IMG/VR virus record: IMGVR_UViG_3300033145_002689
Coordinates: 1-38,010 of that record
Source of the DNA: a virus
Length of the DNA stretch: 38,010 nucleotides
Reading direction: 5' to 3' (one strand)
Shown: positions 1 through 38,010 of the stretch, in pieces
Numbering within the stretch: the stretch's first letter is position 1
Layout: each line of letters starts with the position of its first letter
Made by a program: the position numbers and the translations under genes
Notes under the pieces: model-generated
Seen by the model: the letters and a program-made list of their open reading frames with translations, nothing else
Databases searched by the model: none
Told to the model about the DNA's origin: nothing

Positions 1-114
1 ATTAGGCCCTGGAAGAAATTTAGGTCCTGGTAAACATAGATATGTACCGGGGAAAGGATGGGTAAACTGAAATGACTATAACTGAGTTGATAAGAAGAAT
101 AAGCAGACAGACCG
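1..114. repeat. Direct terminal repeat (circular overlap), left copy
   Basis: These 114 bases are identical to the last 114 bases of the window (37897-38010). The copy holds the end of one gene (stop at 68-70) and the start of the adaptor gene at 72, in the same arrangement as at the right end. The simplest reading is a circular contig with an assembly overlap. A genuine short terminal redundancy, or a circularly permuted headful genome, is also possible. Confidence 0.97.
2..70 (+). CDS. 3' end of small virion-module gene (copy of the end of 37694-37966)
   Basis: This is the C-terminal part of the gene that begins at 37694 (or 37646) at the other end. It encodes a Gly/Pro/Lys-rich tail and stops at 68-70, directly before the ATG at 72. 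It is a partial copy created by the terminal overlap, not a separate gene. Confidence 0.9.
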   Translation, partial: LGPGRNLGPGKHRYVPGKGWVN

Positions 115-683
115 GTAATGGAGTACCGGATTCTGACTTAGAGCAGGTATTTTTAGATGATATCAACGAAGCCTTGGGTATGTTTCCATTATTTATCAAG
201 TCCAGGCTTATTCTCACTACTTCCTCGGGGTCCCTGTCCGCGCTTAGCCGCGCTATTGATTTACCCAGTAATTTTATCTCAGAGAGAGAAGTCTATTATC
301 TGAATGACGGCAGCCGGGAGAGGATAGATAAGTACACCGGCAAGAACTTCAATGAGGTAGTTTCAGAAACCGAGGCAGGCACTATTTGTATTTATAGGAT
401 TATCAATAACTATATTGAGTTTGACAGGCCTACGGATTCAGCTGTAGTGCTTTATATAGAACATTTTAAGGATGTTGACGATGTAGGTTTAGCCGATACC
501 TTCTTTGGTGATTCAGCTATGTTAACTGTCTTAACTAATCTTGCTAAAGGGCTTTATTATATGGATTATGAAGAGGACTCCCGGAGAGGAGAATCACATC
601 TAGCAATCGGGAAAACCGGACTAGATAAACTCAGCGCCAGGCATCTGAGGGATGAGATACCTGAGCATGTTGAGGAAGCGTAA
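72..683 (+). CDS. Head-to-tail adaptor-like protein (T7 gp11 / P22 gp4 type)
   Basis: A 203-residue protein placed right after the capsid region across the circular join. It begins with an alpha-helical segment (MTITELIRRISRQ) followed by helical and beta segments and an acidic C-terminus. Length, position and the N-terminal helix containing 'FLDDINEAL' fit the family of connector/adaptor proteins that dock on the portal of short-tailed phages. A purine-rich stretch at about 49-60 (GGGGAAAGGATG) can serve as ribosome site. The role is inferred from place and general pattern. Other neck or completion proteins cannot be excluded. Confidence 0.6.
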   Translation: MTITELIRRISRQTGNGVPDSDLEQVFLDDINEALGMFPLFIKSRLILTTSSGSLSALSRAIDLPSNFISEREVYYLNDGSRERIDKYTGKNFNEVVSETEAGTICIYRIINNYIEFDRPTDSAVVLYIEHFKDVDDVGLADTFFGDSAMLTVLTNLAKGLYYMDYEEDSRRGESHLAIGKTGLDKLSARHLRDEIPEHVEEA

Positions 684-692
684 GGAGGAATC

Positions 693-866
693 ATGGGAGA
701 TATGAAGGAGCAATTTACGGCAACGATGCAAGAGGTAAATGGAAAGATGGTACCGGTAATTAAAATCAGGGCAGAAGAGATCCGGCATCCAGACGGAAGA
801 GTAGATGTAGTCATCCACGCGCCGGCATTGAATTTAATAAACAAGATAGGGCATCAGAATACATAA
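693..866 (+). CDS. Small virion-module protein, 57 aa
   Basis: An ATG at 693 follows an excellent ribosome site (AAGGAGG at 682-688) and opens a 57-residue frame ending at 864-866, just upstream of the next gene's ribosome site. It starts MGDMKEQFTATMQEVNGKMV and includes a central 'RAEEIRHPDGRVDVVIHAPAL'-like beta stretch. I do not recognise it. Tight packing and the strong ribosome site support translation. Confidence 0.7.
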   Translation: MGDMKEQFTATMQEVNGKMVPVIKIRAEEIRHPDGRVDVVIHAPALNLINKIGHQNT

Positions 867-879
867 GGGGGGTTGAATT

Positions 880-1287
880 ATGGCTTCAGGACTTTACAAC
901 AGGCTAAAGGAGAATCTTTTAAACAAACTGATTGACTTTGAGGCAGACGCGCTTCGGGTTATGCTTTTGAATGACAGCCATGCTTTCACGAATACGGATC
1001 TTATGACCGGTAATATCAATGCCAATGAGGCATCCGGTACCGGATATACCGCGGGAGGCCAGGTTCTTACAGGTTTATCGGTTGCTTCCGGTCCATATGC
1101 TGCTTTTGACGCTACAGACCTTACTTGGGTTAATTCTACAGTAGGCGCTTATCATGCGGCTATCTATGATGCGACTTTATCCGGAGGCCAGCTTATAGCT
1201 AGCATTGATTTCGGCAGCCTTAAATCATCCGCAGCCGGCAGCTTTACAATTCAATGGCATGCGTCAGGGATTATAACGCTGATATAG
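880..1287 (+). CDS. Phage structural protein of the common 'LYN..K..LL' beta-sandwich family
   Basis: This 135-residue protein begins MASGLYNRLKENLLNKLIDF. It then shows the pattern of a very common phage family: a 'VMLLNDSH' strand, 'NEASGTGYTAGG', a 'FDATDLTW' strand, 'AAIYDATLSGGQLIA' and a closing 'IDFGS...FTIQW' strand. Members lie beside head-tail or tail genes in many podoviruses and siphoviruses and are taken as small tail or decoration proteins; the precise role is not known. A GGGGGG ribosome site lies at 868-873. The family match is recalled from pattern, not searched. Confidence 0.7.
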   Translation: MASGLYNRLKENLLNKLIDFEADALRVMLLNDSHAFTNTDLMTGNINANEASGTGYTAGGQVLTGLSVASGPYAAFDATDLTWVNSTVGAYHAAIYDATLSGGQLIASIDFGSLKSSAAGSFTIQWHASGIITLI

Positions 1288-1298
1288 GCGAGGGCAGG

Positions 1299-1676
1299 AT
1301 GGCAGAATTTTTAATTAAGGCACAACGGCATTGGTCATATAAAGAAAACATGACATTAAAAGAACAGGTAGAATATGACAAGCAATATCAAATAGGAGAT
1401 ATTGTTCAAGTATTTCCCGACGGTAAATTGAGTGATTATGCTCATGCGGGGGGAAAGTTTTATGTAGTAAGAGTTAAGGGATTAGATTTTAAAGATGTTC
1501 TTGAATATCAAAAGCAATTAAATGACGGCAATATAATGTTGCGTCGTAGAAAGTTTGAGTTAAGGATAGAGAATCTACCGTCAGTAATTACGAATAAACT
1601 TAAAACTACTTATGTCTATAATACTACTTGGGATGAAATAAAAGAGTTTATAGCGAATAAAATAATAGATGAATAA
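1299..1676 (+). CDS. Small phage protein of unknown function, 125 aa
   Basis: The frame is open from 1254, but the start is placed at ATG 1299 (MAEFLIKAQRHW), 11 bases after the previous stop with an AGGGCAGG-like site before it. It contains 'YQIGDIVQVFPDGKLSDYAHAGGKFYVVRV', typical of a short phage protein often found next to the 880-1287 family. The body is a small beta domain followed by a Lys-rich helical end. From here to about 2700 base composition changes: it is more AT-rich and lacks CCGG. Function unknown. Confidence 0.7.
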   Translation: MAEFLIKAQRHWSYKENMTLKEQVEYDKQYQIGDIVQVFPDGKLSDYAHAGGKFYVVRVKGLDFKDVLEYQKQLNDGNIMLRRRKFELRIENLPSVITNKLKTTYVYNTTWDEIKEFIANKIIDE

Positions 1677-1757
1677 GAAAAACTTATATTCTTAATATTG
1701 ATTGGGAAAAAGTCAAAAGTTTATTAGGGATGTTGGTATAGAAAAAGGTGTTGTTTA
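1677..1757 (+). pseudogene. Possible remnant of a small gene before the fibre gene
   Basis: One frame reads '...NIDWEKVKSLL' up to about 1725. The next frame continues 'RDVGIEKGVV' and stops at 1756-1758, overlapping the fibre ATG. Joined by a one-base shift, these give a natural-looking C-terminus. No start codon or ribosome site is visible for the upper part. This may be a decayed gene, a sequencing indel, or chance. Confidence 0.25.
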
Positions 1758-3839
1758 ATGGCTACTATAACCCGTTATGTTAATCCTGGTTCTGATGGCG
1801 GAGATGGAACAACCACGGCTTTAACAGGTGCTAATGCTGCTTACGCTTCTCTTAATGCTTGGGAAGCCGCAGAAGAAACAGACCTCGTTACTGCTGGCAA
1901 TATTCATGTTGTAAACTGTGCTGGTTCTACCGCTGACACTATAGCAACTATTACACTTGGATGGGTTACTGGAGAGAGTAATTATATTGAGATAAATGGA
2001 GACCATTCTACAGGAATTTATTCTACAAGTTATTATCGGTTAGAAGCAGCTCCAGTAGAGACGGGTGTTTTGATTTTAGGGCAAGCTTATATAAGAATAA
2101 ATAATCTACAGATTTATCATAATGGAGGTTCGCCTGCGAATGAAGCATCTGCTATTAGAGTGATTGACGATTTGGTTACTTCTGATATGAGAGTAAAATC
2201 TTCTATATTGCGTGGGGGAAGATATACTTTTAGAATTGAAGGTGTTTGTGAAAGTTTCCTTATTGAAAATTCTATTATTTATGAAGGGACAACGGGTGGT
2301 TGTGCTACAACTCACTCCAGTTCTAATTTAGAATTGAATAATGTTGTAATAACGGACTACGGAACTAATGGACTTTTTGAATATGCTGGAACAATTACGG
2401 CAAATAATTGTGCAGTCTTTAACGGTGCGGATGATTTTAATTCAGTTTCAACAATAGATTATTGTGCCTCTGACGACGGCGATGGAACAAATGCGGTTGA
2501 TATAAGCCCAGGGGCAACGGAGGCAGACGACTGGAACGATGCTTTTACTGACTACGCCAATGGGGATTTCAGCGTGAAAAATAGTAGTTCAGTTCTATAC
2601 GATGCCGCCAGTGCTACTTATGCTCCCGCAGATGACATTATAGGGACTGAAAGACCACAAGGGAGTGCTGATGATATAGGGGCATTTGAGTTATCCTCTG
2701 CCGGCGTAAGTGTTACAGTTACTCCGAGTCAACCCTCAGCAGACAGCCGGGAATTAACCCTATCCATCCATGCTCCCACTATCAAGGTTGATCATATTGC
2801 TACTCCCGGCGCAAATAGTCTTAGTATCTCTCTTCAGACCCCAACTGTAACTCCAGTAACTTTAGTTTCGCCCTCAACTCAAAGTCTGAATCTAACTCTG
2901 CAAACTCCCACAATTTCTGCCGTAAAGAATATCACTATTACTCCTTCGTCTTTAAGCATTGTTCTTGCTTTAGCGGCTCCGGTCGTAAGAGCCGGAGCTA
3001 CGATTTCTCCTTCTGCCTTAGGATTAACTTTATCTCTACAATCTCCTTCTATCGGAATAGGAATTTTAACTACACCGTCAGCCTTAGCTTTAACCTTGAA
3101 TCAACATGCGCCATCTATTTTAAATGATAGGGTAGTATTTCCTTCTACCTTGGCGCTTAATGCTTCTCTACAGACTCCGTCTATCAATGTTGATCATCTG
3201 ATACAGGTAGCAACAGCCTTAGGCCTTACATTGACCCTGCAAGCGCCTTCTCCGGTAATTGGGGTAGAGATATCGCCAGCGGCCTTAGGATTGACTGTAG
3301 CTTTAGCTAGCCCTTCTATCGCGCATGATCGGGTGGTATTCCCGGCTTCACTAGGGATAACCATAGAAACTGTAGCTCCGTCTATCCTGTATGATCGGGT
3401 TGTTTTCCCGGATGCTTTAGGTTTAAATCTCTCTCTTCCGGTTCCATCAGCTTCTGCTACAGTTATAATTAGTGTTTCAGCGCTTAATCTTACCTTAGCT
3501 TTAACCACTCCTGATGTTCTACATGATTGCTTAGTAGCGATTTTAGAGGTTTTATCCTTAACCCTTAATTATAAATCAGCAGGAATTGTAACTAATCTTG
3601 CCTTTCCTGAGGCCTTAGAGCTGGTCTTAAGTCTTTTATCCCCGGAAATTATTACTCAGATTAAATGGAGGAGTTTAGATAAACCCGGTACTTCTTGGAA
3701 TGAGAAAAATCCTAGCGCCGCTGTTTGGGGAGAATTAAAAAAACCTGCCGTAAGTTTTGAGGAGAAAAATCCCGGTGCCGGGACATGGTCAGAAAAGAAT
3801 CCTCCAGCAGGTACCTTTAATGAGATAAGTGTAAATTAA
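1758..3839 (+). CDS. Tail fibre/spike: beta-helix N-terminus plus ~13 short beta repeats
   Basis: A 693-residue protein with three parts. Residues about 1-312 look like a right-handed beta-helix: an opening 'MATITRYVNPGSDGGDGTT', then repeated short strands with Asn/Gly turns and a 'GTERPQGSADDIGAFE' closing segment as in many secreted beta-helix proteins. Residues about 315-632 hold about 13 degenerate repeats of 24-29 residues around 'P.(S/A)L.LTLSLQ.PSI', several with 'DRVVFP'. The C-terminal ~55 residues repeat a 'W.EKNP.AG.W' motif. A host-binding fibre is the likely role. DNA for the first part is CCGG-free, whereas the repeats resemble the rest of the genome, so the receptor part may have been swapped in. 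Confidence 0.75.
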   Translation: MATITRYVNPGSDGGDGTTTALTGANAAYASLNAWEAAEETDLVTAGNIHVVNCAGSTADTIATITLGWVTGESNYIEINGDHSTGIYSTSYYRLEAAPVETGVLILGQAYIRINNLQIYHNGGSPANEASAIRVIDDLVTSDMRVKSSILRGGRYTFRIEGVCESFLIENSIIYEGTTGGCATTHSSSNLELNNVVITDYGTNGLFEYAGTITANNCAVFNGADDFNSVSTIDYCASDDGDGTNAVDISPGATEADDWNDAFTDYANGDFSVKNSSSVLYDAASATYAPADDIIGTERPQGSADDIGAFELSSAGVSVTVTPSQPSADSRELTLSIHAPTIKVDHIATPGANSLSISLQTPTVTPVTLVSPSTQSLNLTLQTPTISAVKNITITPSSLSIVLALAAPVVRAGATISPSALGLTLSLQSPSIGIGILTTPSALALTLNQHAPSILNDRVVFPSTLALNASLQTPSINVDHLIQVATALGLTLTLQAPSPVIGVEISPAALGLTVALASPSIAHDRVVFPASLGITIETVAPSILYDRVVFPDALGLNLSLPVPSASATVIISVSALNLTLALTTPDVLHDCLVAILEVLSLTLNYKSAGIVTNLAFPEALELVLSLLSPEIITQIKWRSLDKPGTSWNEKNPSAAVWGELKKPAVSFEEKNPGAGTWSEKNPPAGTFNEISVN

Positions 3840-3851
3840 CAGGAGGTAGTT

Positions 3852-4856
3852 ATGTTTTTTGAATCTGGATTCTTGAAATTCATACTTGGATTTTGCATGC
3901 TTGGGTTTACCGATGACTGGTCTGATATACTTCCTATTGATCATACTAAGTTTAAAGCTGTCCCGGGAGCTGTTAGGGATGTCCGGCTTGCCGTTTCTGA
4001 ACGGCTTGCTGCTTTCCTCTCTGGATTTACCGCCGGGGAGACTGCCGTAGGGATAAAATCAGGCGTGTTTTTAGTACAAGGATCTGACCCTGCTGCCGTA
4101 GCGGATCAGATAAAACTCTATTCAGTAGATTTAGGGGGTAAGACCGGTTTAAAGATAATTGACGAAGATGGTAACACTATAACCCTTATTGAGTTAGGAA
4201 AACTTATTCTTGATGATGGCCGGCTCAGGAATGATATCCATCTTCGGTCCATAGATACTGCCGGTTCCGGTACAATAGATTTAATCAAATCCAGGAATGA
4301 TAAAGCAACATTACCGGATACAGCTCAGATGGCCTCCAACGCCGCCCCGACAGCCGATGAAATGATTTCTAATAAGAAATATGTAGATGATCAGATAACA
4401 GGGACAGAGAGAATAGTTCAGTTATTAAGCAGTGAGAATGGTTCTGTGGTAACCGGTTCTACGGCGATTCCCTATGATGATACTCTTCCTCAAGTAACTG
4501 AGGGGACTCAACACATGTCTTTTGCCGTTACTCCGGATACGACAGGAAACTATTTGGAGATTACTGTAGTTTGGAATGGGGCTAATGCTAATGCAAGTAA
4601 TCCTGTAACTGTAGCTTTATTCCAAGATGGAGGAGCCAATGCTCTCGGCGCTGCCGCGGTATCAGGAGCAGCTGAGAATCCTTTAAATGTAAGTTTTAAA
4701 ACCAGGGTATCAGCAGTAGGAGGCGCGGTGACAGTATTTACTGTTAGAGCCGGAAGTCATAGCGTAGCAAATACTACTTCCAACGGAGCAACCAGCGGGA
4801 GGAAATTCGGAGGGAAATATATGTCCAGTATAAAAGTAATTGAATATAAGCCATAA
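3852..4856 (+). CDS. Second tail fibre/tail protein with jelly-roll-like C-terminus
   Basis: A 334-residue protein with a clear ribosome site (AGGAGG at 3841-3846) ahead of ATG 3852. The first ~20 residues are hydrophobic, though followed directly by acidic residues. The middle carries 'ADEMISNKKYVDDQI', a motif common where phage fibre or baseplate domains meet. The C-terminal ~140 residues are beta-rich and Ala/Gly/Val/Thr-rich, like a receptor-binding jelly-roll. It sits between the repeat fibre and the tube protein. A virion tail role is likely; the exact position in the tail is inferred. Confidence 0.6.
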   Translation: MFFESGFLKFILGFCMLGFTDDWSDILPIDHTKFKAVPGAVRDVRLAVSERLAAFLSGFTAGETAVGIKSGVFLVQGSDPAAVADQIKLYSVDLGGKTGLKIIDEDGNTITLIELGKLILDDGRLRNDIHLRSIDTAGSGTIDLIKSRNDKATLPDTAQMASNAAPTADEMISNKKYVDDQITGTERIVQLLSSENGSVVTGSTAIPYDDTLPQVTEGTQHMSFAVTPDTTGNYLEITVVWNGANANASNPVTVALFQDGGANALGAAAVSGAAENPLNVSFKTRVSAVGGAVTVFTVRAGSHSVANTTSNGATSGRKFGGKYMSSIKVIEYKP

Positions 4857-4865
4857 GGGAAATTT

Positions 4866-6653
4866 ATGCCTAAACCTATAATAGCGCCTAGATTTTTACC
4901 GGACTTAGGAGTAGATTTATCCAAGGCCGAGGAGTTTTTGGATAAATTAGTATCTCCTTATTCCCGGAATGTGGAGTTTTACGACGGTAAGATGAGGGGC
5001 CGGTTAGGATTACAGAAGTTTGACCCTATCGCGCTATCCGGCCCAATTATGCTCATGGATCAGTATTGGCAGAATGACGGCTCCTGGGATTTAATGGTTG
5101 CTACTACCAAGGATCTCTATAAGTATGACTTCTCCAATACCAGGTTTGATATCCTCACTCCCCTTTATACTACAGGCACTATAACTATCACTTCCGGTTC
5201 ACCTACTATTGTCTTGGGTTCAGGTACTTCGTGGGATACGGAATTACAGGCCGGGGATTTCGTAAAATCCGGGGCAGGGAATGTGAATACCGAACAGACC
5301 TGGTATGAGATATCTACGGTTGATTCTTCTACTCAATTAACGATTACCTCTTCTGCCGGGAGCTTTGTAACGGATTCAGCTTATGTCAGCCGTAAATGCT
5401 ATCAGGGAGCTTCTACTGATTACTGGAATGCGCGGAACTTTGAGGATGATAACCTGGGCCGGATATGGATGGCTACAAACGGGGTGGATTTACCATTGTA
5501 TTACTCAGGCGCCATATCAGCCGTTGATCTGACCGGACTGCCCTCAGGCCTTACTGCCGCTAAGTACATAGAGGTTTATCAATCCAGGGTTATTCTGGCC
5601 GCTACCGTAGAAGGGGGCATTAACAGCTCTTATAGATTAAGGTGGTCTGATCCCGGGGATTGCCGGACCTGGGCGGCAATAGATAAAAAGGATTTCGTGG
5701 ATGAAGATACATGGATAACCGGGATTACGGAATATGATAATTTCCTGGCAGTGTTAAAAGAGAGTGAGGGTTATGTCGGCAGGCCGATATCCGATCCTTT
5801 ATATGATTTTGATTTTGTTAAATCGGATACCTGCGTGGGCTGCCGGAGCAATAATAGTCTTTGGGTTAAGGATGATGGAATATTTTATCTGGGGCCGGAT
5901 GATAGATTCCATAAATGGAACCTTATCCAGGATGCTGAAATATTCGGCAGGGAACTGCTGCCTTTAATGAGGGAAAGCGATCCCAATACAGAACAATATG
6001 TTTACGGTTGGGCGGTTGAAAGCAGAAATCAGATGCGGTGGTTCATTCCTCATACGGCAACTGATTACCAAAATCTATGCGTTGTTTATGATTATGTTAA
6101 AGACATGATTACTATTTGGGAATATGAACAGGCCCAGGCTTTGTCTTGTATAGGAGAATACCTTAATACTGAGGATCTCTATGTGGATGACCCTATTTGG
6201 GGAGAATATTATCTTGATGAACAGGAAGGTTATTGGGATGACCGGTTATTTTTAGAAGGCGCGCCGATAGTGCTTTATGGCGGTTATGACGGATATGTAC
6301 GCAAAGCAGATCAAAGTTATTTAGATGACGGAGTAGTTTATAATCGCATTCTTAGATTAGGCCGGGATAATTATAAATTACCACATATCAATAAACGCCT
6401 CTGGAAGCAGCAGTGGTGGTTTGAATCCGAGGCATCCGGCAGCGTAACTATTAAGTTAAAAAAGGATGATTCTAATTCCTGGGAAACAGATACAAAGACT
6501 ATATCTTTGATCAACGCGACCAGGGATATCATAAAGGAGAATATTACCTGGGATAAAAGAGCGCAGGATTTTCAATATCAGATTGAGGCTACGAATCACT
6601 TTTCCATGCTTGGTTTCATGAATTGGTTGTTTAAAAAAGGCAGGTCATTTTGA
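4866..6653 (+). CDS. Tail tube/hub protein (T7 gp12-like or P22 gp10-like)
   Basis: A 595-residue, mostly beta protein rich in Trp, Tyr and Asp, with repeated blade-like strands ('YWQNDGSWDLMVATTKDLYKYD', 'LGRIWMATNG', 'GIFYLGPDDRFHKW'). This resembles the beta-propeller proteins that plug or extend the tail of short-tailed phages. Near residues 105-170 a module ending 'EISTVDSSTQLTITSSAG' resembles an insert in this phage's capsid protein. It follows the fibres and precedes the GNAT-like gene, matching the T7 order 12 then 13. The start at 4866 has an AAGGGAA site. Confidence 0.65.
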   Translation: MPKPIIAPRFLPDLGVDLSKAEEFLDKLVSPYSRNVEFYDGKMRGRLGLQKFDPIALSGPIMLMDQYWQNDGSWDLMVATTKDLYKYDFSNTRFDILTPLYTTGTITITSGSPTIVLGSGTSWDTELQAGDFVKSGAGNVNTEQTWYEISTVDSSTQLTITSSAGSFVTDSAYVSRKCYQGASTDYWNARNFEDDNLGRIWMATNGVDLPLYYSGAISAVDLTGLPSGLTAAKYIEVYQSRVILAATVEGGINSSYRLRWSDPGDCRTWAAIDKKDFVDEDTWITGITEYDNFLAVLKESEGYVGRPISDPLYDFDFVKSDTCVGCRSNNSLWVKDDGIFYLGPDDRFHKWNLIQDAEIFGRELLPLMRESDPNTEQYVYGWAVESRNQMRWFIPHTATDYQNLCVVYDYVKDMITIWEYEQAQALSCIGEYLNTEDLYVDDPIWGEYYLDEQEGYWDDRLFLEGAPIVLYGGYDGYVRKADQSYLDDGVVYNRILRLGRDNYKLPHINKRLWKQQWWFESEASGSVTIKLKKDDSNSWETDTKTISLINATRDIIKENITWDKRAQDFQYQIEATNHFSMLGFMNWLFKKGRSF

Positions 6654-6949
6654 AGAATAAGCACTTTGCTAATGTTAAGTTTCCTAAACTGGATTTAGTC
6701 AAGGATGAGAATACGAGAGTGGTTCTTGAACAATTAGTCAAAATCTTAAGCGATACTTTCAAAAATATATATGACGACGAGCAAATCCTGGAGAAGGCGG
6801 AAACCTTTGACAGTTTACCTACGGCTTCTGATGAATACCGGGGAAAGCTGCTCCAGGTAAAACATGCCGGGGCAGGGTCAGATGCTTTGTATCTTGGTAT
6901 AGATTCGGGAGGCAGTCCTGATTTTCTGGTAATACAACCGGGGACTTAA
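6650..6949 (+). CDS. Small structural protein, 99 aa, TTG start
   Basis: Starts with TTG at 6650, overlapping the upstream stop (TTGA), behind an AAAGGCAGG ribosome site. The N-terminus is helical (MKNKHFANVKFPKLDL). The C-terminal half has 'SLPTASDEYRGKLLQVKH...DALYLGI', a small beta module often seen in phage tail and neck proteins. Translational coupling to the tube gene suggests a virion role. Function not recognised. Confidence 0.65.
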   Translation: MKNKHFANVKFPKLDLVKDENTRVVLEQLVKILSDTFKNIYDDEQILEKAETFDSLPTASDEYRGKLLQVKHAGAGSDALYLGIDSGGSPDFLVIQPGT

Positions 6950-6950
6950 A

Positions 6951-7376
6951 ATGATATTAGAAGTAACGACTCCTTTAACAATCCCGAAGATTTTAGAAAT
7001 GGCCAGGAAGATGCCGCACTTACCGGTGAAGGCCTTAGAGGATATGCTTATCAGGGGCATGGCTTCCGAGAAGTCTAAGATATTAGTGGATGATAAAGAA
7101 GGTGTTCTTCGTGGTTTTATGTATGCCAGTATTGAGCATTTTGACGGCCAGCCGGTTGTCTTTATTCAGGCTTCATATATTAAATCGGACCTGGATGGCG
7201 CTAAGTATATCGGACATGAGTTTATTTCAAGGATGCGTGCCTGGGCGAAAGAAAGTCAAATAGAGTATTTATACATGATGACACCGAGAAATCCTAAAGG
7301 ATATACGAGAAAATATAAATTTGAATTTTATACCTATGTTATGAGGAGGAGGGTTAATGATGAAAAAACTACTTAA
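6951..7376 (+). CDS. GNAT-fold protein, T7 gp13-position internal virion protein
   Basis: A 141-residue protein with the layout of a GNAT acetyltransferase fold: an N-terminal helical pair, central strands 'KILVDDKEGVLRGFMYA' and 'QPVVFIQASYIKSD', a helix 'AKYIGHEFISRMRAWAKES', then 'IEYLYMMTPRNPKGYTRKYKFEFYTYVMRR'. The usual acetyl-CoA loop (R/QxxGxG/A) is not clear, so it may be catalytically inactive. Several podoviruses carry GNAT-like genes just after the tail tube gene, where T7 has internal protein gp13. The ribosome site is weak; the end overlaps the next gene by 20 bases. Confidence 0.6.
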   Translation: MILEVTTPLTIPKILEMARKMPHLPVKALEDMLIRGMASEKSKILVDDKEGVLRGFMYASIEHFDGQPVVFIQASYIKSDLDGAKYIGHEFISRMRAWAKESQIEYLYMMTPRNPKGYTRKYKFEFYTYVMRRRVNDEKTT

Positions 7377-8325
7377 GAAGGTAATTTTTGAGATAAGGTC
7401 TTTTCAATTAGCGGATTGGCTTACTTTTGTGGCGATAGTTTGGCTGGTCGGGTACTGTGTCTGGTTAAAATTAAAGCTGCATAATGTTGATTTTACTGCT
7501 TATTCTTACCTGCCTTTTATAATCGGCAAGAATTTCTTTAAGGGAAAAGAAACTCAGACAAAGGTAGGAATTGCTGCTGATCCTTACGGCGGAGTCCGGA
7601 AGCCTCTTGTTAATTGGTTAAGCGGCGAGATAGGCAAACCGGCAGAAGGATATACCGGAGAACTGATCGCGCCTTTAGGAGAATATGAGAGAGCGTCTTT
7701 GGATTTCTTAAAGGATTATTCCGGTGGAGGTACTTCCGGATTAAGGCAAGCCGGCCAAAAGGAAATCAGTAAGACTTTAAGCGGAGATTATGATCCGACC
7801 ACTTCTCCTTATTACCAGGCTGTAAAAGCGGAGTCAGCGAATCTCTTAAGAGAACATCAAAGTAACATCGCTGATATCTCGGCTTCTAAAGGCCGATATC
7901 ATACCGGCGCCAGAGTAGCAGAGCAATCTAGAGCAGGTACTGAGATTACGCAGGCGTTAACTACTCTTCTGGGAAGTCTTGCAGAGAAGGAACGAGAGAG
8001 AAAATTAGCAGCTGCTACGACAGCGCAAAATATGGGAATCTATGAAGAGCAGACTCCCTTGAGAAAAACAGTGGCTTTACAAGAGTTTGGAGGGTTAGAA
8101 AGAATAATAGAGCAGGCGAGAAATGAAGCCATGTACAGAGAATGGTTAAGAGTTAACCAGGATTATCCTCTTAATATCGGGCAGTTGGCCGCCGGCGTTC
8201 AACAGGCGCCTTTATACGCGGAAAAAGGTTACGATCCGTCAGGGTTCGCTAAGATGCTTGGTACATTCGGGAAATCTTTCGCTGGAAAAGCCGGGGAGAA
8301 TCTTGGTTCTAAATTATTTGTTTAA
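7357..8325 (+). CDS. Putative internal virion/DNA-ejection protein with N-terminal membrane segment
   Basis: A 322-residue protein with a basic start, then a hydrophobic helix at about residues 19-37 ('DWLTFVAIVWLVGYCVWL'). A long Ala/Glu/Gln-rich helical region follows (about 90-270), including 'AGQKEISKTLSGDYDPTTSPYYQA' and a Glu/Arg-rich coil. The C-terminus is Gly/Lys-rich. A membrane helix plus long coils, just after the GNAT-like gene, fits a T7 gp14-type ejection protein that spans the cell envelope. Start ATG 7357 sits behind GAGGAGGG inside the previous gene. The role is inferred from synteny. Confidence 0.5.
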   Translation: MMKKLLKKVIFEIRSFQLADWLTFVAIVWLVGYCVWLKLKLHNVDFTAYSYLPFIIGKNFFKGKETQTKVGIAADPYGGVRKPLVNWLSGEIGKPAEGYTGELIAPLGEYERASLDFLKDYSGGGTSGLRQAGQKEISKTLSGDYDPTTSPYYQAVKAESANLLREHQSNIADISASKGRYHTGARVAEQSRAGTEITQALTTLLGSLAEKERERKLAAATTAQNMGIYEEQTPLRKTVALQEFGGLERIIEQARNEAMYREWLRVNQDYPLNIGQLAAGVQQAPLYAEKGYDPSGFAKMLGTFGKSFAGKAGENLGSKLFV

Positions 8326-8340
8326 AACAGGAGGTTATTT

Positions 8341-8589
8341 ATGTTGCAAATGATACTGCCTTTTTTGGCAAAGACAGTTTTACCTATGGTTCTATCTTCT
8401 ATGGCTAGTGGTGCCTTAGGAGGAAATAAAGCATCCGGAGGACAAAAAGGCGCTGGAGCAGGAGGACTTATTCAGCCGGAACAAAATAAAACTCCTATAA
8501 ACCTTATGGGGTTTCCTTCTTTAGATAAAAGTAATTTAAACTATGGCCAGGCAGTAAGCGAAATGTTAAAAAGACAAAGGGGGTTCTAA
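8341..8589 (+). CDS. Small Gly-rich protein with hydrophobic N-terminus, 82 aa
   Basis: The N-terminal 20 residues are strongly hydrophobic (MLQMILPFLAKTVLPMVLSS), followed by a Gly/Ala-rich stretch and a short helical C-terminus. The ribosome site is excellent (AGGAGG at 8331-8336). Located inside the ejection-protein run, it is most likely a minor virion protein that meets the membrane. A holin-like role is possible but the neighbours do not suggest it. Confidence 0.55.
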   Translation: MLQMILPFLAKTVLPMVLSSMASGALGGNKASGGQKGAGAGGLIQPEQNKTPINLMGFPSLDKSNLNYGQAVSEMLKRQRGF

Positions 8590-9162
8590 ATGGGATATCA
8601 GGTATTAAGTAGGCCGGAAGGTACAGAGGCCTTTAAAAGAGGAACTCTTTCTATCTTAGCTGATTCCCTTAGCGGAGGATTAAAGGAAGGATTAGAAAGA
8701 GGCCGTCAGACTTCTAAAGATAAAGAGATCCGGGAAGCTATTAAAAGAGAAGGAATGAAGCCTAAGTATAAAAAGACTAAAGACGGTACTTGGACCGAGG
8801 AATGGCAGGCTCCGGATGATATGAAGGAGTTTGAGAAGAATATTAAACGCAAGGTAGCGGATCCTGATACCTATGGCCAGCTTACCAAAGAAGAAAAGGA
8901 TTTCTATGAACATTTTATGGTTTCAGCTACCATGCGACCTTTAACATTAGATTTCCCGGTAGAGGAGGTTCCTGGTGTTTTAAAGGAAGAAGCAGCCCCT
9001 AAGCCTCCTAATAAAGTTACTAATTTCTTTAGGAATTTATTAGGAGGAGGTCAGGAAGATAATACATTAGGTACTGTAAGTACTTTTAAAGTAGGAGATA
9101 CTCGGGTGATTGATGGAGTAACATATAAAAGAAATGAGACTGGCCAATGGCTTCCCCAATAG
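8590..9162 (+). CDS. Putative virion protein of the ejection module, 190 aa
   Basis: Begins directly after the preceding stop, behind GGGGG. It is charged and helical through about residue 110 ('GGLKEGLERGRQTSKDKEIREAIKRE', 'YGQLTKEEKDFYEHFM'). A Pro-rich linker follows, then a small C-terminal beta segment ('FKVGDTRVIDGVTYKRNETGQW'). It occupies the T7 gp15 slot but is far shorter than gp15. Its end overlaps the giant gene by 16 bases. Function not recognised. Confidence 0.55.
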   Translation: MGYQVLSRPEGTEAFKRGTLSILADSLSGGLKEGLERGRQTSKDKEIREAIKREGMKPKYKKTKDGTWTEEWQAPDDMKEFEKNIKRKVADPDTYGQLTKEEKDFYEHFMVSATMRPLTLDFPVEEVPGVLKEEAAPKPPNKVTNFFRNLLGGGQEDNTLGTVSTFKVGDTRVIDGVTYKRNETGQWLPQ

Positions 9163-12100
9163 GGATAAAGGTATTAACAGACGAAGATATAAATAATTTT
9201 GACCAGCAAAGGAAAACTTTAACTGATAAGGATATTGGTCAACTTAATAAACAGTCCATATTAACAGATGAAGATATAAATAAAATTGACTTAGAATCCA
9301 AACAAAAGAAGCTTGTTCTTCCTCCTACTTCCGCAGAACATACCGCAGGAATTACGGATCCGTTAGCAGATATCAGGATTAAGAAAGCGCAAGAATTACT
9401 TGCTGCCGGGGGTCCTCCGCCAGAACCTCCTATTGATGTTCAATCATTGAACAAGCCTGATCAGGTTCGGGTTCCTTCTGCTATTGATAACCTAAAGACT
9501 GCTTCTGGATTCGTCTCAGGGGTTCTTCCAGAGGCACAACCTCGCGTATCTGGTTTACTAGGAAAATCCGCGGAAATAATCTTTAAAGAAGGGCAACGAT
9601 ACCCTAAGGCATTTATGTCTGCCGTAGAGCAAATGCAGTTAGGCAATATTCCAACATCCGAAATCTTAGGGAAAGAAATCCCCTCTTTATTTCCAGGAGT
9701 CTATGCTCCTACTATGCAGGAAGAAAGAACCCCAACACAGATATCCTGGGATATAGCGGATCGTTTTTATAAAAAATCTTCCACTAATGTAGCTTGGGAA
9801 TTTATTAAATTACTGCCTTTCTCCACAGCAGGGTTGATGAGTGAGTTTCATCTTAACCCGGGATATACTCTTTTATTCGGTGCGATAAATAAAGTTATCA
9901 CTTCTCCGGAAGTTGCGAAATTCCTAGGTAAGGAAATACCGGCGCCAAAGTGGTTAGATGATGCTATAAAGGGAACTATAAAAGGATTCTACCGGCCGTT
10001 TGAAGGAATAATTGAGAATGTGAAGGAATCCAGGATTAATGGTATTACCGATGAAATATATAAAAAATTCCTTCCTCGCATGGAAGAGCTGCGGACTAAT
10101 TACAAGGCCAGCTATGGAGTGAATCCAACCGAAGGAGATATCCGGGGTTTGATTAAGGCAAAATTAGTACAGCAGGGGATTTATGAAGCTCCGTTAAGGG
10201 ATCTGCAAGGGAAGCTCTTTAAGGCACGGAGGACAAAGCCTCTAACTCCAAAGGTAGAACCTCAACCTAAGCCTCCTGTAAAACCTACAGGCAATGTCCG
10301 TTCCATAGGGGGAATAGTAAGACAAATGGGAGGTATTGATCCCGGGAAGGCAAAGGCATCCGGATATCCTACAGAGAGCTTTAAAGGGTTCGGATTGACT
10401 TACTTATTGAAACAAGGAGGCCAGGGTGTAGATGAAATAGCGCAGGAACTTTTATCTACCGGGCAATTAACACCTCAACAAGGAGAATCTCCCTCAGAGG
10501 CTTTAATGAGGGTCTTAAAAGATAAAACTAAGACGGCTGAGCATATAAAGACGGAATTAGATAAGCAAATTAAACAGGAGGAGCAAGATGAGCAATTCAA
10601 AAAGCAAATCACAGAGTCAGGCGCAGGATCGCCTGAAGAGATACGCCGGTTTATTGACCTTGAAATCAATACTAAGACGAATGAAGAGCTTGAGGAACTT
10701 CTCCGGACCAAGCAATTTACCTCAGACGCAGACGCCGAATCCTTCATTGAATCCCTCAATAAACAAGGAGCAGCCAGTTACTTAGAATATGATGACGCCG
10801 GCAATCCGGTAGTCCAATATGTTCTCCCGGAGGATGTTAAGGTAATATCTGTGGTTAAAGAAGTGTCTCCGGAGTTAGTAGAACAAGCCGAGAAAGCCCC
10901 AATTGTAGCACCAGCGAAGGATTTGAAGGGGAAAGTGCCTATCGTAGAGGGAGAAGCCGAGCTTATTCAAGAGGCGAAGAAGTATAAAACGGCTGAGGAG
11001 TTTGCAGAGACGCAACCTATTTATTATAGGGGAGGCAAGGGGAATAATTGGGTTTCTCCTAATAAAGAATTCGCAGAACAATATGGAAAACTAAGACAAG
11101 TCAATTTATCCCCTAACGCTAATTTGTTTGATGTTATTGGAGATAGTGTTGATGAATTGGCATCAGAATTTTTAGGAGAACCTGTCGTTGATTCTTTAGG
11201 ATCAACAGATTTATGGTATCAACCTTCAAAAGAATTTGCTGATTTCCTTATTAAGAAAGGGTATGATGGATTCATAAACGACAAAAACATATTTATAGCA
11301 AATAAAGATGTTATCAAAACCAAATCCCAAATAACTGACATCTGGGATAAGGCGCAGAAACCTGCTACCCAAAAAGAGGCCGTTAAGAAGGCGGTTGAGA
11401 AGGAACCTAAAGAAGAAATCTCTGCATTAGAAGAGCCTACGCCTAAGGAATCCGAAACATTAGCCGATAAGATAGACCCGGATAAGTACCCCGGAACTAC
11501 CAGTAAGCTGGCGCATGCCTATAAGGAAATCCTTAAATACCAATTAGAGGCAGATGGATTCGGCCAGCGCATTATCGCCAGGCGGATAGGAGATTACGCT
11601 TATGCTTTTAATGAGGATCTGCGCCATAAGCTGGAAAGCAGGAAGATTAAGGATCTGGCCAAGGAAGATGATTTTATCCAAAAGAAGGTTAAGGATCTAC
11701 TGGATCAGGCTGAGAAGGTAGAAATAGCTACAGCCGGAGAAAACATAGGGGAGATAGCCGTTGAGATAAGTCAATTAAAACAGATTCTGCATGGCGCATT
11801 AACCTTCAAGTCTGAGTTTTCTGAGGCCTTGAATATATCCGCGACAGATCTGGCCGAGTTGAGTGATTCCGATAGGCTTGTCAAAAAGGCGGAGGATGGA
11901 GAACCAAAGGAAAATCTCAGCGCTAAAAAGTGGTCCGTAGAAATGCCTAAGGACCCGATTACTAAAGAGAAGATAAACAAGACACAAATTTTGCAATGGG
12001 TAGAGAAGAATTTCAAGGTACCTATCCGGGGCAAGGCCACTTCCCGAATGAGAGCCTTAGGCCGTTATTATAATAAGGCGGAGTTAATCCGGCTTAAGAC

Positions 12101-14954
12101 CTGGGGAGAGTTGGAAGTACTTACTCATGAGATAGCGCATCATATAGACGCTAAGGTTATGAAACGCCTGAGTAAGCATTGGCGCAAGGAGATAGTGCCT
12201 GCCGGAGAAAAGAAAGCTGCTATCCGGGAATTAGCGAATCTTGACTATAATAAGAAAGAACGCCGGACAAAAGAAGGGTTTGCCGAGTTCATGAGGTATT
12301 ACCTGACTACGGATGAAGCTGCGCACTATGCTCCTAAATTCTACAGGTATTTCACTACTAACTTTATGCCTTATGAACCTGAGGGAGCTAAGATTACTCA
12401 GCTTAAGAAGATGATGGAAACCTGGCAGAAACAGGGAGCAGAAAACCGGATGTTGGCACAGACAGACTGGAAGGGCGAACATACCAAGATAGGGGGTATA
12501 GAAACAAAAATACAGAAAGCTAAATACTTATTTTTAAAGAATTGGGTAGATGAATTTTATCCCATAATGAGGGTAGAAGATCAGATGGGATTAAAGCCGG
12601 GTACCGGCAAGGTCTTGAGGCCTACTGAAGATCCGTTTATTATGCTTACCTATTCTAAGGCAAAAGCCGGTTTAATTGCCAGAACTTTTGTAATGGATAA
12701 AGCGATAGATGAGTACCATAAAGTTGTAGGTCCGGGGTTACTTGATGTTTTAAAAGATATCCCGGTAGATAAAATCAGACAATGGATTATTTATGGAATT
12801 GCCCGAAGAACTGTAGAAGTATTAGAACCCAGGAAAATAGAGACAGGTTTTGAGATAGAGGATGCGAAATATATAATAAAGAAGTATAAATCCGGGATTT
12901 TTGATGACGCTGTAGAAGGAGTAACAAAATGGGGAGATCATTTATTAGATTGGGTGGTTCGGGCCGGAGGATTGAGTCCGGAAGAAAAAGAGTTAATAAG
13001 GACATTAAATCCGATATGGCTGCCTTTTAAAAGAGCCTTTATTGATAATATTCAGTTAATTCAGGGTGGAGGAAGCTTAGTAAATAAAGGTCAGGTAATA
13101 AAAGGTATTAAAGGTTCAGGTAAGCCGGTATTGAATCCTCTGGAAACAATGATCACCCAGACTACCGAGTTTATCGCCAAGGCTCAACGGATACGAATAG
13201 GGTCATTACTCGCTGATTTAGTTAATCGTCCAGGTGCGGGCAGATTTATAACAGAAATACCTGCTCCTATGGAAGCTACTACTTTTAGTCTTGAGAAGAT
13301 TAAAAAAGATTTAGAACTCTTAGGTGTAGATTTAGCAGGAGTGAATCTTGATGCTTTTTTAACTGTATTTACCCAGGGCTGGCAATATAAAGGCAAGGAT
13401 AATATAGTTTCTATCTGGAAAAACGGCAAGCGGAAATTCTTTGAGATAGATCCTGATTTATACCGTGCAATAACCGGAGTGGATCCCTTGCAGTTAATGC
13501 CGCTATTAAAAATAATAGCTCCTTTTGCAAGGACAGTCAGGTTAGGCGCTACAGGATTAAGGATAGCTTTTGGTTTATACCGGAATCCGTTTAAAGATGC
13601 TTTTACTTATGCGGTAAATTCTAAACAGAAACATGCTCTTATCTTTGATCCTCTTTTAGGAGTATATAAGGAATTAACCGCAAAACCCGGAGAATTAGCC
13701 TGGCGGTTCAAGAAAGGTGGAGGGTCATTATCCGGGATGATTGGTTTTGATCGGGATGCAGCTATGTCTGTATACGATGATATGATGTGGAGAAAACTTA
13801 AAGCTACAGGAAAGAGTTTGATGGTTGTGAAACATCCGGTACAAGCATTAGCCGGGTTGGTACAGAATACCCGGGAAATTATATCCTGGTCGGAATTAGG
13901 CCCAAGGACTATAGAAGTAATGAGGATGTATGAAAAATACCGTAAAGAGAATCCAAACTGGACTGATGAAGATTGCTATGTAATGGCTTTCAATGACGGG
14001 CAGGATGTTACTGTCAATTTTACTAAAAGTGGGCGTTATGGTAAGAAAGTTAATGCTGTTAGTGCGTTCTTCAATGTGGCCATACAGGGGCCGGAAAAGA
14101 TATACCGGGTTTATAAAAACAACCCTAAAGGCTTTATTCTTAAGGGTTTGCTTTGGATAACCCTTCCCGCTATTCTAATGTGGTATAAAAACAGAAAAAA
14201 ACAATGGTATCAGAATCTTCCGCCGGCCTATAAGTATAATAATTTCTTCTTTGAAATAGGTGATGATATTTACCGGTTAGGGGTTCCTTTTGATTTGGGG
14301 ATTCTTTTTGCCTCTGTACCACAGGCAGCTTTAGATACATTAATAGAGAAAGATCCTCAGTATGTTGAAGGCCTGATGGATCAGATTAAAATGCAGATAC
14401 CGGATCCTACCCCTAGCGTATTCCGGCCATGGTATGAAGTAAAAACTAACCGCAATTTCTTAGGACAGCCTATTGAATCAGAAGGTATGCAGAGAGAGTT
14501 TATTACAGAAAGAAAACGTTATTATACTACTTCGTTTGCATCTTGGTTATCTAAAGGGTTCTTTCGTATGGGTATTCAGTTATCTCCGGTTCAAGTTGAC
14601 CATTATATTAAAGGGTATAGTGGGGGATTCACAAGGCAACTGCCTGCGAAATCTTATGTTGAAAAGGCAGATCTCCCTGTGTTAGGTGAAGCGATCCTCC
14701 GGATGCCGGAGAATCCCAAACGGCAGATGAATAACTTTTTTATTGACTATGAGGTATTATCTCAGAAGAAGGCATCGGATATCGCTACTAAGGAAGAGTT
14801 AAACAAGCTCAGGAAGATTAAACCTTACTATTATCAGTTTACCCGGATTTATTTTAAGAATCTTAAGAAGTACCGCGAGGTTAAGGATTTGGATAAGTTA
14901 AAGGCCGAATATGAGAAGATTACGGAAGTACTTAGAAGAGCAGGATATAATTAA
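9147..14954 (+). CDS. Giant polyvalent ejection protein: ART-like domain, HExxH metallopeptidase, LPD-type C-terminus
   Basis: 1935 residues, the largest gene. The N-terminus repeats 'LTDEDIN' three times with variation (about 10-50). Residues ~625-730 open with 'YYRGGKGNNWVSPNKEFAEQYG', then 'FDVIGD' and 'KKGYDGFI', the layout of ADP-ribosyltransferase domains in phage polyvalent proteins. Residues 994-998 are HEIAH with a likely third zinc ligand at E1047 in 'EGFAEF', a gluzincin-like metallopeptidase. The remainder is long, helical and Lys/Glu-rich, with 'LRIAFGLYRNPFKDAFTYAV' near residue 1475 recalling LPD38-like regions. Position and size match T7 gp16, delivered into the cell with DNA. 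No lytic transglycosylase motif was seen. The start lacks a clear ribosome site and probably relies on coupling. Confidence 0.75.
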   Translation: MASPIGIKVLTDEDINNFDQQRKTLTDKDIGQLNKQSILTDEDINKIDLESKQKKLVLPPTSAEHTAGITDPLADIRIKKAQELLAAGGPPPEPPIDVQSLNKPDQVRVPSAIDNLKTASGFVSGVLPEAQPRVSGLLGKSAEIIFKEGQRYPKAFMSAVEQMQLGNIPTSEILGKEIPSLFPGVYAPTMQEERTPTQISWDIADRFYKKSSTNVAWEFIKLLPFSTAGLMSEFHLNPGYTLLFGAINKVITSPEVAKFLGKEIPAPKWLDDAIKGTIKGFYRPFEGIIENVKESRINGITDEIYKKFLPRMEELRTNYKASYGVNPTEGDIRGLIKAKLVQQGIYEAPLRDLQGKLFKARRTKPLTPKVEPQPKPPVKPTGNVRSIGGIVRQMGGIDPGKAKASGYPTESFKGFGLTYLLKQGGQGVDEIAQELLSTGQLTPQQGESPSEALMRVLKDKTKTAEHIKTELDKQIKQEEQDEQFKKQITESGAGSPEEIRRFIDLEINTKTNEELEELLRTKQFTSDADAESFIESLNKQGAASYLEYDDAGNPVVQYVLPEDVKVISVVKEVSPELVEQAEKAPIVAPAKDLKGKVPIVEGEAELIQEAKKYKTAEEFAETQPIYYRGGKGNNWVSPNKEFAEQYGKLRQVNLSPNANLFDVIGDSVDELASEFLGEPVVDSLGSTDLWYQPSKEFADFLIKKGYDGFINDKNIFIANKDVIKTKSQITDIWDKAQKPATQKEAVKKAVEKEPKEEISALEEPTPKESETLADKIDPDKYPGTTSKLAHAYKEILKYQLEADGFGQRIIARRIGDYAYAFNEDLRHKLESRKIKDLAKEDDFIQKKVKDLLDQAEKVEIATAGENIGEIAVEISQLKQILHGALTFKSEFSEALNISATDLAELSDSDRLVKKAEDGEPKENLSAKKWSVEMPKDPITKEKINKTQILQWVEKNFKVPIRGKATSRMRALGRYYNKAELIRLKTWGELEVLTHEIAHHIDAKVMKRLSKHWRKEIVPAGEKKAAIRELANLDYNKKERRTKEGFAEFMRYYLTTDEAAHYAPKFYRYFTTNFMPYEPEGAKITQLKKMMETWQKQGAENRMLAQTDWKGEHTKIGGIETKIQKAKYLFLKNWVDEFYPIMRVEDQMGLKPGTGKVLRPTEDPFIMLTYSKAKAGLIARTFVMDKAIDEYHKVVGPGLLDVLKDIPVDKIRQWIIYGIARRTVEVLEPRKIETGFEIEDAKYIIKKYKSGIFDDAVEGVTKWGDHLLDWVVRAGGLSPEEKELIRTLNPIWLPFKRAFIDNIQLIQGGGSLVNKGQVIKGIKGSGKPVLNPLETMITQTTEFIAKAQRIRIGSLLADLVNRPGAGRFITEIPAPMEATTFSLEKIKKDLELLGVDLAGVNLDAFLTVFTQGWQYKGKDNIVSIWKNGKRKFFEIDPDLYRAITGVDPLQLMPLLKIIAPFARTVRLGATGLRIAFGLYRNPFKDAFTYAVNSKQKHALIFDPLLGVYKELTAKPGELAWRFKKGGGSLSGMIGFDRDAAMSVYDDMMWRKLKATGKSLMVVKHPVQALAGLVQNTREIISWSELGPRTIEVMRMYEKYRKENPNWTDEDCYVMAFNDGQDVTVNFTKSGRYGKKVNAVSAFFNVAIQGPEKIYRVYKNNPKGFILKGLLWITLPAILMWYKNRKKQWYQNLPPAYKYNNFFFEIGDDIYRLGVPFDLGILFASVPQAALDTLIEKDPQYVEGLMDQIKMQIPDPTPSVFRPWYEVKTNRNFLGQPIESEGMQREFITERKRYYTTSFASWLSKGFFRMGIQLSPVQVDHYIKGYSGGFTRQLPAKSYVEKADLPVLGEAILRMPENPKRQMNNFFIDYEVLSQKKASDIATKEELNKLRKIKPYYYQFTRIYFKNLKKYREVKDLDKLKAEYEKITEVLRRAGYN

Positions 14955-15144
14955 CCGGACCAGGGAATTGATATCCGGGATAGGTATTATATTATTATTT
15001 ACCTTTATTGTTATTTTTCATATAGTTAGGTTCTTTTTTATATCATCCCCGGTAAGATCAGTCTTACCACCGGAGGATCTTATCTTAATTGAGGAGGCGC
15101 TTGGCGAAAGTTTATTAGAGCCGGAGTTGGGATATTATAATTAG
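14911..15144 (+). CDS. Small single-span membrane protein, 77 aa
   Basis: Overlaps the end of the giant gene by 44 bases in another frame. Residues about 21-45 form one strong hydrophobic helix ('ISGIGIILLFTFIVIFHIVRFFF') after a basic N-terminus; the C-terminus is acidic. It could be a holin, a spanin-like part or a minor virion protein. The ATG at 14911 lacks a strong ribosome site, and a TTG near 14968 is an alternative start. Confidence 0.5.
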   Translation: MRRLRKYLEEQDIINRTRELISGIGIILLFTFIVIFHIVRFFFISSPVRSVLPPEDLILIEEALGESLLEPELGYYN

Positions 15145-15155
15145 TAAAGGAGGGA

Positions 15156-15338
15156 TTAACGGAGGGTTACCTTTTTTTCCGTACTGAGATGTATAGAAGT
15201 AATTTCTCCAGTAAGTCTATTAAGTTTATAGGCAACTACCTGTCCGGAAACGATAGTAAAGCGTTGCATATATAAGAATAGGGAGGAAAAAATAGCCAAT
15301 AGAATAAGTAGTAAGGTTAGGAATTTAGATATTTTCAT
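15156..15338 (-). CDS. Small membrane-anchored protein of minus-strand cassette, 60 aa
   Basis: Reads leftwards from ATG at 15338, overlapping the upstream gene's stop by four bases (ATGA). It has a basic start and one hydrophobic segment (MKISKFLTLLLILLAIFSSL), then a short domain with 'GQVVAYKLNRLTGEI', reminiscent of small secreted beta-hairpin proteins. It is translationally coupled to the DUF6804-like gene and is one of only two minus-strand genes. Function unknown. An outward-facing exclusion or immunity role is a guess. Confidence 0.6.
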   Translation of the reverse strand: MKISKFLTLLLILLAIFSSLFLYMQRFTIVSGQVVAYKLNRLTGEITSIHLSTEKKVTLR

Positions 15339-15643
15339 TTTCTTCTAAATTTAAAAAGGAATACTCCAAAAATAACAGTAACGATAAGATCTATCATGCC
15401 CCATACAATCTTATCTAGGTGGATTGGAACTATGGGATTGAATAAGATCGCGACAATAATAAGGAGCCATGACCAACTAGTATGTTTATTTATATAGCTT
15501 AGATAGGCAAAATAGGCGCCTGTAAGACAAACTACAATACGGAGAATTTGGTAATAGCCGGAAAAGTAATAAGGAGCTTCAAGAAAAGCACCTACGACCA
15601 ACATTAACATTGAAGAAAAAAGAGGGAATTTATTTATTCTCAT
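15335..15643 (-). CDS. DUF6804-like four-helix membrane protein
   Basis: A 102-residue protein with four hydrophobic segments. 'AILFNPIVPIHLDKIVW' near residues 65-81 is the hallmark I associate with DUF6804, a small bacterial inner-membrane family of unknown function. It starts at ATG 15643, only 10 bases beyond a consensus promoter, so its mRNA would be nearly leaderless; no ribosome site is seen. Facing against every other gene, with its own promoter, it looks like a moron-type accessory gene expressed independently of the lytic programme. Confidence 0.65.
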   Translation of the reverse strand: MRINKFPLFSSMLMLVVGAFLEAPYYFSGYYQILRIVVCLTGAYFAYLSYINKHTSWSWLLIIVAILFNPIVPIHLDKIVWGMIDLIVTVIFGVFLFKFRRK

Positions 15644-15653
15644 AGTGTTGTTA

Positions 15654-15682
15654 AGTATAACCTAAGAAACAGTAATTGTCAA
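15654..15682 (-). promoter_or_regulatory. Consensus sigma70-type promoter of the minus-strand cassette
   Basis: On the minus strand, TTGACA (15682-15677) and TATACT (15659-15654) are separated by exactly 17 bases. The start of transcription would fall about 7 bases further, within a few bases of the ATG at 15643. Confidence 0.85.
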
Positions 15683-15694
15683 GAGGAGGTAGTA

Positions 15695-15955
15695 ATGCAG
15701 TTTTCTGAAGAGGTACTTTTAAATGGCGGTGTTTTTCTTTTCCTTTTAACTTCTCTTGTCGCCGTTAAGGTTGAACTTAGCAAGAGGCCTACTTTTAGGG
15801 ATTCTGAAAAGAAATTCAGGGATCAGCCTGTCTGTGATGAACGGCATAAGTCTGTGGAGGAGAAATTGAACTGTATCCCGGAAGTCAAGGATACCCTGGC
15901 TAGGGTAGAGACTAAGGTAGATTTGTTAATAGCAAGCAAATCTAACCTGGGTTAG
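15695..15955 (+). CDS. Small membrane protein with coiled coil (lysis-cassette type), 86 aa
   Basis: Ribosome site AGGAGG at 15683-15688, then ATG 15695. Residues about 8-24 are one membrane helix ('LLNGGVFLFLLTSLVAV'). The rest contains 'VCDERHKSVEEKLNCIPEVKD', an amphipathic coil. This layout is common in phage proteins beside endolysins (holin, XhlA-like or i-spanin-like). It precedes a cysteine-hydrolase-like gene by 20 bases. A lysis accessory role is likely but unproven. Confidence 0.55.
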   Translation: MQFSEEVLLNGGVFLFLLTSLVAVKVELSKRPTFRDSEKKFRDQPVCDERHKSVEEKLNCIPEVKDTLARVETKVDLLIASKSNLG

Positions 15956-15975
15956 GATAAGGGGGGTTGATACAG

Positions 15976-16512
15976 ATGGATGAATTTAACTTGGATACGC
16001 TTAGAATGGGGTATATTATTGTTTATAAGTCAAAGGGTGGGTTTTTCTCCAGGCAGATAGAGAAGTTACAGCTGAGTAGGGGATTCCCTCCGCATCAGGC
16101 CTGTTTTACGCATGTTGAGGTATCCGGTGGGGGTCCGTATTCTGTAAATGTGGCACCTCCCAAGACCAGGGTTGTAGATATCCGGAAGGTTCATGCCGGC
16201 CGCTATATCAAGGTTATGCGTTATGTTGATCCGGACTATGAGGCCAGGACAAGATACAAGGTTGCCTTCTGGGCGGCCTCTAATTGTAACCTGCCTTATG
16301 ACTGGTTTGGTTGTCTTAAATTCAAGTTAAAATTCTTATGGCATTTTAAGTCAAGATTCTTCTGTTCAGAAAATACTGGATTCGCGCTAAGAAAAGAACA
16401 TGAATTTATATTTCCTGTTTCTTTACCTAATCATAAATTGCTCCCGGCGCATTTTCTATGGGGGGTTAGATTTGAGCAAGTTTGGGAAGGGATAATCTCT
16501 TCAAAGGCTTAA
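15976..16512 (+). CDS. Permuted NlpC/P60 (YiiX/DUF830-like) papain-fold hydrolase
   Basis: A 178-residue protein. His46 in 'FTHVEV' and Cys130 in 'RFFCSENTGFAL', with Cys after His and 'LPYDWFG' between, match the circularly permuted NlpC/P60 order (YiiX/YaeF, DUF830). Family members hydrolyse amide or thioester bonds in cell wall or lipid substrates. The start is set at ATG 15976, nine bases after GGGGGG at 15961-15966; a TTG at 15967 directly abuts the site and is less likely. Next to a small membrane protein it could be a second lysis enzyme. No signal peptide is seen. Confidence 0.65.
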   Translation: MDEFNLDTLRMGYIIVYKSKGGFFSRQIEKLQLSRGFPPHQACFTHVEVSGGGPYSVNVAPPKTRVVDIRKVHAGRYIKVMRYVDPDYEARTRYKVAFWAASNCNLPYDWFGCLKFKLKFLWHFKSRFFCSENTGFALRKEHEFIFPVSLPNHKLLPAHFLWGVRFEQVWEGIISSKA

Positions 16513-16550
16513 GATACCTCCTTGAAAACATCCTCCAATTTTTGCCTAAC

Positions 16551-16579
16551 TTGACACTCCTTCTTCTATGTGTTATACT
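16551..16579 (+). promoter_or_regulatory. Consensus sigma70-type promoter before the HTH regulator
   Basis: TTGACA at 16551-16556 and TATACT at 16574-16579 with a 17-base spacer. The transcript would begin near 16586, about 45 bases before the GTG start of the regulator. It has the same two hexamers and spacing as the minus-strand promoter at 15654-15682. Confidence 0.85.
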
Positions 16580-16630
16580 CCTGTGCCTAAAGCCAGAAAA
16601 CTAAATGGGGGGTTAGAAAGGAGTAAATTT

Positions 16631-17056
16631 GTGAAAAGAATGTTAAGATTTATTTTAGGGGGTAATCACAAAAGAAGAAAAACTAAGTTACCTAACCCTA
16701 ATTATGAATATCGTATTGTCTTTAAAAGTGGATCCATAGAGGCCATTAAAAGAGCTAAAGGCTGGAATACGGATGCGGATATGGCCAGGGCTTTAGGGGT
16801 TACCAGGGCCTATGTAGCTATGTTAAAAAAGACCAGAGCTACGGTTACCGCTACAGTCATTACCCGGTTAGCAGCTCAGTTAGGGAATATAGAAGGGGCC
16901 TGGTGGACATACTATGAGATAGTACCTTGGGGAGTAAAAGACAAGGAGCATCCTCTTTGGAACTACGAGAAATTTCATGGCCGGATACCTTATAAGAGAA
17001 TTAGTTTGGCTGTTGAGTTAAGGCAGGGAGATTACAATTTAGAGAAAAACACTTGA
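16631..17056 (+). CDS. HTH (XRE/Cro-like) regulator, 141 aa
   Basis: The frame is open from 16568, but GTG at 16631 follows GAAAGGAG at a proper distance, and 16568 would overlap the promoter, so 16631 is chosen. Residues about 35-75 contain 'IEAIKRAKGWNTDADMARAL...TRAYVAMLKK', a helix-turn-helix with recognition helix 'TRAYVAML', and a following helix 'ATVITRLAAQLG'. The C-terminal half holds 'WWTYYEIVPWGV'. With a strong promoter in front and another directly after it, this is probably a transcription regulator of the lysis/ncRNA region. It is a single gene, without a divergent cI/cro pair. Confidence 0.7.
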   Translation: MKRMLRFILGGNHKRRKTKLPNPNYEYRIVFKSGSIEAIKRAKGWNTDADMARALGVTRAYVAMLKKTRATVTATVITRLAAQLGNIEGAWWTYYEIVPWGVKDKEHPLWNYEKFHGRIPYKRISLAVELRQGDYNLEKNT

Positions 17057-17080
17057 CAAACAGCTAATTTTTGATAGAAT
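17053..17080 (+). promoter_or_regulatory. Sigma70-type promoter of a putative ncRNA
   Basis: TTGACA at 17053-17058 overlaps the regulator's stop codon. TAGAAT at 17075-17080 follows after 16 bases. Transcription would start near 17087. Confidence 0.75.
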
Positions 17081-17086
17081 ATCAAC

Positions 17087-17229
17087 AATTATGAATATTT
17101 ACAGATTGCGTAGTTTACATAAGATATATAACACCAATAGCCCGACGGAGAGAAAGAATAATTTAACTTTCGGGCAAAATAGATTTAACAGTCCGACTTT
17201 ACTGTAAAAAGTAGAAGTCGGTTTTTTTT
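17087..17229 (+). ncRNA. Putative ~140-nt phage ncRNA with bulged hairpin and terminator
   Basis: Bounded by the promoter at 17053-17080 and a terminator at 17193-17229. It contains no ribosome site with a useful frame. A bulged hairpin forms from GCCCG (17140-17144) and AAAG (17153-17156) against CTTTCGGGC (17167-17175). It could be a trans-acting small RNA, or an attenuated leader for the SleB hydrolase gene downstream. Confidence 0.55.
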
Positions 17230-17230
17230 A
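17193..17230 (+). terminator. Rho-independent terminator
   Basis: CCGACTT at 17193-17199 pairs with AAGTCGG at 17215-17221, followed by a run of T (17222-17229). Confidence 0.85.
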
Positions 17231-17276
17231 TGTAAAAGACAAACTTTTTTTAAAAAAATTTTCTTATGTTAAATAT

Positions 17277-17425
17277 GCCATCCAGCAAAAAGGCGATTAA
17301 ATTTACCCGAAGGATTTTTTATGTCTAGACTAACAGTCAGGGGTCAGAGAAGTAACCTTCGGGTGTCTTACCTCTTTAAAAAAAGAGGGTTCGCTGGATG
17401 GCGCTTTGGCCTCCTGACTGTTAGT
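17277..17425 (+). promoter_or_regulatory. Pseudoknot-like RNA structure covering the SleB-hydrolase start
   Basis: Four inverted repeats interlock. A: GCCATCCAGC (17277-17286) with 17393-17402. B: ACCCGAAGG (17305-17313) with CCTTCGGGT (17356-17364). C: 17329-17343 with 17411-17425, 15 pairs including one G-U. D: a CCTCTTT/AAAGAGG hairpin (17371-17388). C crosses both A and B, so it forms a pseudoknot or an alternative fold. B contains the ribosome site (AAGG) of the gene starting at 17321, so pairing of B should block its translation. Confidence 0.7.
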
Positions 17426-17824
17426 TCCGTAGTATTTTTTCTTTTCTGCTTTTTAAAATCTCCACAAGCGTTACAAATAAATCCAATAGCTTTAACAATA
17501 GCCGGTGAGGCCGGCGGTGAAGGCTCCCAAGGTATGTACGCCGTTGCCTGTGTGATACAGAACCGGTCTATCCGGTCCGGTAAGGATCCCGAGCAAGTAG
17601 TTATGAAGGGTTTCTATGGCCGGACCAACAAGGTTACTAAGGGATTTTATCTTATCTATAAGCCTTATATTGACGAGCTGGTCAGGAGGATACAGGCAGG
17701 TAAGTTGGAAGATACTACCGGCGGGGCTACGCACTTTGAGAACATAGAGGCGTTTGGCCGGCCTTATTGGGCTAAGCGGATGATGATTACTAAGAAGATA
17801 GGCAGGCATACTTTTTATAGATAG
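17321..17824 (+). CDS. SleB/CwlJ-type cell-wall hydrolase with signal anchor (endolysin)
   Basis: A 167-residue protein. A long basic N-terminus with eight or more Arg/Lys is followed by one membrane helix (about residues 29-46), then the hydrolase_2 domain. 'TIAGEAGGEGSQGMYAVACVIQNR' holds the expected catalytic Glu (E63 or E67 region), and it ends with 'GGATHFENIE' and 'MMITKKIGRHTFYR', typical of SleB/CwlJ. These enzymes cut peptidoglycan and serve many phages as endolysins; the N-terminal helix suggests export without a holin or membrane anchoring. The ribosome site AAGGA at 17310-17314 lies inside stem B of the RNA structure. Confidence 0.8.
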   Translation: MSRLTVRGQRSNLRVSYLFKKRGFAGWRFGLLTVSSVVFFLFCFLKSPQALQINPIALTIAGEAGGEGSQGMYAVACVIQNRSIRSGKDPEQVVMKGFYGRTNKVTKGFYLIYKPYIDELVRRIQAGKLEDTTGGATHFENIEAFGRPYWAKRMMITKKIGRHTFYR

Positions 17825-17833
17825 GAGATAAAG

Positions 17834-17989
17834 ATGAGAGAATTAACGCTTGATTGTTTACCAGAAGAGCAAGTGTTTTGGTTTAATTTAGAAGGCAGTA
17901 GATTCCAGGGAACATTAAAAGAATGGGATAGTAATGTTGCTTATGTGAAATGTACAGACGGATTAACAAGACCAGTTGAAGTAAACTAA
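17834..17989 (+). CDS. Small conserved-looking protein, 51 aa
   Basis: ATG 17834 follows AGGAGA and the frame ends at 17987-17989, overlapping the next gene's ATG by one base (TAATG). The peptide (MRELTLDCLPEEQVFWFNLE...) looks like a small beta-barrel: 'FQGTLKEWDSNVAYVKC' alternates in a two-strand pattern. Function unknown; coupled to the nuclease gene. Confidence 0.65.
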   Translation: MRELTLDCLPEEQVFWFNLEGSRFQGTLKEWDSNVAYVKCTDGLTRPVEVN

Positions 17990-18393
17990 TGGGCTATATG
18001 GATCAAGAGAGTTTCGGCATGTTTAAAAAGGGTGTTGTGAATAAGACTAAACAGCGTCGGCAGCAAACCCTGGAGATTAACGAGATTGCTCTCCAGAGAC
18101 AGATTATCCTTTATCTTAAGGCTATCGGTTCCGTTGCCGGTAAGACTAAGACTATTGGCCTGGCTGTTTCTAAGGATAGCCATGCTTTTTATCGCAAGGA
18201 TTCTAACCTTATGACCGGTAAGGCTGATATAGAGTGTTTTCATAAGGGAGTTATGTATTGCATAGAGGTTAAGAGTAAGCATGGCCGGCAGTCTCCGGAG
18301 CAAAAAGAATACCAGAAAGTTTTCCATAAATGGCCTACCAGGATATATATACTGGCCAGGAAACTTGAGGATGTCAGTTCGGTTATCAAGTAA
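17989..18393 (+). CDS. VRR-NUC domain nuclease
   Basis: A 134-residue protein with the PD-(D/E)xK layout of VRR-NUC: Glu32 and Gln36 in the first helix, 'GKADIECF' (Asp80), 'MYCIEVKSK' (Glu93, Lys95), then 'GRQSPEQKEY' with the diagnostic Gln105. Stand-alone phage VRR-NUC proteins act as structure-specific endonucleases, including Holliday-junction or flap cleavage. Here it would process replication or recombination intermediates before packaging. It is the only clear DNA-processing enzyme besides the methyltransferase and terminase. Confidence 0.85.
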   Translation: MGYMDQESFGMFKKGVVNKTKQRRQQTLEINEIALQRQIILYLKAIGSVAGKTKTIGLAVSKDSHAFYRKDSNLMTGKADIECFHKGVMYCIEVKSKHGRQSPEQKEYQKVFHKWPTRIYILARKLEDVSSVIK

Positions 18394-18444
18394 TCAACAT
18401 CGTCTATGTTATGTTAAATACAGAAAAAAGGGGGTGATAAAAAA

Positions 18445-18591
18445 TTGAACCATCGTAGAAAAGTACATCATTATTCTACCGCACAAGATGCAGCAATGTA
18501 TAAAAAGAAGATACCGGATCCGCGCCAAGTAGAAACACCTACAGAGGAAGTGAAGAAGGAATTGGATTGTATCGCTAACATGGAGCAATAG
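18445..18591 (+). CDS. Small basic protein, 48 aa, TTG start
   Basis: TTG at 18445 follows GGGGGTGAT. The peptide is His/Lys/Arg-rich at the start (NHRRKVHHYSTAQDAAMYKK) and acidic at the end. The frame stops at 18589-18591, where the palindrome of the next leader begins. Not recognised; small and with a non-ATG start, so moderate confidence. Confidence 0.45.
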   Translation: MNHRRKVHHYSTAQDAAMYKKKIPDPRQVETPTEEVKKELDCIANMEQ

Positions 18592-18685
18592 TTAAATTTA
18601 ACCCTGGTGCCTAGCGAAGGGACCGGAGAGGATGCTGTCCTTAACTGACCTCAGTTCTCCTCTCCGGCCAGGGGATCTAAAAGGA
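18591..18685 (+). promoter_or_regulatory. Structured 5' leader of the 18697 gene
   Basis: A perfect 12-base palindrome GTTAAATTTAAC (18591-18602) is followed by nested stems. Outer CCCTGG (18602-18607) pairs with CCAGGG (18668-18673). Inner CCGGAGAGGA (18623-18632) pairs with TCCTCTCCGG (18658-18667), stacking directly on the outer stem. An apical AACTG/CAGTT hairpin sits at 18643-18656. A 15-base bulge lies on the 5' side (18608-18622). The ribosome site AAAAGGAGG follows at 18679-18687. No U-run follows, so this is not a terminator; a protein-binding or ligand-binding leader is suggested. Confidence 0.65.
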
Positions 18686-18696
18686 GGATTTAAATT

Positions 18697-19203
18697 ATGA
18701 GTGCTTATCCTAATGACAGAATTAAACCTAAGCAAGACGAATTCAACAAACCCTTAGGAGGTAAACTGCCTCCCTTACCACCTTTTCCAACGAGAGAATG
18801 GTTGACTGGAAGGATCTCAGTGGTTGAGTACGGCATTGCTTATTTCAACAATAAGCCTATTGTCTGTACGGACAGCGAGGATAACGAATTAACTGATGAG
18901 CGCGGAGATCCTATCTACCGCCGGGAGTTTAATATCACTATCTTAGTTAATGACCATTATCTTCCCAATAATGAACCGCGCAAAGTCTGGCTACGCTTAG
19001 GTGCCTCTTTAGGAAAAAAGGCCAATTTGCCTAAGTTCTTAAAAAAGGTTATAGGAGAGGGATTTTCTGAAACTCCAGCTGAGATTATAAATGATCTTCA
19101 AAATAAAGATATCAAATTTCAAATGGCTGATAAAGTCAGCGAATCTACACAGAAGGAATATCAGTCCGTTATTTGGGATTCGGTTGAACTTTGGAACGAG
19201 TAA
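18697..19203 (+). CDS. Possible ssDNA-binding/OB-fold DNA-metabolism protein
   Basis: A 168-residue soluble protein. A Pro-rich N-terminus ('LGGKLPPLPPFPTREWLTG') precedes beta strands ('ISVVEYGIAYFNNKPIV', 'REFNITILVND', 'RKVWLRLGASLGKKANLPKF') and a final 'IKFQMADKVSES...YQSVIWDSVEL'. Size, strand pattern and place between a nuclease and DNA-modification genes resemble small phage OB-fold proteins (such as DUF669-type), but I do not firmly recognise the family. The structured leader could provide autoregulation, as known for other phage ssDNA-binding proteins. Confidence 0.4.
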   Translation: MSAYPNDRIKPKQDEFNKPLGGKLPPLPPFPTREWLTGRISVVEYGIAYFNNKPIVCTDSEDNELTDERGDPIYRREFNITILVNDHYLPNNEPRKVWLRLGASLGKKANLPKFLKKVIGEGFSETPAEIINDLQNKDIKFQMADKVSESTQKEYQSVIWDSVELWNE

Positions 19204-19466
19204 GTTTCTTTAAAAGTCTTGTTTTTCCTGCTCTTATCTCTTTAATAACGAGCAAGCGTTAAGGCGTTCCTCAGGGGTTAAATGATCCGGCTGCTAGGGA
19301 TAGACACGATTCCTCCGGCTTTAGCTCCTGAGGGTAAATATAGCAAGTAAATCAAATCGGCCTTTAGGCAGAAGCTGGTTTGAAGAATCTGCGCATTGTT
19401 TCAGTACTATATCTGCCTTTAGGCGTGGTCTGTAAAAGGAGAGAGGAAGGAATGGTGGAGGTGGGA
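19204..19466 (+). promoter_or_regulatory. Non-coding spacer with long-range stem and duplicated hairpin motif
   Basis: No ribosome site with a good frame was seen. CCTCAGGGG (19269-19277) pairs with CTCCTGAGG (19325-19333), enclosing a loop with internal partial pairing (AGGGA with TCCT). The 10-base hairpin motif GCCTTTAGGC occurs twice, at 19360-19369 and 19415-19424. These could be leader structures or repeated operator sites for the ASCH-like gene that follows. Confidence 0.5.
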
Positions 19467-19976
19467 ATGAAAGAACGCCCTATATTATTCAATAGCGAAA
19501 TGGTTAAAGCAATCCTTGAAGGCAGAAAGACGCAGACGAGGAGGGTAATTAAGTCCCCCAAATGGTCAACTACTGATAGGGCTTTAGTTGATTTTGATTG
19601 TCCTTATGGTTGGGGCGGCGATAGGTTATGGGTGAAGGAAACTTGGGGAATGTCGGGATTGAATAGAGTTGAGTATAAGGCATTTCCTGCTGATGGAAAA
19701 GATTTTCGTTGTGTTAATAGGTGGCAACCCTCAATCCACATGTCCCGTAAATATTCCCGTATCACTTTAAAAATTACAGAAATAAGGGTTGAGAGATTGC
19801 AGGAGATAACCTTTGATGATTGTAGAAAAGAAGGAGTTAAAAAATATCCTGCTCAACAAAATAATAGAATGTTATTTCTAATGCTTTGGAATTCTCTTAA
19901 CAAAAAATATCCTTGGTTAAGCAATCCCTGGCTGTGGGTGATAAGTTTTAGGAGGATAAAATGCCAAACCCCCTAA
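19467..19976 (+). CDS. ASCH-like phage protein ('RPILFN.EMV.AIL.GRKTQTRR' family)
   Basis: A 169-residue protein. The frame is open from 19380, but ATG 19467 behind GGAGGTGGGA gives the family's classic start 'MKERPILFNSEMVKAILEGR'. It continues 'KTQTRRVIKSPKW', 'GDRLWVKETWGMSG', 'IHMSRKYSRITLKITEIRVERLQEIT' and 'NPWLWVISFRRI', the standard layout of this widespread phage family, which I associate with an ASCH/PUA-like nucleic-acid-binding fold. Function is unknown. Its place before a DNA methyltransferase and a radical-SAM protein suggests a link to modified bases. Confidence 0.75.
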   Translation: MKERPILFNSEMVKAILEGRKTQTRRVIKSPKWSTTDRALVDFDCPYGWGGDRLWVKETWGMSGLNRVEYKAFPADGKDFRCVNRWQPSIHMSRKYSRITLKITEIRVERLQEITFDDCRKEGVKKYPAQQNNRMLFLMLWNSLNKKYPWLSNPWLWVISFRRIKCQTP

Positions 19977-20026
19977 CCACCTGTAACGGCAACACCCTAC
20001 GGAAGCTAAGGGGCAATACAAAATGA
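19961..20026 (+). CDS. Possible 21-aa coupling peptide
   Basis: An excellent ribosome site (AGGAGG at 19950-19955) precedes ATG 19961, which opens a 21-residue frame within the end of the previous gene. The frame stops at 20024-20026, overlapping the next ATG at 20023 (ATGA). The ribosome site may exist to deliver ribosomes to the gene at 20023 by coupling. The peptide itself is not recognised. Confidence 0.4.
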   Translation: MPNPLTTCNGNTLRKLRGNTK

Positions 20027-20292
20027 CTAAAACCTACACTCCAGTAAAAGGCCTGGTAAACGGCTACCTGATAGCGCCTCACCTTAAGGGGAAGTTGGTA
20101 ATAGCGGTTCCGGAAAAGATAGTTCATGTAGGCTTGAAGATAGAATACGCCGGGCAATTTATGTTTTTGAAGGATATAGAGCCGATCCTACAGATAGAGT
20201 TTGAGGATAAATTTGGCCGCGATGAGAAGTATAAACTTAATTATTATGAATGGAAACCGGTTAAAGCTGCGGAGCAGATGCAATGGGTATGA
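20023..20292 (+). CDS. Small protein of unknown function, 89 aa
   Basis: Beta-rich peptide beginning MTKTYTPVKGLVNGYLIAPH and containing 'LVIAVPEKIVHVGLKIEYAGQF' and 'YYEWKPV'. Its ATG overlaps the stop of a 21-codon frame and its stop overlaps the next start (ATGATGA at 20289-20295). It lies between the ASCH-like and methyltransferase genes. Not recognised. Confidence 0.6.
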   Translation: MTKTYTPVKGLVNGYLIAPHLKGKLVIAVPEKIVHVGLKIEYAGQFMFLKDIEPILQIEFEDKFGRDEKYKLNYYEWKPVKAAEQMQWV

Positions 20293-20495
20293 TGAGCAAG
20301 GAAGAAATCCATAAGGAATCGTTGAGGTTGTTGAATTTAAAACAATCCCGGAGGTTATCCCTTGATACTTTTACGGTCCGGACCGAGCTTTTACAGAAGT
20401 TCCCGAATACCTATAAGGGGATCCTGTTGGCTAAGAAGTATCTTAAGGCCAGGATAATTAAGAAGATGCCGGGAGAAAAGAATCTATGCAGTTGA
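20289..20495 (+). CDS. Small basic helical protein, 68 aa
   Basis: Starts at ATG 20289 (ATGA overlap with the previous stop); ATGs at 20283 and 20292 are alternatives. Helical and Lys/Arg/Leu-rich ('SKEEIHKESLRLLNLKQSRR', 'FTVRTELLQKFPNTYKG'). Its last codons overlap the methyltransferase start at 20486. Possibly a small accessory DNA-binding protein; not recognised. Confidence 0.6.
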   Translation: MMSKEEIHKESLRLLNLKQSRRLSLDTFTVRTELLQKFPNTYKGILLAKKYLKARIIKKMPGEKNLCS

Positions 20496-21643
20496 ACTTT
20501 AATCATATTTATCCGGGTGATACCTTAATAGTTTTAAAGACTTTCCCTGATGATTATTTTGATACCATTATCACTTCTCCGCCATACTGGGGATTAAGGG
20601 ATTATGGGGTTAAGGGGCAAATAGGTCTAGAGAAAACCTTACTTGAGTATATTGAGAAACTTCTATCCATAACAGCCGAACTCAAGCGCGTGCTTAAACC
20701 GACTGGAGTTCTCTTTTGGAATCACGGGGATTGTTATGGAAGTCATAGAGATTGGAATCGGTCTGATATTGCTCTTAAAAAACAATTAGCAGGTGGGGGA
20801 AAACGACAAGCAATTAAGGGATATGAGAAATGTTTAATGTTGCAAAACTACCGCTTAATCCTTTGTATGGTAGATGATCAGGGTTGGATTCTCCGGAATG
20901 ATATTAAATGGTTTAAGCCGAATCACATGCCTTCAAGCGTTAAGGATAGATTTGCCAATTCCTATGAACCGGTATTTATGTTAGTTAAGCAGCAGAAATA
21001 TTGGTTTGATTTAGACGCGGTGAGGCAGCCATATACAGAACCTTTGAATAGGTGGGGTGGGCCAAGTTTAAAGAAAGGAACAAGTAGGACTAAGGGGTAT
21101 GCTGATATGCAGAAGATTGGTAATTCTTCTGCTTTAAGGGTAGGAAGAAACATGCGGCCAATAGAAGCGGGCAAAAACCCCGGTGATGTATGGAAGATAC
21201 CTACTCAGCCTTACTCAGCAGCCCATTTCGCGACTTTCCCGGAGAAACTTATTGAACCGATGATTAAATCTACTTGTCCTCAATGGATATGTAAGAAGTG
21301 CGGGAAGGCGCGGGAGAGGATAATAAAGCCAACAGAAGAGTATGCTAAACGGCTTGGGAAGGCTTGGCATAATCATAAGGAAGATGGTAAGAGAGGGCAG
21401 AGATACTCAAGAGAAATAGCAGGTGTGCCTTGTTCAGCTGAATATAAAACAGTAGGCTGGACAGATTGTGGATGTAATGCCGGTTGGACCCCGGGAGTAG
21501 TACTGGATCCGTTCATGGGAGCAGGCACAACTGCCTTAGTAGCCCGTAGCCTAGGCCGGAATTATATAGGAATAGAACTTAACCCGGAATATATAAAAAT
21601 TGCTAATCAGCGTCTAGAGAAAGCGTTAGGAATGTTTAAATGA
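20486..21643 (+). CDS. Site-specific DNA methyltransferase (N6-adenine or N4-cytosine)
   Basis: A 385-residue protein with catalytic motif IV SPPY at residues 31-34 (in 'IITSPPYWGLRDYG') and AdoMet-binding motif I 'DPFMGAGTT' at about 341-349, followed by 'YIGIELNPEY'. Motif IV before motif I marks the beta class. The target-recognition region between them includes Cys pairs ('CPQWICKKCG' and 'DCGC'), perhaps a zinc site. No restriction endonuclease partner is visible, so it is a solitary methyltransferase protecting phage DNA or marking it. It overlaps the DUF5131 gene by four bases. The target sequence cannot be read from sequence alone. Confidence 0.88.
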   Translation: MQLNFNHIYPGDTLIVLKTFPDDYFDTIITSPPYWGLRDYGVKGQIGLEKTLLEYIEKLLSITAELKRVLKPTGVLFWNHGDCYGSHRDWNRSDIALKKQLAGGGKRQAIKGYEKCLMLQNYRLILCMVDDQGWILRNDIKWFKPNHMPSSVKDRFANSYEPVFMLVKQQKYWFDLDAVRQPYTEPLNRWGGPSLKKGTSRTKGYADMQKIGNSSALRVGRNMRPIEAGKNPGDVWKIPTQPYSAAHFATFPEKLIEPMIKSTCPQWICKKCGKARERIIKPTEEYAKRLGKAWHNHKEDGKRGQRYSREIAGVPCSAEYKTVGWTDCGCNAGWTPGVVLDPFMGAGTTALVARSLGRNYIGIELNPEYIKIANQRLEKALGMFK

Positions 21644-22332
21644 ATAAACAAGGCCCTAAAGGCATAACTTGGACAAATTATACCTGGAATCCGATAACCG
21701 GTTGTACCCGGAATTGTTGGTATTGTTATGTTAAACGGATTCCGGGGTATGATTCTTCCCCGGATTTTCATTCGGAGAGGCTCTATCAGCCATTATCTGT
21801 CAAGAAACCGAGCAAGATATTCGTATGTTCTACCGGGGATTTCTTTGATCCCAAGGTCTTGGAAGATTGGCGGTTTGAGGTTTATAGCGTAATGAATCAA
21901 TGCCCTCAGCATGATTTTCAGATCCTTACCAAGTGTTATAAAAATTTAGAAAAGTATCCTCCGGGTAACGTCTGGGTAGGGGTTACTATTGACGGCAAAG
22001 AACAGGATGTTTTAAATACTTTTTATAGGATCAGCGTGGTTGAGGCAAAGGTTCGTTTCATTTCCTTTGAGCCTTTGCTGGCGCCGGTAGGTGAATCCAT
22101 GCGCCTGGCTCTTATGGATTTCGGTCTTAAGCTAGACTGGATCATCATAGGCGCTATGACTGGTCCGGGCAGCAAAGAACATCAGCCTGAAAAGTGGTGG
22201 ATAGATGATATCTTGCAGGTAGCCGATCAAAAGGGCATCCCGGTATTTATGAAGGAGAATTTAAGAGGCTGCTATCCTCATATTTTACGCCAGGAATGGC
22301 CTGAGATTAAGAAGGATGGGAGGAAGAAGTGA
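21640..22332 (+). CDS. DUF5131 (phage Gp37/Gp68) radical-SAM-type protein
   Basis: A 230-residue protein opening with 'GITWTNYTWNPITGCTRNCW' and the CxxxCxxC cluster motif Cys22, Cys26, Cys29. It continues 'IFVCSTGDFFDP', 'DFQILTKCYKNL', 'NVWVGVTIDG', 'RFISFEPLLAP', 'LDWIIIGAMTGPGS' and 'GIPVFMKENL', the full pattern of the phage Gp37/Gp68 family. The Cys motif implies a 4Fe-4S cluster and radical AdoMet chemistry. The substrate is unknown. Coupling to a DNA methyltransferase suggests DNA or nucleotide modification. Confidence 0.85.
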   Translation: MNKQGPKGITWTNYTWNPITGCTRNCWYCYVKRIPGYDSSPDFHSERLYQPLSVKKPSKIFVCSTGDFFDPKVLEDWRFEVYSVMNQCPQHDFQILTKCYKNLEKYPPGNVWVGVTIDGKEQDVLNTFYRISVVEAKVRFISFEPLLAPVGESMRLALMDFGLKLDWIIIGAMTGPGSKEHQPEKWWIDDILQVADQKGIPVFMKENLRGCYPHILRQEWPEIKKDGRKK

Positions 22333-22616
22333 TAAAATGGGCAATGCATAGGAAGGCTGAGAGGCCTGAGGTAGTTTTTTTTCTTTGTGAGGCGAATATA
22401 TCTGGGATTATGGATGAGGTTTCTTTGCCTAAGCTATTAAGGGAATTAGTAGATAGTTTAAATAAGAAGATTACGGAGGAAATTCTAAAGCGTTACCAGG
22501 AGGAGATTATTGCGAAGATAAATATAGATGATTTAGCTAAGTCTATTAAGACGAGAGTAGCTATAAATATTACTGAAAATTTAGTAAAAAAGAAAGATGG
22601 GGAAAGCCGGAGTTAA
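22329..22616 (+). CDS. Small helical protein, 95 aa, GTG start
   Basis: GTG at 22329 overlaps the previous stop (GTGA), behind GGGAGGAAG. Helical and charged, with 'LLRELVDSLNKKITEEILKR' and 'IINIDDLAKSIKTRVAINI'-like amphipathic stretches. Resembles small coiled-coil phage proteins. Function unknown. Confidence 0.55.
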   Translation: MIKWAMHRKAERPEVVFFLCEANISGIMDEVSLPKLLRELVDSLNKKITEEILKRYQEEIIAKINIDDLAKSIKTRVAINITENLVKKKDGESRS

Positions 22617-22649
22617 ATTGTTGCTTAATTATATTACGGAGAAGAATCT

Positions 22650-22961
22650 ATGAATTTCTTTTGGTTGGTCTTTGCGCATTTCTTAGGGGATATCTCTTTA
22701 CAGAATGACTGGATGACTGAGTTTAAAGGCCGGTACTGGTATGTTATGCAGAGTCATTGTATTATTTGGGCAGGCTGTATTGCTGTTGTTTTGCAGTACC
22801 TAGGGATTCTTACTCTTTGGAAGATTCATTTTTTGATTATAGGCCATTACCTTATGGATAGTTGGAAGTGTAAGAAGAACCGGTCTGTAAAGACTTGGTG
22901 GTATGTTTACCCGGATCAGGCCTGGCATTTAATTCAATGCGTAATAGTTTATTATTTTTAA
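22650..22961 (+). CDS. DUF3307 membrane protein
   Basis: A 103-residue protein with about three hydrophobic helices. 'AHFLGDISLQNDWM' at the start, a His in the second helix, 'HFLIIGHYLMDSWK' and 'YPDQAWHLIQ' near the end match the DUF3307 layout of conserved Asp, Gln, His and a C-terminal DQ..H. Bacteria and phages carry it; the biochemical role is not known. In a phage it may alter the host membrane. Ribosome site ACGGAGAAG. Confidence 0.75.
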   Translation: MNFFWLVFAHFLGDISLQNDWMTEFKGRYWYVMQSHCIIWAGCIAVVLQYLGILTLWKIHFLIIGHYLMDSWKCKKNRSVKTWWYVYPDQAWHLIQCVIVYYF

Positions 22962-22991
22962 CCGCCTCGTTAGAGAGGGAAAGGAAATAAA

Positions 22992-23444
22992 ATGAGAACA
23001 ATATCATCATATCAAAAAACATCAGTGCATTGGGGTAAAAGTCAAGCAGATATTTCTAAAGTATTAACCAAGCATGGTATTCAAGATACTCGGTTTACTT
23101 TTCTCCAAAGCCGGAATGAACTAATCTGTGAATTTGATTTTCCCACTAAGATAGAAGAAAAAGATATTAAAATCGGAGTGCGGATACTTTTACCTATACC
23201 AAAAGCAAAGGATTTGGAGCAAGCAAAAAATCAAATTCACCGGGCATTGTTTTATTATCTTAAAACTAAATTTGAAGCACTTAGTTTTGGCTTAGTAGAA
23301 TTTACGCAAGAATTTATGCCTCATCTTGTAATTTTTGATAAACAAGGACATTCAAGAACTCTTTATCAAATTATCAGTCCTCAGTATAAAAAAGGACTTC
23401 TTACTGGACAACAGGGTGAGATTAGAATGTTGGAACAAAAATGA
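22992..23444 (+). CDS. Conserved phage/archaeal-type protein of unknown function, 150 aa
   Basis: Begins with 'SSYQKTSVHWGKSQADISKVL' and 'KHGIQDTRFTF', then 'IGVRILLPIP', 'IHRALFYYLKTKFEALSFGL' and 'EFTQEFMPHLVIFD'. This matches a widespread phage and environmental family ('Kxx..V..s..ei.klL.k.G' then 'KLEAV..GI..FE.EFL..i') whose role I do not know. It starts a stretch with more AT and almost no CCGG. Ribosome site AAAGGAAA. Confidence 0.65.
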   Translation: MRTISSYQKTSVHWGKSQADISKVLTKHGIQDTRFTFLQSRNELICEFDFPTKIEEKDIKIGVRILLPIPKAKDLEQAKNQIHRALFYYLKTKFEALSFGLVEFTQEFMPHLVIFDKQGHSRTLYQIISPQYKKGLLTGQQGEIRMLEQK

Positions 23445-23474
23445 AAACCCAACCCAAAACAAAGTGAGGGATGT

Positions 23475-23639
23475 ATGAAACTAACTATTAACCTGAAAGA
23501 CCCAAAGTATTGTGATACCCAGTGTCCAGAAAAGATATTTAGAAACGCCCGTTATGAGTATAAATGTAAATTGTTTAATATTGACCTTGATAAAAAATGT
23601 ACTCGCCCTCAACACTGCATAGAGGAGAATGGATTATGA
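23475..23639 (+). CDS. Small Cys-rich protein, 54 aa
   Basis: ATG 23475 after GTGAGGGATG. Six Cys (positions 13, 17, 31, 42, 48 and neighbours) in 'YCDTQCPEKIF', 'YKCKLFNIDLDKKCTRPQHC' suggest a zinc or metal-binding knuckle. Its stop overlaps the following ATG (ATGA at 23636-23639). Part of the AT-rich small-gene cassette. Confidence 0.65.
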   Translation: MKLTINLKDPKYCDTQCPEKIFRNARYEYKCKLFNIDLDKKCTRPQHCIEENGL

Positions 23640-23872
23640 CCCGAAAACTTAACCCGGAAGTTGAGAAGAAGATTAGAGAAATATTAGAGTATGTTTATTC
23701 TTGTGATGTAAGAAGCGATAAATTAGATAAACAAAAGGTCATTAACCAAGCCCTCACCGCCATTGCGCCGTTGTTTGATAGAGATAGTCTTGGTATTCGT
23801 GTCCATGAGTTAAACCCCGATTATGTAGCCCAAGTCCTCATTGAAGCAGAGAGGCAAGGACTCTTAAGATAG
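23636..23872 (+). CDS. Small helical protein, 78 aa
   Basis: ATG 23636 overlaps the preceding stop and has GAGGAG at 23622-23627 in front; the frame upstream to 23597 is open but shadows another gene. Starts MTRKLNPEVEKKIREILEYV and ends 'PDYVAQVLIEAERQGLL'. Alpha-helical and charged. Function unknown. Confidence 0.6.
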   Translation: MTRKLNPEVEKKIREILEYVYSCDVRSDKLDKQKVINQALTAIAPLFDRDSLGIRVHELNPDYVAQVLIEAERQGLLR

Positions 23873-24051
23873 TTATTTGACAAGCGGGTCGCTGTGGTTT
23901 GGAAACCTGATGAACTTCGTAATTATGGGGGTTTTCCTGTAATTAAAAGTCAAGACGGTGATAAGAAAAGAAACCTTAACTTATGCCATTCTGCCGAGGA
24001 TAAATCGCAGACCAACTGCCGGCGGCCTGTGATAAAAAGGAGAAGTGAAAG
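23873..24051. other. Gene-poor spacer, 179 bases
   Basis: One + frame is open from GTG 23894 (VWKPDELRNYGGFPVI...) to a stop at 24053-24055, 53 residues, but it lacks a convincing ribosome site. It may be a decayed or weakly translated small gene. Confidence 0.3.
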
Positions 24052-24603
24052 ATGAACGAGCAAGAGATTAGGAAAGCGGTTGAAGAAAGTTATAGATTAA
24101 GTATTCATACACACACAGAAGAATTTGTTCTCCAAACCTTTAGAAACCTCGCCCAACAATACCTCGCCATAGAGGGATTTCCAGAGGAAAAGAAAGGTAT
24201 CTACACAAATGTCAGCAACATTGAAAGAGCCAATTTAGTAGATACAGCTAAAATGTTGAAAAAAGTTTCTTTAGCAGAAGGTTTCAACCACGCCCTCCAC
24301 CTCTGCAAACTCGCCCATGTTAAAGAGATTGAGGAAAAAGATAGGGAGATAGAGGGGCAAAGTCATTTAATAATGAGAGTAAAAGCCCATTCTAAAATAT
24401 TAAAAGATAAGATTTCAGAACTCCAAGCCAAACTCAAGAGAATGAAAGAAAGATTGAGTGAAGATAGGTTATTCGTAGAATGTGTTGAGATTTTAGCCCA
24501 TAATACTCAATATGAAAAAGTAAGAATTGGAGAACTATCAGCATTATTAACCCAAGCCATTAGGAAGTTATTAGAAGGAGGGAATACTAATGAAATGTCC
24601 TGA
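24052..24603 (+). CDS. Coiled-coil protein, 183 aa
   Basis: Ribosome site AAGGAGAAG, ATG 24052. Two helical regions: 'MNEQEIRKAVEESYRLSIHT' with 'FVLQTFRNLAQQYLA', then a long heptad-like coil 'VKEIEEKDREIEGQSHLIMR' and 'ILKDKISELQAKLKRMKERL' (about residues 88-140). AT-rich, CCGG-free DNA. No enzyme motif. Its end overlaps a zinc-ribbon gene by 14 bases. Confidence 0.6.
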   Translation: MNEQEIRKAVEESYRLSIHTHTEEFVLQTFRNLAQQYLAIEGFPEEKKGIYTNVSNIERANLVDTAKMLKKVSLAEGFNHALHLCKLAHVKEIEEKDREIEGQSHLIMRVKAHSKILKDKISELQAKLKRMKERLSEDRLFVECVEILAHNTQYEKVRIGELSALLTQAIRKLLEGGNTNEMS

Positions 24604-24691
24604 ATGTAGTGGAAAGTTAATAAAAAGAGCAAACCAATTTTATGAATGTGAAAATTGTGGTTGGACAGGAATCATTAAGTCATGGTATTAG
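24590..24691 (+). CDS. Minimal zinc-ribbon protein, 33 aa
   Basis: ATG 24590 after GGAGGG. The peptide starts MKCPECSGKLIKRANQFYEC and ends with ENCGWTG: a four-Cys zinc ribbon (CxxC...CxxC) with almost nothing else. Such mini-ribbons are common in phages and may bind nucleic acid or proteins. Confidence 0.65.
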   Translation: MKCPECSGKLIKRANQFYECENCGWTGIIKSWY

Positions 24692-24712
24692 GAAGTTGAC
24701 AGAGGAGGAGTG

Positions 24713-24877
24713 ATGAGAGAACATATTATCGCTTGTTTTAAATGTAGTTCACAAGTAGGTCTTTCTATGTTTAGTCATAGAAATAAAGCAGGACGAATTG
24801 TTGGGTGGATTTTTAGTTGTCAAAAGTGTTTTCCTAAAGTAGCAGGGCAAAAATTAAAAATGGTAATACAAAAATGA
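24713..24877 (+). CDS. Small Cys-rich protein, 54 aa
   Basis: AGAGGAGGAG precedes ATG 24713. 'CFKC' near residue 8 and 'CQKC' near residue 36 form a likely zinc site split by a Gly/Ile/Trp-rich middle ('RNKAGRIVGWIFS'). Basic C-terminus. A second zinc-binding mini-protein in the same cassette. Confidence 0.65.
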   Translation: MREHIIACFKCSSQVGLSMFSHRNKAGRIVGWIFSCQKCFPKVAGQKLKMVIQK

Positions 24878-24898
24878 ACCTACAGGATAGGAGGGGTA

Positions 24899-25102
24899 AT
24901 GAGAAAAACAGAAAAGATTATTATTGATGTTGAACCAAAAGATATAGCAAAAGCCCTCGTAGAAATAAACAATATCCCAAAGGGTTTTGAAATAAAATCG
25001 TTCACCTATAGTCTTCACCGTATTGCTGGAGAACTATTAGACCGACCCGAAATGAAAGCATTTGACATTACACATTGCAGATTAGAATTAGAAAAGGAAT
25101 AA
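24899..25102 (+). CDS. Small protein of unknown function, 67 aa
   Basis: Ribosome site AGGAGGGG, ATG 24899. Predicted beta-alpha-beta: 'KIIIDVEPKDIAKALVEINN', 'GFEIKSFTYSLHRIAGELLD', 'FDITHCRLELEKE'. Not recognised. AT-rich cassette member. Confidence 0.6.
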   Translation: MRKTEKIIIDVEPKDIAKALVEINNIPKGFEIKSFTYSLHRIAGELLDRPEMKAFDITHCRLELEKE

Positions 25103-25105
25103 CCA

Positions 25106-25300
25106 ATGCCAAATCCAGAAGAGAAGTTGAGAAAGGTTAAGGAAGAAATTATGGAACTTATGGGTATTCCGGAAAGTTATTTTCATAATGAAAGGGAAAG
25201 TTTAGGACAAGTTCGTTTAAGATATTATTTAACTAAAGATTTCGTTCAATATTACTCTTTAAAAAATGCTAAAGCAATACTAACCGAGTTGACGAAATGA
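25106..25300 (+). CDS. Small helical protein, 64 aa
   Basis: Starts four bases after the previous stop behind AAAGGAAT. 'EEKLRKVKEEIMELMGIPES' then 'VRLRYYLTKDFVQYYSLKNA'. Its stop overlaps the next ATG (ATGA). Function unknown. Last member of the CCGG-poor cassette. Confidence 0.6.
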   Translation: MPNPEEKLRKVKEEIMELMGIPESYFHNERESLGQVRLRYYLTKDFVQYYSLKNAKAILTELTK

Positions 25301-25566
25301 GAATATATCTTAATTCAAGCAAGCGCGTAGTAGGCCAGCAGACTACAGATCGGCAGATAGTCAAGGCCGATATAGTCAAGGAGAATCCTAAGACTTTCGC
25401 GGTCAGGCTCCCGGATGGCCATATAATCATGCGCCGGAAGGCCCGGGATGTCGTATGGCAGGAAGAAAGGTTAAATATATTCAAGCGGGTACTGAGATGG
25501 TTTAAAAATCTTCTGCGCCGGCTGGAAAAGAAAATTACACCCAGGCCGTTAATGAGCAAGGAGTAG
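25297..25566 (+). CDS. Small basic protein, 89 aa
   Basis: ATGA-coupled to the previous gene. N-terminal beta part ('RIYLNSSKRVV', 'IVKADIVKENPKTFAVRLPD', 'GHIIMRRKARDVVW') looks like a small barrel as in KOW/Tudor-like domains; the C-terminus is helical and highly basic ('FKRVLRWFKNLLRRLEKK'). Possibly nucleic-acid-binding. CCGG-rich composition returns here. Confidence 0.55.
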   Translation: MRIYLNSSKRVVGQQTTDRQIVKADIVKENPKTFAVRLPDGHIIMRRKARDVVWQEERLNIFKRVLRWFKNLLRRLEKKITPRPLMSKE

Positions 25567-25569
25567 CCT

Positions 25570-26649
25570 ATGCCTATGAAGAAGTTTAGTTTTGCGGATC
25601 ATGAGGATGCGTATTTCCAGCCATGTTTAGCTATAGGATTTTTCCTCTTTCTTACCGGCTTGATCATAAGGAATTGGGATTTGCAGGTAGCCATCCTTGT
25701 GGTGCTTAATTTCCTTATCTATTTTAAGGTTATCTGGTACGGGTATGTTATAGATGATGATAAGGTGGGAAATTATCCAGGGTTAGAGAAATGGAAAGCC
25801 AGGAATTTTATGCAGCTATTCTATTGGGAGATAAAACCCTGGAGGTACTATAGCTCTAAGCGCGTGCATCTTTATTCTACTTTAATCCATATATTAGTCT
25901 GCTGCATGATCTATATTGTCTTTGGCCGTAATCTCTTATCTTTCCTTACGGCTTTGTTATTTACGGCTAATCCGGTAGTCAATCAGGTATCGGCCTGGGC
26001 CAATGCCAAGAGGTATGCCGTTAATACTCTCCTGGTGCTGTGTATGTGGATGATGCCGGCCTGGGCTATGTTGTTCTACTTCTGGACTCCTTTTTGGCAG
26101 GTAAGCGCGGCTACAGCGCCTTTATTATTCATAGGTACTAAGTACTGGCTCTGGATGTTAGGGATCCCTTTTATAATCTTTATAGGAGGCAAGCGCCTGA
26201 TATACAGGTTTTTAGCTAGGAAGCTCCAGTCTCCGGATGGAGTGCTGCCGCAGTTGTCGTGGAGAAAGCTGATTCTCTATGTTAAGACTTTCGGGTATTA
26301 TTTCTGGTATTGCGTATTCCCGGTAAGGATCGGGATGTGGCATTATTTTTTGTATCTTTTAGGTATGTCGGAAGAAGAGAACCGGAAGTGTTTTGCTATT
26401 GATTGGCGTTTCTGGTTCGGGCTTGTTACTTTTATAGGCGTGTTGGCGGTAATGCTCATTTTCAGGGGTACTCCTCTTTCTTTTGGTTTATTTTGGTTCA
26501 CTATTTTTATCTCTTTATGGGGGAATCTACTTACCCTTACTCAATCTATCGCGGACCGGTATTGTTATCTGCCTCTGGTAGGCCTGAGTTACGCGCAGGC
26601 TTGGGTAATCTTAAAACTAGGAGGATGGTTATGGCAGTTTATAAAGTAG
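25570..26649 (+). CDS. TMTC-like polytopic membrane glycosyltransferase (GT-C fold)
   Basis: A 359-residue protein with about eight to nine hydrophobic helices. The first external loop holds 'GYVIDDDKVG' (Asp62-64), matching the conserved Asp pair of GT-C enzymes. 'KRVHLYSTLIHILVCCMIYI' (about 98-115), 'ALLFTANPVVNQVSAWANAK' and a late 'SIADRYCYLPLVGLSYAQAW' (about 326-345) match the order in TMTC-like bacterial proteins (H.vN.llH..., llF..hPv..e.vaW...r, aeRYlYLP..G). Such proteins transfer sugars from polyprenyl-phosphate donors outside the membrane. The usual C-terminal TPRs are absent, but a TPR-like membrane protein lies at 28138. Possible role: changing host surface glycans. Confidence 0.7.
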   Translation: MPMKKFSFADHEDAYFQPCLAIGFFLFLTGLIIRNWDLQVAILVVLNFLIYFKVIWYGYVIDDDKVGNYPGLEKWKARNFMQLFYWEIKPWRYYSSKRVHLYSTLIHILVCCMIYIVFGRNLLSFLTALLFTANPVVNQVSAWANAKRYAVNTLLVLCMWMMPAWAMLFYFWTPFWQVSAATAPLLFIGTKYWLWMLGIPFIIFIGGKRLIYRFLARKLQSPDGVLPQLSWRKLILYVKTFGYYFWYCVFPVRIGMWHYFLYLLGMSEEENRKCFAIDWRFWFGLVTFIGVLAVMLIFRGTPLSFGLFWFTIFISLWGNLLTLTQSIADRYCYLPLVGLSYAQAWVILKLGGWLWQFIK

Positions 26650-26864
26650 AGGGAATGGTATTTTATGAGAGGGATGTGGAATTAGATACAGACGGAGGAG
26701 GAAGGATTACGGATTTTCATGGATTAGATCCTTTTATTGTATATCTTGAGGCTCAGTTTGATGATGTAGTTCAGAATGTCCGGGATTATTATATTAACCT
26801 ACATAGGAGATTTAAGCAGGTACGGATAACTGAAATAAAGGAGTTACCGGGGAGGATAATATGA
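26631..26864 (+). CDS. Small protein, 77 aa, paralogue of the next gene
   Basis: Start set at ATG 26631 after TAGGAGGATG; the frame upstream to 26403 shadows the glycosyltransferase. 'AVYKVEGMVFYERDVELD', 'FIVYLEAQFDDV', 'ELPGRII' align with the following gene. Likely a small alpha/beta domain. Function unknown. Confidence 0.65.
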   Translation: MAVYKVEGMVFYERDVELDTDGGGRITDFHGLDPFIVYLEAQFDDVVQNVRDYYINLHRRFKQVRITEIKELPGRII

Positions 26865-27112
26865 ATCTTTATCAGGTAAGCGGAACCGTATTTTACTTTA
26901 ATCCGGAGGCATACTTGCAATCAATTTCTGGTCCGGTCGGATGGGTGGAAGAGAGGATTAATAAGAAGGCTTCTTTTATAGTCTTTTTAGAGGTTGATTC
27001 TTATAATGAGATTCATCAGCGTCTAGTAGCTCATTTTAATTCTAAGCATCAGTACTTTAAATCTATTCTTATAGAGGATTCTTCAATATTTCCGGGAGAG
27101 ATAATCAAGTGA
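26861..27112 (+). CDS. Small protein, 83 aa, paralogue of the preceding gene
   Basis: ATGA overlap with the preceding stop. 'NLYQVSGTVFYFNPEAYLQ', 'FIVFLEVDSYNEIHQR' and the closing 'FPGEII' repeat the pattern .YxVxGxVFY / FIVxLE / PGxII of the previous gene, so the pair arose by tandem duplication followed by divergence. Function unknown. Confidence 0.65.
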   Translation: MNLYQVSGTVFYFNPEAYLQSISGPVGWVEERINKKASFIVFLEVDSYNEIHQRLVAHFNSKHQYFKSILIEDSSIFPGEIIK

Positions 27113-27303
27113 AGTATGAGGATGCTTTAACCTTAATAGATGAAATCAGGAAACAGAATTTTAAGGGGAATGACTGGGAGCAGGGGTTTATGCAGGATAT
27201 AGAATTAAGAGGTTTTGGCTTGATTATTAAACAGAGGAAGGCTCTTGAAGGTATTTATGAGAAGGCTGTAGGCGGAGGGATTTATGAGAGGAGGGAGAAA
27301 TAA
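27109..27303 (+). CDS. Small helical protein, 64 aa, GTG start
   Basis: GTG 27109 overlaps the upstream stop (GTGA) behind GGGAGAG. 'KYEDALTLIDEIRKQNF', 'DWEQGFMQDIELRGFGLIIK' and 'QRKALEGIYEKA' give a compact helical protein of a type often seen among phage early genes. Function unknown. Confidence 0.6.
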   Translation: MKYEDALTLIDEIRKQNFKGNDWEQGFMQDIELRGFGLIIKQRKALEGIYEKAVGGGIYERREK

Positions 27304-27823
27304 CAGAGTGGAATTTACTAAAGATACTACTAAACAAATATTAGCTAATCTTAAGGCAAGAATAGACAAACTTCGGGTTGAGAGAGAGGAAATGGAGGTT
27401 AAGCTAGAGAAAGAGAGGCAAGAAATGTGGAATTATAGTAAGGGCCGTAAACCGGTATGTAAAAAAGGCAGCATGACAGCCTCAAGCGAATTGAAGCGCA
27501 ATGGTAAAGTGGTAGAGGGTTTACCTGGCGCTTGGGAATTATGGGATGTTGGAGATATCTTAGAGCAGGGAGAAGTGAAATTACAGCTATTTTATAAGCA
27601 GCGCCGGTCTTTTGAGCTGTGTCCGAAGTGCGGCAGCACTATGACTTTTCATCAAACCCGGGAAAGCGTGAAGAAGTTATCTAAAAAGCAGTATGACTTC
27701 TCTAATTGTTTCCATGATTCTATGAATCCTAAGGATATGCGATTCATGGCCAAGAGTGATTTATGTTTGAGCTGCGGTTATCTTTGGGTGTTTGAGATTT
27801 TTATTTGGGAGGAATTGGAATGA
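27284..27823 (+). CDS. Coiled-coil plus zinc-ribbon protein, 179 aa
   Basis: N-terminal coil ('ILANLKARIDKLRVEREEME...'), a middle beta part ('GAWELWDVGDILEQGEVKLQ') and a C-terminal four-Cys ribbon: CPKCGS near residue 112 and CLSCGY near 160, with extra His/Cys between. A nucleic-acid-binding role is plausible. Start 27284 has GGCGGAGGG in front; GTG 27308 after GGAGGGAG is an equally possible start. Confidence 0.6.
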   Translation: MRGGRNNRVEFTKDTTKQILANLKARIDKLRVEREEMEVKLEKERQEMWNYSKGRKPVCKKGSMTASSELKRNGKVVEGLPGAWELWDVGDILEQGEVKLQLFYKQRRSFELCPKCGSTMTFHQTRESVKKLSKKQYDFSNCFHDSMNPKDMRFMAKSDLCLSCGYLWVFEIFIWEELE

Positions 27824-28134
27824 AGAGAGATGAAAGTATGCCAAGTGAACAAGTAATAAAGGATGTTTTTAAAGTCTTAAAAACTATTCAAGAAAACGAA
27901 GGAGTAATATATATGTCTTCTCCAGAAAAATTTGAGAATGTTCTTAAAGTTCTTAGTAGAAGAATATTAGCAGAGAAGTCGTGGGGTTTCTCTAACTGGA
28001 ATATTCAAGGTATTAGGATAATGTTCGCTGAGGAAACTATAGAGGCAATTTATGATGAAAATTTTAAATTAAAAGATGAAATTACTGCACTTAATATGTT
28101 TATAGACCTTCTTAAAAAGTTGAAGAGGAGATAA
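27820..28134 (+). CDS. Small protein of unknown function, 104 aa
   Basis: ATG 27820 behind GGGAGGA overlaps the previous stop (ATGA). Helical: 'SEQVIKDVFKVLKTIQENEG', 'SPEKFENVLKVLSRRILAEK', 'LNMFIDLLKKLKRR'. AT-rich compared with its neighbours. No recognised domain. Confidence 0.6.
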   Translation: MKRDESMPSEQVIKDVFKVLKTIQENEGVIYMSSPEKFENVLKVLSRRILAEKSWGFSNWNIQGIRIMFAEETIEAIYDENFKLKDEITALNMFIDLLKKLKRR

Positions 28135-28137
28135 AAA

Positions 28138-28617
28138 ATGATTAGAGAGCTGCTTGGATTACCACCTACAACCTTAGTTATTTTTCTTTGGGTATTTTTC
28201 TATTACTTGTTTAAGCTGATAGATTTCCTACCGGCGTATAAGGATATTGATACTTTTGTTAATTATCATCTGCATAGTTATCCCGAGTCTCCGATATGTT
28301 ATCTCTGGAAGGGAGACCGGGAGAGGCGCCAGGGCCGGTTGTGGACTGCCCTGGATTACTGGCGTATGGGTCTTATATTGCGTAAGGAGGACTTTAGGCT
28401 TAATTTTAACTGCGCGTCTATTCTCAATGATTTAGGTAAGTATTCTATGGCTAAGTCATTCATAGATGTAGCAGCCGCCAATCCTCCGCTAGGTAACATA
28501 GAGAAGGCCAATATGGTAATAAATCATTTGAGGAATATAGTCTTAGAGAATTTAAGGCGCCGGGAGCTTTATATTCGTAAAGAGAAGGAGAAGAATCCTA
28601 ATGGACCGTCAAAATGA
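28138..28617 (+). CDS. Membrane-anchored TPR-like protein, 159 aa
   Basis: One N-terminal hydrophobic helix (about residues 9-28), then helix pairs with TPR spacing: 'SPICYLWKGDRERRQGRLWT', 'ALDYWRMGLILRKEDFRLNF', 'NCASILNDLGKYSMAKSFID'. The Gly/Ala/Tyr pattern (W.G....GR...A..YW..GL) is TPR-like, about two to three repeats. TMTC-like glycosyltransferases normally carry TPRs at their own C-terminus, so this may be the detached partner of the gene at 25570. Alternatively it is an unrelated scaffold. Confidence 0.6.
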   Translation: MIRELLGLPPTTLVIFLWVFFYYLFKLIDFLPAYKDIDTFVNYHLHSYPESPICYLWKGDRERRQGRLWTALDYWRMGLILRKEDFRLNFNCASILNDLGKYSMAKSFIDVAAANPPLGNIEKANMVINHLRNIVLENLRRRELYIRKEKEKNPNGPSK

Positions 28618-28762
28618 GGAAATGACAGAGTGGGGAGTAGCGATTATCCTGGCAGGAATAACTGTATTGATAATGTTAGTCTTATGGCAGGGCCGGCAGC
28701 CCCAGGATATAAAGAGGAATACGGATATCCCTATTAAGGATGAAGCGTTCTTATCTTATTGA
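28601..28762 (+). CDS. Small single-span membrane protein, 53 aa
   Basis: ATG 28601 lies in the end of the preceding gene, behind AAGGAG at 28585-28590. A short acidic start (MDRQNEEMTEW) is followed by one membrane helix ('GVAIILAGITVLIMLVLW') and a polar C-terminus. Topology N-in or N-out is uncertain. May act with the TPR membrane protein. Confidence 0.6.
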   Translation: MDRQNEEMTEWGVAIILAGITVLIMLVLWQGRQPQDIKRNTDIPIKDEAFLSY

Positions 28763-28764
28763 TT

Positions 28765-28995
28765 ATGCGCATAGCTAAACTACTTCCTCATGCTAAGCAG
28801 AGGTTACAGGAGAGGTTCGGGTTGAGTTCTCTGCCGGAAGGCAAGAGAGAATTCCTCCACGCGATAAGTAGGAACCGGAAGTTGTACCGGACCGGTGAAG
28901 TCTTTTTTATAATCAGGAAATCGGATCATAAGGTTGTAACTATATTAACCAGGGAAATAGTAGAAGGGCGGGGGTTGAGCAATGTCAGGCCATGA
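28765..28995 (+). CDS. Small basic protein, possible RNase-toxin-like fold, 76 aa
   Basis: ATG 28765 is preferred to an overlapping TTG at 28759. 'LLPHAKQRLQERFGLSSLPE' and later strands 'RKLYRTGEVFFIIRKSDHKV', 'VTILTREI' recall small phage proteins with a His/Arg first helix and a curved beta sheet, as in BECR-fold toxins. No ribosome site is obvious and no antitoxin partner is seen, so the toxin idea is weak. Confidence 0.5.
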   Translation: MRIAKLLPHAKQRLQERFGLSSLPEGKREFLHAISRNRKLYRTGEVFFIIRKSDHKVVTILTREIVEGRGLSNVRP

Positions 28996-29143
28996 TTTTC
29001 AGCAGAAGAGTTTTAAGGTTAGGATGGGTGATTCTTCGCTAACGAATAATTGGACCAAGTGTTGTGAGAGTTGCCGGAATGACGGCCGTCAGAAGATATG
29101 CGATAAGTGCCGGAATTGGAGTAAGTTTGCGAGAGTTAGATAA
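28982..29143 (+). CDS. Small Cys-rich zinc-finger-like protein, 53 aa
   Basis: ATG 28982 follows GGGCGGGGGTTGAG and overlaps the previous gene. 'KCCESCRNDGRQKICDKCRN' carries five Cys in a CxxC...CxxC arrangement, then a basic end ('WSKFARVR'). A zinc-binding protein of unknown role. Confidence 0.65.
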   Translation: MSGHDFQQKSFKVRMGDSSLTNNWTKCCESCRNDGRQKICDKCRNWSKFARVR

Positions 29144-29155
29144 AAAGGAGGAGTG

Positions 29156-29527
29156 ATGGGAATAGCCATGGCAGGAATTTTAGGGTTGTTGTTAATAGGT
29201 ATAGTAATTAGTGTTTTAATTCATGTACGCTGTAGGAGGGATATAAATAGACTATTGGAAGTTTTAGGATTGAGAAGAAATGAAGAGAAGAAGATAATAA
29301 AGGGTGAAGAAGAATATTATGGTTGTTACTTGCATAGTTCCATGTTTAAGTACAAGAATCCTTCTTACGCTTGTCATGAAGAAAATATGGAATTGATTTT
29401 TAAGCTTTTTTCTTCTTTGCAAGATAGATATAAATTACTCTTAAGTTATTTGAATTTAGAATATATATCTAATCAGAATTTACCGGCGAAGATTCAGAAA
29501 AAAAGGAGGGTAGATGAGCAAATTTAG
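29156..29527 (+). CDS. Small membrane protein, 123 aa
   Basis: ATG 29156 after AAAGGAGGAG (a GTG at 29153 is less well placed). Residues about 3-23 form one membrane helix ('IAMAGILGLLLIGIVISVLI'), followed by a basic segment and a polar, partly coiled cytoplasmic part. Function unknown. It overlaps the GroES-like gene by 14 bases. Confidence 0.6.
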   Translation: MGIAMAGILGLLLIGIVISVLIHVRCRRDINRLLEVLGLRRNEEKKIIKGEEEYYGCYLHSSMFKYKNPSYACHEENMELIFKLFSSLQDRYKLLLSYLNLEYISNQNLPAKIQKKRRVDEQI

Positions 29528-29843
29528 GCCGTTGAGTAATATGGTTTTAATCAAGGTGCATGCTCCTAAGGAAGAGACTAAAGGGGGGTTAATCATCCCT
29601 ACAGAGGCTCAGGAGAGAAGAACAGAGGGTATTATAGTAAGGATAGGTAGTGGACCTAAGGCCAAGGCCGGAGAGATTAAGCCAGGGGATGAGATTATCT
29701 TTGAGCAATACCGGGGCCTGGAGCTTACTGAAGAGAACGGAGATCAGGTACTTCTTATGGATGAGGAGAATTTATTGGTAGTGATTGAACAGCCATCAAA
29801 GAAGAGAAGGAAGAAAAAAAGCATGCCTAAAGATAGGAGGTAG
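29514..29843 (+). CDS. groES: GroES-like co-chaperonin
   Basis: A 109-residue protein with the Cpn10 layout: 'FRPLSNMVLIKVHAP', a mobile loop 'KEETKGGLIIPTEAQERRTE' with the GGLIIP hydrophobic tripeptide region (about 24-29) that contacts GroEL, 'GIIVRIGSGP', 'EIKPGDEIIFEQYRGLEL', and 'LLMDEENLLVVIE'. A basic tail (about residues 96-109, KKRRKKK) is extra. No GroEL is encoded, so it would cap the host chaperonin, as T4 gp31 does for capsid folding. Ribosome site AAAAGGAGG. Confidence 0.9.
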   Translation: MSKFRPLSNMVLIKVHAPKEETKGGLIIPTEAQERRTEGIIVRIGSGPKAKAGEIKPGDEIIFEQYRGLELTEENGDQVLLMDEENLLVVIEQPSKKRRKKKSMPKDRR

Positions 29844-29846
29844 ATT

Positions 29847-30023
29847 ATGCAAATCATAAGAGTTAAACCTAGTGCAGATATGCAGGCAGCTCAGCGCTTG
29901 CAGTTAGATTTAATCCTGGAGACCGCTACTCATATTTTAGGATTCCAGCCTACTTTGGATATTATTATAAATTCTAACCGGAAGGATTTAGTAGAAATAA
30001 AAGAGGAGGGTCTGGGTGGCTAA
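29847..30023 (+). CDS. Small protein of unknown function, 58 aa
   Basis: ATAGGAGG precedes ATG 29847. Peptide begins MQIIRVKPSADMQAAQRLQL with an amphipathic helix, then 'LDIIINSNRKDLVEI'. Overlaps the next GTG by eight bases. Not recognised. Confidence 0.6.
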   Translation: MQIIRVKPSADMQAAQRLQLDLILETATHILGFQPTLDIIINSNRKDLVEIKEEGLGG

Positions 30024-30306
30024 ATTATTAAGGGCGGAGATAGAAAGACTAAAAGGGATTTGTCGTCAACAAGAGGAGAAGCTAGGTTGTTATGATGAGT
30101 TTGCTTCTTGGATATTTAAAAAGAGGGGAAGATTAAAATTACCTCAGAAATTTAGCTGTTTAATATCTCAAGTTGTGTATAGAAGGATAGAGGATGAGTT
30201 AAAGACAAAGTTAGATAAGGCTTTATTTGGGAATGGACATCATTCGCGGAAGTCTTGTTTTGGTTTAAAGGATATTGAAGCGCAGGTTGATTGGACGAAG
30301 AAATGA
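30016..30306 (+). CDS. Small helical protein, 96 aa, GTG start
   Basis: GTG 30016 after AGAGGAGGG. N-terminal coil 'LLRAEIERLKGICRQQEEKL', then 'FASWIFKKRGRLKLPQKF' and an acidic/basic C-terminus. Function unknown. ATGA overlap with the next small gene. Confidence 0.55.
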   Translation: MAKLLRAEIERLKGICRQQEEKLGCYDEFASWIFKKRGRLKLPQKFSCLISQVVYRRIEDELKTKLDKALFGNGHHSRKSCFGLKDIEAQVDWTKK

Positions 30307-30431
30307 CTCCTAATATGATTTGGGCGTTGATAGTTTTAGGTTATGTATGGGCTACGCCTAAAGCTATTGACTGGATAGTATATTTCTTAAAGAGAATTTA
30401 CCATTGGGCTGTAAGGGTAAGTAAGGATTAA
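30303..30431 (+). CDS. Very small membrane protein, 42 aa
   Basis: ATG 30303 overlaps the previous stop (ATGA). The first ~20 residues are hydrophobic (MIWALIVLGYVWATPKAIDW), with a basic amphipathic end. Its only initiation signal is coupling. Confidence 0.5.
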   Translation: MTPNMIWALIVLGYVWATPKAIDWIVYFLKRIYHWAVRVSKD

Positions 30432-30433
30432 CT

Positions 30434-30622
30434 ATGGCCAGGGAGCATCCGGAAGATATAGTAAAAGATGTTAACGATTTCGCTGAGCTCTGTTCTCTTG
30501 TGATTTCTTCATTAGCAGCTGGTTGGCGAAAAGGTGAAGCTGATTTAACAGTTGAGATCCGAGACAGCGAGGGAGTAATCAAGGCAAAAGTCAGGGCTGG
30601 GGTTACGCATCGGATTGGATAG
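30434..30622 (+). CDS. Small protein of unknown function, 62 aa
   Basis: Two bases after the preceding stop. 'AREHPEDIVKDVNDFAELC' helix followed by 'ADLTVEIRDSEGVIKAKVRA' strands. An open frame also exists on the other strand here, but strand consistency favours this one. Last gene of the accessory run. Confidence 0.5.
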   Translation: MAREHPEDIVKDVNDFAELCSLVISSLAAGWRKGEADLTVEIRDSEGVIKAKVRAGVTHRIG

Positions 30623-30632
30623 GAGAATTTAC

Positions 30633-30661
30633 TTGACAATTGCCTGATTTTGTGATTTACT
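30633..30661 (+). promoter_or_regulatory. Putative promoter of the second ncRNA
   Basis: TTGACA at 30633-30638 (in the same ACTTGACA context as the promoter at 17053) is followed after 17 bases by TTTACT at 30656-30661, a weaker -10 element. A TATAAA at 30677-30682 lies too far from TTGACA but could belong to another promoter. Confidence 0.55.
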
Positions 30662-30672
30662 TTTATTTGGAA

Positions 30673-30811
30673 GAGGTATAAAATGCCATATTAAGATATA
30701 AAGATAATTGCAGGGAGAGTTAAAAACTCTCGTAGTATTTATTAACGGCTTTTTGCTTATAGGCGGAGTCGGAGATAATCGTAAAGATTATTTCCGCCTC
30801 CGTTTTTTTTT
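30673..30811 (+). ncRNA. Putative ~140-nt phage ncRNA upstream of the terminase genes
   Basis: Lies between the promoter at 30633-30661 and a strong terminator at 30762-30811, in a 224-base gene-free gap. It holds one tight hairpin, GAGAGTT/AACTCTC (30715-30721 with 30725-30731), before the terminator. Possible roles: trans-acting RNA, attenuator or antitermination leader for the packaging operon, or an RNA working with the packaging machinery. Confidence 0.5.
30762..30811 (+). terminator. Strong rho-independent terminator with long stem
   Basis: Bases 30762-30780 pair with 30786-30804 across a five-base loop (GTAAA), with one mismatch and a few G-U pairs, followed by a T-run at 30803-30811. 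Confidence 0.88.
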
Positions 30812-30846
30812 ATGAGTTTTTCCTTTACGAGGAGTTTACAAAACAG

Positions 30847-31293
30847 ATGGCTAGAAAGAAAAAACCGGCCAAGGACCGCAAGGCCAGCCGGCGTAAGATT
30901 CATAAGCTATCGCCCAGGCAGCAACTTGTAGTTTGTTCTTTATTAGGAACCGGATATTCTCTTCAAGTTATACAGGATGTTCTTCAAGATGAGCACGGCA
31001 TTAAAATCTCTCGGCAGGGGATTCAGGTTTATCGGAAATCCCTGAAATGGTTAAAGATAATCCGGTGGATGGCCAAGCGTCAACAGAAGAAGGCAATGCA
31101 GCATCCTATAGCGCAGAAGATTAACCGGTTAAATGTACTGAATAGGGCGATAAACATAGCTTTAGATACTGGATCAGCGCCAGTTTCTTCTTTAATCCGG
31201 GAAGCGCGGATAGAGACTGAGGGAGAGAGGGCGCTGGTAGAAGTGAAAGATAGTGCTTTACATATCTATTTACCGGAACAAAAAGAGGAGTAA
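30847..31293 (+). CDS. Terminase small subunit-like DNA-binding protein
   Basis: A 148-residue protein directly upstream of the large terminase. Very basic N-terminus ('MARKKKPAKDRKASRRKIHK'), then an HTH-like region 'LSPRQQLVVCSLLGTGYSLQ' and 'GIKISRQGIQVYRKSLKWLK', as in small terminase DNA-recognition domains. Helical centre and an acidic C-terminus ('LPEQKEE'), which in small terminases contacts the large subunit. Ribosome site GAGGAG is rather far from ATG 30847. Identification rests on position plus the HTH. Confidence 0.6.
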   Translation: MARKKKPAKDRKASRRKIHKLSPRQQLVVCSLLGTGYSLQVIQDVLQDEHGIKISRQGIQVYRKSLKWLKIIRWMAKRQQKKAMQHPIAQKINRLNVLNRAINIALDTGSAPVSSLIREARIETEGERALVEVKDSALHIYLPEQKEE

Positions 31294-31295
31294 TT

Positions 31296-32789
31296 TTGAC
31301 CAGTAAAAAGAGAGTATGGAGACCGCAGCCTAAGCAGGAATTGTTATTATCCCTTCCTTATTTTGAAGTTCTCTTTGGTGGAGCTAAGGGGCCGGGGAAG
31401 TCAGAGTCTTTGTTAGCAGAAGGTACCCGGCAGAGAAGAAATCCCAATTATAAAGGCATTATATTCAGGCGTACATTCCCGGCTTTACAGGATCTTATTG
31501 ACCGTTCTCATAAATGGTTCTCGGGGTCCTCAGCTGCCTGGAATGGAGAGAAACATAGATGGACTTGGTCTTCGCGCGCAAAGTTAATATTCGCGCATTG
31601 TAAGAATGAACGCGATAAGTACAGCCATCAGGGCCAGGAGTATCAATTTATGGGGTTTGACCAGTTGGAGCAGTTTACAGAGACTCAGTATCTTTTTCTT
31701 ATGGCGCAGTGCCGTACTTCCGATTCAAGCCTTAAATGTTACATCCGCAGTACCGCGAATCCCGGGGGCGTAGGCCATACCTGGGTTAAGCGTAGATTCA
31801 TCAATGCCTGCCCTATGGACGGTTCTCCTAGATATTTCAAGAGAGTTCAGGATGAAGATGTGGAGACTACTAAAGAGGATCCCATGGCTTTATCCCGGGC
31901 GTTTGTATTCGCTACTGTTTATGATAATCCTATCTTAATGAAGAATGACCCTTCTTACTTAATCCGGCTTATGGCTTTACCTGAGAAACTCCGCCAGGCT
32001 CTCTTAGAGGGTAACTGGGATGTGTTTGAAGGGCAATTCTTCCGGGAGTGGGATAGAGAGGTACATGTAATCCCTGAGTTTGACCGAAATCAGCAGCATA
32101 ATACCTTCATTGCTATGGATTATGGGTATAGTAAGCCCAGTTCAGTGGGATGGTATGCTGTCTTGCCTAATGGCTATATAAGGCGCTACAGGGAGTTCTA
32201 TAAAGAAGGGTATTCCTATGAGGCTTTAGCCAGAAAGATACTGGAAATAAATCAGATTACTAATGAACAGAAGATACAATATCTGCTTGCCGATCCTGCT
32301 ATTTGGGGAGATAAGCAGCATCATGAACAGCATGTAGAGGCTAAGGATGGCGAGGTAAAGGGTTCTTCCGGCTTCCAGACTATGCAGGATGTCATAGGTA
32401 CGAGATTCCCGGTGCTTAAGGCTGATAATCGTAGGATCGTTGGCTGGGGTAAGGTACATGAGTTCCTGGCTCCGTTCATGGATCCAGGCGGCCGGCAGGT
32501 AGCGAACTTCGCGGTTACTCAGTCTTGTAGGCAGTTTATCCGTACTTTCCCTGGGTTAATCCATGATGAGATAAGGCCTGAGGATGTTGATACGGATGGA
32601 GAGGATCATTGTGGGGATGAAGTCAGGTACGCGTTAATGTCCAGGCCGATTCTTCCTAAGGTTCCTGTGGTTGTTATGTCTCCTGGAGAGGAGTTTTGGG
32701 ATAGGGTAGAGAAGGATAAGAAGCGGATAGAGGCGGCCAGGACCGGTGAAGAGTATGTAGAAACAGAGGAAACAATCTTAACAGCATGA
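31296..32789 (+). CDS. terL: Terminase large subunit (packaging ATPase and nuclease)
   Basis: 497 residues, TTG start at 31296 behind AAAGAGGAG. The Walker A-like loop is GGAKGPGKS (residues 28-36). 'QFMGFDQLEQF' near 117-127 is the Walker B region and 'RSTANPGGVGH' (about 151-161) the coupling motif. The C-terminal RNase H-like nuclease shows 'FIAMDYGYSKPSS' (Asp275), 'LLADPAIWGD' (Asp333) and 'EDHCGDEVRYAL' (near 445). It powers DNA translocation through the portal and cuts the concatemer. Confidence 0.93.
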   Translation: MTSKKRVWRPQPKQELLLSLPYFEVLFGGAKGPGKSESLLAEGTRQRRNPNYKGIIFRRTFPALQDLIDRSHKWFSGSSAAWNGEKHRWTWSSRAKLIFAHCKNERDKYSHQGQEYQFMGFDQLEQFTETQYLFLMAQCRTSDSSLKCYIRSTANPGGVGHTWVKRRFINACPMDGSPRYFKRVQDEDVETTKEDPMALSRAFVFATVYDNPILMKNDPSYLIRLMALPEKLRQALLEGNWDVFEGQFFREWDREVHVIPEFDRNQQHNTFIAMDYGYSKPSSVGWYAVLPNGYIRRYREFYKEGYSYEALARKILEINQITNEQKIQYLLADPAIWGDKQHHEQHVEAKDGEVKGSSGFQTMQDVIGTRFPVLKADNRRIVGWGKVHEFLAPFMDPGGRQVANFAVTQSCRQFIRTFPGLIHDEIRPEDVDTDGEDHCGDEVRYALMSRPILPKVPVVVMSPGEEFWDRVEKDKKRIEAARTGEEYVETEETILTA

Positions 32790-33022
32790 GAATAAAAGAC
32801 TTTATATTATCTTTATTCAAGCCTCGGGTATGTGAAAAATGCAGGATATTATCCAGCGAGGTTCTTTATCTACAGAGGTTTATTGATCGGTTATTGCTTC
32901 GGGAAGGTATGGCTCCAATCAATTTTCCGGTTTCGGCTAAGCATGTTCCGGATCCGGTAGAACTAGAGAGATCTGCTGCTATAGAGAGTGGAGATATAAT
33001 ACCATTTGGAGACAGAGAATAG
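32786..33022 (+). CDS. Small protein between terminase and portal, 78 aa
   Basis: ATGA overlap with the terminase stop. 'MRIKDFILSLFKPRVCEKCR' contains a CxxC, followed by a helix 'EVLYLQRFIDRLLLREGMAP'. The C-terminus is acidic. Small genes of this type often sit between terL and portal. Function unknown. Confidence 0.6.
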   Translation: MRIKDFILSLFKPRVCEKCRILSSEVLYLQRFIDRLLLREGMAPINFPVSAKHVPDPVELERSAAIESGDIIPFGDRE

Positions 33023-33031
33023 GAGGAGATT

Positions 33032-33355
33032 ATGATAGATTTAGGCAGGAAGGATGAGTTAAGTGGAGAAGGACCAATTGAGGCTAAGGTAGAGAAGAAT
33101 AAAATCAGATACCCTAATTTTTATATTCATGATGTAGATTTAGGCCTTGATGAAAAGGATGTCGGTAAGGTTATGGATGTTAAGGTCAAAATAAGAGTAA
33201 ACAGGGTTTCAAAGAGTATTAGTACCCGGGTAGGAATAAAGACTAAGAAAGACCAGGATTATGATTTTGATGTCATGTCTATAGGATTTGATAAGGGTGA
33301 GCTTGCCGGAGAGTTAAACAGGCAGTTAGGCGGAGACGAAAAAGATGGAAAATGA
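33032..33355 (+). CDS. Small beta-rich protein, 107 aa
   Basis: GGAGGAG then ATG 33032. 'VGKVMDVKVKIRVNRVSKSI', 'STRVGIKTKKDQDYDFDVMS' suggests a small beta-barrel; 'GFDKGELAGELNRQL' forms the end. Overlaps the portal start by 11 bases. Role unknown; perhaps a minor head protein. Confidence 0.55.
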   Translation: MIDLGRKDELSGEGPIEAKVEKNKIRYPNFYIHDVDLGLDEKDVGKVMDVKVKIRVNRVSKSISTRVGIKTKKDQDYDFDVMSIGFDKGELAGELNRQLGGDEKDGK

Positions 33356-35243
33356 TACCAAGCCAGAGGCAAAAATAGTCAGCTTAAAAAAACGCAAAGA
33401 GTCTGTGCATAAGAACCGGACCGCCTTTGAAAGGCAATGGCTGGTAAATATCGCTTATTTGTATGGGAAGCAGCATTTTGATATGCAGCGCAGGCCTATA
33501 GGGAATCTTCAGGACCGTATCTATTGGGAGTTTAAAGATAATGCCCGGAAGAAACAAACGCGGAAGGTGGTCAATTATATCCTTCCTTTGTACCGGTCTT
33601 TATTGTCAAGGTTGATCAGGATGAAGGCTAATGTCAATGTAGAGCCTACTACGCGCAAGGAAGAGGATAAGTCCGCAGCCAGGGTAGGCCGGGAAGTACT
33701 TGAGGATTTCTGGCAGATGTGCAATAAGCATAACCCGCGCCTTGTCTGTGAAGGCATGACCGGCATGCTTCAAATACTCTTGAAGTTATTTAGTTACTTA
33801 TTGACTATAGGAGTAGGGTATTTGTTTCCCTATTTTAACCCTAAGGCATCTACTATGACGAATTTAGCCGGGGAACAAACAGAGTCGGAGGTAGGTGAGG
33901 TTGAAGTCGTAGTCAGGCATCCTTTCCAGGTATTTGAAGATCCTATGAAAACCTGGATCATAGACCAGGAAGTTCTGAAAGTAGATTATATTAAAGAACA
34001 TTACGAGAAGGATGTTAAGGCTTCCGATGTTGGTATGTCTGAGGAGGAAAAGCAAGTCTTACAACTGTTAGAGGGTAGTTCTGATGAGAAATATGAGGAT
34101 TCAACATTGGTGTACCGGATGTGGGAAATTCCCTCAACCAAGTATCCGGAAGGCAGGTATTTTGTTTGTACGGATGATGAGGTGCTTCTTGATACAAAGA
34201 TTCCTTCTGAGTATAAAAAGAAGGTGCCGGTATTCAGGTTTAATTATCTTGATCTTATTATGTCTCCTTTCGCGCAAGGCATGGTTGAACAGTTAATACC
34301 TTTGCAAGAGGATTTAAACTATACCGTCAGCAGATTAGCTGCCTATAAGAAGTGGATGGCCGGAAAGGTTATGGTCCCTGATGGCTGTGATTTACGGACT
34401 AAGTATAATGACGAAATAGGACAGATAATTATGTATAACCAGACTTCCGGTAAAGCTCCCCATTTTGATGTACCTCCTAATCCGCCTCAATTCCTGATGC
34501 TTGAAATACAGAGGATTGTTAAGTTTATGGAAGATATGGCGGCAGCTCATGATCCTAGCTTAGGCCGTAAGCCGGCTGGAGTTACTTCTGGAGTAGCCAT
34601 AGAGAACCTTAACGAGATGGATAATGCGCAATTAGCGCCTGTGTTGATAGGAATTGAGGAGAAGCTATCCTTTTTTGCCGAGACAGTCTTAGATATTGTC
34701 CAGGATAAATACCAGGAGCCTCGTCTATTGAGAATAACCGGAGAGGAATACGGCTCAGAGGTTAAGCAATTCAAGGGTGCGGATGTCATAGGCAATCGTA
34801 GAATTAAGATTAACATGGGTTCTTCTTTACCGATGAACCGCCAGGCCCGGCAGGAGTATATTGATGGAATGGTAGATAAGGGATATATCTCTAGAAGCAA
34901 GGGCAGGGATTTAATGGAGTTCAGCGATATAGAGGGGGTTTTTACTTCTGTTGATCAGAACCAGGCTAAGATGGAAAATCAGGAGATGCTTAAGGGAAGT
35001 ATCTTTTATGTTGCGCAGCCGTTTGAGGATCATACTATTCACCTGAAAATCCATTCCGATATGATGAAGTCTAAGGCTTTCCGTCGGCTTAAGAACGAAG
35101 GCGATGAGAAGAAAATAAGGGATGGTATTTTAAGCCATTATGCCGCGCATCAGGATTTCTTAAGAGGAGAAATGGAAGCAGCCCGGTCAGCCGGGAAAAC
35201 TGAATTACCCCCAGCAGCTAATCAAGCTGAGGCGAGTACTTAG
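33345..35243 (+). CDS. Portal protein
   Basis: 632 residues between terminase and scaffold. 'KSLKKRKESVHKNRTAFERQ'-like N-terminal helices, 'VVNYILPLYRSLLSRLIRMK', 'VEVVVRHPFQVFEDPMKTW', 'QGMVEQLIPLQEDLNYTVSR', and 'LGRKPAGVTSGVAIENLNEM' fit podovirus/P22-type portal proteins, including the long stem and wing helices. The C-terminus is Ala/Glu-rich. Forms the dodecameric DNA gate at one capsid vertex and binds the adaptor encoded at 72. Confidence 0.85.
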   Translation: MENDTKPEAKIVSLKKRKESVHKNRTAFERQWLVNIAYLYGKQHFDMQRRPIGNLQDRIYWEFKDNARKKQTRKVVNYILPLYRSLLSRLIRMKANVNVEPTTRKEEDKSAARVGREVLEDFWQMCNKHNPRLVCEGMTGMLQILLKLFSYLLTIGVGYLFPYFNPKASTMTNLAGEQTESEVGEVEVVVRHPFQVFEDPMKTWIIDQEVLKVDYIKEHYEKDVKASDVGMSEEEKQVLQLLEGSSDEKYEDSTLVYRMWEIPSTKYPEGRYFVCTDDEVLLDTKIPSEYKKKVPVFRFNYLDLIMSPFAQGMVEQLIPLQEDLNYTVSRLAAYKKWMAGKVMVPDGCDLRTKYNDEIGQIIMYNQTSGKAPHFDVPPNPPQFLMLEIQRIVKFMEDMAAAHDPSLGRKPAGVTSGVAIENLNEMDNAQLAPVLIGIEEKLSFFAETVLDIVQDKYQEPRLLRITGEEYGSEVKQFKGADVIGNRRIKINMGSSLPMNRQARQEYIDGMVDKGYISRSKGRDLMEFSDIEGVFTSVDQNQAKMENQEMLKGSIFYVAQPFEDHTIHLKIHSDMMKSKAFRRLKNEGDEKKIRDGILSHYAAHQDFLRGEMEAARSAGKTELPPAANQAEAST

Positions 35244-35249
35244 GAGTCA

Positions 35250-35354
35250 ATGTCCTACGAAGAAGTAGGCTTAGTATATAGTTCGTCGTTAAATAATGTA
35301 CCGGCCAAGCTAATGGCAGCCGGGCAATCAAAAGGGAGGCAGAAATGTCAGTAG
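35250..35354 (+). CDS. Possible 34-aa peptide between portal and scaffold
   Basis: TAGGAG at 35241-35246 is close to ATG 35250, opening a 34-codon frame (MSYEEVGLVYSSSLNNVPAK...) that overlaps the scaffold start. The region also forms a CCTAC/GTAGG hairpin. It may be coding or simply spacer. Confidence 0.3.
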   Translation: MSYEEVGLVYSSSLNNVPAKLMAAGQSKGRQKCQ

Positions 35355-36397
35355 AAGATCAAGATGCTTTGACCAATGCAGTAAGCGAGACTTTACAGGA
35401 ATCTGATCCGAAAGAGATAATTACACCTGAGGAAGAAGGAAAACTCAAGGAGGGTGAACAGCGGCCGGCTGGTGAAGGAGAACCAGCAGGAACTGAGGAT
35501 CCTCTTATAGAGTTATCTGATGGGACCAAGGTTAAGCAATCAGTCCTGGATAACCATGAGTTTGAGATATCCCCCGGGAGGAAGGTAAAATTTTCGGATC
35601 TTGGAAAAGGGTATATGCTGCAAGAAGATTACACGAAGAAAACTACTGCTGTTTCTGAGAAGGAAAAAAGCATTACTGAGGTTCTTAACTTTATCGGTAA
35701 GGTTAAACAAGACCCGGAAGCTAGTAAGGCGTTAATCGCTTTTGCTGAGAAAGGTCTCGGTAACCCGGAGAAGATCAAAAGAATGCTGGCGTCTTTGGAA
35801 GATATCCAGGGGAAGGTTGAGGATAAGACCGAGGATATTGAAAAGCAGTTGGAAGGGTTAGATCCTGATGATCCTGCTTATAAAGTAACCAAGGCTCTTT
35901 TAACGGAGCTTAAGGCTACTAAGGCAGTTATCACTAAACTGCAAGCTGATACGGAATCAAAGAAGAATGCCGATGCCGTAAACTTGCAGCAAGGGAAGGA
36001 TCAACAGAACAAAGAGCAGTTAGAGAAGAATATCGTTACTGCTCAGACTGCGTTAAAGACTACAATGCAAAGCTCTGTAGATGAGTTTAAAGAAATCCTG
36101 AATACGGACCGTAAGAAAGCACTTTGGTCCAGGATGGTGATTGCTTATCTAAGGGAGCATCCGGAGAAGTACGATACCGAGGAAATCTTTGTCAATAGAA
36201 TCAAATCGGTAGGGAAAGACACAGCCCAGGAAATTAAGATGATGTCCGAGGAGTCCCTGGCTGCCTATTTAAAGAAGAAAAAGACTCCTGTAGCACCTCC
36301 GGGACTGGTTAATGCCGCGAAACAGGAAGCGGAACCGGAGTCGTTGCAAGAACAAATAGAAAAAGGATTAAAAGAGCAAGTTGAAAAAACAACCTAA
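35345..36397 (+). CDS. Scaffolding protein
   Basis: 350 residues, very charged and helical, lying just before the capsid gene. Acidic N-terminus ('QESDPKEIITPEEEGKLKEG'), a short ordered part ('IELSDGTKVKQSVLDNHEFE', 'DLGKGYMLQEDYTKKTTAVS'), then long Lys/Glu/Gln coils and a basic C-terminal region. Length, charge and position are those of phage scaffolds, which guide capsid assembly and leave before DNA packaging. Ribosome site GGGAGG. Confidence 0.78.
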   Translation: MSVEDQDALTNAVSETLQESDPKEIITPEEEGKLKEGEQRPAGEGEPAGTEDPLIELSDGTKVKQSVLDNHEFEISPGRKVKFSDLGKGYMLQEDYTKKTTAVSEKEKSITEVLNFIGKVKQDPEASKALIAFAEKGLGNPEKIKRMLASLEDIQGKVEDKTEDIEKQLEGLDPDDPAYKVTKALLTELKATKAVITKLQADTESKKNADAVNLQQGKDQQNKEQLEKNIVTAQTALKTTMQSSVDEFKEILNTDRKKALWSRMVIAYLREHPEKYDTEEIFVNRIKSVGKDTAQEIKMMSEESLAAYLKKKKTPVAPPGLVNAAKQEAEPESLQEQIEKGLKEQVEKTT

Positions 36398-36409
36398 GGA
36401 GGGTTAATT

Positions 36410-37609
36410 ATGAGTTTAGCTATTTCTGATATTGCTGCTGTTTTAAAAAAGGTGATTATACCAAGGATCCAATCGCAGCTTAGGATGGAAAGTGTGTTGT
36501 TTAACAAAATTAAGAAAAATATGGGAGTTACGCAGGCAAACAACGAGATTTACATTTCAGCCAGAGTCAGCCGTCATTCCGGTATTTACACAGTCGCGGA
36601 AGGTACTCAGCCAAAATCAGGAAAGGCTACTTACGCGCAGCCAAAGGCAGCAATGAAGTATGCTTTTGGTACTCTGGAGATAACTGATCAAGCTATTGAG
36701 GCCGCAAAGAAGAATGACCTGAAAGCCATCGCGTCTATTCTTGCTACGGAAATTACCGCGCTTAAGGATGATTTCAAGATGGACCTTAATCGCCAGTTTC
36801 ACGGAGACGGCAACGGCATACTCTGTCAGCCGTTAGCGTCTGATTTAGGAAATACAACTACGCTGCTTTTAGGATCAAACCCTAACGGCGGAGACCCTAC
36901 TGAGTATTTAGCTCCGGGTATGTACATTCAGCTGAATACCGGTACGGCTGTTGAGATTAGCTCAGTTGATTCTGCTACTCAAGTTACATTATCTGCTGCA
37001 TCTACTTGGGACGGACACGAAAGAGTTACAAAAACCTCTGATGCTGAATGTATGGGATTAGCCGGGATAATTGACGACGGCACAAATGTTTCTACATTCC
37101 AGAATCTTGCCAGGGCAAGTTATCCTTGGTTAAAGTGCCATGTTAACTCTGATGTTTGGGGCGAAGATGTTGGTACTTTATCCGAAGCTCACATGACTAA
37201 GATTGCTTTAAAGTGCCGTAAATACGGTGGCACTAATCTTATTTTGGCCGGTGAGACTGCTTATAGGATTTACAGCGCGTTGTTAACTTCTATCAAGAGG
37301 ACAGCCAATACCAAAGAGATTCTCAGTGGCGGTTTCATGGGATTAGAGTTTGCCGCCGGTGGAGGGAACGCAGGTGTTATGCTTGACGCTGATACCTGGG
37401 AAGGATATATGCAGTTTATCAATTTCGCATCAATGACGATTGCTGAAATGTCCGAACCCTTTGCCTGGTTAGAAGCTGATGCTCATGGAGGGATCTTAAA
37501 AAGAAACGCGGATGACAGAACCGTTTGGGAAGGTACTTTAAAATACTACCTCAATTTTGTCGGTTTAAAGATCCAGGCCGATGGCCGCCTCAAAGGCATT
37601 ACTTCATAG
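36410..37609 (+). CDS. Major capsid protein (HK97 fold likely)
   Basis: 399 residues with strong ribosome site AAGGAGGG. N-terminal helix 'MSLAISDIAAVLKKVIIPRI', 'SRHSGIYTVAEGTQPKSGKA', a long helix 'AIASILATEITALKDDFKMD', and a late 'WEGYMQFINFASMTIAEMSE' and 'WEGTLKYYLNFVGLKIQADG', typical of HK97-type capsid proteins. Around residues 160-200 a beta insert ('PGMYIQLNTGTAVEISSVDS') resembles a module in the tail protein at 4866. Likely the main client of the GroES protein. Confidence 0.85.
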   Translation: MSLAISDIAAVLKKVIIPRIQSQLRMESVLFNKIKKNMGVTQANNEIYISARVSRHSGIYTVAEGTQPKSGKATYAQPKAAMKYAFGTLEITDQAIEAAKKNDLKAIASILATEITALKDDFKMDLNRQFHGDGNGILCQPLASDLGNTTTLLLGSNPNGGDPTEYLAPGMYIQLNTGTAVEISSVDSATQVTLSAASTWDGHERVTKTSDAECMGLAGIIDDGTNVSTFQNLARASYPWLKCHVNSDVWGEDVGTLSEAHMTKIALKCRKYGGTNLILAGETAYRIYSALLTSIKRTANTKEILSGGFMGLEFAAGGGNAGVMLDADTWEGYMQFINFASMTIAEMSEPFAWLEADAHGGILKRNADDRTVWEGTLKYYLNFVGLKIQADGRLKGITS

Positions 37610-37647
37610 TTTAGTTAACAATCTATAGTTTTAACATAGATAGGTAT

Positions 37648-37689
37648 GAGGGAGAGGACTGAAAAGGACTCTCCCTCTCTGTCTTTTAT
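37648..37689 (+). terminator. Terminator after the capsid gene
   Basis: GAGGGAGAG (37648-37656) pairs perfectly with CTCTCCCTC (37669-37677), followed by TCTGTCTTTT. It lies 38 bases after the capsid stop. Placement after the capsid gene mirrors the T7 arrangement and would lower expression of the downstream tail genes. Confidence 0.7.
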
Positions 37690-37693
37690 AGCC

Positions 37694-37966
37694 ATGAAAA
37701 CAGGAATAACAGTAGAGAATTTAAAGGATCATACCAAAAACCCTGAGCTTCTTAAAGCTGGAAACCGATTGTTAAGAGAGGCTAAAGATTCTCAAGCTAA
37801 GCGAAAACAGGCCTCAGACGAAGTAAGCCAGGATATTGCTAAAGATGTCGGCAAATACTTTCTTCATAAAGCTGTAGGTGTAGGCCGGTTTAGCGGATTA
37901 GGCCCTGGAAGAAATTTAGGTCCTGGTAAACATAGATATGTACCGGGGAAAGGATGGGTAAACTGA
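37694..37966 (+). CDS. Small virion-module protein, 90 aa (106 aa if started at 37646)
   Basis: The frame is open from ATG 37646, but that start would place the terminator hairpin inside the gene, so ATG 37694 (MKTGITVENLKDHTKNPELL) is preferred. Neither start has a good ribosome site. Helical charged middle ('NRLLREAKDSQAKRKQASDE') and a Gly/Pro/Lys tail with GLGPGRNLGPGK. The gene continues over the circular join and ends immediately before the adaptor gene. Function unknown. Confidence 0.65.
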   Translation: MKTGITVENLKDHTKNPELLKAGNRLLREAKDSQAKRKQASDEVSQDIAKDVGKYFLHKAVGVGRFSGLGPGRNLGPGKHRYVPGKGWVN

Positions 37967-38010
37967 AATGACTATAACTGAGTTGATAAGAAGAATAAGC
38001 AGACAGACCG
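37897..38010. repeat. Direct terminal repeat (circular overlap), right copy
   Basis: Identical to bases 1-114. Joining the copies gives a 37,896-bp circle and continues the adaptor gene (ATG at 37968) into position 72 onward. Confidence 0.97.

Follow-up and report, generated by a model that had tools for sequence, protein, structure and literature searches.

The start of the lysin gene in this phage lies inside a cluster of long complementary RNA stems, which raises two questions: whether the structure is more than a chance arrangement, and whether it controls translation of the gene. A lysin that is made too early is harmful. The window (i.e., the whole stretch of DNA that was analysed) is a virus record of 38,010 bases and encodes, in addition to the lysin, a terminase, a P22-type portal, a capsid-like protein and a tape-measure-like protein of 1,935 aa.

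Lysin gene and upstream region

The features of the locus are summarized in Table 1. The SleB-type hydrolase that the original prediction had placed at 17321 was identified as such by Pfam and PHROG matches: the Hydrolase_2 domain forms the C-terminal part of the protein (Pfam E 2e-9, over the cut-off), and the PHROG match is to endolysins. Among the in-frame starts only the ATG at 17321 is good, with a well-placed Shine-Dalgarno (SD) sequence; no further in-frame ATG occurs before codon 72, and the other candidate, a GTG at codon 15, has no SD. An upstream open reading frame (17267/17276-17329, MLNMPSSKKAIKFTRRIFYV) overlaps the lysin start and is itself without an SD, so that a model of translational coupling was not adopted.

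The intergenic gap ahead of the gene measures 264 nt, and a promoter-leader-terminator module lies upstream of the lysin. A similar module precedes the terminase operon (30634-30810) and is kept at about 6700-6820 in L009, a related phage. These modules consist of a promoter-like site, a leader of about 140 nt with one hairpin, and an intrinsic terminator carrying 6-9 consecutive U. By analogy, they resemble late leaders under antitermination control, or small RNAs that end at a terminator; the PR'/tR' region of phage lambda is a late leader which is passed only after antitermination. Given this resemblance, the lysin may be under two locks.

Two further structured intergenic stretches were observed in the window, at 18598-18675 (CCGGAGAGGA/TCCTCTCCGG inside CCCTGG/CCAGGG; z -1.8) and at 19268-19334 (CCTCAGG...CCTGAGG; z -2.3), neither with an Rfam match.

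Table 1. Features of the lysin start region and of the DNA ahead of it
Feature	Position	Strand	Remarks
Promoter-leader-terminator module, whole	17053..17228	+	ahead of lysin
Promoter-like site TTGACA-16-TAGAAT	17053-17080	+	5' of lysin
Leader hairpin	17140-17177	+	5' of lysin
Intrinsic terminator, strong	17193-17228	+	eight-U run ending near 17228
12-mer TTATGTTAAATA	17264..17275	+	exact repeat at 18409-18420; just 5' of stem A
Stem A, 5' arm	17277..17286	+	5' UTR
Stem B, 5' arm	17305..17313	+	contains AAGG of the SD
SD AAGGA	17310..17314	+	6 nt 5' of ATG 17321
Lysin gene	17321..17824	+	SleB-type (Hydrolase_2), 167 aa
Stem C, 5' arm	17329..17343	+	lysin codons 3-8
Stem B, 3' arm	17356..17364	+	lysin codons 12-15
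Hairpin D	17370..17388	+	CCTCTTT/AAAGAGG, 7 bp; common to both folds
Stem A, 3' arm	17393..17402	+	lysin codons 25-28
Stem C, 3' arm	17411..17425	+	lysin codons 31-35
Membrane/signal segment of lysin	~residues 31-48		preceded by unusually long basic N-terminus

Stem geometry and competing folds

Stems of 10, 9 and 15 bp and one hairpin within 150 bases had been reported in the original prediction, and all of their arms were found in place. Stem A (GCCATCCAGC/GCTGGATGGC) pairs at 10 of 10 positions and stem B (ACCCGAAGG/CCTTCGGGT) at 9 of 9, while stem C is made up of 13 Watson-Crick pairs (17329-17341/17413-17425), one G.U and one G-C. The claims that B takes in the SD and that C lies on the first codons of the gene also held. 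Stem C crosses A and B, as had been described, giving the arm order A B C B' D D' A' C'.

Folding backs the proposal of two exclusive folds. The A+B fold and the C fold reached -54.4 vs -57.8 kcal/mol over 17270-17430 and -57.9 vs -63.8 kcal/mol over 17232-17445. For the pseudoknot (A, B and D with C) a rough estimate of -52 to -59 kcal/mol was obtained with a penalty of 9.6 to 15, which makes it about as stable as the best nested folds; the energy gaps among the three states fall inside model error.

The states differ in what they do to the ribosome site. The SD is paired, by stem B, in the A+B fold and in the pseudoknot, and is open in C, the lowest nested fold; opening 17310-17323 (SD to AUG) costs 12.4 kcal/mol in the A+B fold and 2.8 kcal/mol in the C fold. 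When the folding was repeated on a growing transcript, the opening cost was 4.4 at an end point of 17358, 12.3-12.5 from 17364 to 17418 and 5.9 at 17424, i.e., the site is computed to close once 17364 is made and to reopen at about 17420. This is the geometry of a sequential switch, off during synthesis of the gene's first 100 nt and free or pseudoknotted thereafter. Fold C leaves the AUG unpaired and places codons 3-8 in a stem from +8, so that C may not be fully open; the SD is exposed there, yet the stem could hinder initiation, which leaves the direction of control uncertain. Since nested folding favours C, RNA at equilibrium may escape repression by the SD route altogether. An RNA thermometer was considered and rejected: the opening cost drops from 8.9 at 10 C to 2.3 at 55 C in a smooth course without any marked step.

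Evidence that the structure is not random

Taken singly, stems of 9-13 bp are close to the background level of the window (15 vs about 9 expected). Three non-overlapping stems within 150 nt occur in the window at this site only, and no such cluster appeared in 60 whole-window order-2 Markov sequences or in 4,000 local Markov sequences. The retrieved loci, 900 kb in all, contained three triple-stem cases, all of them nested palindromic elements on bacterial MAG contigs which resemble dispersed palindromic elements, and none in which the stems cross. The fold z-scores were -4.3 for 17240-17450, -6.9 for the A+B part and -5.4 for the C part, and the lysin start region has the lowest folding energy among the 44 gene starts of the phage.

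Synonymous recodings, in which the protein was kept and codons were drawn from the phage's own usage, folded to -38.2 +/- 4.7 kcal/mol, as compared with -57.8 kcal/mol for the native sequence (z -4.2); none of 1,000 was as low, which shows that the protein sequence does not account for the fold. The longest perfect stem was at least 12 bp in 25 of 200 recodings. The LTV encoded at both C arms favours a C-like stem, and C alone is thus weaker evidence than the whole. The structure is real and non-random, and has very likely been shaped by selection.

Relatives and host

The closest lysins share 38-47% identity with this one over the domain, and the first ~50 residues are not common to them. Comparable stems were absent from the starts of about 20 relatives; homologues without the base pairs also are without the N-terminal protein segment. 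At locus L003 a long-range start helix (AUGGG(A)CCAGCA/UGCUGGCCCAU, 2920-2931/3014-3025) is placed like C, but the start region there folds no better than shuffles (z 0.08) and the helix was not counted. A SleB-type lysin domain was also seen in L002 (2797-3480), in one open frame (227 aa) after a SWIM-type zinc-finger-like segment.

Covariation was sought via the lysin, portal, terminase, endonuclease, tape measure and Omnitrophota genomes, with no homologous RNA found. The nearest phages are L009 by terminase (63%), L007 and L008 by portal (48-51%) and L165 by tape measure (50%), and in their examined DNA this lysin was not found. The place after the tape measure in L165 (7659-8246) holds an unrelated lysozyme-like gene with an unstructured start (z +0.8). 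Lysin genes thus appear to be exchanged between related phages; as the terminase, portal and tape-measure relatives are without this lysin, they offer no homologous RNA to align. No further copy of the structure was found in 50,697 phages, 72,556 plasmids and IMG/VR; the 28 IMG/VR matches to the A arms are about the number expected by chance, and none has B or C.

Our guess at the host is Omnitrophota. Contig L132, of the phylum of an Omnitrophota MAG, carries a terminase 50-53% identical to that of the window, and one of the nearer lysins sits in an Omnitrophota MAG. In L132, palindromic elements that contain inner stems (CACCCCGCCCCTCCGG...CCGGAGGGGCGGGGT) occur dispersed, at 3684-3802 and 5503-5641, a hint at the host phylum.

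Proposed mechanism

The reading we prefer, with a probability of roughly 0.4, is that a cis-acting RNA structure over the lysin translation start restrains or delays translation of the lysin. On the computed folding path, stem B and then D and A would close over the SD and AUG after base 17364. When transcription reaches about 17420 and exposes the 3' arm of C, this stem may displace B and A or join both as a pseudoknot, because the three states differ by only a few kcal/mol. The A+B fold would be the translation-off state, its co-transcriptional capture would block the loading of early ribosomes, and lysin would be translated only from molecules in which C frees the ribosome site. Alternatively, release may come from a transcript starting nearer the gene, which would lose the 5' arm of A. 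The expected outcome is low or late lysin, as for gene e of phage T4.

That the RNA should work as a two-fold co-transcriptional timer is doubtful. In such a timer A+B would shut the ribosome site and C, with both arms in the gene, would reopen or re-lock it, and the timing of lysis would follow from RNA folding by itself, or from a phage factor that acts on the interlocked pseudoknot. Of the lysin switch in the original prediction, the part that stands is that one fold buries the SD and AUG, both in folding and in the growing-transcript sweep; a ligand, protein or ncRNA trigger found no backing (no Rfam match, no conservation).

Alternative explanations

Control of the T4 gene e type in the strict sense is unlikely. 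Under it, long read-through RNA would contain the complete structure and stay untranslated, and a shorter, translatable mRNA would come from a late promoter situated just ahead of, or within, the 5' arm of A. The 12-mer TTATGTTAAATA would set a start near 17281, inside arm A, and in an RNA that starts at 17282 half of A is gone and C is the equilibrium fold, with an SD cost of 3.7-4.8. Both copies of the 12-mer lie in intergenic gaps, the second (18409) in the next long one; it is a possible, if weak, candidate for a phage (late-)promoter element. Against this, the recurrence is weak (3 hits, one with a mismatch, vs 0.74 expected; 2 of 100 shuffles had as many), and the candidate short transcript, unlike that of T4, still keeps the SD-covering stem B.

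Rather unlikely is a static pseudoknot or RNA-processing element, in which A, B, D and C would exist together, the C duplex would be an RNase III type site or a stability element, and any effect on translation would be incidental. The pseudoknot estimate given above agrees with this, as does the length of C, which reaches 22 pairs if a one-base bulge is allowed; the penalty value is uncertain, however, and the exact match of B to the SD is left unexplained.

Another conceivable origin of the long N-terminus of the lysin is an in-frame palindromic insertion (like the Rickettsia palindromic element, or a small inverted-repeat element), with the fold as its by-product. Removal of 17327-17425 (33 codons, 99 nt) would leave a frame that opens with MSSVVFFLFCFLKSPQA, a short start of signal-like character as in most relatives, and palindromic elements of similar size are present on contigs of bacterial MAGs from the candidate host phylum. 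We regard this as quite unlikely: a second copy was found neither in the phage record nor in the 50,697 phages, the 72,556 plasmids or IMG/VR (searched with the C arms), and an insertion fails to explain why two segments of the insert are complementary, as A and B, to the 5' UTR outside it.

A structure due to chance, or a DNA-level constraint (a site of protein binding or recombination) in which the RNA plays no part, would suit a singleton without conservation, but is very unlikely in view of the random-sequence and synonymous-recoding statistics and the exact placement on the SD and start. Antisense control by the terminated leader RNA (17088-17228), which is able to pair with 17291-17345 including the SD, is highly improbable and is kept as a weak lead: the lysin start is the leader's best partner among the 44 gene starts (-30.0 kcal/mol, matched by 0.6-1.8% of shuffles), but the pairing is unused in joint folding of the whole RNAs, and its best stretch has gaps and wobbles and is one among several tests.

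Comparison with known systems and significance

At the gathering threshold no Rfam match was found in the window, permissive hits being at chance level, and no tRNA or tmRNA was found. The stem order does not fit the ribozyme and intron topologies that were compared (group I P3/P7, HDV, twister, pistol). In phage lambda, RNA structure picks between two starts of the holin gene S that lie two codons apart; here, too, RNA structure lies around and inside the start of a lysis gene, which has a single start.

The nearest parallel in working is T4 gene e (lysozyme), whose early transcripts keep the ribosome site closed within an mRNA helix; expression from these long transcripts is reduced about 100-fold, and the block is relieved in late-promoter transcripts without the 5' strand (PMC3014915). 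Both cases concern a phage lysin whose SD and AUG can lie in an mRNA helix (here in the predicted A+B fold), plausibly for preventing early lysis. T4 gene e has a simple hairpin, whereas three interlocked stems with partner arms in the coding region are found here; the late promoter here is a candidate, and the enzyme is SleB-type and not the T4 lysozyme. The likeness is drawn by analogy, and proven membership is not claimed.

Pseudoknots that govern translation are known in phage from T4 gene 32, where an autoregulatory one 67 nt upstream of the start binds gp32 (PMC3014915); in the present case the predicted pseudoknot has the start itself inside the fold. Metastable SD-hiding hairpins occur in type I toxin mRNAs (aapA3 of H. 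pylori, PMC6733600), as do pseudoknots (timP, PMC11228461; tisB, PMC7708055). With these the lysin RNA would share sequential co-transcriptional folding, exclusive conformations and an SD hidden by an arm from the 5' UTR or reading frame; those genes encode a short membrane toxin and have an antisense RNA, in contrast to a 167-aa lysin and a weak antisense candidate.

The original view that no phage lysis switch with this layout had been described thus needs to be divided: given the T4 gene e precedent, an RNA lock on a lysin start is a known kind of control, and the interlocked fold with arms in the reading frame is the new part. If the preferred reading is true, control of lysis by RNA structure would extend past the T4-like group and take in a phage that infects uncultivated bacteria, a bistable interlocked fold would take the place of a simple hairpin, and the locus would provide a compact, testable model for folding-based lysis delay.
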